Positions 1-64,000 of a stretch of 64,000 nucleotides of DNA are shown in pieces. Origin of the DNA: Candidatus Thioglobus sp. MED-G25 (lineage in GTDB: Bacteria; Pseudomonadota; Gammaproteobacteria; Arenicellales; UBA868); NCBI GenBank assembly GCA_002456995.1, contig NTKC01000005.1, positions 1-64,000 on the forward strand, in the 5' to 3' direction. The notes under the pieces are model-generated. The model had not been told where the DNA came from. It did not search any database and saw nothing but the letters and a program-made list of their open reading frames with translations. A program made the translations under genes and the position numbers. Each line of letters begins with the position of its first letter. Within the stretch, counting starts at the first letter, position 1.

Positions 1-897
1 GCGAAGTCCGTGGTTCTGGAGCGCTATTGAAAGACGTTGTCTCTCGCAACTGACCGTACCAAGGACCATCTCAAGATAGCTTTGATCTCGCATCGCTGCG
101 CACGCACCGGCCAGGGCAATTCGATTGACATTGAAGCCAATTCGCACCTTTGAGAAGCCAACTGCCAGGTCGCGATTGCCGGTGATGGCATAGCCAATTC
201 GAGCACCGGAAAGTCCATATGCCTTGGAGAAGGTTCGGATCACTGCCCACGGGCCACCGCGAGCAGACAAGAGGGAAAGCACATCCGGGCCGCCTTCCCA
301 AGCAGCGAACTCATGATAGGCCTCATCCACCATCAACAGGCAGTCGCTGGGTACCCTGTCAGCGGCTAACTTGATCTGTTCGGCTTCGAGCATCCCACCT
401 GTTGGACTGTTGGGGGTGCACAGATAAAACAGTGCCGTGTGTTCGTTGACCGCGTCCAACATAGCGTCAACATTGTTGGATCCGTTTTCCAGTACCGGCA
501 CTGTGACGACCTCACCGCCTGCAAGTCGAATGTTTTTGCCAACTGGGGCGAAAGTGGGTCCCGGTAAAACGGCCTGCTCATTTCTATCTACAGCGATAGC
601 CGCAGCCGCAAATAGCATTTCTCCACTGCCATTGCCAAACACGAGTCGGTCTGTGCTTATGCCGATACGTGCCGAGATTATCTGAGCCAGGGCAGAACAG
701 GAATGATCCGGATAACGGTTCGCTATGTTGACGGCATCGTGCATTGCCGCGATGGCGTTGGGAGAAGGTGGGAGTGGGTTTTCATTCAAATTAAGACGCA
801 CAATATTGGAATTTGGTTGGTTATCGGATTCCTCCAGAATGTGCGGCGCCATGATAGGCATATCGTCAAATCGTTTGAGTGGAATTGTTCTGCCCAT
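1..897 (-). CDS. HisC-like PLP-dependent aminotransferase (class I/II), 3' end truncated by window edge
   Basis: Reverse-strand translation from ATG at 897 (MGRTIPLKRFDDMPIMAPHI...VRLNLNENPLPPSPNAI...LVFGNGSGEMLF...LFYLCTPNSPTGGML...LLMVDEAYHEF...VIRTFSKAYGLSGARIGYAI) stays open to base 1; NENP, PNSPTG, DEAYHEF and SKAYGL motifs. Missing from the ORF track because it is open at the edge. Confidence 0.9.
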   Translation of the reverse strand, partial: MGRTIPLKRFDDMPIMAPHILEESDNQPNSNIVRLNLNENPLPPSPNAIAAMHDAVNIANRYPDHSCSALAQIISARIGISTDRLVFGNGSGEMLFAAAAIAVDRNEQAVLPGPTFAPVGKNIRLAGGEVVTVPVLENGSNNVDAMLDAVNEHTALFYLCTPNSPTGGMLEAEQIKLAADRVPSDCLLMVDEAYHEFAAWEGGPDVLSLLSARGGPWAVIRTFSKAYGLSGARIGYAITGNRDLAVGFSKVRIGFNVNRIALAGACAAMRDQSYLEMVLGTVSCERQRLSIALQNHGLR

Positions 898-929
898 AGC
901 TATTATTTCATGTCCGAATTAAACGTGAT

Positions 930-2033
930 TCAAACAGAAGGTGTCGTATCTTTTGCGACTTGTTTCAGAAATACCATCGGATCGGTTCCACCGGTGCCAG
1001 TGTGTCCAGGGCCTGTTTGCGATATCTGCGATGACACATATTTTGTCACTATTTTAAGGTGAGACTGACGGAACTCGATCAGTGCATTCACACACGCTGC
1101 GTGGATGTGCTGACAGCCATCATGTCGCTCAATGGCACGGGCTAAGGGTCTGTCATTTTCCAGCGCATTAATATAGGCAGCATGACCCGTAGGCATATAA
1201 TTACGCATCGTAACGAGATAGGATCTTGATTGTTCTTCCTGATGCACAATGCCGAACATTGCATCTATAGCCTGAAGTAAAGAACTTTGTGCGGCGCTGC
1301 CACCAAAATAGTTTCTTGGGTTCTTCTTGCACCCCCTGTACTCGATGTTCTTAAATGAAGCTAGGAATGGTCGTATTCGGTTGTAAAATATATAGGGATC
1401 GCAGTTTTCGTACATACGGTTCAGTGTCGTATTCAGTGCGACCAAGTATTCTTGAACTTCCTCAAGTGAATCTTCAATTTGTTGGAAGTCGTCGGAATCC
1501 GCTGCTTGCTGAATACGGTTGAATTGTTTGAGTACGCCTGCACCTATCGCCTCGATTTCGGTTGTGACCAGGTAAAACCAGGACTCATCAAGACCGCCAT
1601 GAAACTGGATAAGTGTCCTGAGGTTGCCCAATTTGATCGAGCCATTGGGTTCCAATTGTTTCCAGTTATTCAAGACCAGCGAGGCATGTGCAAGAGTGGG
1701 CGGTCGGCCCAGCCGTTCGGCAACCAGGGTCCAAGGTATTGCAATACTTTCCGGAACATAACCTGAGGACTCGTAGCCCTGCCAGACGAATCCATGGCCG
1801 AATATGGATAGCAGTAGCATGGCTCGTTCCAGTTCCATTGATGTCTGTAGGGACGATACGTCGTCAATTATCGGCATGGCTTCGGCCTGTGTTCTGAAAA
1901 CACCTGCGTTTAGAAGTCCAGAGAATTCCCGAGCCATCGTATCCCAGACTTCAAATTCGTCTGGGAGTGCCTCAAGTGGTTCGTGGCCTGGTAAGAAACC
2001 GTTGGCGGCGTCTATTTGATAAGAATCAAGCAT
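930..2033 (-). CDS. indoleamine 2,3-dioxygenase (IDO) family protein
   Basis: 367 aa; FGGSAAQSS, MRNYMPTGH, SHLKIVTKYV (region of the heme-proximal His) and GTGGTDPMVFLKQV match motifs known from IDO1. Confidence 0.88.
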   Translation of the reverse strand: MLDSYQIDAANGFLPGHEPLEALPDEFEVWDTMAREFSGLLNAGVFRTQAEAMPIIDDVSSLQTSMELERAMLLLSIFGHGFVWQGYESSGYVPESIAIPWTLVAERLGRPPTLAHASLVLNNWKQLEPNGSIKLGNLRTLIQFHGGLDESWFYLVTTEIEAIGAGVLKQFNRIQQAADSDDFQQIEDSLEEVQEYLVALNTTLNRMYENCDPYIFYNRIRPFLASFKNIEYRGCKKNPRNYFGGSAAQSSLLQAIDAMFGIVHQEEQSRSYLVTMRNYMPTGHAAYINALENDRPLARAIERHDGCQHIHAACVNALIEFRQSHLKIVTKYVSSQISQTGPGHTGTGGTDPMVFLKQVAKDTTPSV

Positions 2034-2115
2034 CTACTTGTTCATTTGTGACAGGGGCGATATGTGTACATTCGAACCATGAGGGTTCCCAAGTAAATGA
2101 CTCGTGACTGACCGC

Positions 2116-3396
2116 TTAGGTCACAAGTTTAGGAGTAGTGTAGGCCGGATCTTTCCAGCATTCGGATTCGAGAATATGAGCGAGCATCGATGCTGCTAGC
2201 CAAACATCTTCGTACCGCGTGTACAACGGTGCGAACCCAAATCGTAGTAAATCTGGTGCCCTAAAATCACCAATTACTCCATGGGCGATGAGCGCCTGCA
2301 TGATCGGCCAGCCATCGGTGTGGCTAAATGAAACCTGACTGCCTCTTTGGTTGCTGTCCCGAGGGCTAGCCAGTTGCAAGGGATAACCGTTACAGAACGA
2401 TTCTACAAGGTCGACAAACAGGGTTGTTAACCGTTTTGATTTTTTCCGAATAGTCTCCATATCGACCATTTCGAATATGTCTAGGCTCGATTCTAGAGCG
2501 ATGTAAGAAAGAACCCCGGGCGTTCCGCAGCGGAATTTGTCTATGTTGCTTGCCGGCTTGAAGTGTGTGTCGAAAGAAAAGGGGTCGGCATGGGCTTGCC
2601 AGCCTGTTAATGGGTTGACGGCATCTGTGATGTGTCGGTCGGCGACGAAAAGATATGCCGGTCCACCAGGTCCGGCATTGAGATACTTGTAGGTACAACC
2701 AACGGCAAAATCAACATCAGCCGCATTCAGATCCACGGGTACCGCACCCAGTGTGTGAGCCAGATCCCATATAACCAGCGCACCCGCCCGATGAGCCTCT
2801 TTAGTTATTCTTTCCATGTCGCGAATCAATCCGGTGCGGTAACTGACCTGGGTAAGAGTCACCACAGCAGTGGATGGACCGATCAATTCGAGTATCGATT
2901 CATCGCTTTCCTTTCCCTCAACGAGCTTATGTTGCGGATAAAAATGGGTGATAGCGCCTTGGATGATATGAAGATCCGATGGAAAGTTATCGCGTTCCGA
3001 TACAATTTCAGTTCGATCGGGACGCATTTCCAGAGCAGCTGACAGGGTCTTAAACAGATTAATTGATGTCGAATCAACGACCAACACTTCACCAGCATTA
3101 GCGCCCATTAGGGGCGCCAGTCGATTGCCGAGGGTCAAAGGCAGTATGTGCCAATCCCGATCATTCCAACTTCGTATCAACCCGGTACGCCAGCCCTCGG
3201 TAACGGCTTCTTGGATCTTTTCTGGCACCACCGCGGGCATAGCGCCCAGAGAGTTGCCATCGAGATAAACCAGATCAGGTGGTAAATCAAAAAGGTCTCC
3301 AATACTGGAGAGCGGGTCAAGGCCATCTTGCTTGCGAGCGTCTAACAGGCCCGGACTTTGGCTGATGGATAATGTTTCAAGAGACGTGGTTTTCAT
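2116..3396 (-). CDS. kynU: kynureninase
   Basis: 426 aa; YLDGNSLGAMP N-terminal motif, VIWDLAHTLGAVPVDL, CTYKYLNAGPGGPAYLFV PLP-lysine region. Confidence 0.95.
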   Translation of the reverse strand: MKTTSLETLSISQSPGLLDARKQDGLDPLSSIGDLFDLPPDLVYLDGNSLGAMPAVVPEKIQEAVTEGWRTGLIRSWNDRDWHILPLTLGNRLAPLMGANAGEVLVVDSTSINLFKTLSAALEMRPDRTEIVSERDNFPSDLHIIQGAITHFYPQHKLVEGKESDESILELIGPSTAVVTLTQVSYRTGLIRDMERITKEAHRAGALVIWDLAHTLGAVPVDLNAADVDFAVGCTYKYLNAGPGGPAYLFVADRHITDAVNPLTGWQAHADPFSFDTHFKPASNIDKFRCGTPGVLSYIALESSLDIFEMVDMETIRKKSKRLTTLFVDLVESFCNGYPLQLASPRDSNQRGSQVSFSHTDGWPIMQALIAHGVIGDFRAPDLLRFGFAPLYTRYEDVWLAASMLAHILESECWKDPAYTTPKLVT

Positions 3397-3405
3397 CTGA
3401 CCATC

Positions 3406-4281
3406 TCATTTATCCGTAGATACCGACAGTTGTTGAAAGAGCGCAGTATCGGTATGGGCAATATCGTACATAATGTCAAAATGATGCCGACTCCGCACTT
3501 TCGTGAGTTTTATATGGGTGGTAATTTTTGAGCATTTATCTGCATATGCCTTGGATTGGCGTATGAACTCTTTAGTTTCGTGTTCTGCATAGACGATGTC
3601 CAGAGCAATAAACGGATCGGCATCATAAAACTGTGGGCTGAGTGCTCTCGCACTTTCAATCGACAATCCCAGTGGTTCGTTGACATAAGTTTGAGAAATC
3701 GGTTCGAGGTCGTAGATGCCGCCAATAAGGATGGCGCGTTGAGGTCGGGTAAGGAGTGTTGATCTGTCGTGATCCTGGATACCCGGACTAATTGCACAGG
3801 CCAGCAGATGAGCGCCTGCAGAATGCCCCATGACATGAATCCCTTCCTTGTCGAGGCCGTAATCAAAGGAGTTTTCACCAAACCAGTTGATGGCCTGGCG
3901 ACAACGTGAAATCATCTGTGGAATGTTTGAGGCAGGCGCAAGGCCATAGTTGATACTCGCAAACGCGTATCCGGCTGTTGTCCAGGCGGTGGCTAAAAAA
4001 CTGTGATCATCTTTTGAGAGTTGTTGCCAGTAGCCGCCGTGAGCAAATATCAGCAAAGGTATGTTTTCGGAATTGGCTGGTATGGCTGGCAGGAAGAGGT
4101 CTAGTTTTTCTTCAACATTAGTACCGTAGGGTAGGTCGGTAATCAGATGTGCCCCATAGCTGTCTCGCACCCGTTGGGACTCCGTGGTGTACGATGATAT
4201 GAATGGTTCAATGTCGCCCACCATACTGCTCGGCGAGTATTCCCGTTCTAGTTCTTCAGTAGATAGGCTTTTCCAGTTCAA
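3406..4281 (-). CDS. alpha/beta hydrolase, kynurenine formamidase (arylformamidase)-like
   Basis: 291 aa; HGGYWQ oxyanion motif and GHSAGAHL nucleophile elbow; 9 bp upstream of kynU on the same strand. Confidence 0.82.
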   Translation of the reverse strand: MNWKSLSTEELEREYSPSSMVGDIEPFISSYTTESQRVRDSYGAHLITDLPYGTNVEEKLDLFLPAIPANSENIPLLIFAHGGYWQQLSKDDHSFLATAWTTAGYAFASINYGLAPASNIPQMISRCRQAINWFGENSFDYGLDKEGIHVMGHSAGAHLLACAISPGIQDHDRSTLLTRPQRAILIGGIYDLEPISQTYVNEPLGLSIESARALSPQFYDADPFIALDIVYAEHETKEFIRQSKAYADKCSKITTHIKLTKVRSRHHFDIMYDIAHTDTALFQQLSVSTDK

Positions 4282-4474
4282 TGCTGAACACCCGTTCGTG
4301 GGCCTTGCGGTCTATGCCATCGGCGAAAGTGCAAAGGAATAATTGTATAGAAAGTGTCCTGAAATCGGGACTGGACGCGGGGTTGCTTTTTCCCATAGGC
4401 CGGGTAAGGTGTTTCAACAGCGTCTGCAAATCGATACAGAATCGCATGAGGCGCAGGTGAGAATGGAGTCGTGA

Positions 4475-6115
4475 ATGTCGAATAAATTATTGGAAATGCA
4501 AGATGTTGTCATCGAAGCTGAGATCGACGGCGAATGGCGGCCTATCGTCAATGGACTGAGCCTGGCCTTGGAGAAGGGTGAGATCGTTGGGTTGATCGGT
4601 GAATCCGGCGCCGGAAAATCAACCTTGGGCCTGGCAGCATTGGGATATACAAAGCCGGGATGCCGGATCGTATCTGGGTCAATCAAACTGGATGGGCTGG
4701 AACTGACAACACTGTCCGAGAAGCAACTGCGACAGTTGCGTGGCAATCGTGTCAGTTACGTTGCACAAAGCGCAGCGGCGGCTTTTAACCCAGCACATCG
4801 CCTGCTAGAGCAGTTCTCCGAATCTCCTGTACAACATGGCAAGATGAATCGAACGGAGGCCGCATTGAAGGGGCGTAGTCTGTATCGGCAACTGGATCTT
4901 CCAGACCCTGAATCAATTGGTGAACGATTCCCTCATCAAGTATCGGGCGGCCAACTGCAGCGTGCGATGACAGCCATGGCGATGGGTTGTGAGCCTGAGA
5001 TTGTTGTGTTTGATGAACCAACGACAGCATTGGATGTGACAACCCAGATCGAGGTGCTGGCGGCTATTAAGGAAGCAGTTCGCGCAAAGGGAGTTGCTGC
5101 AATTTACATAACGCACGACCTGGCTGTGGTGGCACAACTGGCAGATAGAATAATGGTGCTTCGTTATGGAAACCTAGTGGAAGAAGGGGAAGCACGGGTC
5201 CTCCTTGCCCACCCCGTAGAGGACTATACAAAACGGCTATTGTCTGTCCGCAGCTTAAGGGAGGATAAAACACTGCAACAAGTGGAGAGTCGAATTCTTG
5301 CAGTAGACAATGTGACCGCACGCTATCCCAGCGCGACTGAGTATGTCCTAGAGGATATCAGTATCGGTGTCGAGCAGGGGAAGACCGTCGCTGTTGTCGG
5401 TGAGTCGGGAAGTGGGAAAAGTACGTTGGCGCGTGTCATCACCGGACTACTTCCTCCACAGTCTGGTTTAGTCACTTTCAAGGGTAAATCACTGTCGGCG
5501 GCGCTTGCCGACAGAAGTAAGGACGAACTGCGGTCGATCCAGATGATCTACCAGATGCCCGATATTTCACTCAATCCGCGTCAGCGGGTTAGGGAAATCA
5601 TTGGTCGGCCGTTGGAATTTTATCTCGGAATGAGCGGTGAACAGAAAACAGATCGCACCGTTGAGTTGCTAGAGCAGATTGAATTGCCAAAAAGTTTCAT
5701 AGATCGTTTTCCAAGTCAGTTGTCTGGAGGAGAAAAACAAAGGATCTGTATTGCCCGTGCGCTGGCTGCTAAACCAGACCTAATCATCTGTGATGAGGTT
5801 ACTTCTGCTCTCGACCAGCTTGTTGCGGAGGGAATACTCGAACTTCTCCAGGATCTGCAGAATGATCTTCAGTTGTCGTATCTATTTATCACTCACGACT
5901 TGGCAACCGTGAAGGCTATTGCTGATGATATTGTGGTCATGTATCAGGGCCGCATAATCGAGCAGGGTGCCAAACAACAGATACTGACACCACCGCACGC
6001 GCCCTATACGGAACTGCTGCTATCTTCTGTACCTGAAATGGATCCAGACTGGCTGGACCGGTTGATGGATCGTCGAGCACGGGGTTTAGCGCCGACAGCC
6101 GATACGGTGAGCTGA
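4475..6115 (+). CDS. peptide/nickel-type ABC transporter ATP-binding protein, two fused ATPase domains
   Basis: 546 aa; two Walker A motifs (GESGAGKST, GESGSGKST), two signatures (VSGGQLQRAM, LSGGEKQRICIARAL), two H-loops (YITHDLA, FITHDLA). Confidence 0.93.
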   Translation: MSNKLLEMQDVVIEAEIDGEWRPIVNGLSLALEKGEIVGLIGESGAGKSTLGLAALGYTKPGCRIVSGSIKLDGLELTTLSEKQLRQLRGNRVSYVAQSAAAAFNPAHRLLEQFSESPVQHGKMNRTEAALKGRSLYRQLDLPDPESIGERFPHQVSGGQLQRAMTAMAMGCEPEIVVFDEPTTALDVTTQIEVLAAIKEAVRAKGVAAIYITHDLAVVAQLADRIMVLRYGNLVEEGEARVLLAHPVEDYTKRLLSVRSLREDKTLQQVESRILAVDNVTARYPSATEYVLEDISIGVEQGKTVAVVGESGSGKSTLARVITGLLPPQSGLVTFKGKSLSAALADRSKDELRSIQMIYQMPDISLNPRQRVREIIGRPLEFYLGMSGEQKTDRTVELLEQIELPKSFIDRFPSQLSGGEKQRICIARALAAKPDLIICDEVTSALDQLVAEGILELLQDLQNDLQLSYLFITHDLATVKAIADDIVVMYQGRIIEQGAKQQILTPPHAPYTELLLSSVPEMDPDWLDRLMDRRARGLAPTADTVS

Positions 6116-6309
6116 AATTTAATATCGTTCAATCCAGTGATGATGTCTCATCATTGTGATTGTGATATTCAAAGGGGCGCTGCCAGCAAGATTCATCAAG
6201 CCCACACTAAATAGCCTACAATTATTTGGGTAGGATCCAGGTGTTATTTGGCTAATATGGTCAAGCCAATTGTTAGCCTACTCGTTCTGATGTCATGTGA
6301 CGGTGTACC

Positions 6310-7569
6310 ATGCCGCCTGTCGAGTGCAAAGGGATCAGCCAATTCGTGATGAATGTTGCAAACAGCCAGGTCTGGAAAACACCGGTGATCGTATTGATTG
6401 CAGGATGTTTAGTGTCGGTAGTCGGGTTTGGAGTCCGTTCCGGAATGGGCCTGTATCTTGACCCAATGACGGTCGAGTTTGGATGGACTCGTGAAACCTA
6501 TGCATTGGCAATGGCTCTGCAGAATATTATGTGGGGAATCGGTTTGCCCATTGCCGGTGCCATTGTCGATCGACATGGTCCAGTGTGGGTGATCGCAATC
6601 GGGGCTTTGATCTATGCGCTCGGGATCTGCGGAATGACCCTATCAGATACTAGCGGTATGTTGTATCTAACAGGTGGGGTTCTCACAGGTGCCGGAATCG
6701 CATTTACGTCGTTTACTTTAGCGATTGCGGCAATGGTCCGGGCTGTAGGTCCGGAAAGACGTTCGCTGGTGATGGGCTTGGGGACTGCAGCAGGCTCAGT
6801 GGGTCAGATTGCGCTCTCACCCTTTGCCCAGAGCATGATCGGTCAGTTCGGTTGGAACAACGCGTTGTTGATAATGGGTGCATGTACTTTGTGTATTATC
6901 CCGTTGGCTTTTTTGCTGCCTAATCATGCAAAATTCGATGAGCCCGATACCGTTGATCTAACGCTCAGAGCAGCACTGAGGGAGGCCTTTCGCCACCGCG
7001 GCTATGTTCTGTTGACTATTGGTTTCTTTGTCTGTGGATTCCACGTCACATTTATTATGGTTCACTTGCCTGCTTATGTTGTCGATTTGGGTTTGTCGGG
7101 GAGTGTTGCAGCTTGGTGTTTGGCTTTGATCGGTGTGTTCAACATTATTGGGTCTATTGCAGTAGGCCTTTACGGTCAACGACACAGCAATTCAAATGGG
7201 TTGAGTTTTATTTATGCTGGACGTGCAATTGTTATCACAGCCTTACTGTTATTGCCTAAAACAGAATTTGTACTCTATCTATTCGCCTGTTCGATGGGAT
7301 TGCTTTGGCTATCTACGGTACCGCTGACCACTGGTGTCGTTACCCGTATATTTGGAGTGCGGTATATGGCGACGTTGTTTTCGGTGGTATTTTTTAGCCA
7401 TCAAATCGGGAGTTTCATTGGAGTGTGGCTAGGTGGTTATATTCATGATCTAACTGGCACTTATGATGCTGTTTGGCAGACTGGAATTGTCCTAGGACTG
7501 GTTGCCGCAGTTCTTCATGTGCCGATCAACGAGAAACCTCTCAGAAGGGCAGTTAGTGCGCTAGGGTAA
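6310..7569 (+). CDS. MFS transporter
   Basis: 419 aa, about 12 hydrophobic segments, MFS-like loop (GAIVDRHGPVWVIAIGALIYALG). Confidence 0.87.
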   Translation: MPPVECKGISQFVMNVANSQVWKTPVIVLIAGCLVSVVGFGVRSGMGLYLDPMTVEFGWTRETYALAMALQNIMWGIGLPIAGAIVDRHGPVWVIAIGALIYALGICGMTLSDTSGMLYLTGGVLTGAGIAFTSFTLAIAAMVRAVGPERRSLVMGLGTAAGSVGQIALSPFAQSMIGQFGWNNALLIMGACTLCIIPLAFLLPNHAKFDEPDTVDLTLRAALREAFRHRGYVLLTIGFFVCGFHVTFIMVHLPAYVVDLGLSGSVAAWCLALIGVFNIIGSIAVGLYGQRHSNSNGLSFIYAGRAIVITALLLLPKTEFVLYLFACSMGLLWLSTVPLTTGVVTRIFGVRYMATLFSVVFFSHQIGSFIGVWLGGYIHDLTGTYDAVWQTGIVLGLVAAVLHVPINEKPLRRAVSALG

Positions 7570-7707
7570 TTGGATAATAATACTGAACAGCGCTTCGCGG
7601 CCGCGGGTTTAGAAAAGAAACACTAACTATATAAACATCGATGTCGGAATGGTTGATTGTCGGGCCGAATTGACGCACAGTTGTGTGCGTAACCACAGGA
7701 ATAAAGC

Positions 7708-8307
7708 ATGATTGAATCGAGTCTACGGATCCTTCGCACGGACATTTCAGGCATGCCGATCGAATGGGTCGGATTTGAAGATGCAGTAAAGCTCCATTGT
7801 CTGGAACAAATACTCTATCCGATGGGTTCTTCTTTGTATGTTGTACGTGGTGGGATAAACGCGAGAACGGGGCGCCCGAGTACGCTTGAAGTTTATTCAA
7901 TCATTTGTACCCTTGGGCAATCGCGAGCCCACCTAAAGAATCATTCGTTATACACACCTCCGTTAAACAACAAGGCATTGTTCCGGCGTGATGCTCATCT
8001 ATGTCTTTATTGCGGAGTGCAGTTTCTCCCCGCGCAGCTATCAAGAGACCACGTGCAACCTCTCAGTCGGGGAGGTTGGGATGTCTGGCAGAATGTTGTG
8101 ACAGCCTGTAGACGATGCAATCATAGAAAAGGCAATCAGACGCCTGAAGAATCCGGGCAGGAACTGCTGGCAGTGCCATTTATTCCAACCCATGCCGAAT
8201 ATATCTATCTGTCTGGTCGGCAGATCTTGGCAGACCAGATGGAATTTCTCGTTTCACATTTCCCACGAAACAGTCCTCTTCACGAACGAATCGGGCAGGT
8301 AGCCTGA
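7708..8307 (+). CDS. HNH endonuclease domain protein
   Basis: 199 aa; CLYCGVQF...LSRDHVQPLSRGGWDVWQNVVTACRRCNHRKGNQTPEE is an HNH/zinc-finger signature. Confidence 0.9.
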   Translation: MIESSLRILRTDISGMPIEWVGFEDAVKLHCLEQILYPMGSSLYVVRGGINARTGRPSTLEVYSIICTLGQSRAHLKNHSLYTPPLNNKALFRRDAHLCLYCGVQFLPAQLSRDHVQPLSRGGWDVWQNVVTACRRCNHRKGNQTPEESGQELLAVPFIPTHAEYIYLSGRQILADQMEFLVSHFPRNSPLHERIGQVA

Positions 8308-8332
8308 GAATCGAATTTGACTCGATGTAACA

Positions 8333-9538
8333 ATGGGTAACGACAATAGTCTGAACAAGGGATTTATGACCCGCGCCGTACATTCGGGCGAGTCTCCCGA
8401 TCCTGTTACCGGAGCGTCTGCACCGAATATCGTTATGTCGAGTACGTTTGTTATTGATGAGCCGATCAGCTTCTCGGCCCAAGACAAACCTGATGATGCA
8501 CCTTATGTTTATAGTCGTTGGGATAATCCTACGGTCACGGTGCTTCAGGACAAACTTGCGGCACTGGAAGAAGCTGAGGTCTGCCGATGTTTTGCATCAG
8601 GTATGGCAGCGACTTCGGCGTTGTTATTGAGTACCCTCAGCCAAGGTGACCGATTGGTAATGAGCGATAGTAATTACCCAGGAACGGCAGAGTTTGCCCG
8701 GAAGATATTAACCCGTCTTGGTGTAGACGTTATCGTGGCCGACCTGTCTGATTTGGAGACAGCAGATCGTTCGATAACGGCGGGTGTCAAGCTGGTATGG
8801 GCAGAAACGCCAGCGAATCCAACATTGCGTCTTACGGATATTCGAAGTGTTGCTGAGCTTGCTCATTCAGTGGGTGCAGAGTTAGCGATCGACTCGACCT
8901 TTGCGTCTCCGGTAGCGACTCGTCCGTTGATGCTAGGGGCAGATTATGTTGTTCACTCTCTAACGAAATACTGTTGCGGGCATGGTGATGCGATGGGAGG
9001 TGCAGTTCTTGGACGACGAGATAAGCTGAAGAGTATCGAATCGGATGGTCAAATTTATATGGGTGGTGTAATCAGTCCATTTAATGCGTGGCTAATTAAT
9101 AGAGGGCTGGCGACGCTACCCATGAGAATGCAGGTACATCAGACAAATGCCACCTGCGTTGCGGAATTTCTGGAAGGACATAAGAAGGTAAAAAAGGTAC
9201 TGTATCCTGGACTTCCTAGCCATCCACAATTTGATTTGGCCGTACGTCAGATGGATAATTTTTCTGGAATTGTGTCAGTGCAAATTGATAACGGCCCTGG
9301 GCTAGTTCAACGCATGATGTCAGATCTGAAGATATTTCACTATGCAGTGTCATTAGGTCATCATCGCAGTCTGATCTACTGGCTAGGCACAGACGATCTG
9401 ATGCAATCAAGTTATGGGCTTGAAGGAAGAGCGCTGGACGCTTACCGAGTGTTTGCCGGTGACGGTGTCTTCAGAATTTCCGTTGGGCTGGAAGATCCTG
9501 GGGATTTATGTGACGATCTCGCTCAAATTCTGGGTTGA
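8333..9538 (+). CDS. Cys/Met metabolism PLP-dependent enzyme (trans-sulfuration family)
   Basis: 401 aa; [45 protein letters not shown] (PLP lysine). Confidence 0.9.
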
Positions 9539-10512
9539 ACCGGTAAATTGGGTTTTGTTGACTCTAGGTTAATAAACTGTCGAGCTTGCCGGTCAGCATG
9601 GTAGGAAGATCGTACCATGGGTCCCGAGGCAACGTGGCCGAATCCCAAGCGGCTTCCAAGTGTGGCCAAATCTAGAAACTCTTCCGGAGTGACATAGCGT
9701 TCTACCGGTAGATGATCTAGGCTGGGCTGTAGGTACTGGCCGAGTGTCAGTAGCTGCACGCCGTGATTTCTCATATCTTGCATTACAGCCTCTACTTCAG
9801 GTATCGACTCTCCAACGCCGAGCATAAGCCCTGACTTTGTTGGTGAATCGGGGCAGCATTCCCCGAACTTTTGCAATAATTCCAATGAGTGAGCATAGTC
9901 GGCACCAGGTCTAACCCGTTTGTATAGTCGGGGTACCGTTTCCAAGTTGTGATTAAAAATGTCGGGCGGTGAAGCAACTAGCTGTTCAATGGCTTTAGTC
10001 GCGCGACCCCGGAAATCGGGTGTCAGTATTTCGACTGTTGTCTTAGGGCTCACTGTGCGAATCGTATCAATGCACCGTCTGAAATGACTGGCACCACCAT
10101 CTCGCAGGTCATCCCGATCCACCGATGTGATGACTACATGGTTAAGTCCCATCAACTTAACAGTACGTGCAAGGTTGGATGGTTCATCTGCGTCAAGAGA
10201 ATTGGGTCGGCCGTGAGCGACATCACAAAAAGGGCAACGCCGGGTGCAAATGTCTCCCATGATCATAAACGTGGCAGTGCCATTGCTAAAGCATTCCCCA
10301 AGATTTGGGCAGCTGGCTTCTTCGCATACGGTGTAGAGGTTGTTGTCGCGCAGTATTTTTTTAAGACGTGCAACTTCAGGCGTGCCGGGGAATTTCGCTC
10401 TGATCCAAGGCGGTTTAGGTAGAAGTTCGCCCCGCTTGCTAGCTGCAAATTTGACAGGCACTCGAGACATTTTTTCTGCGCCAAGTTGTTTTTGGCCCTG
10501 GCTTATGGTCAT
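9523..10512 (-). CDS. lipA: lipoyl synthase
   Basis: 329 aa; [13 protein letters not shown] plus radical-SAM [18 protein letters not shown]-terminus. Confidence 0.97.
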
Positions 10513-13418
10513 GCCGCTTCCTGATCGTAGTGTTCGATTGGGGGACAGCTACAGATAAGATTTTTGTCACCATGGACATTATCTACCCGGCCCACAGGAG
10601 GCCAATATTTATCCTGACGGGTATGCGGCGATGGAAAGAACGCTTGTTTCATGGAGTAAGGTCGATTCCAATCTTCCTCTGTCAGTAAATGCTGAGCATG
10701 CGGGGCATTTTTTAGAAGATTATTTTCGGGGTCAGCTTTGCCACCTTCGATGTCTGATATTTCTTGTCGAATCGAAATCAGAGCCTCACAGAATCTATCG
10801 AGTTCGGCCAAGGATTCGCTTTCGGTGGGTTCGATCATAAAGGAGTCTGCAACCGGCCAGGACATGGTGGGCGCATGAAATCCGTAGTCAACCAATCGCT
10901 TAGCCACGTCTTCAACAGTGATTCCAGATTGGGCCTTTATTTCAGATAAGTCTACGATGCACTCATGAGCGACTAGTCCCCCAGGACCTGTATACACAAC
11001 GGGGTAGTACTCGTTCAACCGTTTGGCAATGTAGTTGGCATTCAATATGGCCAGTTCGGTAGATCTACGGACCCCTGAAGCACCCAGCATGGCGATGTAC
11101 GCCCAGGAAATCGGGAGAATGGAAGCCGACCCCCAGGGTGCTGCTGATACCGTGCCAATCGTGGTTCTGCCGCCAGCTGCAGGATTAACACCCTCCACGA
11201 GAGGATGATCTGGCAGAAATGGGGCCAGGTGATTGAGCACGCCAATTGGACCCATTCCGGGTCCGCCGCCGCCATGCGGTATAGCAAAAGTCTTGTGCAG
11301 GTTTATGTGTGCAACATCTGCCCCAATCTCACCGGGTCTGCAGATGCCGACCAGTGCATTCAAATTAGCGCCATCCATATACACTTGACCACCCGAGCGG
11401 TGAATAATTTGGCAAATCTCCTGAATTGATTCTTCAAAGACGCCGTGAGTAGACGGATAGGTGATCATTAGGGCGGCAAGACTATCCCTATGAAAAGCAG
11501 CTTTATCAGAGAGATCTTTAAGATCTACATTCCCATTATCGTCACAACGTATGATGACAACCTTCATGCCGGCCAAGATAGCGCTGGCAGGATTGGTTCC
11601 GTGAGCAGACGAGGGAATCAGGCATATATTTCGATGTCCCTGTCCTTGGCTCTGGAGGTAGGCCCTAATACAAAGGAGTCCGGCGTATTCGCCTTGTGAA
11701 CCTGCGTTGGGTTGCAGGGAAATGGCGTGGAAGCCGGTAATCTCGCAAAGCATTTCCTCGAGTTCCTCAAACAACTGCTGATAGCCCTGAGTTTGGTCGA
11801 GAGGTGCAAACGGATGCAGATTTGAAAAGTCACGGTAGGACAGTGGCAGCATTTGGGATGTGGCGTTTAGTTTCATGGTACATGACCCTAACGGAATCAT
11901 AGACCTTCCAAGACTGATGTCCTTGCTCGCAGTCCGGCGCATATAGCGCATCATCTCGGTTTCAGAGTGGTAACGATGAAAAATCTCATGCTCCATAAAA
12001 CTACTTCTGCGTATGAGTTCCTGGGGTACGGCCTCAGTGACCACGCCATCAAAGCGTTCAATGCTCAATAATTTGTCAGCGCCGGTATGGAATACCCGCC
12101 AAAGACTTAAAATATTTTTCCGTTTGGTTGTTTCGTCCAGTGTGATGCCGAGATGATCTGCATCGATGTAGCGCAGATTAATTTGTGATTCGCGAGCCTT
12201 AGCAGCTATTCGGCCAGCAAGGCCTGGGACGCGTACTTTGACGGTGTCAAAGTACGCGTCATCTACAAGTGGGTAACCCAGTTCGGACAAACCGGCCGCA
12301 AGGATCCGCGTCATACGATGGACCCTCCTAGCGATATCCTTGAGTCCATCGGGGCCGTGATACATCGCATATAAGGTGGCAATATTGGCAAGCAGTACCT
12401 GAGCCGTGCAGATATTACTCGTCGCCTTTTCACGTCTGATGTGTTGTTCTCGTGTCTGTAGTGCCATACGTAGCGCTGGATGCCCTTGAGCATCCATTGA
12501 GACTCCAATGATGCGTCCCGGTGTGGATCGCTTGTATTCTTCACGGGTGGCAAAAAACGCGGCATGTGGACCGCCGTATCCCATGGGAACGCCAAACCGT
12601 TGTGAGTTTCCGACAACAATGTCTGCGCCCATTTCACCTGGCGGTTTGATTAGAGTCAATGCGAGCAAATCACTTGCCACAACAGCCAATGCACCCTTTG
12701 CATGGGCTTGAGAGATAGCTTCACTGGGATTTTTCAGGCACCCGGTTGATGCTGGATATTGAATCAGTACGCCAAAACAATCTCGGATCTGAAGCTCTGT
12801 GTACGGGTCAGCAACGACGACTTCATAACCAAGAAAATTGGCCCTTGTTCGAATGACAGCTATCGACTGTGGGTGAGTATTGTTGTCCACAAAAAAGACG
12901 TTAGACCGGCTCTTTGAAATCCGTCGCGCCATGGTCATCGCCTCGGCAGCTGCTGTGGCTTCATCGAGCAAAGAAGCGTTGGCAATCTCCATACCGGTAA
13001 GGTCCATTACCATCTGCTGAAAACTAAGCAGCACTTCCAAACGGCCTTGGCTGACCTCTGCTTGGTACGGGGTGTAGGCGGTATACCAGTCTGGATTCTC
13101 AAGTACATTCCGTTTGATGACTGGTGGCATGATTGTGCCATGGTAGCCGCAACCGATCATCGAAACGAACACTCGGTTTCTGTGTCGCATGTGTCGCAGG
13201 TAGGTGCTGGTAGCACGTTCACTTCGGGTGGGCGGGAGATTTAAAGGTCGTTCACTCACGATAGAGGCAGGTACGGCGTGATCGATCAGTTGTTCCAATG
13301 ATTCATGTCCCGTAACTGCCAGCATTTGGTCAATATCCGACTGACTGGGACCTATGTGGCGACGAATGAAATCTCGTGGAATCTCAAGATCGTCAAGACT
13401 TTTACGCAGCTTTCTCAT
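10509..13418 (-). CDS. gcvP: glycine dehydrogenase (P-protein, single chain)
   Basis: 969 aa; [10 protein letters not shown]-terminus, [19 protein letters not shown]-lysine motif. Confidence 0.98.
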
Positions 13419-13451
13419 AATCCCCCCTTAGGATAATTCAAGCACGGCGGT

Positions 13452-13829
13452 TCAGGATGGCTCAGCAATTAACGCGTTGTAGGTCGTCTCTGACAGCAAG
13501 TTTTCTAACTCGGAAGTGTCTGCTATTTCTATTTTGTAGAACCAACCTTGACCTGTGGCGTCGTTATTAACTGATTCAGGTGAATCGTTGAGTGACTCGT
13601 TGACTTCAACGATTGTTCCCGTGACTGGTGACTTGACGTCTCCGGCGGCCTTCACAGACTCGATGACGGCGGCCTCGTCACCTTGATTAACAGTTGTGCC
13701 GACCGCAGGAAGTTCAACGTAAACCAGTTCCCCCAGTTGATCTTGTGCATAGTCTGTAATTCCGACGGTCACAAGAAGACCTTCCACGCGAGCCCATTCG
13801 TGGTCGCTCGTATATCGTAAATCGCTCAT
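13452..13829 (-). CDS. gcvH: glycine cleavage system H protein
   Basis: 125 aa; YTSDHEWARVEG, VIESVKAAGDVKSPVTGTIVEVNE lipoyl-lysine motif. Confidence 0.98.
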   Translation of the reverse strand: MSDLRYTSDHEWARVEGLLVTVGITDYAQDQLGELVYVELPAVGTTVNQGDEAAVIESVKAAGDVKSPVTGTIVEVNESLNDSPESVNNDATGQGWFYKIEIADTSELENLLSETTYNALIAEPS

Positions 13830-13852
13830 GCTGAATCAACTCCTGATGTAAT

Positions 13853-14977
13853 TTAGTGTCGTTTGTAATTATGTTGTACAAAAGGTAAGTGGCAGATCTT
13901 AACGCTAAGAGGTTTATCTCGCACAATGGCCCGAAGTTCGGTACCAAGGTGACTGTAAGTCGATTTGACATACCCCATTGCTATTGGTCTGCCAACTGTC
14001 GGTCCATAGCCCCCGCTGGAAACCTCGCCGATGGATTCGCCCGTTGGGATGACGATTTCACAGTGGGCACGAACAGGCGCGCGACCTTCAGGTTGAATCC
14101 CTACCCGGGTCAGTGAGGAGCCATTTTCGAGTTCAAGCAATATGGGCTCCGAACCCGGGAAGCCACCAGATTTGGAGCCGCCTTTCCGGCGGCTTGCGGG
14201 GATTGCCCAGGTCAGCCCCGCCGCCACTGGTGTGGTATTGGGGTGAATGTCATTGCCATGCAGACATAAACCCGCTTCCAGGCGCAACGAATCCCGAGCA
14301 CCGAGTCCTACGGGTTGCACTTCGGTTTGATCGAGCAGTAACTGGGCAAGCTTCAATGCATCGTCATAATTTGTCGCAAGCTCGAAACCATCTTCGCCTG
14401 TATAGCCGCTACAGAATGCCTGACATTTAATGCCCTCGACCTCAGTGTCCATGGTATCCATAAATCGCATGGTCCTAAGATCTGGGCACAACCGTGACAT
14501 GACCTCTCTGGACAGAGGGCCCTGTAGCGCCAGGAGAGAACGATTATCGAGGAGCTCAGCTGTACAGTCTGCTGGGAGACTACCAGCGATATGGTCGAAA
14601 TCCTGGTGTTTGTTTGATGCGTTCACGACCAGAAGATAGTGATCTTCAAATCTTGAAATCATCAGGTCATCAAGAATTCCACCTGTGTCCAGCGTTAAGA
14701 AGCTGTAGCGCTGACGTCCTACATCGAGTGTGCTGAGATCGGTGGGAAGCAGCGATTCAAGTGATTCGGCAGCACTATCGCCGGTGACTTTGATTTGTCC
14801 CATGTGAGAGACATCGAACAGGCCTGCAGATTCTCGAACCTGCCGGTGTTCTGTGATGATACCGGATGGGTAATTGAGGGGCATCTGGTAGTTCGCGAAC
14901 TCGACGATCTTGGCATCGAGTTCACGATGTAAGGCATAAAGGGGTGTCGTATTTGCCACTGTACCTGCTTTACTCAC
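13853..14977 (-). CDS. gcvT: aminomethyltransferase (T-protein)
   Basis: 374 aa; GLFDVSHMGQIKVTG, SGYTGEDGFEL, GLGARDSLRLEAGLCLHGND. Confidence 0.97.
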   Translation of the reverse strand: MSKAGTVANTTPLYALHRELDAKIVEFANYQMPLNYPSGIITEHRQVRESAGLFDVSHMGQIKVTGDSAAESLESLLPTDLSTLDVGRQRYSFLTLDTGGILDDLMISRFEDHYLLVVNASNKHQDFDHIAGSLPADCTAELLDNRSLLALQGPLSREVMSRLCPDLRTMRFMDTMDTEVEGIKCQAFCSGYTGEDGFELATNYDDALKLAQLLLDQTEVQPVGLGARDSLRLEAGLCLHGNDIHPNTTPVAAGLTWAIPASRRKGGSKSGGFPGSEPILLELENGSSLTRVGIQPEGRAPVRAHCEIVIPTGESIGEVSSGGYGPTVGRPIAMGYVKSTYSHLGTELRAIVRDKPLSVKICHLPFVQHNYKRH

Positions 14978-15036
14978 TCGAGATGTCAGTCATGATGATG
15001 AAAAAGGATGATTAGGAGCGATCCATTATATCTTTG

Positions 15037-15366
15037 CTAGACTTCGCCGGGCGCATAGGCTTTTATGCTCAGGGCATGAATAGCCTGTTTCATGGCATCC
15101 CCCATTGCTTCATAAACGAGTCGGTGTCGTGCCAGGGTTGCCAGTCCTTCGAACGCTTTTGAAACCACGACCACCTCAAAGTGGCTACCTCCAGCTGCAG
15201 CGCCAGAGTGACCTGCATGGAGATGACTCTGATCGTCTACCTCAACAAATTCTGCTTCCAGCTCCTGGTACAGCTTTTCGCGAACCATCTCAGCTCTTTT
15301 TTTTGAGACGATTTCCGTTAGGCCTGAATCGGAGGTTGGCTGGCGGTCATCGATCGAGTGTGTCAT
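15037..15366 (-). CDS. BolA family protein
   Basis: 109 aa; VVSKAFEGLATLARHRLVYEAMGDAM..IHALSIKAYAP BolA signature. Confidence 0.9.
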   Translation of the reverse strand: MTHSIDDRQPTSDSGLTEIVSKKRAEMVREKLYQELEAEFVEVDDQSHLHAGHSGAAAGGSHFEVVVVSKAFEGLATLARHRLVYEAMGDAMKQAIHALSIKAYAPGEV

Positions 15367-15375
15367 GTGTAATTA

Positions 15376-15942
15376 CTAATTTTCATCGTGTTCGGGTTTT
15401 AGATATTTTGCAATAAGTAGCATCTGGCCCATGGCAAATACCAGGGTCAGTCCCATCAGACCAAAGACCTTAAAGTTAACCCAGAAATCGGTCCGAACCT
15501 GTTCGCTGAGTTCCGGGCGATAATAAAATGCAACATATACATTCAGCAGCCCAACAATCAGGAAGAAAATACCCCAGCTTAAATTGACATTGCGCCAAAT
15601 TCTATCGGGCAGAGTCAATTTTGCACCCAGTAGAGCCTGTAATGCGGTCCGTCGGCCAACCAGGTGGCTGCCCAAAATAAGCACTGCAAATAACCAGTTG
15701 ACGATGCTTGGCTTCCACTTAATGAAAGTATCGTCTCTAAACAACAGGGTGAGGCCGCCAAACAAAACAATTACGCCCAAAGTGATCAAGTGCATTGTTT
15801 CAAATCGCCGGTTCCGTAGCCAGAAAATAGAAACCTGCGCAATGCTGGCAATGATAGCGGTCGCTGTCGCGGCGTAAATGCCGTATACCTTGTAGGCACC
15901 GAAAAAAAGCACCAACGGGAAGATATCGAACAAGAATTTCAT
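15376..15942 (-). CDS. yciB: inner-membrane septation protein A (YciB/IspZ family)
   Basis: 188 aa; MKFLFDIFPLVLFFGAYK N-terminus, multiple TM segments; adjacent to bolA-type gene. Confidence 0.93.
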   Translation of the reverse strand: MKFLFDIFPLVLFFGAYKVYGIYAATATAIIASIAQVSIFWLRNRRFETMHLITLGVIVLFGGLTLLFRDDTFIKWKPSIVNWLFAVLILGSHLVGRRTALQALLGAKLTLPDRIWRNVNLSWGIFFLIVGLLNVYVAFYYRPELSEQVRTDFWVNFKVFGLMGLTLVFAMGQMLLIAKYLKPEHDEN

Positions 15943-16015
15943 ACGTCGCTGGTTTTGTTATGTGGTGGCGGCAACCGCTGGAAGTAAAGCACTATATCGG
16001 TCTTAATGGATACTA

Positions 16016-16936
16016 CTAATGGGTAAAAAGTTCCATCGACTTCGCAGTATCGATCACATCACGGCGTTGGTCACTGGTCAGGCGGTTATTGGGAAGGATG
16101 GCTCGACCACAGTCTATTCCCACGCGTTGTCCAAGAATTGTTTTGCCGACATCTGAGACAGCGTCGTACCGCCATGTCAGGTTTGCAACCGCTTGGATCT
16201 CCTGCTGTTTTGCTCTGGCCGTGTCCAGATCCCCTGCTTTCCACGCGTCATACAGTTCGACGTACAACCAGGGCGAGAGTGATAAAGGCGCGTCAACAGT
16301 CCCGACAGCACCCATAGCTAGTGCAGGCAGTGGCAAATGGCCGAACCCTGAAAAGCACGCCAATCCCATATCGAGCCAGTGTCGAATCATCGATAGATCG
16401 TGGGCCGAATGTTTGAGGCCGATCAGGCTGGGTACTTCACGGCATAGAGATTCCATCAGGTTTCGATCGAATTCCACCTGAGTTAATTGTGGAAGATTGT
16501 AGGCGAAAAGTGGTAGCCCCTGCGCACTGTCTGCCACGGCCTTATAGTGATCGATGATAGAGGAATGACTTGCTTGAATCAGAAAGGGCGGAAGACAAGC
16601 TATGGCTGCACAACCGCCCCGCGCGGCACTTTCCGCTCCTTTTTTAGCGCTATGGGTAGTGATCGCACCGACGTGCATTATCGATAATGCGCGGCCCTGG
16701 GTAGTCTCTCCGGCAATTCTGGCCACAGTGTCCCTTTGCGTATCGGACAATAAAGGGCCTTCACCCGATGTTCCAGCGACCCAGAAACCATGGACACCGT
16801 AGGCCATGTTGTCTTCTAAAACAGCCCTCAATCCTTTCTCATGAATGTTGCCGTTATCCGTGACAGGTGTCGGGTTGGCCGGGAACACGCCCGCAAACCG
16901 ATTTCTTGCGTTAGATCCAGCTTGTATGGGGTTCAT
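16016..16936 (-). CDS. dihydrodipicolinate synthase (DapA)/N-acetylneuraminate lyase family protein
   Basis: 306 aa; GVFPANPTPVTDNG, GTSGEGPLLS, YNLPQLT, GLKHSAHD (Schiff-base Lys region). Confidence 0.88.
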   Translation of the reverse strand: MNPIQAGSNARNRFAGVFPANPTPVTDNGNIHEKGLRAVLEDNMAYGVHGFWVAGTSGEGPLLSDTQRDTVARIAGETTQGRALSIMHVGAITTHSAKKGAESAARGGCAAIACLPPFLIQASHSSIIDHYKAVADSAQGLPLFAYNLPQLTQVEFDRNLMESLCREVPSLIGLKHSAHDLSMIRHWLDMGLACFSGFGHLPLPALAMGAVGTVDAPLSLSPWLYVELYDAWKAGDLDTARAKQQEIQAVANLTWRYDAVSDVGKTILGQRVGIDCGRAILPNNRLTSDQRRDVIDTAKSMELFTH

Positions 16937-16977
16937 TGTTCGGTTTTGCTCAGTCTAGTTTTATCCCGGGGATAATT

Positions 16978-17355
16978 TCAACGCAGATAGAAGGTAATCT
17001 TGTTGCCATCCGGGTCGCGAAAATAAGCGCCATAAAATGTGTCGCTGCCTCTCGGACCTGGCGCGCCGTCATCCATTGCGCCCAGATCAATAGCACGAGC
17101 ATGCAGTCGCTGGACTTGCTCTTGACTGTCGACTTTCAATGCGATCATCGTGCCATTACCCGCTGTGGCAGGTTGGCCGTCAGCCGGCGTAATTACTACC
17201 AGCTGAACATCATCCTTGGTGCCAAAGTAGACAGCCCTTCCGGGAACTTCACGTTGTCGGGAAAAACCGAGTTCCTCAAACAAAGCTTCATAAAATGTTG
17301 CCGAGCGTATCAGATTATTAGTGCCGACTGTTACATATCCTTTCATAAGTGCCAT
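16978..17355 (-). CDS. VOC/glyoxalase-like protein
   Basis: 125 aa; MKGYVTVGTNNLIRSATFYEALFEELGF... and GAYFRDPDGNKITFY. Confidence 0.85.
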   Translation of the reverse strand: MALMKGYVTVGTNNLIRSATFYEALFEELGFSRQREVPGRAVYFGTKDDVQLVVITPADGQPATAGNGTMIALKVDSQEQVQRLHARAIDLGAMDDGAPGPRGSDTFYGAYFRDPDGNKITFYLR

Positions 17356-17494
17356 CCATGGTTCGTGTTTTAGGTGGATGTGGTTTCAGTAATCTAAAAC
17401 TTAGTAACGACAATCACAGTGATAACCAAACCCTGGCAGACAAGGCAATTATCTATTTGCCCAATTGGGTATGACTATAAATTGATTGCTGATT

Positions 17495-17581
17495 TGGTAC
17501 CGGAGGCCGGACTCGAACCGGCACGCACTTTCGTGCAAGGGATTTTGAATCCCTCGTGTATACCAATTTCACCACTCCGGC
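17495..17581 (-). tRNA. tRNA-Leu (CAA), CCA encoded
   Basis: Reverse complement GCCGGAGTGGTGAAATTGGTATACACGAGGGATTCAAAATCCCTTGCACGAAAGTGCGTGCCGGTTCGAGTCCGGCCTCCGGTACCA: acceptor GCCGGAG/CTCCGGT, anticodon loop TTCAAAA, long class II variable arm, GGTTCGAGTCC T-arm. Confidence 0.95.
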
Positions 17582-17717
17582 TTATTTCTCTTACGCAAAT
17601 TCTAGCGCGTTCTTCGGACTGACGTCATAAAAATCAATCCGATTGCTTAACGATATAGAATCATCGGGTGGGATCGGGATATTGGCAGAACAACGGTAGA
17701 AGGGTATTCTCTCTGAG

Positions 17718-18683
17718 ATGAAAGCAACTTTGACAACTTTGAATGATATTGAGAAGGCGCGGGATGCGTTGCCGTCGGTGGTGCGAAGAACTCCAATTGT
17801 GCCGCTGGCACCGGAGCCGTGTGATATTGGCCATGAGAAACTGTTTCTCAAGGCAGAATGCCTTCAAATCACTGGTGCATATAAAGTTCGCGCTGCTTTC
17901 AATGTAATTAGGAGTCTCAGTGAATTGGAACGGAAGCGGGGTATTGTTCTGGCTTCTTCGGGCAATTTCGCGCAAGCCTTCGCATTTGCGGGTGCCCAGC
18001 TGGGTGTGTCCGTTGTCGTGGTAATGCTCGATCAGACCAGCACCTACAAGGTATCAGCCACGCAGGAACTTGGTGCTGAAGTTGTTTTCTGTGGCCGGGA
18101 CGCACTGAATCGGCAGCCAACAGTCGATGCCATTGCTGGCGATCGGGATATTACCGCAATCGATACATGGGAGTACCCGCCAGTCGTCGCAGGTCACGGC
18201 AGCATAGGTCTCGAAATTATTGAGGATGCCCCTGGGGTAGAGCAAATACTCTTGCCGGTCTCGAGCGGTGGTGTTGCTGCCGGAATTGCGACAGCGGTGA
18301 AACTGAGCTCACCACATGTCAGGATCATTGGTGTTCAGCCTGAGGGTGCAAATGCGTACTTTTTATCTAGGAAAGCTGGAAAACCTATAACACTCAGCCA
18401 CTGGGACACCATTGCAGATGGGTTATCCGCCCGGTTTCCAGGTGCGTATCCGTTTCATCACCTTCAGGAATATTTAGATGATGTGGTTCTGGTTTCAGAA
18501 AAAGAAATAGCCGCATCGTTTAGGTCGTTACTTTATCGGGGAAAGCTTTTGGTAGAACCGGCAGGTGCTGTTGCGCCTGCCGCTTTTCTTTCCGGCAAGG
18601 TTGATCAGGATCGCATTACAGTCGCTGCCGTAACCGGGGGCAATGTGACTGAAGAGACAGTCCAGACCCTGCTGAGCCTTTAA
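17718..18683 (+). CDS. threonine/serine dehydratase-like PLP enzyme (fold type II)
   Basis: 321 aa; LKAECLQITGAYKVRAAFN PLP lysine, ASSGNFAQAFA, VSSGGVAAGIA. Confidence 0.88.
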   Translation: MKATLTTLNDIEKARDALPSVVRRTPIVPLAPEPCDIGHEKLFLKAECLQITGAYKVRAAFNVIRSLSELERKRGIVLASSGNFAQAFAFAGAQLGVSVVVVMLDQTSTYKVSATQELGAEVVFCGRDALNRQPTVDAIAGDRDITAIDTWEYPPVVAGHGSIGLEIIEDAPGVEQILLPVSSGGVAAGIATAVKLSSPHVRIIGVQPEGANAYFLSRKAGKPITLSHWDTIADGLSARFPGAYPFHHLQEYLDDVVLVSEKEIAASFRSLLYRGKLLVEPAGAVAPAAFLSGKVDQDRITVAAVTGGNVTEETVQTLLSL

Positions 18684-18753
18684 CGAGGCGATTCAGGAAA
18701 AAGGAGCAAAAAGAGGTGCAGCGGATGGAGTCAATACGGCCGTTTGCAGACGC

Positions 18754-19884
18754 TTGGTGCAAAAATTGACTGCGAAGAACTATCTGCCACCCGCCGCTGA
18801 CAGTTGGTTGCGCTGCCAGCCGGCGTCAATCGGTCTAAATGCGGGGCGTCTTCATCATGCGGTTGAATTTGCCTGCCAGCATGAATCCGATTGGCTATAC
18901 GATCTATCTGAACAAAAAGCGATTGCTGGTTCGGAGCCGCCACCCTGGAATGAGATCTTGGGCCCACTCAAGCCACGCGGAGGACCCGCGGGCTTGATTA
19001 TTAGACATGGACAAATAGTAGCGTCGTGGGGAGATGTCGAGCGGGTAGATCCGACTTTCAGTGCGACCAAAAGTTATATTGGCCTTTGTGCTGCGATTGC
19101 CTATCGAGATGGTCTTATCAGAAACTTTGACGATCCGCTAAGCGAATACGATTCGCTTAACGAGTTTTCTTCAGATCACAATAATTCAATCACCTGGCGT
19201 CACCTCCTGCAGCAGACAAGTGAATGGGAGGGTACCTTGTGGTCAAAGCCGGATCAGGTAGATCGGAATCGACAAGTCGGATCGAATGCGAACGACAGTC
19301 AAAAAGGGCAGGCTCGACAATTAATGGAACCAGGCGGTTACTGGGAATACAACGATGTTCGAGTAAATTTAGCTGCGTTGTGCCTAACCCGATTGTTTGA
19401 AATGTCGCTCTCAGATGTTTTGCGCAAAAACATCATGGATCCTATTGACGCAAGTCACAGTTGGGAGTGGCATGGATACAGGAATTCCTACATCGAGATT
19501 AAGGGTCAATTGGTGCAGAGTGTGTCAGGTGGTGCCCATTGGGGTGGGGGTCTATGGATCAGCTCTTTAGATCATGCGCGTATGGGCCTGTTGATCAGTC
19601 GACAGGGTCGTTGGGGTAATGTGGAGATTCTGCCCGAGCATTGCTTAGGTCCTCTATTTACGCCGTGCCCACTGAATCTAAACTATGGGTTTCTCTGGTG
19701 GTTGAACTCCAACCGGAGCTTGTTCCCAGGTGCGGGCGAGTCCAGTGTATTTGCGTATGGCGCTGGCGCAAATTATGTCTGGATCGATCCCGATTACGAT
19801 CTCGTGGTTGTGGTGCGTTGGATCGATGCTGGTTCGATGAATGACTTTACAGCGTTGGTGATGGATTCGATCGTACGTCCGTAA
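18754..19884 (+). CDS. serine hydrolase, class C beta-lactamase-like family
   Basis: 376 aa; FSATKSYIGLC (SxxK), YNDVRVN (YxN-like), HWGGGLWISSLDHARMGLL. Start codon uncertain. Confidence 0.85.
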   Translation: MVQKLTAKNYLPPAADSWLRCQPASIGLNAGRLHHAVEFACQHESDWLYDLSEQKAIAGSEPPPWNEILGPLKPRGGPAGLIIRHGQIVASWGDVERVDPTFSATKSYIGLCAAIAYRDGLIRNFDDPLSEYDSLNEFSSDHNNSITWRHLLQQTSEWEGTLWSKPDQVDRNRQVGSNANDSQKGQARQLMEPGGYWEYNDVRVNLAALCLTRLFEMSLSDVLRKNIMDPIDASHSWEWHGYRNSYIEIKGQLVQSVSGGAHWGGGLWISSLDHARMGLLISRQGRWGNVEILPEHCLGPLFTPCPLNLNYGFLWWLNSNRSLFPGAGESSVFAYGAGANYVWIDPDYDLVVVVRWIDAGSMNDFTALVMDSIVRP

Positions 19885-19915
19885 TCTGCGGCCAATCGTT
19901 TGGTGTTCGAATTAG

Positions 19916-20899
19916 CTAGAGTGTGGAACGGTAGTCGTAGTTGTTATTGAATCGGTGCATAAGGTAGTTACCGTAATGAACTGGCGAATCATTGTCGCCC
20001 GGTCGGGTGAGCGATGGAAATGGTCGCACTTGAGTTTCAAAGGTAGGATCGAAAAAGAATGCTACCGAGTAGCGTTCCTTGGTGCTTAATGAAACCCGAT
20101 GAGGAGTTGAAGGCCAACGACCACCAGACCAGTACGACAGCATATCTGCAACATTGAGTACAAAGGTGTCAGGAATCGGTACAGCTGGTATCCATTGACT
20201 ATCCCGGGTGAGTACTTCCAGTCCTCCGGTAAGGTCCTGAGAAACGAGGGTTAGAAATCCATGGTCCGTGTGTGGCGCCGAGCCGTATCCATCTGCAGCA
20301 GTTGAATCGGCTACAGCAGGATAGTGAAGTAATCTTAGAAAAACCGTTGGATCATCGAATGCTTGATCGAAAATATTTGGATCTTGTCCAAGCGCCACTG
20401 CAAGTCTTTGGACTAACTCAAGGGCTAGGTATTCCATTGCCTCATAATAGTCTTCGACTTCGGTTTTGAATGTTGGCATCAAAGATTCGGGCCATTGGTT
20501 CGGCCCAAAGATCGCAGTCCCCCATCGGGCGTGATCAGAAAAGACTGGCTGCATGGCCATAAAGGATTCGGAATAGTTGGGCCGGAATGGTTTCTCAACA
20601 GAAGAAGTGACAGCTGTGCTGGTGTTGAAGCCAATGTAGCCACGGTGACATGGATTGATTTTGATGTCTTGTTTGGCTGATTGCGGAAGCGCGTGAAAGC
20701 GATGGGTTGCTTCGAATACCGTTTTAATAGTGTCGGTGGCTATGTTGTGACCTGAGATGTAGCAAAAGCCGTGTTTTTGAAGTGCCCTATCCAGTTGTTG
20801 AGCGACACTAGGGTCGTCGATAGGTGATGTTCCAGAATGGATGTCGACAATGGGTAGCGAAGGATTCAAGATGACAAGAGCTCCGATTAGTAAATGCAA
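19916..20899 (-). CDS. isopenicillin N synthase-like 2OG-Fe(II) oxygenase
   Basis: 327 aa; GFCYISGHNI, APHTDHGFLTLVSQD (HxD), LNVADMLSYWSGGRWPSTPHRV. Start may be downstream of 20899. Confidence 0.9.
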   Translation of the reverse strand: MHLLIGALVILNPSLPIVDIHSGTSPIDDPSVAQQLDRALQKHGFCYISGHNIATDTIKTVFEATHRFHALPQSAKQDIKINPCHRGYIGFNTSTAVTSSVEKPFRPNYSESFMAMQPVFSDHARWGTAIFGPNQWPESLMPTFKTEVEDYYEAMEYLALELVQRLAVALGQDPNIFDQAFDDPTVFLRLLHYPAVADSTAADGYGSAPHTDHGFLTLVSQDLTGGLEVLTRDSQWIPAVPIPDTFVLNVADMLSYWSGGRWPSTPHRVSLSTKERYSVAFFFDPTFETQVRPFPSLTRPGDNDSPVHYGNYLMHRFNNNYDYRSTL

Positions 20900-21059
20900 G
20901 AACTTGAGTGTGACATAAAGTGTACCCCACTATATTCCATCATAGACAACGGGGCCTAACCAGTTCAACGTCGACGGCGCAATCGTTGCAACTGTTCTGT
21001 GCCAGGTACCGGAATTGATCAAGCCTGAATCTTAACTGATAGACCACATAGGCCGAAAC

Positions 21060-22103
21060 ATGTTGTTAGAGAACTTTGAGTATGACTTGCCGAAGGAACT
21101 CATCGCGCAGGAACCTCTCCAAGGGCGTTCAGACAGTCGCCTGCTGAGCGTTACACGCGAGGGTCTACTAACGGACAAGCATGTTCGAGATCTTCCAGGC
21201 TTGCTCGAACCGGGGGATCTTCTGGTGTTTAACGATACTCGGGTATTCAAGGCCAGGCTGAGCGCCGTGAAGGCAGACAGCGGAGGTCGGGTGGAAATAG
21301 TTGTTGAACGACTACTGGGCCCAAGTAGTTGCCTCGCAATAATTCGATCCAGTAATCCGGTTCGGGACGGTTCGGAACTCTTAACCTCAAGCGGGTACCG
21401 GTTGCAGGTTCAGTCGCGTACTTCTGATTTTTATCAATTGATAGCGTTGGCGGGTGCGGTTTTCGATAAAATTTTATCCTCCGACGGTTCTTTGCCTTTG
21501 CCACCCTATATACGGCGACAACCGAATTTGCAGGATTATGATCGTTATCAAACCGTGTTTGCTGCAGAATCCGGCGCTGTGGCGGCACCCACAGCCGGGC
21601 TTCATTTCGATGTGGGGTTAATGGACCGACTAGAGGCGGCAGGGGTGAAAATAGATTTTCTTACACTTCATGTGGGTAGTGGCACCTTCCAGCCAGTCCG
21701 TTCAAAGGTCATTGAGGATCATCGAATGCATAAAGAGTGGCTTAAGGTGGACGAGGTGCTGGTTAGCGCTGTCAATCGGACAAGGCGTAATGGAAACCGA
21801 GTGGTCGGTGTGGGAACGACCGTTGTGCGAGGGTTGGAGACGGCCTCCCAAAATGGCCAGCTAGTACCATTTGAAGGTGAGACTGACTTATATATTTATC
21901 CCGGGTACCGGTTTCAGACAGTGGACGCTCTTCTGACTAACTTTCACTTGCCTCGGTCATCTCTGCTAATTATGGTCAGTGCGTTTTCGGGTGTGGAAAG
22001 GATTCGAGAGGTCTATGAACATGCGCTGAAGCAGAGATATCGATTTTTCAGTTACGGAGATTGTATGTTTTTGAATAGGGCGGAACATCTGAATGAAGTT
22101 TGA
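21060..22103 (+). CDS. queA: S-adenosylmethionine:tRNA ribosyltransferase-isomerase
   Basis: 347 aa; FEYDLPKELIAQEPL, GDLLVFNDTRVFKARL, PTAGLHF; followed by tgt. Confidence 0.98.
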   Translation: MLLENFEYDLPKELIAQEPLQGRSDSRLLSVTREGLLTDKHVRDLPGLLEPGDLLVFNDTRVFKARLSAVKADSGGRVEIVVERLLGPSSCLAIIRSSNPVRDGSELLTSSGYRLQVQSRTSDFYQLIALAGAVFDKILSSDGSLPLPPYIRRQPNLQDYDRYQTVFAAESGAVAAPTAGLHFDVGLMDRLEAAGVKIDFLTLHVGSGTFQPVRSKVIEDHRMHKEWLKVDEVLVSAVNRTRRNGNRVVGVGTTVVRGLETASQNGQLVPFEGETDLYIYPGYRFQTVDALLTNFHLPRSSLLIMVSAFSGVERIREVYEHALKQRYRFFSYGDCMFLNRAEHLNEV

Positions 22104-23190
22104 AGTTTTGACATCCGACGGTAGGGCCCGACGATCGGTGCTGGTTTTCGATAGGAGACGAGTCGATACACCGATATTTATGCCGGTAGGTACGCGTGGG
22201 GCGGTGAAAACCGTTACACCGGATGAAGTAGCTGCCAGCGGCGCTCAGATCATATTAGGTAATACATTTCACCTCATGCTCAGGCCGGGTGTTCAAGTCA
22301 TCGCGCAACACGGCTCGCTTCACAATTTTATGGGTTGGGATGGTCCGATCCTGACCGATTCGGGAGGATTTCAGGTCTGGAGCCTGGCCGAGCGACGACG
22401 AATCAGTGAAGAAGGTGTCACGTTCCAATCCCCATTTGACGGCTCAACCGTATTTCTCGGGCCCGAAGAGTCGATGCAGGTGCAGCAGGGGTTGGGTTCG
22501 GACATCGCCATGACATTTGATGAGTGCACTGACTATCCCGCGACTTATGAAGAAGCAAAGAGATCTATGGATCTGTCAATGCGTTGGGCAGCACGGTGTC
22601 GGGATGCGCACTCCGGCAGTCAGCAATTACTGTTTGGTATCGCCCAAGGGGGTGTATTTTCAGAACTCAGATCAAGTTCATTAGAGTCGTTAGTATCCCT
22701 GGGTTTTGATGGATACGCCCTTGGTGGTCTCTCGGTGGGTGAACCTAAGACAAAAATGTACGAGATCCTGGATAATTGTGCGCCGCTAATGCCTACCGAC
22801 GCGCCTCGCTACCTGATGGGGGTTGGAAAGCCCGAAGACTTGTTGAGGGGTGTTGCGGCCGGCATCGACATGTTTGATTGTGTGCTACCCACCCGAAATG
22901 CTCGCAATGGCTGGCTGTATACCTGGGATGGCGTGTTAAAAGTGAAAAATACTCGTCACCGGCAGGATACGCGTCCGATTGACGAATCCTGCAGCTGTCC
23001 ATGTTGTTCGACCTACTCCCGCAGCTACCTCCGGCACTTGTTTGTCAACAAAGAGGGGTTGGGCCAACGGTTGTGTACGGTACATAATTTGTGGTTTTTC
23101 GGACAGTTGATGCAGGAGATCCGTCTGGCCATCGAGAATAAACGGTTTGACAGTTTTCACAGAGACTTTCTTTTGCGTTATCTCGAATAG
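22093..23190 (+). CDS. tgt: queuine tRNA-ribosyltransferase
   Basis: 365 aa; TPIFMPVGTRGAVK, LTDSGGFQVWSL, CSCPCCSTYSRSYLRHLF zinc site. Confidence 0.98.
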   Translation: MKFEVLTSDGRARRSVLVFDRRRVDTPIFMPVGTRGAVKTVTPDEVAASGAQIILGNTFHLMLRPGVQVIAQHGSLHNFMGWDGPILTDSGGFQVWSLAERRRISEEGVTFQSPFDGSTVFLGPEESMQVQQGLGSDIAMTFDECTDYPATYEEAKRSMDLSMRWAARCRDAHSGSQQLLFGIAQGGVFSELRSSSLESLVSLGFDGYALGGLSVGEPKTKMYEILDNCAPLMPTDAPRYLMGVGKPEDLLRGVAAGIDMFDCVLPTRNARNGWLYTWDGVLKVKNTRHRQDTRPIDESCSCPCCSTYSRSYLRHLFVNKEGLGQRLCTVHNLWFFGQLMQEIRLAIENKRFDSFHRDFLLRYLE

Positions 23191-23241
23191 GGACAGGTTG
23201 TGGCATAATCACACGCTTTTCCAACGACCTAATGGATAAAT

Positions 23242-23571
23242 TTGATGAGATTTCTCATTTCTGACGCCTGGGCCCAGGTTGGGGGCGACGGCGGGAGTAG
23301 TTTCCTAAGCCTGCTGCCCCTGGTGATCATTTTCGTGCTGTTTTACTTTTTGCTGATAAGACCGCAGCAGAAACGCGCCAAACAACACAAAGAAATGGTT
23401 GCGTCGGTCAAGAAAGGTGATGACGTTGCGACCAATGGTGGGCTTGTCGGTAGAGTAGTCGATCTTGACGACAATTTTGCGACCCTGGAAATTGCCAAGG
23501 ATGTAAACGTCAAAATTCAGCGACCGTCAATCGGTCAGATGATTCCCAAGGGCTCTGCGGCCGGTTCCTAG
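23242..23571 (+). CDS. yajC: preprotein translocase subunit YajC
   Basis: 109 aa; LIRPQQKRAKQHKEMVASVKKGDDVATNGG. Confidence 0.97.
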   Translation: MMRFLISDAWAQVGGDGGSSFLSLLPLVIIFVLFYFLLIRPQQKRAKQHKEMVASVKKGDDVATNGGLVGRVVDLDDNFATLEIAKDVNVKIQRPSIGQMIPKGSAAGS

Positions 23572-23577
23572 TACGAA

Positions 23578-25464
23578 ATGCGGAACCACTACCCATGGTG
23601 GAAGTGGCTGATCATCGCTGTGGTGGTCATCCCTGGCCTCTTTTATGCCTTACCGAACTTATTTGGTGATGATCTGGGCATACAAATACGAGGAACTCGC
23701 GGTGCGACATTGACGTCGTCCGACCTTTCGCAGATTAAGTCATTGGTTGACTCGAGTGGATCGGTGTATAGATCTATTCGCAAAGACGATAGAGGAATCA
23801 GCGTTCGATTGACTACTCCCGATGATCAACTCAAGGTCCGGGATTTGCTCGAACAAGAACTTGGAAATCGTTACACAATTGCGCTGACGCTGCTACCGGC
23901 TGCCCCGAATCTCTTTACCAGCGTTGGGGCCAAGCCGATGTACCTGGGACTTGATTTGAGAGGCGGAGTTCACTTCCTGATGGAAGTCGATATGAATAGT
24001 GTGGCGCGGCGGGCACAAGAGCGTTACGTTGCAGATATTCGGGCGGCGCTTCGAAAAGAAAAACTGCGTTATAAGGAAGTGCACAATAGGACGGACGGTG
24101 CCATTGAAATATGGTTACGCGACGCTTCTAGGTTGCCGGACGCCGAGAAGCTTATCCAACGGGAGTTCTCCGGACTCACTATAGATAGCACTCAAGTTCA
24201 AGGTGAGGAACATTTGACTGTGCGTCTTAGCGAGTCAGAGGTAGAAGACCTCTCAGAATTCGCATTGACACAAAATATTACTGCGCTTAGGAACAGGATC
24301 GACGAGTTAGGTGTTGCCGAGCCAGTGGTCCAGAGACAAGGTGACAGACGGATCGTAATTCAGTTGCCAGGCGTTCAAGATACAGCAAGGGCGAAACGTA
24401 TTTTGGGCCGAACAGCGACACTTGAGATGATGTTGGTTGATGAAGAGCACAGCCTCGAGGCAGCTCAGAACGGAAAGACGCCACCGGGATCAAGACTCTA
24501 TAAGTTGCGCGATGGCCGATCGATTTTGTTGAAGAAGAGGGTGATTTACTCAGGTGAGAACATCACCGATGCGGCGGCCAGTATCGATACCCAGAACGGG
24601 AGTCCCATCGTCAGTATCACGCTTGATGCAGTTGGATCCCGGATTAACCAGCGGATCACAGGAGACAACATCGGTAAGCGGATGGCAGTTGTCTATATTG
24701 AAATTCGGTCGCGCAACAAAATCGATGCCGATGGTCAAGCTGTGACGGACCAGCAAGGGCGAGTTGTTCGAGTCAAGGAGCGTATTGAAGAAGTTATTAC
24801 TGCGCCAGTAATCAGGGATCAACTGGGCAAGCGATTCCAGATTGAGGGCCTGGATAGTGTCACGGAAGCCAGGGACCTTGCGTTGCTGCTGCGGGCCGGC
24901 TCTCTGGCAGCACCTGTAGAGATTATAGAAGAGCGAACCGTGGGTCCCAGTCTGGGTCGGGCGAATATTGATCAGGGGTTTCTTTCGGTGATTATTGGGT
25001 TTGTTTTGGTGCTCGTTTTTATGTTGTTGTATTACCGAGCCTTTGGTTTGTTTGCGAATACCGCCCTGGGCCTCAATTTAGTCTTGATTGTTGCGGTACT
25101 GTCCATGTTTCAGGCTACCCTTACACTTCCCGGGGTAGCAGGGATTCTGTTGACCGTCGGCATGGCCGTGGACGCGAATGTGCTCATATTTGAGCGTATC
25201 AGGGAAGAGCTTCGTAATGGTAATACTCCGCAGGCCAGCATACATCTTGGCTACGACCGTGCGCTCTCTACCATTGTCGATGCAAACATTACGACCTTAA
25301 TTGCAGCAATCGTGCTGTTCAATTTCGGGACTGGTCCGATCAAAGGGTTCGCTGTCACATTAAGTATCGGGATATTGACCTCCATGTTCACTTCAATTTT
25401 TGTAACTCGCGGCCTGGCTAATCTGATGTACGGTCGAAAGCGAGTCAAAAGCCTTGCGATCTGA
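23578..25464 (+). CDS. secD: protein translocase subunit SecD
   Basis: 628 aa; LGLDLRGGVHFLMEVD, VDANVLIFERIREELR; follows yajC. Confidence 0.98.
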   Translation: MRNHYPWWKWLIIAVVVIPGLFYALPNLFGDDLGIQIRGTRGATLTSSDLSQIKSLVDSSGSVYRSIRKDDRGISVRLTTPDDQLKVRDLLEQELGNRYTIALTLLPAAPNLFTSVGAKPMYLGLDLRGGVHFLMEVDMNSVARRAQERYVADIRAALRKEKLRYKEVHNRTDGAIEIWLRDASRLPDAEKLIQREFSGLTIDSTQVQGEEHLTVRLSESEVEDLSEFALTQNITALRNRIDELGVAEPVVQRQGDRRIVIQLPGVQDTARAKRILGRTATLEMMLVDEEHSLEAAQNGKTPPGSRLYKLRDGRSILLKKRVIYSGENITDAAASIDTQNGSPIVSITLDAVGSRINQRITGDNIGKRMAVVYIEIRSRNKIDADGQAVTDQQGRVVRVKERIEEVITAPVIRDQLGKRFQIEGLDSVTEARDLALLLRAGSLAAPVEIIEERTVGPSLGRANIDQGFLSVIIGFVLVLVFMLLYYRAFGLFANTALGLNLVLIVAVLSMFQATLTLPGVAGILLTVGMAVDANVLIFERIREELRNGNTPQASIHLGYDRALSTIVDANITTLIAAIVLFNFGTGPIKGFAVTLSIGILTSMFTSIFVTRGLANLMYGRKRVKSLAI

Positions 25465-25475
25465 GGGTTAAAGGT

Positions 25476-26483
25476 TTGGAATTTCTTAAGCGGGATACCC
25501 GAATAGACTTTATTGGTCGGCGCCGAATCGCAGCGCTTATCTCTATTTCAGTCATAGTGATTGTTCTTTTATCGTTGTTTTTCAGAGGTATTAACCTGGG
25601 TATCGACTTTACTGGGGGGACTCTGGTTGAGGTATCGTACAGTAGTTCAGTCAATACTGAGGAAGTACGTACAAACCTCCGGCGTTCGGGTCTTGATGGC
25701 GTTGTTGTTCAGTATTTTGGGACGTCAAGGGATGTGTTGATCAGACTGCCAGCTGATCCTGAAGTCGATGCCGCAGAATCCAGCAGTCTCATCATATCTT
25801 CGTTGAGGGAGCCGTACGGTGAGACACTTGCCGAGTCTTCAGAAAACGACAGTCAGCGCTGTGTATTTCAAGATGGCACGACGGGGGATTGTACGGTACA
25901 GATGAGGCGGGTTGAGTTCGTGGGGCCCCAGGTCGGCGGCGAATTGACTGAAAAGGGAGGCCTGGCGATGCTATACGCGTTGATCGGCATACTGGCCTAC
26001 GTAGCCTGGCGCTTTGAGTGGCGATTTGCATTGGGGGCGGTGATTGCGCTGGTCCACGACGTTGTGGTCACGGTCGGAATTTTCTCGCTGCTGGGCCTGG
26101 AATTTTCGTTACCCGTACTGGCCGCAGTTCTTGCGGTAATTGGTTACTCATTGAACGACACAATTGTTGTATTTGACCGGATCCGGGAAAATTTTCGCAA
26201 GATGCGAAAAGGGACAATTGTCGAAATCATGAACACTGCAATCAATCAGACGCTCAGACGGACGCTGTTGACCTCGTTGACAACCCTGCTGGTCGTGGTC
26301 ACGCTTATTCTGCTCGGCGGGGAGATTATCAAAGGCTTTGCGGTGGCTCTATTCATCGGCATACTGGTTGGAACCTATTCGTCCATTTTCGTGGCAAGCC
26401 CAGTGGTGCTTAGTTTGCGAATCACCCGCGATGATATGCTTTTGATCAAAAAAGAAGGGGAGGAAGCAGACTCGCTGTCGTGA
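25476..26483 (+). CDS. secF: protein translocase subunit SecF (TTG start)
   Basis: 335 aa; GIDFTGGTLVEV, YSLNDTIVVFDRIRENFR; follows secD. Confidence 0.98.
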   Translation: MEFLKRDTRIDFIGRRRIAALISISVIVIVLLSLFFRGINLGIDFTGGTLVEVSYSSSVNTEEVRTNLRRSGLDGVVVQYFGTSRDVLIRLPADPEVDAAESSSLIISSLREPYGETLAESSENDSQRCVFQDGTTGDCTVQMRRVEFVGPQVGGELTEKGGLAMLYALIGILAYVAWRFEWRFALGAVIALVHDVVVTVGIFSLLGLEFSLPVLAAVLAVIGYSLNDTIVVFDRIRENFRKMRKGTIVEIMNTAINQTLRRTLLTSLTTLLVVVTLILLGGEIIKGFAVALFIGILVGTYSSIFVASPVVLSLRITRDDMLLIKKEGEEADSLS

Positions 26484-26516
26484 TGCGGCGGTGAATCTGC
26501 TCTGAAGGGGGCCAAC

Positions 26517-27035
26517 GTGCGCTGCCCCAGTTGCATATCAGACGCTACACGCGTCATCGACTCCCGACTGAGTGACGGGGGTGATACCGTTCGCAGGCGG
26601 CGGGCCTGCAAACACTGCGGTCATCGTTTCACGACTTTCGAACGTCTTGAAGTAGAACAGCCTCGAGTGATTAAAAGTGACGGTAGACGTGAAGCGTGGG
26701 AGGAAGAGAAATTAAAGCGTGGAATAATGCGGGCACTGGAAAAACGCCCTGTCGGTCAGGATCAAATCGAATCTTTGCTACTGGCAATCGAAAAATTAGT
26801 GAGATTTTCCGGGGAGCGTGAAGTGCAGTCCTCGTTGATTGGCCAGTTCGTTATGGAAAGCCTGCGGGAAATAGATGAAGTGGCTTATGTCCGGTATGCG
26901 TCTGTTTATCGGAGTTTTGAAGATGTGTCAGCATTTGCCGATGAGGTGGAGCGTTTGCAACATGCAAAGGATCATGTGATAGCCACGGACCAACTTTCAT
27001 TGCTCAGCCCCGGTGGGCTGGTCGAAAAAACATGA
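26517..27035 (+). CDS. nrdR: transcriptional repressor NrdR (GTG start)
   Basis: 172 aa; RCPSC..DATRVIDSR, RRRRACKHCGHRFTTFER. Confidence 0.98.
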   Translation: MRCPSCISDATRVIDSRLSDGGDTVRRRRACKHCGHRFTTFERLEVEQPRVIKSDGRREAWEEEKLKRGIMRALEKRPVGQDQIESLLLAIEKLVRFSGEREVQSSLIGQFVMESLREIDEVAYVRYASVYRSFEDVSAFADEVERLQHAKDHVIATDQLSLLSPGGLVEKT

Positions 27036-28141
27036 CACACAGTCCTATCGAAAATGATCGGGACAAACGATACATGCGGCAGGCGCTCGCTTTGGCCGAA
27101 AAGGGTATGTATTCGAGTAAACCCAACCCAAGAGTGGGTTGTGTCATCGTTAAGGACGATGTAGTTGTCGGTGAAGGTTGGCATTTACAGGCGGGTGGAC
27201 CGCACGCCGAAATCGTAGCGCTTGGGCAGGCTGGAGCGGCATCACGCGGTGCGGAACTGTATGTCTCCTTAGAACCGTGTAATCACACTGGGCGAACAGG
27301 TCCATGCGTAGTGGCCCTGCTGGACGCAGGAATAAAACGAGTTGTTGTTGGAGCAATCGATCCCAATCCAAAGGTTGCTGGAAAAGGAATTCAAAGTTTG
27401 CAGCAATCTGGCGTAGAAGTGCTTTCTGGTGTTTGTGAGTCCGAAGCGAGAACTCTTAATCCAGGCTTCGAATTGCGTATGCTCAAAGGTCGTCCATTGG
27501 TGCGTGTAAAGGTTGCCGCGACCATGGATGGAAGAACCGCCGCAATGGATGGCAGCAGCAAGTGGATCACTTCTGAAGAGGCGAGGCGGGATGTCCATCA
27601 TTATCGGGCGCAGAGTTGTGCACTGATAACTGGCATTGGGACGGTGATTGAAGACGATCCAAGACTAAATGCTCGGGTTGATGCGCCAGTCAAACAACCC
27701 TTGCGTGTTGTGTTGGATGGAAATGCACGCCTGGAACCGAATGCGCAGTTATTCAGTGTGGATGGTCCAGTATTGATTGTGACCTCAGCTCAGCCGGCAG
27801 CTGATTACAGTTTTGATGAACGAACCGAGTGTATTCAGATGACCGGCAACGATGGGCGGGTGGACTTGGATCGGTTGCTCATATTGCTGGCAGAAAAAAA
27901 AGTCAACGAGGTGATGGTTGAAGCTGGTGCCGGTGTAGCCGGTGCTTTTATCGCCAAGGATATGGTTGACGAGATAATCGTCTACAGTTCTCCGGATATA
28001 CTGGGCAGTAGCGGCCGGGGTATGTTTGTTATTCGCGGCATACGCAATATCGACAACCGGGTACGGTTTGAAATCAAGAACATCTCCCGTCTGGGGCGAG
28101 ATCTAAAGGTGATTTATGGTCGTAGTGATGCAACGGACTAG
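27032..28141 (+). CDS. ribD: bifunctional riboflavin deaminase/reductase RibD
   Basis: 369 aa; PNPRVGCVIVKD, PHAEIVAL, LEPCNHTGRTGPC, TMDGRTA. Confidence 0.98.
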   Translation: MTHSPIENDRDKRYMRQALALAEKGMYSSKPNPRVGCVIVKDDVVVGEGWHLQAGGPHAEIVALGQAGAASRGAELYVSLEPCNHTGRTGPCVVALLDAGIKRVVVGAIDPNPKVAGKGIQSLQQSGVEVLSGVCESEARTLNPGFELRMLKGRPLVRVKVAATMDGRTAAMDGSSKWITSEEARRDVHHYRAQSCALITGIGTVIEDDPRLNARVDAPVKQPLRVVLDGNARLEPNAQLFSVDGPVLIVTSAQPAADYSFDERTECIQMTGNDGRVDLDRLLILLAEKKVNEVMVEAGAGVAGAFIAKDMVDEIIVYSSPDILGSSGRGMFVIRGIRNIDNRVRFEIKNISRLGRDLKVIYGRSDATD

Positions 28142-28144
28142 GCG

Positions 28145-28753
28145 ATGTTTACCGGCATCGTAGCTGCGCAGGGGCAGGTCACTGATCTGGTGCATCATGA
28201 TGGCGACTTGTCGATTCAGATCAACGTCGGGGAGTTACGCGCCAACGATGCGAAATTGGGCGAAAGCATTTCTGTTAGCGGCGTCTGTCTGACAGTCGTA
28301 AATATTGACGAGACACTCGTTACATTTGATGTTTCAGCCGAAACGCTGAAACGAACGGCGCTGGGTCTGTTGCAAATCGGTACTATGGTTAATCTCGAAC
28401 GAGCAATGATGTTCAATGACCGTTATGGGGGTCACCTCGTGACGGGTCACATCGATGCTGTTGGGTATCTCGAGTCCCGCGAAGACTCAGCTCGATCTGT
28501 CCAAATGACATTCAGTGGTGATCGGGAAATTGCACCTTACATTGCACAAAAGGGATCCATAACCGTCGATGGCGTCAGCCTTACCGTGAACAGCGTGCAC
28601 GATTTGACTAGTGGTGTGAAATTTGATGTGAACATTGTGCCTCATAGCTTGGAGGTCACGACACTTGGTGAGCGTTCAGTGGGTGATTGCGTTCATCTTG
28701 AAGCAGACCTTGTTGCTCGTTATTTGAATCGGTTGCGGCAGTGCTCTAGGTGA
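28145..28753 (+). CDS. ribE: riboflavin synthase, alpha subunit
   Basis: 202 aa; MFTGIV N-terminus, GVCLTV, GGHLVTGHID, duplicated lumazine-binding repeat (IAQKGSITVDGVSLTVN). Confidence 0.97.
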   Translation: MFTGIVAAQGQVTDLVHHDGDLSIQINVGELRANDAKLGESISVSGVCLTVVNIDETLVTFDVSAETLKRTALGLLQIGTMVNLERAMMFNDRYGGHLVTGHIDAVGYLESREDSARSVQMTFSGDREIAPYIAQKGSITVDGVSLTVNSVHDLTSGVKFDVNIVPHSLEVTTLGERSVGDCVHLEADLVARYLNRLRQCSR

Positions 28754-28785
28754 TCCAGTGTTGCCGGTGTTAATAGATCTGACCA

Positions 28786-29904
28786 TTGAAGGAAACCATG
28801 ACAGGGAATAATGAGATCTCAGTGAGTCCTATCGAAGAAATCCTTGAGGACTACAAAGCCGGGAAAATGGTCATCCTTGTCGACGATGAGGATCGTGAAA
28901 ATGAGGGCGACCTTGTAATAGCGGCAGGGTGTGTCACGGCCGATGACATTAACTTTATGGCCTCCTATGGCCGAGGCTTGATATGTTTGACCCTCACAGA
29001 AGAACGATGCCGGCGTCTCAACCTGCCTTTGATGGTTCGGGACAACAATTCCCGTTATTCGACCAATTTCACCGTTTCAATCGAAGCAGCTGAGGGTGTC
29101 ACTACAGGCATTTCGGCTGCGGATCGAATGACGACCATTCACACCGCGGTCAGTGAGGCTGCATCTGCCGATGATATTGTTACTCCAGGGCATATATTTC
29201 CCGTAATGGCGCAGCCAGGCGGTGTGTTGACGAGGGCTGGGCACACTGAGGCAGGCGTGGACTTGGCTCGACTGAGCGGTTTTGAACCTGCGAGTGTGAT
29301 CTGCGAAATTCTGAATCCGGACGGTACTATGGCGCGATTGCCGGACCTGGTGGGGTTCGGTGAAAAACACGAGCTGCGTATTGGTGCTATTGCGGATCTG
29401 ATCCGATACCGTCTCAAGAATGAACCCACAGTTTGGCGGGTATCAGAAAATAGAGTGCAAACTCGTCATGGTGTGTTCCGCGCAATAATCTACGAAGATG
29501 CAGAGTTGAGGCATGTTCACCTAGCTCTGGTGAGTGGCGAAATCACACCCGATGTTCCGGTTACTGTTCGCGTACAGACTCATCGAGGCGTCTATGACAT
29601 GCTTGCGGAAGCGCGTGGGGTTCGAAGGTGGTCAGTAGATGCAGCTCTTGAACGCATTGCCGAAGAGGGCGCTGGCGTACTTGTCCTGCTCGCCTATGAC
29701 GATGACACCACGACACTCGACCAGCGTTTGCGTGGAGAGGTTGACGTTGATGGTGAAGGGCGGGAATTAAGAATGCTCGGCGCCGGCAGCCAAATACTCG
29801 CAGATTTAAATGTTGGAAAGGTGAAGGTGCTCGGAACACCACTTCGTACCCATGCAATTTCGGGATTTGGTCTGGAGGTTGTCGACTATGTATCGCAGCC
29901 GTAA
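28786..29904 (+). CDS. ribB: 3,4-dihydroxy-2-butanone-4-phosphate synthase fused to a degenerate GTP cyclohydrolase II-like domain
   Basis: 372 aa; N-terminal MVILVDDEDRENEGDLV, TRAGHTEAGVDLARL; C-terminal GCHII-like domain lacks the canonical zinc cysteines (see findings). Start may be the internal ATG at 28798. Confidence 0.95.
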   Translation: MKETMTGNNEISVSPIEEILEDYKAGKMVILVDDEDRENEGDLVIAAGCVTADDINFMASYGRGLICLTLTEERCRRLNLPLMVRDNNSRYSTNFTVSIEAAEGVTTGISAADRMTTIHTAVSEAASADDIVTPGHIFPVMAQPGGVLTRAGHTEAGVDLARLSGFEPASVICEILNPDGTMARLPDLVGFGEKHELRIGAIADLIRYRLKNEPTVWRVSENRVQTRHGVFRAIIYEDAELRHVHLALVSGEITPDVPVTVRVQTHRGVYDMLAEARGVRRWSVDAALERIAEEGAGVLVLLAYDDDTTTLDQRLRGEVDVDGEGRELRMLGAGSQILADLNVGKVKVLGTPLRTHAISGFGLEVVDYVSQP

Positions 29905-29909
29905 GGCTT

Positions 29910-30389
29910 ATGGCCTTGAAACATAACAGTCGCCACCTGGCAAGAAGAAATGCCGTTCAAGCGTTGTATCAGTGGGATATCACGGGTCAATCCGTTGGTG
30001 AGATCGAAAATGCTTTTATCAATGATGACGCATTTGCCGGCGTTCAGCGTTCTTATTTTCAGCATCTTATCGAAAACGTCCCGCGACAGTGTCAGGTGCT
30101 GGACAATCAGCTTAAGCAGTGTATTTCCAGAGAACTAGATTCGATCGATCCTGTCGAGCGGGCTATTTTGAGGCTATCGACGTATGAACTGCTGTTTCGT
30201 CCTGAAATTCCTCCGAAAGTGGTACTTAATGAGGCGATCGAGTTGGCACGCGTGTTCGGTTCAGAAAAAGGTTTTCGGTTTGTTAATGGAGTTCTGGATG
30301 CTCTGGTAAACCAGAAACCGGTAGTGGAATTCAAAAGTGGAAAACGCAAAGAAGTTACCAGCCAGGAATGGACGAATTCAGACTCATAG
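29910..30389 (+). CDS. nusB: transcription antitermination factor NusB
   Basis: 159 aa; RHLARRNAVQALYQWD, KVVLNEAIELARVFGSEKGFRFVNGVLD. Confidence 0.97.
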   Translation: MALKHNSRHLARRNAVQALYQWDITGQSVGEIENAFINDDAFAGVQRSYFQHLIENVPRQCQVLDNQLKQCISRELDSIDPVERAILRLSTYELLFRPEIPPKVVLNEAIELARVFGSEKGFRFVNGVLDALVNQKPVVEFKSGKRKEVTSQEWTNSDS

Positions 30390-31333
30390 AGCGATTCTTC
30401 CGGCGCGACAGTAAGTCGTCTGAAGTCGTCGTGGGTATCGGTGACGATGGTGCCGTTGTCAAATCTGGCATTAACGAACAGACAGTGCTTGTGACTGATA
30501 CCCTGGTTGCAGGCGTGCATTTCCCTGAAAGGACAGCCCCGCAGGATCTGGGCTATAAGCTGCTGGCGGTCAATCTGAGCGACCTTGCCGCGATGGGAGC
30601 CACTCCAAACTGGTTTTTACTGAACCTGGTGATGCCCGATGCGGACGAAAGTTGGCTGCAAGGATTCAGCACAGGTCTGTTTTCACTGGCGGAGGAATAT
30701 AGCGTAGCGCTTATCGGAGGTGATACCGCAAGGGGCCCGCTTTGTGTGAGTGCCACAGTCGGTGGTCATGTGAGGTCGGGGACGGCGCTGAGGCGCAATG
30801 GTGCGCAGGTGGGTGATCAACTGTGGATTTCAGGCACACTGGGGGATGCGGCTATCGGCTTAGATTTGTTAGGCGGTGTACTTGGGGCGACCGGCGAGGA
30901 TATGGACTACCTCGTTGGTAGATTGAATCGGCCGAAACCAAGAATAGAACTGGGGCTCTCGCTTGGTGCAGTCGCCACCTCGGGTATTGATATCTCTGAC
31001 GGACTGCTCGCGGATCTGGGTCATATTCTTAAGGAAAGTGGAGCGCTGGGCGCGATCGTGGACGTATCATGTTTGCCATTGTCTCCGCAGGCTATCGGAG
31101 CTTGTGGCGAGTCTCTCGCTAGAGAAAAAGCGCTGACCGGCGGTGACGACTACGAGATTTGCTTCACAGCGAACCCAGCACAGCGATCGCAGATAGAGCA
31201 ATTGAGACACAATTGCAACGTAAAACTTACTTGTATCGGATCAATTCGGACGCTCGCAGGTATTGGGTTAACGGGAGCAGATAATCTGGACTTAACAGGG
31301 ATTAAGCCGGGCTACCGGCACGACTGGTTGTAA
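30368..31333 (+). CDS. thiL: thiamine-monophosphate kinase
   Basis: 321 aa; MDEFRLIERFF, GIGDDGAVV, DTLVAGVHFP, GIDISDGLLADLGHIL. Confidence 0.97.
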   Translation: MDEFRLIERFFRRDSKSSEVVVGIGDDGAVVKSGINEQTVLVTDTLVAGVHFPERTAPQDLGYKLLAVNLSDLAAMGATPNWFLLNLVMPDADESWLQGFSTGLFSLAEEYSVALIGGDTARGPLCVSATVGGHVRSGTALRRNGAQVGDQLWISGTLGDAAIGLDLLGGVLGATGEDMDYLVGRLNRPKPRIELGLSLGAVATSGIDISDGLLADLGHILKESGALGAIVDVSCLPLSPQAIGACGESLAREKALTGGDDYEICFTANPAQRSQIEQLRHNCNVKLTCIGSIRTLAGIGLTGADNLDLTGIKPGYRHDWL

Positions 31334-31347
31334 CTGGTAGAAGCGAC

Positions 31348-31824
31348 ATGTCGGAACTTCACGATCGAGTGGCTGTCCTGCTGGCACGGGGATTTGGGGT
31401 GGGTTGTTCGCCGGTAGCACCCGGCACAGTCGGGACTGCCGTGGCGGTGCCATTGGTGTGCCTTCAGCTTGTGTTGTCAATCGAGGTATTTCTGGTCTTT
31501 GTGCTGATCTTTGTTCTGGGTGCTGTGTACGTAGCTAGTGTTGCCGAAAAGCAAATGGACGGGACCGACGATCCATCTATCGTAGTCGATGAAATGGCGG
31601 GATTTCTCATTGCAATGGCGTTTGTTCCCTTGACTGTATGGTCTATGCTGGCCGGGTTTGTACTATTCCGTGCATTTGATATTTTCAAGCCGCCTCCGGT
31701 GAATACCGTTGAGCGGAAGTTTTCAGGTGGGTTGGGTATCGTAGGCGATGATCTGGTTGCTGGTCTTATGACTAATGTTCTACTTCAGTTGGCTATCAGG
31801 AGCAATATATTTTCTTGGCACTAG
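31348..31824 (+). CDS. pgpA: phosphatidylglycerophosphatase A
   Basis: 158 aa; GFGVGCSPVAPGTVGT, DDPSIVVDEMAGFL. Confidence 0.95.
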   Translation: MSELHDRVAVLLARGFGVGCSPVAPGTVGTAVAVPLVCLQLVLSIEVFLVFVLIFVLGAVYVASVAEKQMDGTDDPSIVVDEMAGFLIAMAFVPLTVWSMLAGFVLFRAFDIFKPPPVNTVERKFSGGLGIVGDDLVAGLMTNVLLQLAIRSNIFSWH

Positions 31825-31916
31825 TGTTTCAATTACAACGCATGGTCAAGGATAATGGGGAATCGGATTCGGGATCGGGCGCTGAGCGTACGCCGGAATA
31901 ACTAGAGGAGAATGGA

Positions 31917-32402
31917 ATGCCGTCATTTGATATTGTCAGTGAAGTTGAGTGGCATGAGGTCGGAAATTCAGTCGACCAAGCCAATCGAGAGATAAAAAAT
32001 CGTTATGACTTCAAAGGCAGTGATGCCCAGATTGAGCAGGCGGAATCTGTGTTAACGATTCGTGCGGATGACGAGTTTAAAGTAGGCCAGGCCCTGGATA
32101 TCCTCGAAATAAAACTCGCCAAGCGAGGCGTTGATGTGGGTTGTCTTGACAGAGGACAGGTTGAGGAGCGAGGTGGGGGGAAAGCACAACAAAAGATTCA
32201 GATCCGACACGGAATCGATACCGAGCTCGCCAGGTCGTTGGTTAAAGAAATAAAAGCCAAGAAACTAAAAGTCCAGGCGGCGATTCAGGGTCAGCAGATT
32301 CGAGTTACCGGTAAGAAGCGCGATGATCTGCAGGCAGTGATCTCGTTGATGAAGGATCAAGACACAACGGTGCCTCTGCAGTACACAAATTTCCGAGACT
32401 GA
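31917..32402 (+). CDS. YajQ family nucleotide-binding protein
   Basis: 161 aa; MPSFDIVSEVEWHEVGNSVDQANREIKNRYDFKGSDA. Confidence 0.97.
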   Translation: MPSFDIVSEVEWHEVGNSVDQANREIKNRYDFKGSDAQIEQAESVLTIRADDEFKVGQALDILEIKLAKRGVDVGCLDRGQVEERGGGKAQQKIQIRHGIDTELARSLVKEIKAKKLKVQAAIQGQQIRVTGKKRDDLQAVISLMKDQDTTVPLQYTNFRD

Positions 32403-32449
32403 GGCTTGCTCAATTATGATTTAACGCTATGGCCGTAGCAGGACAGCTG

Positions 32450-32773
32450 TCAGCGCTCTAGGTATTGCAGTTTCCCGGTTACTTCTCGCCACTGGTCGGA
32501 GTCTGTGGGTGGGTCCTTCATTTCTGTAATGACTGGCCATAAAGCAGACAATTCGGTGTTCAGAGCCAAAAACTCTTTTTGGTCTTCAGGCAGATCTTCT
32601 TCTGCGTAGATGGCATTTACCGGGCATTCTGGCTCACACAGGCTGCAGTCGATACATTCTTCTGGATCGATGACAAGGAAGTTGGGCCCTTCGTGAAAAC
32701 AGTCGACGGGACACACCTCGACACAATCAGTCAACTTGCAGCGGATACACGATTCGACAACAACGTAAGTCAT
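32450..32773 (-). CDS. fdxA: 7Fe-8S type ferredoxin FdxA
   Basis: MTYVVVESCIRCKLTDCVEVCPVDCFHEGPNFLVIDPEECIDCSLCEPECPVNAI; internal ATG at 32773 preferred over track start 32878. Confidence 0.96.
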   Translation of the reverse strand: MTYVVVESCIRCKLTDCVEVCPVDCFHEGPNFLVIDPEECIDCSLCEPECPVNAIYAEEDLPEDQKEFLALNTELSALWPVITEMKDPPTDSDQWREVTGKLQYLER

Positions 32774-32870
32774 AAAGATTCTCCAGTTTTGCCTGTGACA
32801 GTTACCTGTTAAATGTGAGCCCTGAACTACTTTGGTCAATTCTAGGCATCTTTGGACTGCTGGTAAACCA

Positions 32871-35462
32871 CTAAGCACCTGAATCGGTTAGTTCCAAAAG
32901 CTGACGAAGCTCATACAGTCGGTCCAGGGCGTCTCGGGGACTGATTGATTCTGGGTCGACCCCCGCGAGGTACTCGCGGAGACGTCTCAGAGAATCTTTC
33001 TCAGGGTCTGGAAATATCGTTAGTTGGTCAGTTGACTTTGCGATGTCCCGCAAATGCCCTTGCTCCAAATCAGATAGCCGATCTTTCGCGTCGGCCAGTA
33101 TCGATTCTGGGATGCCGGCCAATCGCGCGACCTGAAGGCCGTAGCTCTGATTTGCCGGCCCTGGTTTGACCTCGTAGAGAAAGATAACTTCGCCGTCGTG
33201 TTCAATAGCATCTAAATGGACATTACCCATACTCGGTGAAGATTCAGGAAGCGAGGTCAACTCAAAATAATGCGTAGAGAACAGTGAGAAACTTTGAACT
33301 CGATCAGCAAGGTCAAGTGCACAAGACCAGGCCAGGGCAAGACCATCGAATGTGCTGGTACCTCGGCCGATCTCATCCACAAGTACAAGACTGTCACGAC
33401 TGGCGTTGCGAAGAATATAGGCCATCTCAGTCATTTCGACCATGAAGGTCGAGCGACCACCAGCGAGGTCGTCAGACGCCCCTATGCGTGTAAAGATTTG
33501 GCCGACAGGGCCGATTGTCGCCTCATCTGCGGGGACGAAACTACCGGTGTGTGCAAGGAGAACGATCAGGGCGGTCTGTCTCATATAGGTACTTTTCCCG
33601 CCCATGTTTGGTCCGGTAATCATCAACATCCGATTGTGTGAGTCCAGATCGAGATCATTGGCGATAAATGGTTCACCCTGGCTGTGTTCGACCACAGGAT
33701 GGCGACCTGCTTTTATCTCCAACACAGGTTCAGAGGTTAGTCGAGGACGGCACAATCTAAGTTCTTCTGCTCGTCTTGCAAACGTATCCAGAACGTCTAG
33801 TTCTGCGAGTGACTGTGCACCACGTTGTAGCCGCGATATAGCCGGCTGCAGTTGCGTTAATACCCGTTCGTAAAGCAGACGTTCACGGGCAAGCCCTTTT
33901 TCTTTGGCGCTCAGCAATCTATCTTCAAATGACTTTAACTCGTCGGTCGAATAGCGTTCAACGTTTTTGAGCGTTTGCTTTCGGTGATAATGAGCCGGGG
34001 CATCATCAGATTGTGACCTTGGGATTTCTATGTAGTAACCGTGGACCCGATTGAATTTTACTTTCAGTCCGCGAATCGCTGAATTTTCTTGCTCCTTTTG
34101 TTCGAACTCAAGCAAACGCGCGGTGCTCGAGGATTGCAATTCTCGAAACTCATCAAGCTCCGAGTCGAAGCCGGTACGGATCACTCCGCCATCACGTAAT
34201 TGTGCCGGAGGTTCGTCGTCAATGGCCCGGTCTAGCAGTCCGAGAATTTCCGGTTCGGGACCTGCTATGCTGGCAATCTGTTTCAGTCGATCACTGTTGT
34301 AATTCTTAAGTCGATCGACCAGTTTCGGCAGCGCGCGGTAACCTTGCCTCAGCCTAACCAAGTCAAACGGCCGTGCTGAGCCTATGGCTACTCGAGACAG
34401 TATCCTCTCTAGATCACCGACTTGCCGGAGGCTCTCATAAATTTCAACTGTACGATGGCCGAGGAGTTCACCGACTGAGTCGTTCCTAATGTTAAGCTCG
34501 TTGCGATCTTTTATAGGTCGGGTTATCCAGCGACGGAGTTGTCGGCTGCCCATGCTGGTTGCACATCGATCAAAAAGATGAAGCAGCGAATCGCTGCCGG
34601 TTCCGTGGGATTGTTCAACTTCTAAATTTCGTCGTGTTGAGGCGTCGAGCAGAACATGATTGGAGTAGCTTTCAATTTTTATGCCGTCAACATGTACCAG
34701 CGCATTTTCATGGACATCTTGTACGTATTGGACCAACGCGCCGGCAGCTGACGTTGCTGTCGGGTAATCACTGCAACCAAAAGCTTTCAGATCATGAGTA
34801 CCAAAGACTTCACATAAGCGTTGACTGGCACGGTTGAGATCATAATACCAAGCGGGGACCTTGCAGGAAGATATTGACTTTATCTGAGGGTATAGAGCCG
34901 GATCTGCATCGTCTGGGTATAACAATTCAGCTGGTGCCATACGTTCGAGCTCGTTGTCCAATTCCGTGGTGTCTGGCAGGTCACAGGCGTAGAAACGCCC
35001 GCTTGAGACTTCCAATAGGGCCAAACCACATTTGGACCCGTTGACAAAAACTGCGGCAATGCTGTTTTCCTGACGTTCATCAAGTAGGTTCTCGTCGGTC
35101 AGTGTGCCCGGAGTGATAATGCGGACAACTTTTCGATCTACAGGACCTTTTCTTTTGTCGGGAACACCAACTTGCTCACAGATGGCGACAGGCTCTCGTT
35201 GGCGAAGCAGGCGAGCCAGGTACTGATCAACGCTGTGGGCCGGCACGCCGGCCATGGGAATGGGTTTACCTGCGGATTGGCCACGGGTTGTTAGCGTAAT
35301 ATCGAGCAGGCGAGATGCTTTCTCTGCGTCTGCATAGAATAGTTCGTAAAACTCGCCCATACGATAAAAAACAAGTGTATCGGGATGTAGTGACTTGATC
35401 TCCAGATACTGACGCATCATAGGCGTATGCGTGCTCCGAGTCAGGTCACTAACCTTTGTCAT
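32871..35462 (-). CDS. mutS: DNA mismatch repair protein MutS
   Basis: 863 aa; [36 protein letters not shown] Walker [18 protein letters not shown]. Confidence 0.99.
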
Positions 35463-35470
35463 TGGCGTGT

Positions 35471-36244
35471 CTATGGGACTAAGGTTTTCAGCAACTCTTC
35501 AAAAATTCGAGGGTTACCTGCCGCCACATTTCCACTTTCAAGAAAATCCTGCCCGCCATCCGTGTCTGCCACCAAGCCACCAGCTTCACGAATCAGCAGT
35601 GCCCCTGCTGCACAGTCCCATGGCTGTAATCCGAATTCCCAGAATCCATCGAGCCGTCCAGCTGCAACATAAGCAAGATCCAGTGCTGCCGAACCCGCTC
35701 GTCGAACACCGGAAGTTTTCATGGTTAGTTTCCGAAAAGTCTTCATCCAGCGGTCAAACTTGTCGAGTTCGCGGAAAGGGAATCCAGTGCCGAGTAGGCA
35801 TTGTTCAAGTCGGCTAATTGAACTGACGCGTATTCGCCGATCGTTAAGTTGTGCTCCCTGGCCCCGACTCGATGTAAACAGCTCATTTCGCAGCGGATCA
35901 TATACAACTCCATGTTCAATAGTTTGGCCGTGGAGTACGGCAATGGAGACAGAAAACTGGGGAAAGCCATGGAGAAAGTTAGTGGTACCGTCCAAAGGGT
36001 CGATAACCCAGGTGTAATCACCTCCTTCCCTTTTGCCACTTTCTTCGGCAAGGACGCCGTGCTCCGGATAGGCGGTGGTCAGAATCTCTAGTGCTGCTTC
36101 CTCCGCTTCGGTATCAGCCTGACTGACATAGTCGTTTCGGCCCTTGGCGGTTACTTCGAGGCGATCAAGCCGCCCGTAGTGCATTAAAATAATACGTCCC
36201 GATTGTCGGACTGCTCGGATGGCTGTGTTGAGCATGGGGTGCAT
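35471..36244 (-). CDS. suhB: inositol monophosphatase family protein (SuhB)
   Basis: [16 protein letters not shown] start at 36244 preferred; [40 protein letters not shown]. Confidence 0.95.
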
Positions 36245-36381
36245 GAATTGGTTTCCTTCGGTTGCTGACTGATTCCAGTACACAGCAATGCCGGCCATGA
36301 GAACCGATTGTTGCTGGTGCATACAGGATAACGGATTGTAACCTTGGCGGTATACGCCTTGAACAACAAAAGAGGTGGTAT

Positions 36382-37110
36382 ATGACACTCGAGCGCATAA
36401 GAATCGTTTTGGTGAACACGACTCATCCCGGCAACATCGGTGGCGCCGCCCGAGCGATGGCGAACATGGGGTTGAATCATCTTTATCTGGTTGGGCCGCA
36501 GAGGTTTCCGTCTACCGAGGCTACGGTTCGCGCGGCTGGCGCCGATCATCTACTCGAACGAGCAATAGTCTGTGAAAGTCTGGATGATGCAGTGGCCGAC
36601 TGTGGGCTTGTGGTAGGCACGACCGCACGGCAACGTTCGGTAGGTTCGGTTGAGCTGCCTCCCAACGCTGTTATGAGCAAAGTACGAGAGCGGATTTCGA
36701 CAGATCAAATAGCCTTCGTATTTGGTCGTGAGGCATCCGGCCTAACCAACCGTGAGCTTGAGCGTTGTCAGTATCATGTTCGAATTCCAGTGGAAGAGAG
36801 CTTTTCGTCAATTAATCTGGCGGCGGCAGTGATGATTGTAGTGTATGAACTTAAGAAAAATTTTGAACCACATACTCACGAGACTGAATTAGCTTCCGAC
36901 CCCGAACAGCTGGCTACATCCTCAGAGGTTCAAGGGTTTTATAAACATATGGAAGATGTGCTGATTGAAACAGGGTTTCTAAGAACACCCTCCCAGAAAC
37001 TGCTGCGTAAGGTAAAGCGTATATTCAGTCGTACACCGCTGCGCGAGGATGAGGTTAATATTCTGCGCGGTATATTGACATCTATACAGAGTTACCGCCG
37101 TAAGCATTAA
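36382..37110 (+). CDS. trmJ: tRNA (cytidine/uridine-2'-O-)-methyltransferase TrmJ
   Basis: 242 aa; IVLVNTTHPGNIGGAARAMANMGL, FVFGREASGLTN, SINLAAAVMIVVYEL (SPOUT). Confidence 0.96.
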   Translation: MTLERIRIVLVNTTHPGNIGGAARAMANMGLNHLYLVGPQRFPSTEATVRAAGADHLLERAIVCESLDDAVADCGLVVGTTARQRSVGSVELPPNAVMSKVRERISTDQIAFVFGREASGLTNRELERCQYHVRIPVEESFSSINLAAAVMIVVYELKKNFEPHTHETELASDPEQLATSSEVQGFYKHMEDVLIETGFLRTPSQKLLRKVKRIFSRTPLREDEVNILRGILTSIQSYRRKH

Positions 37111-37201
37111 GGACCATTGCACAGTCGGTGCGTGTTAAACTAGTGTCTATGGTGCAAGGAAGGTTTACAAGTCCCAAGCGAAAAGTGAACAGAATCAATC
37201 T

Positions 37202-37528
37202 ATGGCGATAACATTGACCGAAGCGGCTGCGGGGCGTGTGCGGGAGTATCTTAGCGCGCGTGGTTACGGCGAAGGACTTAGGCTGGGTGTTAAAACTACA
37301 GGTTGTTCTGGTCTAGCCTATGTCGTGGACTATGCCGATAAAATCGACGAAAAGGACAGTATCCACTCGAGCCAAGGAGTTAACGTCATCGTGGATAGTG
37401 ACAGCATGAAGTACCTCGATGGTACGGAGATAGATTATCAGGTAGACGGGTTGTCAGCGGTTTTCAAGTTCAAAAACCCAAATTCAAAAGACGAATGTGG
37501 CTGTGGCGAGAGCTTTACAGTCGACTGA
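37202..37528 (+). CDS. iscA: A-type iron-sulfur carrier (IscA/HesB family)
   Basis: 108 aa; MAITLTEAAAGRVREYL, GVKTTGCSGLAYVVDYAD, C-terminal CGCGESF. Confidence 0.94.
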   Translation: MAITLTEAAAGRVREYLSARGYGEGLRLGVKTTGCSGLAYVVDYADKIDEKDSIHSSQGVNVIVDSDSMKYLDGTEIDYQVDGLSAVFKFKNPNSKDECGCGESFTVD

Positions 37529-37560
37529 CTCCAGTATCCCCTCAGAATGTTTTTAGTTGA

Positions 37561-37585
37561 GGGCGCCGCGGCGCCCTTTCTCTTT
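37561..37585 (+). terminator. intrinsic terminator downstream of iscA
   Basis: Perfect 16-nt palindrome GGGCGCCGCGGCGCCC followed by TTTCTCTTT. Confidence 0.8.
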
Positions 37586-37599
37586 ACGGTATAGCTGCC

Positions 37600-38988
37600 A
37601 TGAAGACATTGGTTGAATCTACTGTGCCTCGCAGGTCAAGTGCGACTGGCCGCCGAGCGGCTGTGAAGACGCTAGGTTGTAAAATTAATGTTTACGAATC
37701 CAATATTATTTCTCAGCGGTTGATTCGTGATCACTGGACAATGGTGGATCCAAGTCAGGAAGCCGACTTGTATGTCATTAATTCCTGCACCGTAACTCGA
37801 GAAGCCGACCGCCAGACTCGTCAAGAGATACGACGGGTGCTACGGCGCAATCCCAGCGCTAAAGTTGTTGTAACAGGATGTTATGCACAACTCGCCCCAA
37901 ACGAGCTCACTGAAATAGACGGGGTTGATCTGGTCGTGGGGAACGATGCAAAATTTAACATCGCCGAGATATTGCGTACAAGCCAAGTAAGTGATTTGCG
38001 GGATCAGGCGGACAAGTATTCTGGCTATGCTCTGGGTGACGGCTCTTTCGCGCCGCCCGAATTGGTGACCCGTTATGATGGCCAGACAAGGGCTTTCGTT
38101 CAGGTGCAGCAGGGGTGTGATCACTCATGCACTTTTTGCGTCATTCATAAAGCACGCGGACCCAGTCGTTCATTTAAGGTTTCCGCCGTACTTGAGCAGG
38201 TCGAGCAACTGATATCACAGGGGCACCGTGAAATTGTAATTTGTGGTATTGACCTGGGATCGTTTCGCATTTCAGAGGGAAAAAATCCGGCTGAAATTCA
38301 AGGTTCTGGACTGGTGAGTCTTCTCAAGAAAATAGATAACTTGAGGGGGGAGTTTAGGATTCGACTTAGCTCGATAGATCCCCATCATATTACGGATGAA
38401 CTGCTAGAACAATTATCGTCTGGCGGTAGATTTTGTCCTTATCTTCATGTGTCAATCCAAAGCGCCAATACATTGATTCTCAAACGTATGAAGCGGCGTT
38501 ATAGTCGGGAACTATTGTACGAGCGTGTAACAAAAGCACATGAAAGGGTGCCAGAATTGGTAGTGGGTGCAGACCTTATGGTTGGATTTCCAACCGAATC
38601 GGATGAGCAGTTTCGGGATACCTTCAACGCAGTAAAAGATTTGCAAATCGTCTATCCGCATGTGTTTCCTTTTTCCGTTCGTGACGGTGCTCCCGCATCA
38701 CGTATTCCTGCCCAGGTGCCTCGCGAAGTACAGCGTGAGCGCGCAAGCTCGATCCGGGCAGAGGGCGCTAAATGGCGCCATCGCGCACTGCGCTCGTGGC
38801 TTGGTCGATCAAGCGAGGTTCTGATTGAGCGTTCGTCGAACTCGTCGACACCTGCTTATAACGCACGTTTAGCCAACTATATGCCTGTTAAAGTAAATGT
38901 CCGCGTAGGTGACATTGGTCAACTTGTTAAAGTTAAAGTCATTGCTGTTCAAGCCGATACTTTGATTGCCGAGGTTATGTGTAGGTAA
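37600..38988 (+). CDS. mtaB: MiaB-like tRNA methylthiotransferase, MtaB type
   Basis: 462 aa; KTLGCKINVYESN, VINSCTV, VVTGCYAQ, radical SAM CDHSCTFCVIHKARG. Confidence 0.9.
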   Translation: MKTLVESTVPRRSSATGRRAAVKTLGCKINVYESNIISQRLIRDHWTMVDPSQEADLYVINSCTVTREADRQTRQEIRRVLRRNPSAKVVVTGCYAQLAPNELTEIDGVDLVVGNDAKFNIAEILRTSQVSDLRDQADKYSGYALGDGSFAPPELVTRYDGQTRAFVQVQQGCDHSCTFCVIHKARGPSRSFKVSAVLEQVEQLISQGHREIVICGIDLGSFRISEGKNPAEIQGSGLVSLLKKIDNLRGEFRIRLSSIDPHHITDELLEQLSSGGRFCPYLHVSIQSANTLILKRMKRRYSRELLYERVTKAHERVPELVVGADLMVGFPTESDEQFRDTFNAVKDLQIVYPHVFPFSVRDGAPASRIPAQVPREVQRERASSIRAEGAKWRHRALRSWLGRSSEVLIERSSNSSTPAYNARLANYMPVKVNVRVGDIGQLVKVKVIAVQADTLIAEVMCR

Positions 38989-39124
38989 TAAAATTACAGG
39001 GCTACGCAGCGCTGGTAGTAAGCCCCGCTAACAACGTCTGGGTTTGTACTGTTTGTCGTAAAACTTGGATGGAAGTCCAATTTAGTCAGTTAACACAATG
39101 CACCTCACCAAACTGGAGTATTCA

Positions 39125-39553
39125 ATGAGTATTGAACAGACCCTGTCCATTATAAAACCTGATGCTGTTGGTAAGAATGTAATCGGCAAGATTATGGATC
39201 GTTTTGAATCGGCAGGACTCAAGATTGTTGCCTGTCGAATGATGCATTTAAGTCGTGAACAGGCAGAAGTCTTTTATTCTGTGCATAAGGATAAACCGTT
39301 TTACGGTGAACTGGTTGAGTACATGATTTCAGGTCCGGTTATCGTTCAGGTTTTAGAGGGCGAAGAGGCCATCCTGAGAAACCGCGACGTGATGGGTGCC
39401 ACCAATCCAGCAGAGGCTGCGCCTGGAACGATTCGTGCTGACTTCGCAGAGTCAGTACAGGCAAATGCTGTTCATGGGTCTGACGGGCCGACTACAGCAC
39501 AACAGGAGATCAGTTACTTTTTTGATCCAACTGACTTTTGCAGTCGTAATTGA
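39125..39553 (+). CDS. ndk: nucleoside diphosphate kinase
   Basis: [39 protein letters not shown]; start at 39125 preferred over 39098. Confidence 0.98.
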
Positions 39554-39559
39554 AATGTA

Positions 39560-40660
39560 ATGACAGTATCTGAGCGCCAAAACCTGATCGGTATGACTCG
39601 CATCGAGATGCAGAGTTTCTTCGTAAGTCTAGGCGTTCGTGAGTTTCATGCTCGCCAGGTGTTGCAATGGATCTATCAGCGCGGGATAACCGACTTTTCT
39701 CAGATGACCGATTTGAGCAAGGCTTTACGAGATCAGCTCCAGCAACTGGCGCAGATTACTGTTCCTGAAACAGTTACAGTCCAGCAATCGTCTGACAGTA
39801 CTCGAAAATGGTTGTTGCGGTTTGAGGATGGTAACTGTATCGAGACGGTGTTCATTCCCGAACAAGACCGTGGAACGTTATGTGTGTCTGTCCAGGTGGG
39901 CTGCTCGCTTAACTGCACGTTCTGTGCCACTGCGAAGCAGGGATTTAGTCGAAATCTCACGACCGCCGAAATCATTGGTCAACTACTGACCGTTAAGACG
40001 GACTTGCAGGCACTCGGCTACGGGGACAGACCCATTACTAATGTTGTGTTGATGGGGATGGGCGAGCCTTTATTGAACTACGATGCGGTTGTTGCCGCGT
40101 TACACTTAATGCTGGATGACATATCTTTTGGAATGTCCCGTAGGCGAGTCACGTTAAGTACGGCGGGTATTGTCCCTGCGATGGAACGGCTTGCTTTGGA
40201 TTGCCCCGTGAGCCTGGCCGTGTCTTTGCATGCAACAAATAACGACCTCCGAGACGAATTAGTTCCGCTGAATAGAAAATACCCGATAGAACAGCTTTTG
40301 CAGGCCTGTCATCAATATGTAGCCGGTGAAAACAAACGTCATATCACTTTTGAATATGTAATGCTTAAGGGCATCAACGATTCAAAAGGAGAGGCGCAAA
40401 TACTGGCTAGGTTATTGTCTGGATTACCAGCAAAAATCAATCTAATTCCATTCAATAAGTCGCCTGGAATAGAGTATGAATGCAGCGATCAAAGTACAAT
40501 AGACGTTTTCCGGGAGGTTCTATTGTCCGCTGGTCTGATGACGATCACACGACGCACTCGGGGTGAAGATATTGAGGCTGCCTGTGGGCAGCTCGCCGGT
40601 CGTTTCGCTGATCGAACCCGAAGACGCTGGAAGTTTGAACAGGCGATTGCACAGTGTTGA
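39560..40660 (+). CDS. rlmN: 23S rRNA/tRNA adenine C2-methyltransferase RlmN
   Basis: 366 aa; [42 protein letters not shown]. Confidence 0.98.
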
Positions 40661-41421
40661 AGTTAATCCCTGCAGTCTTAATCGTCATCCTCTCTCTCAC
40701 AGGTTGTGTTACTGACAACCAGGGATCGAATAGATGGAGCGTGCCCCAACGAGTTGATCTCCATACTCGGCTGGGTGTTGCATACCTCCAACAGGGACGT
40801 TTGGCTGCGGCACAGGAAGAGTTGGAATTTGCGTTGACGCTCGGTCCGGATGATTCCAGCGCCCACCACGCAATGGCCTTACTGAAGTTGCAACTCGGAC
40901 ACGCCGCATTGGCCCGTGAACATTATGAGCGTGCAATTGTTGCAGATCCAGGTAATTATCTGGTCAGGAATGATTTCGGCAGTCATCTATGCGCGTTGGG
41001 ACTTCATTTGGAGGGTATAGACCAACTTACAATCGCGGTGAATGATCCGTTCAATTCCAGTCGACATATCAGCCATTATCGGATTGGCGTGTGCATGAAT
41101 CTAAGTGGTCGACTAGAGAAGGCTTACGAGCATCTCGCCGAGGCTTTGCGAGCTCAGCCAGCAAGTGGCCCTGTGTTGTACGAGGCTGCTGCCGTGAGTT
41201 TTCGGTTGGGCCGACACCTTTCGGCGCGTGGTTTTCTGGAACGATATTTTGAACAAGGTAATCCTACCCCGGACAGTCTGTTACTGGCGGTAAATAACGA
41301 AAGAGAGCTTGGGTCTGACTCGCTAGTGCAGCACTATGCGTACCAGTTGCGTATGTCGTATCCTGATAGTCCACAAGCGGCTGAAGCAAAACAACTGGTT
41401 TCAGGCGCTCAAGGTGGCTGA
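40654..41421 (+). CDS. pilF: type IV pilus biogenesis lipoprotein PilF/PilW (TPR), TTG start
   Basis: 255 aa; lipobox LSLTGC, TPR repeats, rlmN-pilF-rodZ order. Confidence 0.88.
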
Positions 41422-41422
41422 A

Positions 41423-42751
41423 ATGGAGGCCAAGACCGTCGCCACACCCGGTGAACTTTTACGTGGTGCTCGCCAACTCTATGGCTGGAGCGTGGAGGAG
41501 GTCGCGGTTGAGCTTAATTTACTACCCTATATTATTCAGGCACTCGAAAACGACGATTACGACCAGTTAGCTGGATGGACGTATGTGGTTGGTTATTTGC
41601 GCAGCTATGGGAAACTCGTCAGTGTCAATGTCGAAAGTGCCATAAAGCAGCATGAAAAGATTTTACCACCCACTCAAGATGGACCGGGTACCGTCACAGA
41701 AAATATCGCCCATCGTCAGCCAATTGCGATTCATTATCGTTGGGTAGTTACTGTCGTCGTGTTGATCGTTGTTGTCGGCGGACTTTATGGTGCCTATTTA
41801 AAGAGATCCGGTGACGTAGAGAGAATTGACCTAGCCAGCAACGAACTCAACGATGACCTGGCAAAAATTCAGAAGGAACCTGTTCCGGTCGACCTGCAAT
41901 CTAAGAAAATTGAAAAAGTTGAGTCGGTTTTGAATAATGATTCGACGACGCTTGTGGTAAGCACATCGTCGGTGACACAGAAGGAGAAATCTTCTGGAAT
42001 AAAACTGGTTTCAGGATCTACTGTGACAGATGAGAAAAAGCTTAGCGACCCCGAGTCAACTGCTGGTTCAGGGGTAGACGAGTCGCGCGAGACAGTGGCC
42101 GATGATTCAGTGGCGATGAACAACGTTCAAACCCGTTCCCAGGCGTCGACTTCTAAAACAATGTCCGTACGGCCGACAACGCCTGATCCAACGCAAGATG
42201 TGGTTGTCAAGAAGAAAACGAGTCAAAAGCAGGTGCTACAAACCAATGTGACTTCGGAGCGGCCGGCAATCAACCCCGTTGCGGATGCACTGGTAAAGAC
42301 AGGTTTTGTGGCGGAAGTAAAATTGCCAGAAGCAGAATCTACGCCTACCCGTAGTGGTGTATCCAGCACCTTAGAGACGCCAGTAGACGAAGTCAAAGTA
42401 AAGCAGAGCAAAGTCCTTGCAAGTCAGGAACCGGGTTCGAGCGGAGTCGTGACTCAGTCGAAACGCACAATCACTATTGCACTACAACGCGGAAGTCAGG
42501 TCATAGTTTACGACGGTCAGGGTGTCGAACTGCTTCGGCGTTATTTCCGACCAGGTAAAGTAGTCACGATATCTGGAAAGCCTCCATTTGATGTTCGGTT
42601 GCGAGTGTCCGAAGGCGTTCGGGTGCTCTATAACGGCAAAGCGGTCAAGGTCCCAGTCCCAGGTAATGGCGGGCGAATTCGTTTTCAAGTTGGCATCACA
42701 CAGATCGGCGGTCGGGATACTGTCATCGCAAACCAAGGTCGGGGAGAATAG
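41423..42751 (+). CDS. rodZ: RodZ family cytoskeletal protein (HTH-TM-DUF4115)
   Basis: MEAKTVATPGELLRGARQLYGWSVEEVAVELNLLPYIIQALE HTH, single TM (WVVTVVVLIVVVGGLYGAYL), C-terminal domain; ATG at 41423 abuts the pilF stop. Confidence 0.9.
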   Translation: MEAKTVATPGELLRGARQLYGWSVEEVAVELNLLPYIIQALENDDYDQLAGWTYVVGYLRSYGKLVSVNVESAIKQHEKILPPTQDGPGTVTENIAHRQPIAIHYRWVVTVVVLIVVVGGLYGAYLKRSGDVERIDLASNELNDDLAKIQKEPVPVDLQSKKIEKVESVLNNDSTTLVVSTSSVTQKEKSSGIKLVSGSTVTDEKKLSDPESTAGSGVDESRETVADDSVAMNNVQTRSQASTSKTMSVRPTTPDPTQDVVVKKKTSQKQVLQTNVTSERPAINPVADALVKTGFVAEVKLPEAESTPTRSGVSSTLETPVDEVKVKQSKVLASQEPGSSGVVTQSKRTITIALQRGSQVIVYDGQGVELLRRYFRPGKVVTISGKPPFDVRLRVSEGVRVLYNGKAVKVPVPGNGGRIRFQVGITQIGGRDTVIANQGRGE

Positions 42752-42757
42752 CTCCAG

Positions 42758-44032
42758 GTGGAGAAGATCAAGTCAGTGCGCGGCATGAACGATCTGTTGC
42801 CAGGGCGTTCTGACGTTTGGTACCGAGTTGAAAGAGCGATACGGGAGGTTGTTACCTCCTATGGATATCGAGAAATACGGACGCCACTGCTTGAGCACAC
42901 GGAGCTTTTCAAGCGATCCATTGGTGAGCAAACCGATATCGTAGAAAAGGAAATGTATACGTTTGATGATATCAGCGGCGACAGTTTAACTTTGAGGCCC
43001 GAGGCGACCGCCGCCTGTGTGCGGGCCGGTATCGAGCACGGATTTTTGCACAATCAGCAACAACGGCTTTGGTACCTGGGTCCGATGTTCCGGCGGGAAC
43101 GACCCCAGAAAGGTCGCTATCGCCAGTTCCAGCAGTTTGGAATCGAAGCGCTGGGGTGGTCGGGCCCGGATATTGATGCTGAAATCATGATGGTTGGGAC
43201 TAGGCTTTGGCGGCAACTCGGACTCAGCCTGTTGACACTAGAAATTAATACCCTGGGAGACGCCGAGTCGCGTGGTTTATATCGTGAGGCACTCCGAGCT
43301 TATCTTGGTCGTCATAGAGAAGACCTTGATCCAGACAGTCAACGGCGACTGGATAGAAATCCATTACGCATTCTTGACAGTAAGATTCCGCAGACTCAGC
43401 AGATCCTGGAAGAAGCGCCGGATTTGTCCAGCTTCATAGACGGTAAGTCGAAAGACGATTTCTCGCTTTTGCAAACGATTCTGTCCGAGAATGGGGTCAA
43501 GTTTAAGGTCAACAGCAAGCTAGTTCGAGGACTGGACTATTACACGGGACCGGTATTTGAATGGACAACCGATTTATTAGGAGCGCAGAGCGCTGTGTGC
43601 GCTGGTGGGCGATATGATGGCCTGGTTTCACAACTGGGCGGTCAACCTATGCCTGCTGCAGGGTTCGCGTGTGGTGTCGAGCGGTTAGTCGAGGTTTACG
43701 AGACCAGTGCGGATCCCGTCGGCAACGAGCAACCAGACGTTTGGGTGTGTGTTATTGGCGATCATTCGATGAGCTACGCTTTGAAGAATGCCGAGAAACT
43801 GCGAGACGCTGGAATAGATACGATCATCAACTGCGGTGGTGGGGCGGTTAAACGTCAACTTCGGCGGGCAGATCAAAGTGGTGCTCAATTGGTGGTTGTT
43901 ATTGGCGCTGACGAGTCTATGAACGGCTATGCCACGGTAAAATCGTTGCGTGAGGATGGTGGGCAGATCCAAGTCAACGAGTCGAATCTCGCTGATTATG
44001 TTTGTACTAGGTTGCGGGAAGAACAAAAGTAA
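42758..44032 (+). CDS. hisS: histidyl-tRNA synthetase
   Basis: 424 aa; VRGMNDLLP, LRPEATAACVRA, PMFRRERPQKGRYRQFQQFGIEALG, LVRGLDYYTGPVFE. Confidence 0.99.
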   Translation: MEKIKSVRGMNDLLPGRSDVWYRVERAIREVVTSYGYREIRTPLLEHTELFKRSIGEQTDIVEKEMYTFDDISGDSLTLRPEATAACVRAGIEHGFLHNQQQRLWYLGPMFRRERPQKGRYRQFQQFGIEALGWSGPDIDAEIMMVGTRLWRQLGLSLLTLEINTLGDAESRGLYREALRAYLGRHREDLDPDSQRRLDRNPLRILDSKIPQTQQILEEAPDLSSFIDGKSKDDFSLLQTILSENGVKFKVNSKLVRGLDYYTGPVFEWTTDLLGAQSAVCAGGRYDGLVSQLGGQPMPAAGFACGVERLVEVYETSADPVGNEQPDVWVCVIGDHSMSYALKNAEKLRDAGIDTIINCGGGAVKRQLRRADQSGAQLVVVIGADESMNGYATVKSLREDGGQIQVNESNLADYVCTRLREEQK

Positions 44033-44035
44033 CGG

Positions 44036-44713
44036 GTGAGGATGATAATGGCTGAGAACGACAAATTACTGGGCGTACATATTGCCGAAGATGATGATGC
44101 TCAAAGGTTAAGAGTGTGGTGGAAGAAGAATGGCATGGGAATTGTGGCGGGAGTCGCTATCGGTATCCTTGGAGTGGGTGGTTTCAAAGGTTGGCAAGTG
44201 TATACAGAGAACCGTGCTTTATCGGCATCTGACGTGTTCCAAGAAATGTTGGCGTACGATGAGTCCGGAGCGATCGAGCGAGCAAGCAATAGCGCGCAAA
44301 TACTCATTAAGGACTACCGGGCTACACCATATGGTGATTTGGCATATCTGATGATTGCAAAGCTGGCAAAGCAAAAGGGTGACCTTTCGAATGCCATGGA
44401 AGCACTCACCAATGTCATGACAAAGTCAAAGGATCCAGCGATGGGTCAGCTCGCTCGGCTTCGACTATCCCAAGTGAAATTGTTAGCTGGTGATTTGGAA
44501 CGAGCACATGAGTTAGCAACCACAGACGATGTGGGAGGTTTTGAATCGGAGTTTTCTGAAGTTCTCGGCGATGTTCTTCTTGCCCAGCACAAGTACTCGG
44601 ACGCTGCTGAAGCCTTCGATCGTGCGCTTCAGGCGCTTGCACCGGCGTCCTCCTCGAGGGCTTTACTCACGTCTAAACGAAACTATGCGAGAAGTGTTGG
44701 TAATAACCAGTGA
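44036..44713 (+). CDS. yfgM: YfgM family ancillary SecYEG translocon subunit
   Basis: 225 aa; WWKKNGMGIVAGVAIGILGVGGFKGW TM anchor plus TPR-like C-terminus; hisS-yfgM-bamB order. Confidence 0.92.
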   Translation: MRMIMAENDKLLGVHIAEDDDAQRLRVWWKKNGMGIVAGVAIGILGVGGFKGWQVYTENRALSASDVFQEMLAYDESGAIERASNSAQILIKDYRATPYGDLAYLMIAKLAKQKGDLSNAMEALTNVMTKSKDPAMGQLARLRLSQVKLLAGDLERAHELATTDDVGGFESEFSEVLGDVLLAQHKYSDAAEAFDRALQALAPASSSRALLTSKRNYARSVGNNQ

Positions 44714-45876
44714 TTAGACAGTTGTTAGCCCTGACCGTTGTGGTTTCAGTGGTCGTTGGCTGCTCACCACGCCCGATTCATTTTATGCGTGAAGGCTCGG
44801 CACCCGCAGTTGTCCCTAAACAATCTTCTTGGAAGGTGACACCGAGTTGGCGATTTTATACCGGAGAAACCTACGACTCGGCCGACATTCCGTTGCGGCC
44901 AGTAGTTGGGGGTTCACAAATTTTCGTGGCAGAACCGGGCGGTAAAGTCTACGCCTTAGAATCTGTTACGGGCAATGTAGTCTGGCAGATAGATTCTAAA
45001 TTAGACCTTTCAGCTGGTGTCGGATTCGGCCATGGTGTTGTGGTCGTGGCGTCAGCGGAGGGGCAATTGCTGGCCTTGGATCCTACGGATGGAAAATTAC
45101 TGTGGCAGTCAAGCGTTGGCGCGGAAGTGCTTGCAAGGCCCATCATCGCAGGCGGGCATATCATTGTCCGGGCGGGCGATGGTCAAGTTATCGGCGTAGA
45201 TAAGAATTCCGGCACGATTAACTGGCGTTTGCGAAATAATGTCCCTTCGCTCAGTGTTCGAGGACTGTCTATGCCCGTTCAGGTTAATGAAATTGTAGTG
45301 GTCGGTTATGCCAGTGGGCACTTGTCTGGTATAGAAATTGAATCTGGACGGGAGCTTTGGAAAACGCCAATTTCCCGGCCCAGGGGATCCAATCAGATAG
45401 ACCGCTTGATCGATATTGATGCTGATCCGCTGATCGCTGGTAGCCAATTGTTTGTAGCCGCCTACCAGGATAAGGTGTATGCGATTTCTCTGACAGCTCA
45501 AAAAGTACAATGGAAGGTGCCAAGATCCACCTTAAGGAATCTGGCTGTTAGTGAGAGTGAATTGTTAATGACACTGGATAACGGGGTCGTAGTGGCACTT
45601 GGCCAAAATACGGGTACCGAAGTTTGGAAGCAGGCTCGACTAATGGGTAGAGGGGTGACAAATCCTATAGCGATACCTGGCTCTAAGTTTTGTGTTGTCG
45701 GTGATTATCAGGGTTATGTTCATTTGATGGATGTAAACACAGGAGAGCTAAAAGGTAGGGGTCATGCCCGTGCTGGCGCAATTTTGGCAACCTTTGTCGG
45801 TTCGGGCTTTGGAGGATTTTATACATTGTCGGAACGAGGTATGATTACAGCTTGGCTGCTCGAAGAGAGCAGTTGA
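44710..45876 (+). CDS. bamB: outer membrane assembly factor BamB
   Basis: 388 aa; lipobox VVGCS, repeated PQQ/beta-propeller blades (VYALESVTGNVVWQ, LLALDPTDGKLLWQ). Confidence 0.95.
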   Translation: MIRQLLALTVVVSVVVGCSPRPIHFMREGSAPAVVPKQSSWKVTPSWRFYTGETYDSADIPLRPVVGGSQIFVAEPGGKVYALESVTGNVVWQIDSKLDLSAGVGFGHGVVVVASAEGQLLALDPTDGKLLWQSSVGAEVLARPIIAGGHIIVRAGDGQVIGVDKNSGTINWRLRNNVPSLSVRGLSMPVQVNEIVVVGYASGHLSGIEIESGRELWKTPISRPRGSNQIDRLIDIDADPLIAGSQLFVAAYQDKVYAISLTAQKVQWKVPRSTLRNLAVSESELLMTLDNGVVVALGQNTGTEVWKQARLMGRGVTNPIAIPGSKFCVVGDYQGYVHLMDVNTGELKGRGHARAGAILATFVGSGFGGFYTLSERGMITAWLLEESS

Positions 45877-45921
45877 GGTAAACAATCTCTAACACCTTCT
45901 ACTGGGTGAAGGTGAAAAAGC

Positions 45922-47292
45922 ATGCTTCCGGTTATCGCACTCATTGGCCGACCTAACGTGGGCAAGTCGACGCTGTTTAATCGGCTGACCCGCAGTCGTA
46001 AAGCATTGGTAGATGACCAGCCTGGTGTGACCCGAGACAGGATCTATGGTAGGTGCGTCCAGGGTAATTTACGTTGCTTGGTTGTAGATACCGGTGGTCT
46101 TACGACTAAGGGAAGTGCGATCCAGATCGCGGTTCAAGAGCAGGTCGAGAAAGTTATCGATGAAGCAGACGCTCTGGTGTTGTTGGCGGATGGGCGCGCT
46201 GGTGCGGTACCTGAAGAATTCGATATAGCTGAACGGTTACGACAAAGTGGTCAAAAGGTTTTCGTGGTCGTCAACAAGGTCGAAGGTTTGGACCCAGATA
46301 TTATTTCAGCAGAGTTTAATGAGCTTGGATTGGGAATCCCAAGAGCGATCTCGGCAAAAACGGGCTTCGGCGTGGCCGAATTCCTGTTATGGCTGGGGAC
46401 GGAATTTCCGAATGTAGAAGATGAATCTGGACGGACCAGTCGTCCGCGAGTAGCACTAATTGGGCGGCCCAACGTTGGTAAATCCACGTTAACTAATGCG
46501 CTGGTCTCTGAAAAACGAGTAATTGTCGCTGACGAACCAGGAACCACGCGGGATAGTATTGAGGTTGCCTTAGATCGATTCGAACAACCATTAATGTTGA
46601 TTGATACCGCAGGTGTACGCCGGCGGGCTAGAGTCACACAGACTCTGGAGAAATTTTCTGTGGTGAAAACACTTCAGGCGATTGAAGATTCTCAAGTTGT
46701 TGTGCATGTTCTTGACGGCCGCCAGGGAGTGCTGGAGCAGGACCTCACAATAGCTGGCTTGATTCAGGAGAGCGGTCGGAGCGTGGTACTGGTCGTTAAT
46801 AAATGGGACGGAATGGAGCGTCGGGACAAGAATTATTTTCGCCGGACGTTGGATCGACGATTTGCATTTTTGCCGGACCACCACACGTTATATATCTCTG
46901 CGTTGTACGGCAGTGGAGTTGCCGATGTGATCAAATCGGTGATGCTGGCCTTGCACTCGAATTGGATTGACATGCCAACCTCCCGGCTCAATACGGTGTT
47001 AAGAGAAGCCGTAGAAAAACATGCCCCGCCTTTACGGCAGGGGCGTGTTGTAAAGATCAAGTTTGCGCATCAGGGTGGCAAAAACCCGCCAACTGTCGTG
47101 TTGCATGGCAATATGCTTAAAAATCTGCCTGCTAACTATCTGCGATACATCGCAAGTGCTTTCGGTAAAGCATTTCGGCTCGTGGGTACACGGGTTCGGC
47201 TTGAACTTCGGACATCAAAGAATCCGTATTCTGCTGGTAGGCGAACAACTCAAAGACACAAATCACCCAGAATTCGTGGCCACGCAAGGTAA
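45922..47292 (+). CDS. der: ribosome biogenesis GTPase Der
   Basis: 456 aa; two GTPase domains, each with GRPNVGKST; C-terminal KH domain. Confidence 0.98.
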   Translation: MLPVIALIGRPNVGKSTLFNRLTRSRKALVDDQPGVTRDRIYGRCVQGNLRCLVVDTGGLTTKGSAIQIAVQEQVEKVIDEADALVLLADGRAGAVPEEFDIAERLRQSGQKVFVVVNKVEGLDPDIISAEFNELGLGIPRAISAKTGFGVAEFLLWLGTEFPNVEDESGRTSRPRVALIGRPNVGKSTLTNALVSEKRVIVADEPGTTRDSIEVALDRFEQPLMLIDTAGVRRRARVTQTLEKFSVVKTLQAIEDSQVVVHVLDGRQGVLEQDLTIAGLIQESGRSVVLVVNKWDGMERRDKNYFRRTLDRRFAFLPDHHTLYISALYGSGVADVIKSVMLALHSNWIDMPTSRLNTVLREAVEKHAPPLRQGRVVKIKFAHQGGKNPPTVVLHGNMLKNLPANYLRYIASAFGKAFRLVGTRVRLELRTSKNPYSAGRRTTQRHKSPRIRGHAR

Positions 47293-47324
47293 ACGAAGTC
47301 GACATTAGGTCTCGTTATACCGGT

Positions 47325-48695
47325 TCAATCTGGGTCTGTAGGGTTGCTAGTAGGGCCGATCAAGTGTTTGTTGATGCCGGTTACAGTACTGCTAACGCTA
47401 CCCCGGCGTAACTCCGTGATCAGCGGATCTCCAGGGGTGGTATCGAGCGCTGAAGTTACTATCGCACCATCGGACACTCGTTTTACGATCGCGTAGCCTC
47501 GGCCTAGTGTTCTCCTGGGATTGAGGATCTCGAGCGCACCCCCAGCGGCACCTATCTGTTGCCGATGTGAGGTAATGATGGTTGTACCCAAACGCTGCAG
47601 ATGGCCTAACAATGCTTGAAAGCTAACTTGATTTGATTTGACGGTAGCAACGGGTGAGTTGACATGCAGCTGATGAATTGCGTGGGTCAATGCCAAGCGG
47701 TAGCCATAGAGCGGATCGCGGACAGCTGAGTGGAGCCTAGTCTGTTGGGCACGAAGTTGGTGACGCTGGCTGCTGAGGCGTGCCCTCGGGTGATGCAATC
47801 GACCTGCTGAGGCATCCAGCACTTGCCCGCGATCTTGTAACATTCTAAGCGTCGCAAGTGAAATTCGATTACTCAAACCAGCTAAACGAGCGTATAACTC
47901 GCTTGTATCGGGTGTCCCTGCTTCTGCAGCCGCAGTAGGCGTTGCGGCTCGAAAATCGGCAGCAAAGTCAGCAAGCGTAAAGTCTGTTTCGTGGCCAATT
48001 CCGGTGATCACTGGGACGGGACAGGCCCGAATTGCGTGTACGATAGAAGCTTCGTTAAAAGCCCAGAGGTCTTCTAGACTGCCCCCACCCCGTGCCAGGA
48101 TCACGATCTCACAAGTGCTGCTTTGTCCTATTTGATCTAGTGCGTTTACGATGGAAGGAACCGAATCATCGCCTTGCACAGCTACCGGCAGCACAAGAAC
48201 TTCTGCTGTGGCAAACCTGCGCGCCAGCGTTGTCAGGATGTCGTGTACTGCGGCGCCAGTAGACGACGTGACCACGCCAATTCGTTTGGGCATGGTGGGC
48301 AATGCTCGTTTTATGGCTGGGTCAAATAGACCTTGTCGTTCGAGTTCCACCTTTAGTTGTTCGTATCGCCTCCGAAGCTCTCCCTCCCCGGCAGGTTCCA
48401 CATAATCTACAATCATCTGGAAGTCGCCTCGACCAAGATAGATCGAAGGCTTACCCCGGATTAACACAGCAGTGCCTTCCGCCAGTGGTACAGCAAGCCG
48501 AAGTCGCTGAGTGCGAAACAATGCGCACCTCACCTGTGAGTTTTCGTCCTTCAGCGAAAAATAGGCATGCCCCGACCTTGGGGTCGCAAGATTAGAGATC
48601 TCACCTCGTATCCAAACCTCTGGATAGGATTCTTCCAGAAGGTCGCGGATTGATCGAGTGAATTCGGAGACACTAAATACACGATCGAGCAGCAT
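47325..48695 (-). CDS. xseA: exodeoxyribonuclease VII large subunit
   Basis: MLLDRVFSVSEFTRSIRDLLEESYPEVWIRGEISN, HAYFSLKD, LARGGGSLEDLWAFNE, TGIGHETDFTLAD; internal start at 48695 preferred over 48737. Confidence 0.97.
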   Translation of the reverse strand: MLLDRVFSVSEFTRSIRDLLEESYPEVWIRGEISNLATPRSGHAYFSLKDENSQVRCALFRTQRLRLAVPLAEGTAVLIRGKPSIYLGRGDFQMIVDYVEPAGEGELRRRYEQLKVELERQGLFDPAIKRALPTMPKRIGVVTSSTGAAVHDILTTLARRFATAEVLVLPVAVQGDDSVPSIVNALDQIGQSSTCEIVILARGGGSLEDLWAFNEASIVHAIRACPVPVITGIGHETDFTLADFAADFRAATPTAAAEAGTPDTSELYARLAGLSNRISLATLRMLQDRGQVLDASAGRLHHPRARLSSQRHQLRAQQTRLHSAVRDPLYGYRLALTHAIHQLHVNSPVATVKSNQVSFQALLGHLQRLGTTIITSHRQQIGAAGGALEILNPRRTLGRGYAIVKRVSDGAIVTSALDTTPGDPLITELRRGSVSSTVTGINKHLIGPTSNPTDPD

Positions 48696-48737
48696 TGGAG
48701 GATTGTGAATTGTCGATGGCCGAAACTCAACAAACAA

Positions 48738-48760
48738 AAAAGCCGGCTGTGCCGGCTTTT
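48738..48760 (-). terminator. intrinsic terminator of the small exported-protein gene
   Basis: AAAAGCCGGC-TGT-GCCGGCTTTT perfect stem, T-tract on either strand; lies just downstream of the minus-strand gene 48784..49119. Confidence 0.8.
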
Positions 48761-48783
48761 CTTATAACGGCTGACCCGTCAGA

Positions 48784-49119
48784 TCAGTAAAACGGTTTTG
48801 CCTGTTTCTGCTCACTGGCTTGCTGTATCCCCAACTGGGCAGCCCACGACACGAGCGTAGCCAGTCGTTTTGCCTCTTCGTCCTGACCTTCATCTAGCTT
48901 CTTTTTGGCAAGTTTTAGGAGTTTATCTATGCCTACGGCACCAGATCCGGTTGCTTTGTCAACGAGACGCCATACAGCACTAGATTGGACGGCAGATTTC
49001 AAATCTTGTTCTGCCCGGGTTATGGTTTCAGCAGCATTGCTGCCAGCGTATACCGGTGAGAATGCCAGACTTAATGTTGCGATGACTGAAACCATGAAAA
49101 CGTCGCGTAATCGAATCAT
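48784..49119 (-). CDS. small exported helical protein, tentatively SoxXA-binding-like
   Basis: MIRLRDVFMVSVIATLSLAFSPVYAG signal peptide; AEQDLKSAVQSSAVWRLVDKA...LLKLAKKKLDEGQDEEAKRLATLVSWAAQLGIQQASEQKQAKPFY. Family assignment by pattern resemblance only. Confidence 0.5.
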   Translation of the reverse strand: MIRLRDVFMVSVIATLSLAFSPVYAGSNAAETITRAEQDLKSAVQSSAVWRLVDKATGSGAVGIDKLLKLAKKKLDEGQDEEAKRLATLVSWAAQLGIQQASEQKQAKPFY

Positions 49120-49224
49120 AAGTGGTCCTATGGGGCAGATAACCACAGCTGCCTAGCCTTGGGTATAGTGTGAGACAGACCGTACAAGGTTTACCGGTGG
49201 TAAGTCAACTTCTATAATCCATGG

Positions 49225-50691
49225 ATGGAACACATGGAACTTGCGCTAACTTTCGACGATGTCCTCCTTGTTCCTTCCTTTTCTGATGTCCTTCCACGCG
49301 ACGTCAATTTGACCACGCGATTTAGCCGGAATATCACCCTCAATCTACCACTGGTCACCGCAGCGATGGACTCGGTTACCGAATCGGAAACCGCCATATG
49401 TATCGCCCAGCAGGGTGGGATAGGTGTTGTGCACCGGAATCTGAGTCCTGATATTCAGGCCGCGCAGGTATCTATCGTCAAAAAGTTTGAAAGTGGCGTG
49501 ATCACAGACCCTATTTGTGTCGCTGAGACAGCAACCGTTCGCGAGGTTGTAGACCTTACTCAGAAAATGAAGATATCAGGGGTCCCGGTTCTCGATGCCG
49601 CGGGTCGGTTGACGGGGATAGTGACTAGCCGAGATCTCAGATTTGAGACACGTTTTGACCAACCGATTACCGCTGTAATGACACCTCAAAATGAACTGAT
49701 TACAGCGCTGGAGGGTGCGAGTAAGGATGAAATCAAGCACCTACTACACGAACATCGAATAGAAAAAGTGCTGCTGGTGGACGACGATTTTGAATTGAAA
49801 GGATTGGTCACAGTTAAAGACCTGCAGAAGCAGACCGAATTCCCAGTTGCGAGTAAGGATGGGAAAGGTCGATTGCGCGTCGCCGCGGCTGTAGGCACAG
49901 GTGCGGATACCCAGGAGCGGGTGGAGAAGCTTGTAGAGGCGGATGTCGATGCAATCGTTGTGGACACGGCCCATGGGCATTCGAGAGGTGTGCTCGATCG
50001 AATAGCGTTGATTAAGCGCGAATTTCCCCAAGTCGACGTTGTTGGTGGAAACATAGCGACGGCGGATGCTGCGCTGGCGATGGCAGGAGTTGGTGCAGAT
50101 GGTGTAAAAGTAGGAATCGGACCTGGGTCCATATGCACCACGCGCATCGTTGCGGGTGTAGGGCTTCCACAAATTTCTGCAATTCTGGACGTGGTCACAG
50201 GGTTAGAAACGTCAGGAATACCGCTGATCGCTGATGGAGGTATTCGTTATTCCGGTGATATTGCCAAGGCGATTGCTGCTGGCGCCCACTGCGTGATGAT
50301 AGGCAGTCTTTTTGCAGGTACTGACGAATCCCCAGGAGCGATTGAGATGTATCAAGGGCGCTCCTACAAGAGTTACCGTGGGATGGGGTCTTTGGGCGCT
50401 ATGGAACAAGGATCGAAAGATCGATATTTTCAGGAAGGAGAACCTGATGTTGCCAAACTCGTACCGGAAGGGATTGAAGGTCGCGTGCCGTACAAAGGCC
50501 CGATGATATCGATCGTTCATCAACTGGCCGGTGGTCTTCGCGCCAGTATGGGATATACCGGTTGCTCTGACCTCAATAAAATGCAAACCAATTGTCGTTT
50601 TGTTCGTATCACTCATTCAGGTATGCGAGAGAGTCATGTTCACGATGTCGCCGTGGTCAAAGAAGCGCCAAACTACAGTAGCGATACCTGA
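49225..50691 (+). CDS. guaB: IMP dehydrogenase
   Basis: 488 aa; [20 protein letters not shown] pair, [28 protein letters not shown]. Confidence 0.99.
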
Positions 50692-50727
50692 GAGAGTTGG
50701 GGTAGACCACAACTGGCTAATGGTCTG

Positions 50728-52311
50728 ATGACACACACCAGCGACCCGCATGCCCGGCGAATTCTGATTCTGGATTTCGGTTCACAGTACACACAGTTGA
50801 TTGCTCGGGGTATCCGTGAACTGAATGTGTACTGCGAAATCTTACCGTTTGATGCGGATATCAGCAGGATAAAATCTTTCAAGCCAGCTGGTGTCGTTTT
50901 GTCGGGTGGTCCGGCGACGGTTACAGAGGCCGATACACCGCGTGCTGATCGGGAAGTATTTGATCTGGGTTGCCCGATTCTAGGCATCTGTTACGGCATG
51001 CAGACGATGGCTGCTCAACTCGGCGGCAAAGTCGAAACGTCGAAACAACGGGAGTACGGATCTGCTGAGATTCGGTCGACTTCCACGAGTCCTTTGATTG
51101 ATGGTCTTCATGATCGCCTAGAAGCAGACGGTACGGCTCTTCTCCAAGTCTGGATGAGTCACGGTGATCGTGTGAGTACTCTGCCTGATGGCTTTAGGGT
51201 TCTGGCGGTGAGTGAGAACGCGCCGATGGCGGCGATCGCGAATCTCGATCGCAATTTCTTTGGAGTACAGTTTCATCCTGAGGTAACTCATACCACGCAA
51301 GGTCGGGCAATGATGGAACGTTTTGTCCGGGATATCTGTGACTGTACTGGTGATTGGACGCCGGCTAATATCATCGATGACCTCTTGTCCAGGATTAGAG
51401 AGGAGGTCGGTAGTGACGGAGTGGTTTTGGGTTTATCGGGTGGCGTTGATTCATCAGTCGTTGCTGTGCTTCTCCACCAAGCGATCGGCGAACAGCTAAC
51501 CTGTATATTTGTGGACAACGGGCTATTGCGTCAGGGTGAGGTCGAGGAGGTTATGGAGACCTTTAAGGATGATTTTGGTATTCGCATTGTCCAGGTTGAT
51601 GCGTCGGAACGGTTTCTGGAAGCCTTGTCTGGGATTACCGACCCAGAGTGCAAAAGAAAGGTGATAGGCGGTATATTTGTGGATGTTTTCCAAGAAGAAG
51701 CAGACAAAATAGAAAACATAAGCTGGCTGGCGCAAGGCACTATCTATCCGGATGTGATCGAGTCGGCCGGTGCAGGTACAGGAAAAGCAAAGGTTATCAA
51801 ATCACATCATAATGTTGGTGGTATACCGGATACTCTAGAACTTCAACTGCTGGAACCGTTGCGCGAACTGTTCAAGGACGAAGTGCGTGCGGTGGGTCTT
51901 GCGTTGGGACTGCCGCAATCTATTATCTATCGCCATCCGTTCCCAGGGCCAGGGTTGGGGGTAAGAATCCTGGGAGAAGTCCGGCAAGAATATGCCGATA
52001 TCCTTCGCCAGGCAGACGCTATATTTCTAGAGGAACTTCGTCGTAGCGACCTTTACGATTCCACAAGTCAGGCGTTTGCCGTGTTTCTGCCAGTACGGTC
52101 AGTCGGTGTTGTGGGTGATAATCGGTCATATGAGTTTGTGATTTCTCTCCGCGCGGTTGAAACCGTCGATTTTATGACCGCAGACTGGAAGCGACTTCCT
52201 TACGATCTGTTGGCGCGAGTTTCCACGCGAATCATCAACGAGGTCCGCAGTGTGAGTCGAGTGACTTACGATATCTCTTCCAAGCCCCCCGCAACAATTG
52301 AGTGGGAATAA
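50728..52311 (+). CDS. guaA: GMP synthase (glutamine-hydrolysing)
   Basis: 527 aa; [48 protein letters not shown]-terminus. Confidence 0.99.
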
Positions 52312-52335
52312 TTATTATGATCTAAGTGATTGGTA

Positions 52336-52443
52336 ATAACAGGAACGATTTCAACAAAGTTTCAACATACACTTAAAATACTTAGAAATATCAATCACAT
52401 AGGATTCTTGACTACAAGAATTCAACAAACTTTGACCTGTTAT
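52336..52443 (+). other. candidate structured RNA/attenuator-like region of nested inverted repeats downstream of guaA
   Basis: ATAACAGG(52336-52343)/CCTGTTAT(52436-52443); AAAGTTT(52356-52362)/AAACTTT(52427-52433); hairpin ATTCTTG-ACTA-CAAGAAT(52404-52421). Confidence 0.35.
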
Positions 52444-52583
52444 CACAGTCCGATAGATTTCAACAGGTTTGAGTGGGTTCAATCAGGTCTTTCTAAATTG
52501 GGACCAATCTGTCTTCTTTTAGGATTTATGACTCGATCTACCTAAAGTAGACTCGTTTACTACTGGCTTGTGCCAAGCTATTT

Positions 52584-52589
52584 TATAAT
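52584..52589 (+). promoter_or_regulatory. putative sigma-70 -10 element upstream of the ABM monooxygenase gene
   Basis: Exact TATAAT at 52584-52589; only a weak -35 candidate (TACTGG) at 17-bp spacing. Confidence 0.4.
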
Positions 52590-52631
52590 TCCGAATGATT
52601 GTTCAAGCAGTCACAATTGTTTCCACCTTCA

Positions 52632-52655
52632 AATAAGTCAGAACTGACTTATTTC
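52632..52655. promoter_or_regulatory. palindromic operator-like site 5' of the ABM monooxygenase gene
   Basis: AAATAAGTCAG-AA-CTGACTTATTT: 11-bp perfect arms with a 2-nt spacer, 17 nt before the ATG at 52673. Confidence 0.6.
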
Positions 52656-52672
52656 ATAAAGGAACCATACTA

Positions 52673-52960
52673 ATGGCGCGGACTGCACTCATTGTTCATT
52701 TGGATATAAGACCCGAATCATTTTCTGAGTTCCTGGATCTGGCGCGTGCACACGGGGCTAACAGTCAACAGATTGAGTCAGGTTGTCTACGTTTTGATGT
52801 GATGAAATCGGTCGACGAAGAAAACCATGTTGTTCTAGTCGAGGTTTACGAAAACGATGAAGCGCTTGAATCACATTGGATTTCTGAACACATGGCGAAA
52901 TACCTGGAACAGGTAGATGACATGATTGTGGAACGTCAACGGTATCGTTGTGAATGTTAA
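52673..52960 (+). CDS. putative quinol monooxygenase (ABM/YgiN-like)
   Basis: 95 aa; ALIVHLDIRPESFSEFLDLARAHGANSQQIESGCLRFDVMKSVDEENHVVLVEVYENDEALESHWISEHMAKY. Confidence 0.85.
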   Translation: MARTALIVHLDIRPESFSEFLDLARAHGANSQQIESGCLRFDVMKSVDEENHVVLVEVYENDEALESHWISEHMAKYLEQVDDMIVERQRYRCEC

Positions 52961-52988
52961 TAACAATGATTTCAAGCGGAGAGAACAA

Positions 52989-53144
52989 ATGATAGACAAA
53001 GACCCCAATCACCTGAGTAGGCCAGTACGAGAAGGGAAAAGTATGGGGGAATTTGGTACGACAGATACAACAAGAACGGAAGGCAAACAAGGATGGAAAG
53101 TAAAGAAACAAACCCGTATAAAGAAATTGAAAAACCCCAAGTAG
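52989..53144 (+). CDS. tiny basic ORF of unknown function (51 aa)
   Basis: MIDKDPNHLSRPVREGKSMGEFGTTDTTRTEGKQGWKVKKQTRIKKLKNPK; upstream AAGCGGAGAGAAC resembles an RBS. Coding status unproven. Confidence 0.3.
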   Translation: MIDKDPNHLSRPVREGKSMGEFGTTDTTRTEGKQGWKVKKQTRIKKLKNPK

Positions 53145-53168
53145 AAACCAAACAGGGACGGGAACATC

Positions 53169-53309
53169 ATGGAAGAATCTGGCAAGAAATCATTTCGTAA
53201 AGCGGGACTCCGTTACGGAGCGACGCTCGACAGGATCAATGATGCCCGTACTTCAGGAAAACTAGCCTCAAGAAGCTCAAAGAAAAAGAGAATAAAACGA
53301 AAGAAGTAG
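53169..53309 (+). CDS. tiny very basic ORF of unknown function (46 aa)
   Basis: MEESGKKSFRKAGLRYGATLDRINDARTSGKLASRSSKKKRIKRKK; upstream purine-rich GGGACGGGAAC. Below the ORF-track cutoff; coding status unproven. Confidence 0.3.
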   Translation: MEESGKKSFRKAGLRYGATLDRINDARTSGKLASRSSKKKRIKRKK

Positions 53310-53459
53310 CGATCATGACTGGGATATCGAGTCAAGAGCACTATGTAGATATATCCACACAAAAAAGGGATAACGATTATGTCATTACATCTGTGTGGTT
53401 TTCTCAGGAAGCTAGGAGATCAGATGTGACTGACCTTCAGATGTTCGATCCATGCAAGT

Positions 53460-53939
53460 GTGGCAGTCCTCGTGCCTAGTTCCATTAATCGAAACCATGA
53501 GGTGTGGATGCGGGTCGCGCTCGAAGAAGCTGACGCGGCGTCAGTCAGTGGGGAGATTCCGATAGGCGCTATCGTGGTGGCCGGTGATCGGATGATTGGT
53601 CGCGGTCACAACCGATCAATTGGATTATCAGATCCGACTGGGCACGCGGAGGTGATGGCGCTCCGTGATGCGGGCGCTCGAATCGGAAACTACAGATTAC
53701 CTGAGGCGATTATGTACGTTACCCTTGAACCCTGCCCTATGTGTGCCGGAGCTCTGTTGCACGCGCGTGTCGGTACTCTGGTATTCGGTACGCGAGATCT
53801 GGAGGTCGGTGCTGCGGGTTCGGCCATGAACCTTCTTGAATCCCCCTTGGCTAATCATCGATGTCGAGTTCTTGCAGGGATACTCGAGTCCGACTGTAGG
53901 AGCCGTCTGAAGCAGTTTTTTGCTCAGCGACGACTGTAG
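53460..53939 (+). CDS. tadA: tRNA-adenosine deaminase TadA
   Basis: 159 aa; MRVALEEADAASVSGEIPIGAIVV, GHAEVMAL, TLEPCPMCAGALLHAR. Start may be the ATG at 53508. Confidence 0.95.
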   Translation: MAVLVPSSINRNHEVWMRVALEEADAASVSGEIPIGAIVVAGDRMIGRGHNRSIGLSDPTGHAEVMALRDAGARIGNYRLPEAIMYVTLEPCPMCAGALLHARVGTLVFGTRDLEVGAAGSAMNLLESPLANHRCRVLAGILESDCRSRLKQFFAQRRL

Positions 53940-53968
53940 TCACTTAGCTCTGGTGTGGTCAGATTGAA

Positions 53969-54973
53969 TTAAACGACGGACCTGGTGGAAGCTGGTTTGT
54001 CGTTGGTGCTGGACGGGAATTTACTTTGTCGTTCTTCGCGCGGGGGTTTTCCAAAAAAGTCTCGATAGCATTTGCTGAAGTGTGGCGCGGAGACGAAACC
54101 ACAGGAAAAGGCAACATCGACGATTGATCTTGGAGTTCGCAATAGAAGTTCTCGTGCTCTGCGTAGACGGAGTTGCAGGTAGTAACGGGTGGGTACGCAA
54201 TTCAGGTGTTTTTGGAATATTCGTTCTAGTTGTCGGCGGGAAATTCCGACGTGGCGGGCGAGTTCATCCAGCTTCATGGGTTCTTCAATGTTGTTTTCCA
54301 TAAGTTCGACCGTGTCGACTAACTTAGGTTGGCTAGATCCGAAACGTTGGCGAAGTGGTATCCGTTGCCGATCTTTAGAATCTCGTATTCGCTCGCAGAT
54401 GAACTGCTCAGAAATTGAAGTGGCTAATTCGGCACCGTGGTTACGGGCGACAAGAGTCAACATCATGTCTAGTGGTGCAGTACCACCCGAACAGGTATAG
54501 CGTTCCCGATCAAGTTCAAAGAGTTCCGAGGACACAATTAGTTCCGGGAATTCATCGTGCATATCAAAAATGTTTTCCCAGTGGATGGTGCATCGGTAGC
54601 CGTTGAGTAGTCCAGTGCGGGCTAGAAGATAACTCCCTGTACAGATACCACCAATAATTATTTTGCGACGAATCAGAGGTTTTAACTGAGAGACGACGAT
54701 CTGATCCCAGGCACTATCCAATGTCGTACCGGCGCAAAGAAACAACGCATCGAGTTGTTCTCGTCCACTTAGTTTTGAAACCGGTGTTAGATTAATTCCA
54801 CTGCTTGACCTAACCTCCCCGCCATCGAAACCAAAAAGAGAGTACTCATAGAGGTTGCGACCACTGATCCTGTTGGCCATGCGCAACGGTTCTATAGCAG
54901 AAGACAACGCGATCAGCGTGAAGTCTGGACACAACAAAAACCCGAATCGTGTCGGCGTAAGGTTTGTGCTCAT
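53969..54973 (-). CDS. GlxA family transcriptional regulator (DJ-1/PfpI domain plus AraC HTH)
   Basis: 334 aa; RFGFLLCPDFTLIALSSAIEPLRMANR, GICTGSYLLARTGLL, ELARHVGISRRQLERIFQKHL...SIVDVAFSCGFVSAPHFSKCYRDFFGKPPRE. Confidence 0.93.
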   Translation of the reverse strand: MSTNLTPTRFGFLLCPDFTLIALSSAIEPLRMANRISGRNLYEYSLFGFDGGEVRSSSGINLTPVSKLSGREQLDALFLCAGTTLDSAWDQIVVSQLKPLIRRKIIIGGICTGSYLLARTGLLNGYRCTIHWENIFDMHDEFPELIVSSELFELDRERYTCSGGTAPLDMMLTLVARNHGAELATSISEQFICERIRDSKDRQRIPLRQRFGSSQPKLVDTVELMENNIEEPMKLDELARHVGISRRQLERIFQKHLNCVPTRYYLQLRLRRARELLLRTPRSIVDVAFSCGFVSAPHFSKCYRDFFGKPPREERQSKFPSSTNDKPASTRSVV

Positions 54974-55114
54974 CGAGATTCTGTTCCGTAGGACTATAGG
55001 TATACGAGGAGTGTGGTATTTAACGAATTGAGATTAGGCAATACAAGGTTCAGACGGAACTGGTAGGATTATGATGTTGATATTGTCCAGTAGCTAATGT
55101 GCCAAGGGGGGCAG

Positions 55115-58100
55115 ATGAAACTGCGAAACGTTGCGCTCGATGACAAGTATACGCTTGAAAAGGGTCAAATATTTGTGTCCGGTATTCAGGCGCTGGTTCG
55201 GCTCCCTATGCTCCAGTCGCAGAAAGATCAGGCTATTGGGCTTAACACTGCAGGTTTTGTGACGGGATACCGTGGTTCTCCCCTAGGTGGCCTGGACCAG
55301 CAACTTTTCCTTGCTCAAGAACACTTGACCCGGGAGCGAGTTAAGTTTGCGCCCGCAGTTAACGAGGATCTGGGTGCAACGGCAGTCTGGGGGACTCAGC
55401 AGGCCAATTTGGGTGGTGATGGGTTATATGATGGCGTGTTTGCGATGTGGTACGCAAAGGGTCCTGGTGTAGACCGTTCGGGTGATGCGATACGTCATGG
55501 AAATTTAGCAGGAACGTCCCCTAATGGTGGAGTGCTGCTGTTACTCGGGGATGATCATGCCTGTGAATCGTCGACCACAGCCCACCAGAGTGAGTATTCG
55601 CTGGTTAATGCGATGGTACCAGTTCTCAATCCAGCTGGAGTTCAGGATATTCTAGATTATGGGCTCTACGGCTGGTCATTATCTCGCTACAGCGGTTGCT
55701 GGGTAGGCCTTAAGTGCGTACATGACACAGTGGAGGCATCCGCCTCTGTTTCGGTGTCTGTTGACCGAATTCAAACCGAGGTGCCTGAGAACTTTATTTT
55801 GCCCAGTGGCGGGGTACACATTCGTTGGCCCGACGGATTTCTTGAGCAGGAGGAACGACTTCACCGGTATAAGCTCGAGGCAGTCAATGCTTTCGCTCGC
55901 ACCAATCGAATAGATCGCCAGATTATGGGTGATTCCAATGCCCATACGGGTATCGTGACTACTGGCAAATCCTACCTGGATGTCAGGCGCGCGTTGTTAG
56001 AGCTCAATATCGACGAAGTTCGGGCAAAAACCCTGGGCCTGAAACTCTATAAAGTCGGAATGTCCTGGCCTCTTGAGCCAAATGGGATCCGCAGCTTCAC
56101 GCAGGGCCTGAAACGACTTATCGTTGTTGAAGAAAAGCGTGGTCTTATCGAGCAGCAGATTCGTGAAATTCTCTACGGTGTGTCCAATGCACCGACTATC
56201 GTTGGCAAACTCGCTGAAAACGGGGAGAGTTTGTTTCCAGCGCACGGGCGACTGGAAGCGATGGATATAGCGCTGTCGATAGGCGAGCGATTGGCCAGTA
56301 CGACCAATAACCAAGAACTTATTACACAGATCGAGACGCTTAGGGCGCGCCAAACACGGGACAGCTTAAGGTCGCCAGAGATGATTCGTACACCCTATTT
56401 TTGTGCCGGGTGTCCGCATAACAGCTCTACCGTAGTACCCGATGGAAGTCGGGCTATGGCTGGTATAGGTTGCCATTTCATGTCAGTGTGGATGGACAGA
56501 AATACCGCTGGTTTTACTCAGATGGGGGCGGAAGGATCCAGTTGGATTGGGGAAAGTCCCTTTAGTGGGACAAAGCATGTTTTTCAGAATATTGGCGACG
56601 GCACTTATTTCCATTCTGGAATTCTTGCGGTCCGTGCCAGCGTAACAGCGGGTGTCAATATTACCTACAAGATACTCCACAACGATGCGGTTGCAATGAC
56701 CGGTGGTCAGCGCGTAGATGGTTCGTTGGATCCGGCGATCATCACGCGCCAGGTCCATGCAGAGGGGGTCAGGCGAATTGCGGTTGTGTCGGATGACCCA
56801 AAGAAATATTCAAAAGCCCTTCAATGGGCACCCGGCACCACATTCCATCATCGGGATCAGCTGGATCAAGTACAGCGCGACATGCGTGAAGTTACTGGCA
56901 CCAGTGTAATTGTTTACGATCAGACCTGTGCGGCGGAAAAACGTCGTCGCCGTCGTCGGGGTGAAATGACTATCCCTGATAAGCGGTTGTTTATCAATGA
57001 AGCTGTTTGCGAAGGCTGTGGCGATTGTGGAACTCAATCAAATTGTGTCGCTTTGGTGCCTGTAGAGACGGAATTTGGGCGGAAAAGGGCGATAAACCAG
57101 TCGACCTGTAACATGGATTATTCCTGTCAGTCTGGTTTTTGCCCGAGTTTTGTAACGGTGATTGGGGGGTCTCTTAAAAAAGGGCATAGTAACACTGGAT
57201 TTCAGGCGCTGGCGGACTCTTTGTTACTGGAACCTGAAGTGACGCCTATTAGAGGGCATTACAGTATTCTGCTGACAGGTATAGGGGGAACGGGTGTCGT
57301 CACTGTCGGTGCGATATTGGGCATGGCTGCCCATCTCGCCGGTAAGGGTTGTTCCGTGTTGGATATGGCTGGTCTGGCCCAAAAAGGGGGCGCTGTTACC
57401 AGCCATATTGTCCTCGCAGAGAAACCGGAGGATATCAACGCCACTCATGTTGCTGACAGTGGCACAGACCTTTTGCTCGGCTGCGATATTGTGACCTCTG
57501 CTTCTGATGAAAGCGTAAAGAAATTGAGATCAGGAACAGTCGCTGTCGTTAATACGCATCAGCAGATGTCAGGTGATTTTATTAAGGATCCAGACACTCA
57601 ATTCCCATTAGAGAAACTGTTGTCTTCCATTCGAGATTGTGTCGGAAGTTCTCTTCATACAATCGATTCAACGGCGGTTGCTACAGCAGCTTTTGGGGAA
57701 TCAATTGCCGGAAATTTGATGATTTTGGGTTTTGGGTACCAGCTTGGAGGTATACCTGTACCTTCGGTTGCAATTGAAAAAGCTATTGAACTCAACGGAC
57801 AGGCGGTCCAGATGAATGTTCAGGCATTTCGAATGGGCCGGGCGGCTGCAGCTAAGCCTGATGAAGTTACACGCTTGCTGAGCTCTTTTCCGGCCAGTCA
57901 ACCAGTCGCTGTCGACGAAACTGTTGCCCAAACAGTGGAGCGGTTGGAAAGTCATTTGGTGACTTATCAGAGCAAAGGATATGCCAGACGTTATCGTGCG
58001 CTTGTGGACGCCGTACAAACTGTCGAATCTGGCATTAAAGGAACTGATCTTTGGCTTACACTTGCGGTTGCACAGTCCTACCATAAGTTATTGGCTGTTA

Positions 58101-58579
58101 AAGACGAATATGAAGTCGCTCGCTTGTACACGGACAAGCGCTTTAAGGAAAGCTTAGAGTCCACGTTCGAGGGGTCGTATCGACTAAAGGTGAATTTAGC
58201 ACCACCTATCATGTCAAAGCCAAATCGAAAAAATAACACGATTCAAAAAAGAGCGTTCGGCGGTTGGATATTCCCGCTATTCAGACTAATGGCTTTATCG
58301 CGTCGCATACGTGGAACTGTGCTTGACCCATTTCGATACAGTAAGGATAGGGTGTTTGATCAGCAGTTGGTCAGGGACTACGAACAGACTGTTAGCAATC
58401 TGTGTGCCGGACTATCTGCTAGCAACCTCGATGCAGCGATTGAGATTGCTTTATTGCCACAATCTATTCGAGGATTTGGGCATATCAAGAGCGCTAATGC
58501 GAGCAAAGCGCAGACGACGGCAGAAAAACTTTGGTCCGAGTTTGAGATGCTACCGGTTGATGTGGAGAACGCTGCCTGA
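55115..58579 (+). CDS. fused indolepyruvate ferredoxin oxidoreductase
   Basis: About 1154 aa from ATG at 55115; TGYRGSPLGGLDQQL, CAGCPHNSSTVVPDGSRAMAGIGCH, CEGCGDCGTQSNC Fe-S site, GIGGTGVVTVGAILGMAAH gamma domain. Confidence 0.93.
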   Translation: MKLRNVALDDKYTLEKGQIFVSGIQALVRLPMLQSQKDQAIGLNTAGFVTGYRGSPLGGLDQQLFLAQEHLTRERVKFAPAVNEDLGATAVWGTQQANLGGDGLYDGVFAMWYAKGPGVDRSGDAIRHGNLAGTSPNGGVLLLLGDDHACESSTTAHQSEYSLVNAMVPVLNPAGVQDILDYGLYGWSLSRYSGCWVGLKCVHDTVEASASVSVSVDRIQTEVPENFILPSGGVHIRWPDGFLEQEERLHRYKLEAVNAFARTNRIDRQIMGDSNAHTGIVTTGKSYLDVRRALLELNIDEVRAKTLGLKLYKVGMSWPLEPNGIRSFTQGLKRLIVVEEKRGLIEQQIREILYGVSNAPTIVGKLAENGESLFPAHGRLEAMDIALSIGERLASTTNNQELITQIETLRARQTRDSLRSPEMIRTPYFCAGCPHNSSTVVPDGSRAMAGIGCHFMSVWMDRNTAGFTQMGAEGSSWIGESPFSGTKHVFQNIGDGTYFHSGILAVRASVTAGVNITYKILHNDAVAMTGGQRVDGSLDPAIITRQVHAEGVRRIAVVSDDPKKYSKALQWAPGTTFHHRDQLDQVQRDMREVTGTSVIVYDQTCAAEKRRRRRRGEMTIPDKRLFINEAVCEGCGDCGTQSNCVALVPVETEFGRKRAINQSTCNMDYSCQSGFCPSFVTVIGGSLKKGHSNTGFQALADSLLLEPEVTPIRGHYSILLTGIGGTGVVTVGAILGMAAHLAGKGCSVLDMAGLAQKGGAVTSHIVLAEKPEDINATHVADSGTDLLLGCDIVTSASDESVKKLRSGTVAVVNTHQQMSGDFIKDPDTQFPLEKLLSSIRDCVGSSLHTIDSTAVATAAFGESIAGNLMILGFGYQLGGIPVPSVAIEKAIELNGQAVQMNVQAFRMGRAAAAKPDEVTRLLSSFPASQPVAVDETVAQTVERLESHLVTYQSKGYARRYRALVDAVQTVESGIKGTDLWLTLAVAQSYHKLLAVKDEYEVARLYTDKRFKESLESTFEGSYRLKVNLAPPIMSKPNRKNNTIQKRAFGGWIFPLFRLMALSRRIRGTVLDPFRYSKDRVFDQQLVRDYEQTVSNLCAGLSASNLDAAIEIALLPQSIRGFGHIKSANASKAQTTAEKLWSEFEMLPVDVENAA

Positions 58580-58602
58580 CGAATGCAATTCCGGTAATCA
58601 GG

Positions 58603-59625
58603 CTATTGGCTTAAAGCGAGTCGGAAAGCGTCAGCTGAGCGATAGATCGCGGTTTCATCAATATCCAGATGGGTTACCAGTCTGATTGGATTGTACTCAC
58701 AGGAGATTAGAATACCTTCGTTTCGAAGTCTGGATGTTAGCTCGGGGACAACAACTTCGGGCACGGTTACAAAGACCATATTTGTTCGTTCCCTTGGTTT
58801 GTCAACAGTCAACCCATCAATTTGATCAAGTAACGTTGAGAGGAGAAGTGCATTTTTATGGTCGTGGGACAGTCGTTCAATATTGTGTTCGAGTGCGTAG
58901 AGCCCTGCCGATGCCACGATGCCGGCTTGCCGCCAGCCTCCTCCCAACACCTTTCTCCAGCGTCTGGCGTCCCGAATAAATTTCTTGGTCCCGCAGAGGA
59001 CTGACCCCATCGGGGCACCCAGGCCTTTCGAAAGGCAGGCTGATATGGAATCAAACTGTTGGGCAATTTGATGTGGTGGGACGTTCTGTTTGATAGCCGC
59101 ATTGAATAAGCGTGCACCATCTAGATGTAGCGACAATCCATGGTGTCGCGCCAGTGAGGTCGCCTCTTCAAGATAGCTAATGGGGAGAGGATGGCCGAAA
59201 AAAGTATTTTCCAGGCAGAATAGCCGAGTTGTAGCGTAGTGAAAGTCATCTGGTTTGATCGCAGCCTCGACTTTGTTCAAATCGATGGTGCCGTCGTGAT
59301 TGTTTTCAATTGGTTGTGGCTGAATGCTGGCTAAAACGGCTCCGCCCCCGCCTTCTTCACGGTAGCTGTGTGCCTGGTTACCCGCAATGTACTCGTCTCC
59401 GCGCTGACAATGGCTTAGCAGGGCTAGGAGGTTGCTCTGGGTGCCACTTGTCACGAAAAGTGCAGATTCTGTTTTCAATAAATCGGCTGCTTTGGCCTCG
59501 AGAGTAGTGGCCGTTGGATCTTCCCCATAAACATCATCGCCGACATCAGCATTCAGCATTGCCTCGCGCATGCCAACACTGGGCTTAGTGACAGTATCAC
59601 TTCTCAGGTCAACTACAGGTTCCAA
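58603..59625 (-). CDS. low-specificity L-threonine aldolase-like PLP enzyme
   Basis: 340 aa; DLRSDTVTKPSVGMREAM, DVYGEDPT, LHLDGARLFNAA, SACLSKGLGAPMGSVLCG. Confidence 0.93.
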   Translation of the reverse strand: MEPVVDLRSDTVTKPSVGMREAMLNADVGDDVYGEDPTATTLEAKAADLLKTESALFVTSGTQSNLLALLSHCQRGDEYIAGNQAHSYREEGGGGAVLASIQPQPIENNHDGTIDLNKVEAAIKPDDFHYATTRLFCLENTFFGHPLPISYLEEATSLARHHGLSLHLDGARLFNAAIKQNVPPHQIAQQFDSISACLSKGLGAPMGSVLCGTKKFIRDARRWRKVLGGGWRQAGIVASAGLYALEHNIERLSHDHKNALLLSTLLDQIDGLTVDKPRERTNMVFVTVPEVVVPELTSRLRNEGILISCEYNPIRLVTHLDIDETAIYRSADAFRLALSQ

Positions 59626-59811
59626 TGCGAAATACCATTGCTAGTTTTGGGCGTAACTAACGCCCCGATATAAGTGGGTAATTTATCACAGGGCTTGCGC
59701 AATCGCATGGTGCTGGGGAATCACAGATTGGATTAAGATACGTGTTGGCAGGTGCGGTAGCAATTGTGGATACTATGCACTAACAGAATGTTTTCCCTAA
59801 AAGGAGGCGTA

Positions 59812-60294
59812 ATGGCGATCCAGATTGGCGCAACAATACCGGATGTGGAGCTTAAGGTTATGGGTAAAGAACGACCGGAGTCGGTTCAGACTGGTGAACT
59901 CTTTCAGGGTAAACGAGTGGTGTTGTTTGCACTACCAGGCGCATTTACCCCTACGTGCTCGAAATCTCATCTGCCAGGTTATATTGAGTTATCCGATCAA
60001 ATTCGTGACAAAGGTGTAGATCTAATTATTTGTCTTTCAGTAAACGATGCGTGGGTTATGGCTGCCTGGGGAGATGTTCACGGCGCAGGTGAGCGGGTGA
60101 TGATGCTGGCAGATGGTAATGCAGAATTTACCAGAGCTATCGGATTGGACTCAGATTTATCCGGTTCGGGTTTTGGTGTTCGCTCCCTGCGATATTCAAT
60201 TGTTGTGAATGATGGTGTTATTACAAATTTGAATGTTGAAGAGCCTCGAAAATTCGAGGTTAGTGATGCGAAAAGCATGTTGGCATTGTTGTAA
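59812..60294 (+). CDS. peroxiredoxin (Prx5-type redoxin)
   Basis: MAIQIGATIPDVELKVMG; ALPGAFTPTCSKSHLPGY with peroxidatic Cys; start at 59812 follows AGGAGG. Confidence 0.93.
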   Translation: MAIQIGATIPDVELKVMGKERPESVQTGELFQGKRVVLFALPGAFTPTCSKSHLPGYIELSDQIRDKGVDLIICLSVNDAWVMAAWGDVHGAGERVMMLADGNAEFTRAIGLDSDLSGSGFGVRSLRYSIVVNDGVITNLNVEEPRKFEVSDAKSMLALL

Positions 60295-60681
<387 letters not shown>

Positions 60682-60760
60682 TTATATTGAATAAGATATC
60701 GGCAAATGCCAAACCAGTTGTTTTCGCGGTGTTGCGTAATTGTTCCCTCTGGCGGTATCG

Positions 60761-61717
60761 ATGAGTGAACCGGTAAAGATCGGAGTTGTCGGAGTTGGAT
60801 ATCTCGGCTCTATACATGCTCAAATTTACACCCGGCTATCCGATGTGACGCTAGTTGGCGTCAACGACTTGGATTCAGATGTGGGAAAGCGGGTCGCAGT
60901 TGACTGCGAATGTGACTTTTATAGTAACGTGGATCAACTGGCCGATTCCGTAGACGCTGTCAGTGTGGTAGTACCAACTTCCTGTCATCGGGAGGTCTCG
61001 TTGCCTTTTCTGTCCAAGGGAATTCCCGTATTGTTGGAGAAGCCGGTGGCGCATACCCTGGATGATGCCCGATTAATAGTGAATGAAGCCGAGCAGAGTG
61101 GTGCCATTCTCCAGATAGGGCACCTCGAGCGATTCAATGCCGGAGTTGTCCGCCTTCACGAAGAACTGGATCGTCCACGTTTTATAGAAGTGCATAGGCT
61201 GAGCGAATTTGTAGAGAGAGCCACAGACGTTGACGTGGTAACTGATCTCATGATCCATGATATCGACATCGTGCTCTCTTTGGTTCAATCAGAGTTGAAG
61301 TATGTTTCTGCGGTCGGTGCTAGCGTAGTGACAAACCATGTTGATATTGCGAATGCACGTCTTGAATTCGAGAATGGTGCTATCGCGAACGTCACGGCAA
61401 GTAGGGTCTCAGTAAAGAGATTCAGAAGGATTCGGGTATTCGCCGATGCTTGTTATCTAGCTTTGAATTTTGAAGATCAGCAGATTGAGATCTCTCGCCC
61501 TGGGAAACGGCCGGCAGATGGAGGGTTCGCACCAATTATCAACTCTTCTATCCAAGTTGAACCGACCCCACCACTGGATTCTGAACTGGCCCACTTCGTA
61601 GATTGTGTCCGACAAGGTAAGCAACCGATGGTGACGGGCAGCGATGGATTACAAGCATTAAAGGTCGCCTACGACGTACGTGAAAAGATTGACAAATCGC
61701 TTCATTCACTTGATTAG
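60761..61717 (+). CDS. Gfo/Idh/MocA family oxidoreductase
   Basis: MSEPVKIGVVGVGYLGSIHAQIY Rossmann motif, PVLLEKPVAHTLDDA (EKP motif). Confidence 0.92.
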   Translation: MSEPVKIGVVGVGYLGSIHAQIYTRLSDVTLVGVNDLDSDVGKRVAVDCECDFYSNVDQLADSVDAVSVVVPTSCHREVSLPFLSKGIPVLLEKPVAHTLDDARLIVNEAEQSGAILQIGHLERFNAGVVRLHEELDRPRFIEVHRLSEFVERATDVDVVTDLMIHDIDIVLSLVQSELKYVSAVGASVVTNHVDIANARLEFENGAIANVTASRVSVKRFRRIRVFADACYLALNFEDQQIEISRPGKRPADGGFAPIINSSIQVEPTPPLDSELAHFVDCVRQGKQPMVTGSDGLQALKVAYDVREKIDKSLHSLD

Positions 61718-62216
61718 GCGTGCAACAATAGTGGGATTGTATTTTGTGGTGGTTAGTGGTGTTGCTGGTCAGGAGATCAGAGCAGACTGCTCTAACGACG
61801 CCTCATTTTGGGCCGCGATGGAGCAGGTTTGGGTGGAATTTAGGTCCGAAGAAGAGATGCCGTTAGTCATCGCTGCATGGGTGGCGAAATCTCCAGAGCA
61901 AAGAGCACGAGGCTTCCAAGGGGTCTGTCCTGGTTTGGTTACTGAACGGTCTCTCCTTTTTTCTTTTCCAGTACCGGTTCACGCAAACTTCCACATGACT
62001 GGTGTGATGGTACCGTTGGATATTGCGTTTATAGACGTGTCCAGACAGGTAATCGGTATTCAACTCATGGCGCTCCAAGAATCAAATCAGCCGATGAGGT
62101 ATTACCGTCCTAACGCGAAAATTCACTTTGCACTTGAGACAGCGTCTGGACGCCTTGACCAACTCAGGCTAAATCCAACTCTGTGGCGTATGCGGGTATC
62201 GAACAGAAATAACTGA
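61680..62216 (+). CDS. exported DUF192 family protein
   Basis: 178 aa; signal peptide, SPEQRARGFQGV, FHMTGVMVPLDIAFID; overlaps the 3' end of the preceding gene by 38 nt. Confidence 0.88.
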   Translation: MKRLTNRFIHLIRRATIVGLYFVVVSGVAGQEIRADCSNDASFWAAMEQVWVEFRSEEEMPLVIAAWVAKSPEQRARGFQGVCPGLVTERSLLFSFPVPVHANFHMTGVMVPLDIAFIDVSRQVIGIQLMALQESNQPMRYYRPNAKIHFALETASGRLDQLRLNPTLWRMRVSNRNN

Positions 62217-62237
62217 TAGTCATCGACAACAGCGAAT

Positions 62238-63008
62238 TCACGCGATGGGCTGCAACTGGAAGTTAAGGCGATTTTCACCCAAGATTGTTCCTTCTGGGTC
62301 ATAAGACCGTTCAACAAGTTGAACCTGGTTCTGTTGGTCCACTAGAAGTACTGTTGAACTGCGCGTTCCGTAAACGGGTCCTTTGATAAATATTGCGGAC
62401 TGTGCTGCCGGTAGATCTGGTGAACAACCGGAGTTCCTGGCATCTATTCCTTTAGCCGGCGTACGATTGGATAACAGCTCAAAAAATGTATCCGATCTGA
62501 AGCTGCGATTTAAGATTGTTTTGAAAAGCTGCTTGCCATAGACGATTTTATGCCAAGGTGAATTTAAAAGACTATTACTAAGCCCTGAAATTCCAGATGG
62601 AATCCGACGAGGAGCACTGGCCCGGTTGGAATCCCACCACAAAGTAGTAATGTTTCCGGAAATAACGTTGACACCTGGGTAGCGTTGAAGTTGGTCGTGG
62701 TTCCGAAGGTGAGAATCTGCAGGTTCAGTTTTTTGCCGAAGCCAATCGAGCGCCAGCATGCCGCGTGAATAGTCGGATCTCACTGTGACAGTTGGTTCTT
62801 GAAAATTCGTAACGGCTGCAAATAAACCCTGAAGATTAAGTCCAAACCAGGTTCCTCCTGCCGTGAGGTCTCTTCCTGCAGCGATTGTCGGATGGTCGTG
62901 CCAGAAAGATAAGCTTTGCGTGGGTCGGGAGTGATATTCTTCCCTATTCGCAATGATAATCAGCGGGTAGCATGAGTGGACATCTTTTGCGACCAGAATC
63001 AGGCACAT
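62238..63008 (-). CDS. NRDE (TANGO2-like) family protein
   Basis: MCLILVAKDVHSCYPLIIIANREEYHSRPTQSLSFW...GRDLTAGGTWFGLN; internal start at 63008 preferred over 63131. Confidence 0.92.
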   Translation of the reverse strand: MCLILVAKDVHSCYPLIIIANREEYHSRPTQSLSFWHDHPTIAAGRDLTAGGTWFGLNLQGLFAAVTNFQEPTVTVRSDYSRGMLALDWLRQKTEPADSHLRNHDQLQRYPGVNVISGNITTLWWDSNRASAPRRIPSGISGLSNSLLNSPWHKIVYGKQLFKTILNRSFRSDTFFELLSNRTPAKGIDARNSGCSPDLPAAQSAIFIKGPVYGTRSSTVLLVDQQNQVQLVERSYDPEGTILGENRLNFQLQPIA

Positions 63009-63019
63009 TGACTGTGCCC

Positions 63020-63328
63020 TTACGAGGGTCGGGTTGCGCCTGGTAACGGTATGACTGGAGGATCTCCGGGTCGGTAGATAATTCCGATTCGACCGATGAG
63101 TTGTATCGATGTCGCCGTAGTACTGGCACACAACCGATGAAGCATAGTTTGTTTGTCTAGACGACTACCTGCTGGCAATTTTATTTTTACGAGTTCATGC
63201 GCTGTTAGGGCTGAGTCTAGTTCTTTGGTGACACCCTTGGTAAGGCCTGAAAGTCCAACGGTGATGACTGAGCGTTTGTGGTGGGCCAAGCCTCTTAAGT
63301 GTCTGATTTGGGTTCCGGTCAGTTTCAT
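63020..63328 (-). CDS. yhbY: YhbY (CRM domain) ribosome-associated RNA-binding protein
   Basis: MKLTGTQIRHLRGLAHHKRSVITVGLSGLTKGVTKELDSALTAHELVKIKL; divergent from rlmE. Confidence 0.94.
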   Translation of the reverse strand: MKLTGTQIRHLRGLAHHKRSVITVGLSGLTKGVTKELDSALTAHELVKIKLPAGSRLDKQTMLHRLCASTTATSIQLIGRIGIIYRPGDPPVIPLPGATRPS

Positions 63329-63386
63329 TACTGGGTTATGGTATAGCCTCCAGCGAATTACGACCACCTTAGTGATGACTTAATTT

Positions 63387-64000
63387 GTGGCCAGACGAAA
63401 ATCGAAAAGCAAAGATTGGCTAGACCGGCAACACCGTGATCCATTCGTGAAGGGGTCGCAAAAGGCGGGCTACCGTTCTCGGGCGGTATACAAACTATCA
63501 GAAATAGATCAGAAGGATCGTCTGATTATGTCAGGGGATACTGTTCTCGACCTTGGTGCTGCGCCCGGGGGGTGGTCGCAATATGCAGCGACACGAGTGG
63601 GTGTTGCGGGCAGAGTCTTTGCGATAGATATATTACCTATAGCGCCGATTAAAGGTGTTGTAATTATCAAGGGGGATGTCGCTACCGAATCGTTGTCCCG
63701 AGAACTGGAATTGCGACTAAAAAACGAACCTATAGGGCTTGTATTATCGGATATGGCCCCCAATTTGACTGGTATAAAAGCGGCCGATCAGGCAAATAGC
63801 CTAGGCCTGGCACGAGTGGCACTATCGGTTGCACTAAAAATGCTGGGGCCAAACGGAAGATTTATGGTTAAGGTGTTTGAAGGCGAGGGCACGGATGATT
63901 TCCGTCGCGAGATAACATCTTCATTTGGTAAAGTGGTTGTGCGGAAACCGCAAGCATCACGCCTTGAGAGCGCTGAATATTACTTACTCGCTTCAAAGCC
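63387..64000 (+). CDS. rlmE: 23S rRNA (uridine-2'-O-)-methyltransferase RlmE/FtsJ, 3' truncated by window edge
   Basis: GTG start: VARRKSKSKDWLDRQHRDPFVKGSQKAGYRSRAVYKLSEIDQKDRLIMSGDTVLDLGAAPGGWSQYA; open to window end, hence missing from the ORF track. Confidence 0.93.
   Translation, partial: MARRKSKSKDWLDRQHRDPFVKGSQKAGYRSRAVYKLSEIDQKDRLIMSGDTVLDLGAAPGGWSQYAATRVGVAGRVFAIDILPIAPIKGVVIIKGDVATESLSRELELRLKNEPIGLVLSDMAPNLTGIKAADQANSLGLARVALSVALKMLGPNGRFMVKVFEGEGTDDFRREITSSFGKVVVRKPQASRLESAEYYLLASK

Follow-up and report, generated by a model that had tools for sequence, protein, structure and literature searches.

A probable four-gene kynurenine operon with an IDO2-type indoleamine 2,3-dioxygenase in Candidatus Thioglobus sp. 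MED-G25

The window analysed here covers the opening 64 kb of contig C29, which is 97.5 kb long and comes from a 1.6 Mb genome assembly (G000) that is 86% complete. It begins with four genes on the minus strand, in the transcription order hydrolase, kynU, IDO and aminotransferase. A putative α/β-hydrolase of the kynurenine formamidase (AFMID) kind (3406–4281, TTG start) is followed after 9 bp by kynureninase (KynU, 2116–3396), after a further 82 bp by an indoleamine 2,3-dioxygenase (IDO, 930–2033) and after 32 bp by a HisC-like PLP aminotransferase (1–897). The last is truncated by the contig end, with 299 residues seen of a protein that has about 363 in relatives. An earlier note had described the first three as a cluster. 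Its reading frames, strand and gaps for 930–4281 were exact on rechecking, but the cluster extends further than it said, the aminotransferase having been overlooked. The divergent intergenic region of 193 bp upstream of the hydrolase (4282–4474) is the expected site of the operon promoter. It contains no sigma-70 consensus beyond chance, and no promoter or terminator signal of the operon stands clearly above chance. The GC content of the operon is 0.48–0.54 against 0.50, which is no anomaly, and a foreign origin argued from GC content was rejected on that basis.

The dioxygenase is of the IDO type and not the tryptophan 2,3-dioxygenase (TDO) type, as the earlier note had proposed. It matches PF01231 at 325 bits against a cut-off of 26 (E=7e-97, residues 2–364 of 367). 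The only other profile match is a trace of the related PrnB, below its cut-off, so no heme family outside the dioxygenases fits it better. The TDO profile, PF03301, matches neither the protein nor anything else in the window's own genome, and three of the four operon-bearing relatives likewise lack a match (four of the five genomes in all). In the remaining genome, G002, a TDO fragment lies next to a different kynU on a 3-kb contig; it is probably contamination. The nearest solved sequences are human IDO2 and IDO1, at 31–35% identity overall. The predicted structure (pLDDT 84, pTM 0.86) has the two-domain IDO fold, with a TM-score of about 0.9 to human IDO1 and IDO2. The earlier note had named loss of the heme-ligand residues as grounds for doubt; on alignment these residues are kept, as is the pocket. 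The proximal ligand is H325, equivalent to His346 of IDO1. In IDO1 numbering, F163, F226, R231, S263, D274 and the GTGGT loop are also retained. In the protein's own numbering, the pocket residues are F153, F216, R221, S246 and T347/T350, with Thr157 and His116 on the distal side.

These last two place the pocket with IDO2. Thr157 falls at position 167 of IDO1, where IDO1 has Ser, and His116 at position 126, where IDO1 has Tyr; both are as in IDO2. All 13 pocket positions compared are the same as in human IDO2 in the window IDO, in its four orthologues and in a Bacteroidetes IDO (L038); the shared IDO2-like residues are H126, T167 and Y227 in IDO1 numbering. The other bacterial IDOs that we found have Y126, H167 and Y226, with TG (in one case SG) replacing SA. 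The bacterial G(E/Q)xG-class enzymes carry His at the S167 position, where the bacterial GGSA class carries Thr; His is also the distal residue of TDO. In a tree of 27 IDOs, a branch with 100/99 support sets the GGSA class apart; because the vertebrate branch is long and the tree contains no fungal sequences, we claim no finer placement. The window IDO shares its fold, heme ligand and pocket residues with human IDO1 and IDO2, as well as the GGSA(A/G)QS loop, and it differs in being bacterial and operon-linked to its downstream enzymes.

The IDO motifs quoted in the earlier note are present. One of them, GGSAAQSS, is on its own no guarantee that the enzyme uses tryptophan efficiently, because this IDO has an IDO2-type pocket with a distal Thr. 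Both in vertebrate IDO2 and in the S167T variant of IDO1, a distal Thr lowers the efficiency with tryptophan, and human IDO2 is poor on L-Trp, with a Km of 6.8–9.4 mM (PMC11593294). The window IDO groups with vertebrate IDOs yet has a residue linked to low tryptophan affinity. Efficient tryptophan degradation has been described only on the IDO branch of mammals, fungi, Gemmatimonas and Streptomyces scabiei (PMC4217691); the fungal, Gemmatimonas and Streptomyces enzymes are absent from our sequence and neighbourhood comparisons.

The kynureninase scores 316 bits on TIGR01814 against a cut-off of 246, has its PLP lysine at K237, and is 46% identical to KynU of P. fluorescens (1qz9, E=6e-118). 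Its W77 and T292 correspond to W64 and T282 of the Pseudomonas enzyme, positions associated with a preference for kynurenine. Prokaryotic KynU is reported to prefer kynurenine (PMC12451956), and together with the W64 and T282 equivalents this favors anthranilate as the product. The hydrolase belongs to the BD-FAE/Abhydrolase_3 families and carries HGGYW, GHSAGAH and His267. It matches Drosophila kynurenine formamidase (4e11) at 29% identity (E=4.5e-24), and 'Lipase 1' (9n8r) scores slightly better (2e-27). The HGGYW oxyanion motif, the GHSAGAH serine and the HFDI histidine are common to it and 4e11. Next to AEH, at the probable acid position, 4e11 has Asp, whereas all four of the operon copies aligned have Glu, so the functional assignment leans partly on context. 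Similarity to 4e11 and the operon setting suggest that the hydrolase is a kynurenine formamidase. The aminotransferase was assessed through a full-length orthologue (L021:10008-11099). It reaches 268 bits on the hisC profile TIGR01141, under the cut-off of 276.5, and its best PDB match is the M. tuberculosis phenylalanine aminotransferase 4r2n. In each genome a different gene scores higher as HisC; in the window's own genome this is G000:C29:88101-89150 (351 bits). With the operon gene below the cut-off and a true HisC elsewhere, we rejected a role for it in the histidine pathway.

The operon is conserved as a unit. Its full order is kept in two genomes of the same genus (G001 and G003) and in one of another genus of the family (G007); in a further congener (G002), whose contig begins inside kynU, it is kept from kynU on. 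The G007 proteins are 52–69% identical to those of the window, and dN/dS is 0.05–0.17 for all four genes, indicating purifying selection. KynU precedes IDO in every copy and the aminotransferase is the last operon gene in all five genomes. In the public records, the congeners include the MAGs Gammaproteobacteria bacterium REDSEA-S15_B12 and Acidiferrobacteraceae bacterium NP122, and the related genus is represented by Proteobacteria bacterium SP340; these names suggest that the operon-bearing lineage is marine. A divergent block of ABC, MFS and HNH genes adjoins the operon. The same block is present in the family members G022, G011 and G014 without the operon, which makes the operon a separable unit. 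We therefore rejected the block as a set of functional partners; it is ancestral in the family.

Bacterial IDOs are known, and several of those tested were poorly active. When 194 relatives were searched with PF01231, 13 of them proved to have an IDO; within the family these were only the four members of this genus and G007. At about 22 other bacterial IDO loci, inspected with 1–10 kb of flank, no homologue of kynU, the formamidase or the aminotransferase lies nearby, with one exception. That exception is a congener contig (L034, G003:C20 by coordinates) in which a second, different IDO and a further kynureninase-like gene lie some 10 kb apart. The earlier note had called the combination of IDO, kynU and formamidase uncommon, and the survey agrees: it is conserved here and absent there, apart from the kynU-like exception. 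We also sampled the class (369 genomes) and the phylum (399 genomes), which is not a census, and met the GGSA class in no genome but the window's own. A scan of contigs with patterns from a five-row alignment, likewise not a census, gave seven loci. In the literature, bacteria are described as having either TDO or IDO (PMC4191572), and none of the bacteria identified in a 2025 KEGG-based survey had both ido and kynU (PMC12451956).

Some minor observations concern these other loci. The second IDO paralogue of the congeners (L014–L017, L031 and L034, in G001–G003) is of a GQTGAQS class and adjoins an LDH2-like dehydrogenase. Hydantoinase-like, acyl-CoA ligase, TauD and RidA genes lie between it and the kynureninase-like gene. 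At L140 (G644:C4:67399-68453), an IDO gene is split over two reading frames, as a pseudogene or through a sequencing error.

The analysis establishes which genes are present, the families to which they belong, the conservation of their catalytic residues and of their order, and purifying selection, and we consider it likely that formamidase, kynU, ido and aminotransferase form a catabolic operon leading from tryptophan through N-formylkynurenine and kynurenine to anthranilate. The IDO, a heme dioxygenase, would use O2 to cleave the indole ring of tryptophan, giving N-formylkynurenine, from which the α/β-hydrolase would take off formate. KynU, a PLP enzyme, would convert L-kynurenine to anthranilate and alanine, and the HisC-like aminotransferase would most likely run a side or return reaction, with kynurenine, an aromatic amino acid or an aromatic keto acid as its substrate. 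We infer L-Trp as the substrate, co-transcription of the genes, the formamidase reaction, the role of the aminotransferase and the fate of anthranilate. The three reactions expected are those of the bacterial kynurenine (anthranilate) operon kynA/kynB/kynU, as in Pseudomonas, whose kynU is closely similar. The window operon differs from it in having IDO where Pseudomonas has TDO and an α/β-hydrolase where Pseudomonas has the KynB cyclase, as well as in the added aminotransferase. The IDO would thus replace the missing TDO, and a eukaryote-type formamidase the usual bacterial KynB. Counted against the catabolic reading are the distal Thr157, the Glu of the hydrolase with its proximity to lipase, and the fact that the incomplete genome of the window yielded no 3-hydroxyanthranilate dioxygenase (3-HAO) cluster.

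That enzyme bears on a different end for the pathway, namely de novo NAD synthesis by a eukaryote-like kynurenine route to quinolinate. In fungi, IDO serves NAD synthesis (PMC5786828), NadA is absent from all five operon genomes (G000, G001, G002, G003 and G007), and 3-HAO is present in four of the five (L106–L109, at G003:C16, G001:C84, G002:C26 and G007:C33). However, the NadC-like matches in these incomplete genomes are weak, at about 25 bits, and the one examined scores best as nicotinate phosphoribosyltransferase, a salvage enzyme. Alongside the 3-HAO gene lie further genes of aromatic catabolism, which encode an ACMSD-like amidohydrolase, UbiD/UbiX, a VOC protein of the extradiol type and a FAH-family hydrolase, and the KynU has bacterial kynurenine-type residues. 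We regard NAD synthesis as very improbable. Since the genomes lack NadA and show no convincing NadC, a catabolic role is probable, and the lineage probably depends on NAD salvage. In the window's genus, the 3-HAO cluster also includes a RidA protein and an MhpA-like flavin monooxygenase and adjoins a group of hut genes that includes hutI. Relatives that have the cluster could use it to take aminobenzoates further.

The pathway could also have a different entry. The earlier note had left the substrate open between tryptophan and another indole, and the IDO may act on a substituted Trp, D-Trp or an indole natural product, its partners processing the matching kynurenine analogue. The IDO2-type pocket, given the poor activity of human IDO2 on L-Trp (PMC11593294), and the extra aminotransferase within the operon both suit such a substrate. 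Yet the KynU closely matches a tryptophan-pathway kynureninase, and neither a tailoring enzyme nor a dedicated transporter accompanies the operon from genome to genome, so we find this unlikely, if less so than NAD synthesis. On a par with the latter, and equally hard to credit, is that the aminotransferase is the operon's point, making kynurenic acid from kynurenine with KynU a side branch. Its constant last place and its distinctness from HisC speak for this, but its nearest solved relatives are phenylalanine and histidinol-phosphate aminotransferases, not kynurenine aminotransferases, and KynU stands ahead of IDO in every copy. Catabolism of tryptophan to anthranilate remains the reading that we prefer.

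An animal- or fungus-type IDO in a bacterial kynurenine operon is uncommon and is made of known parts. Newly seen are the lack of the partner genes at the other IDO loci, with the one exception, and the complete pocket match to IDO2. Set in a conserved operon together with the enzymes that act after it, a bacterial IDO here has a clear expected role. We tentatively suggest, at less than even chances, that in these free-living bacteria the operon commits an IDO with an IDO2-type distal pocket to the kynurenine pathway. If so, the 'low-efficiency' IDO2 pocket would be either a genuine design for tryptophan catabolism or one adapted to some indole besides L-Trp, and this would bear on IDO2 function in animals. 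The operon offers a clean test of whether a distal Thr rules out a dedicated tryptophan-degrading function. Elsewhere in the window, an indolepyruvate ferredoxin oxidoreductase family protein (55097–58579, 1564 bits) might provide aromatic keto acids with a second route.
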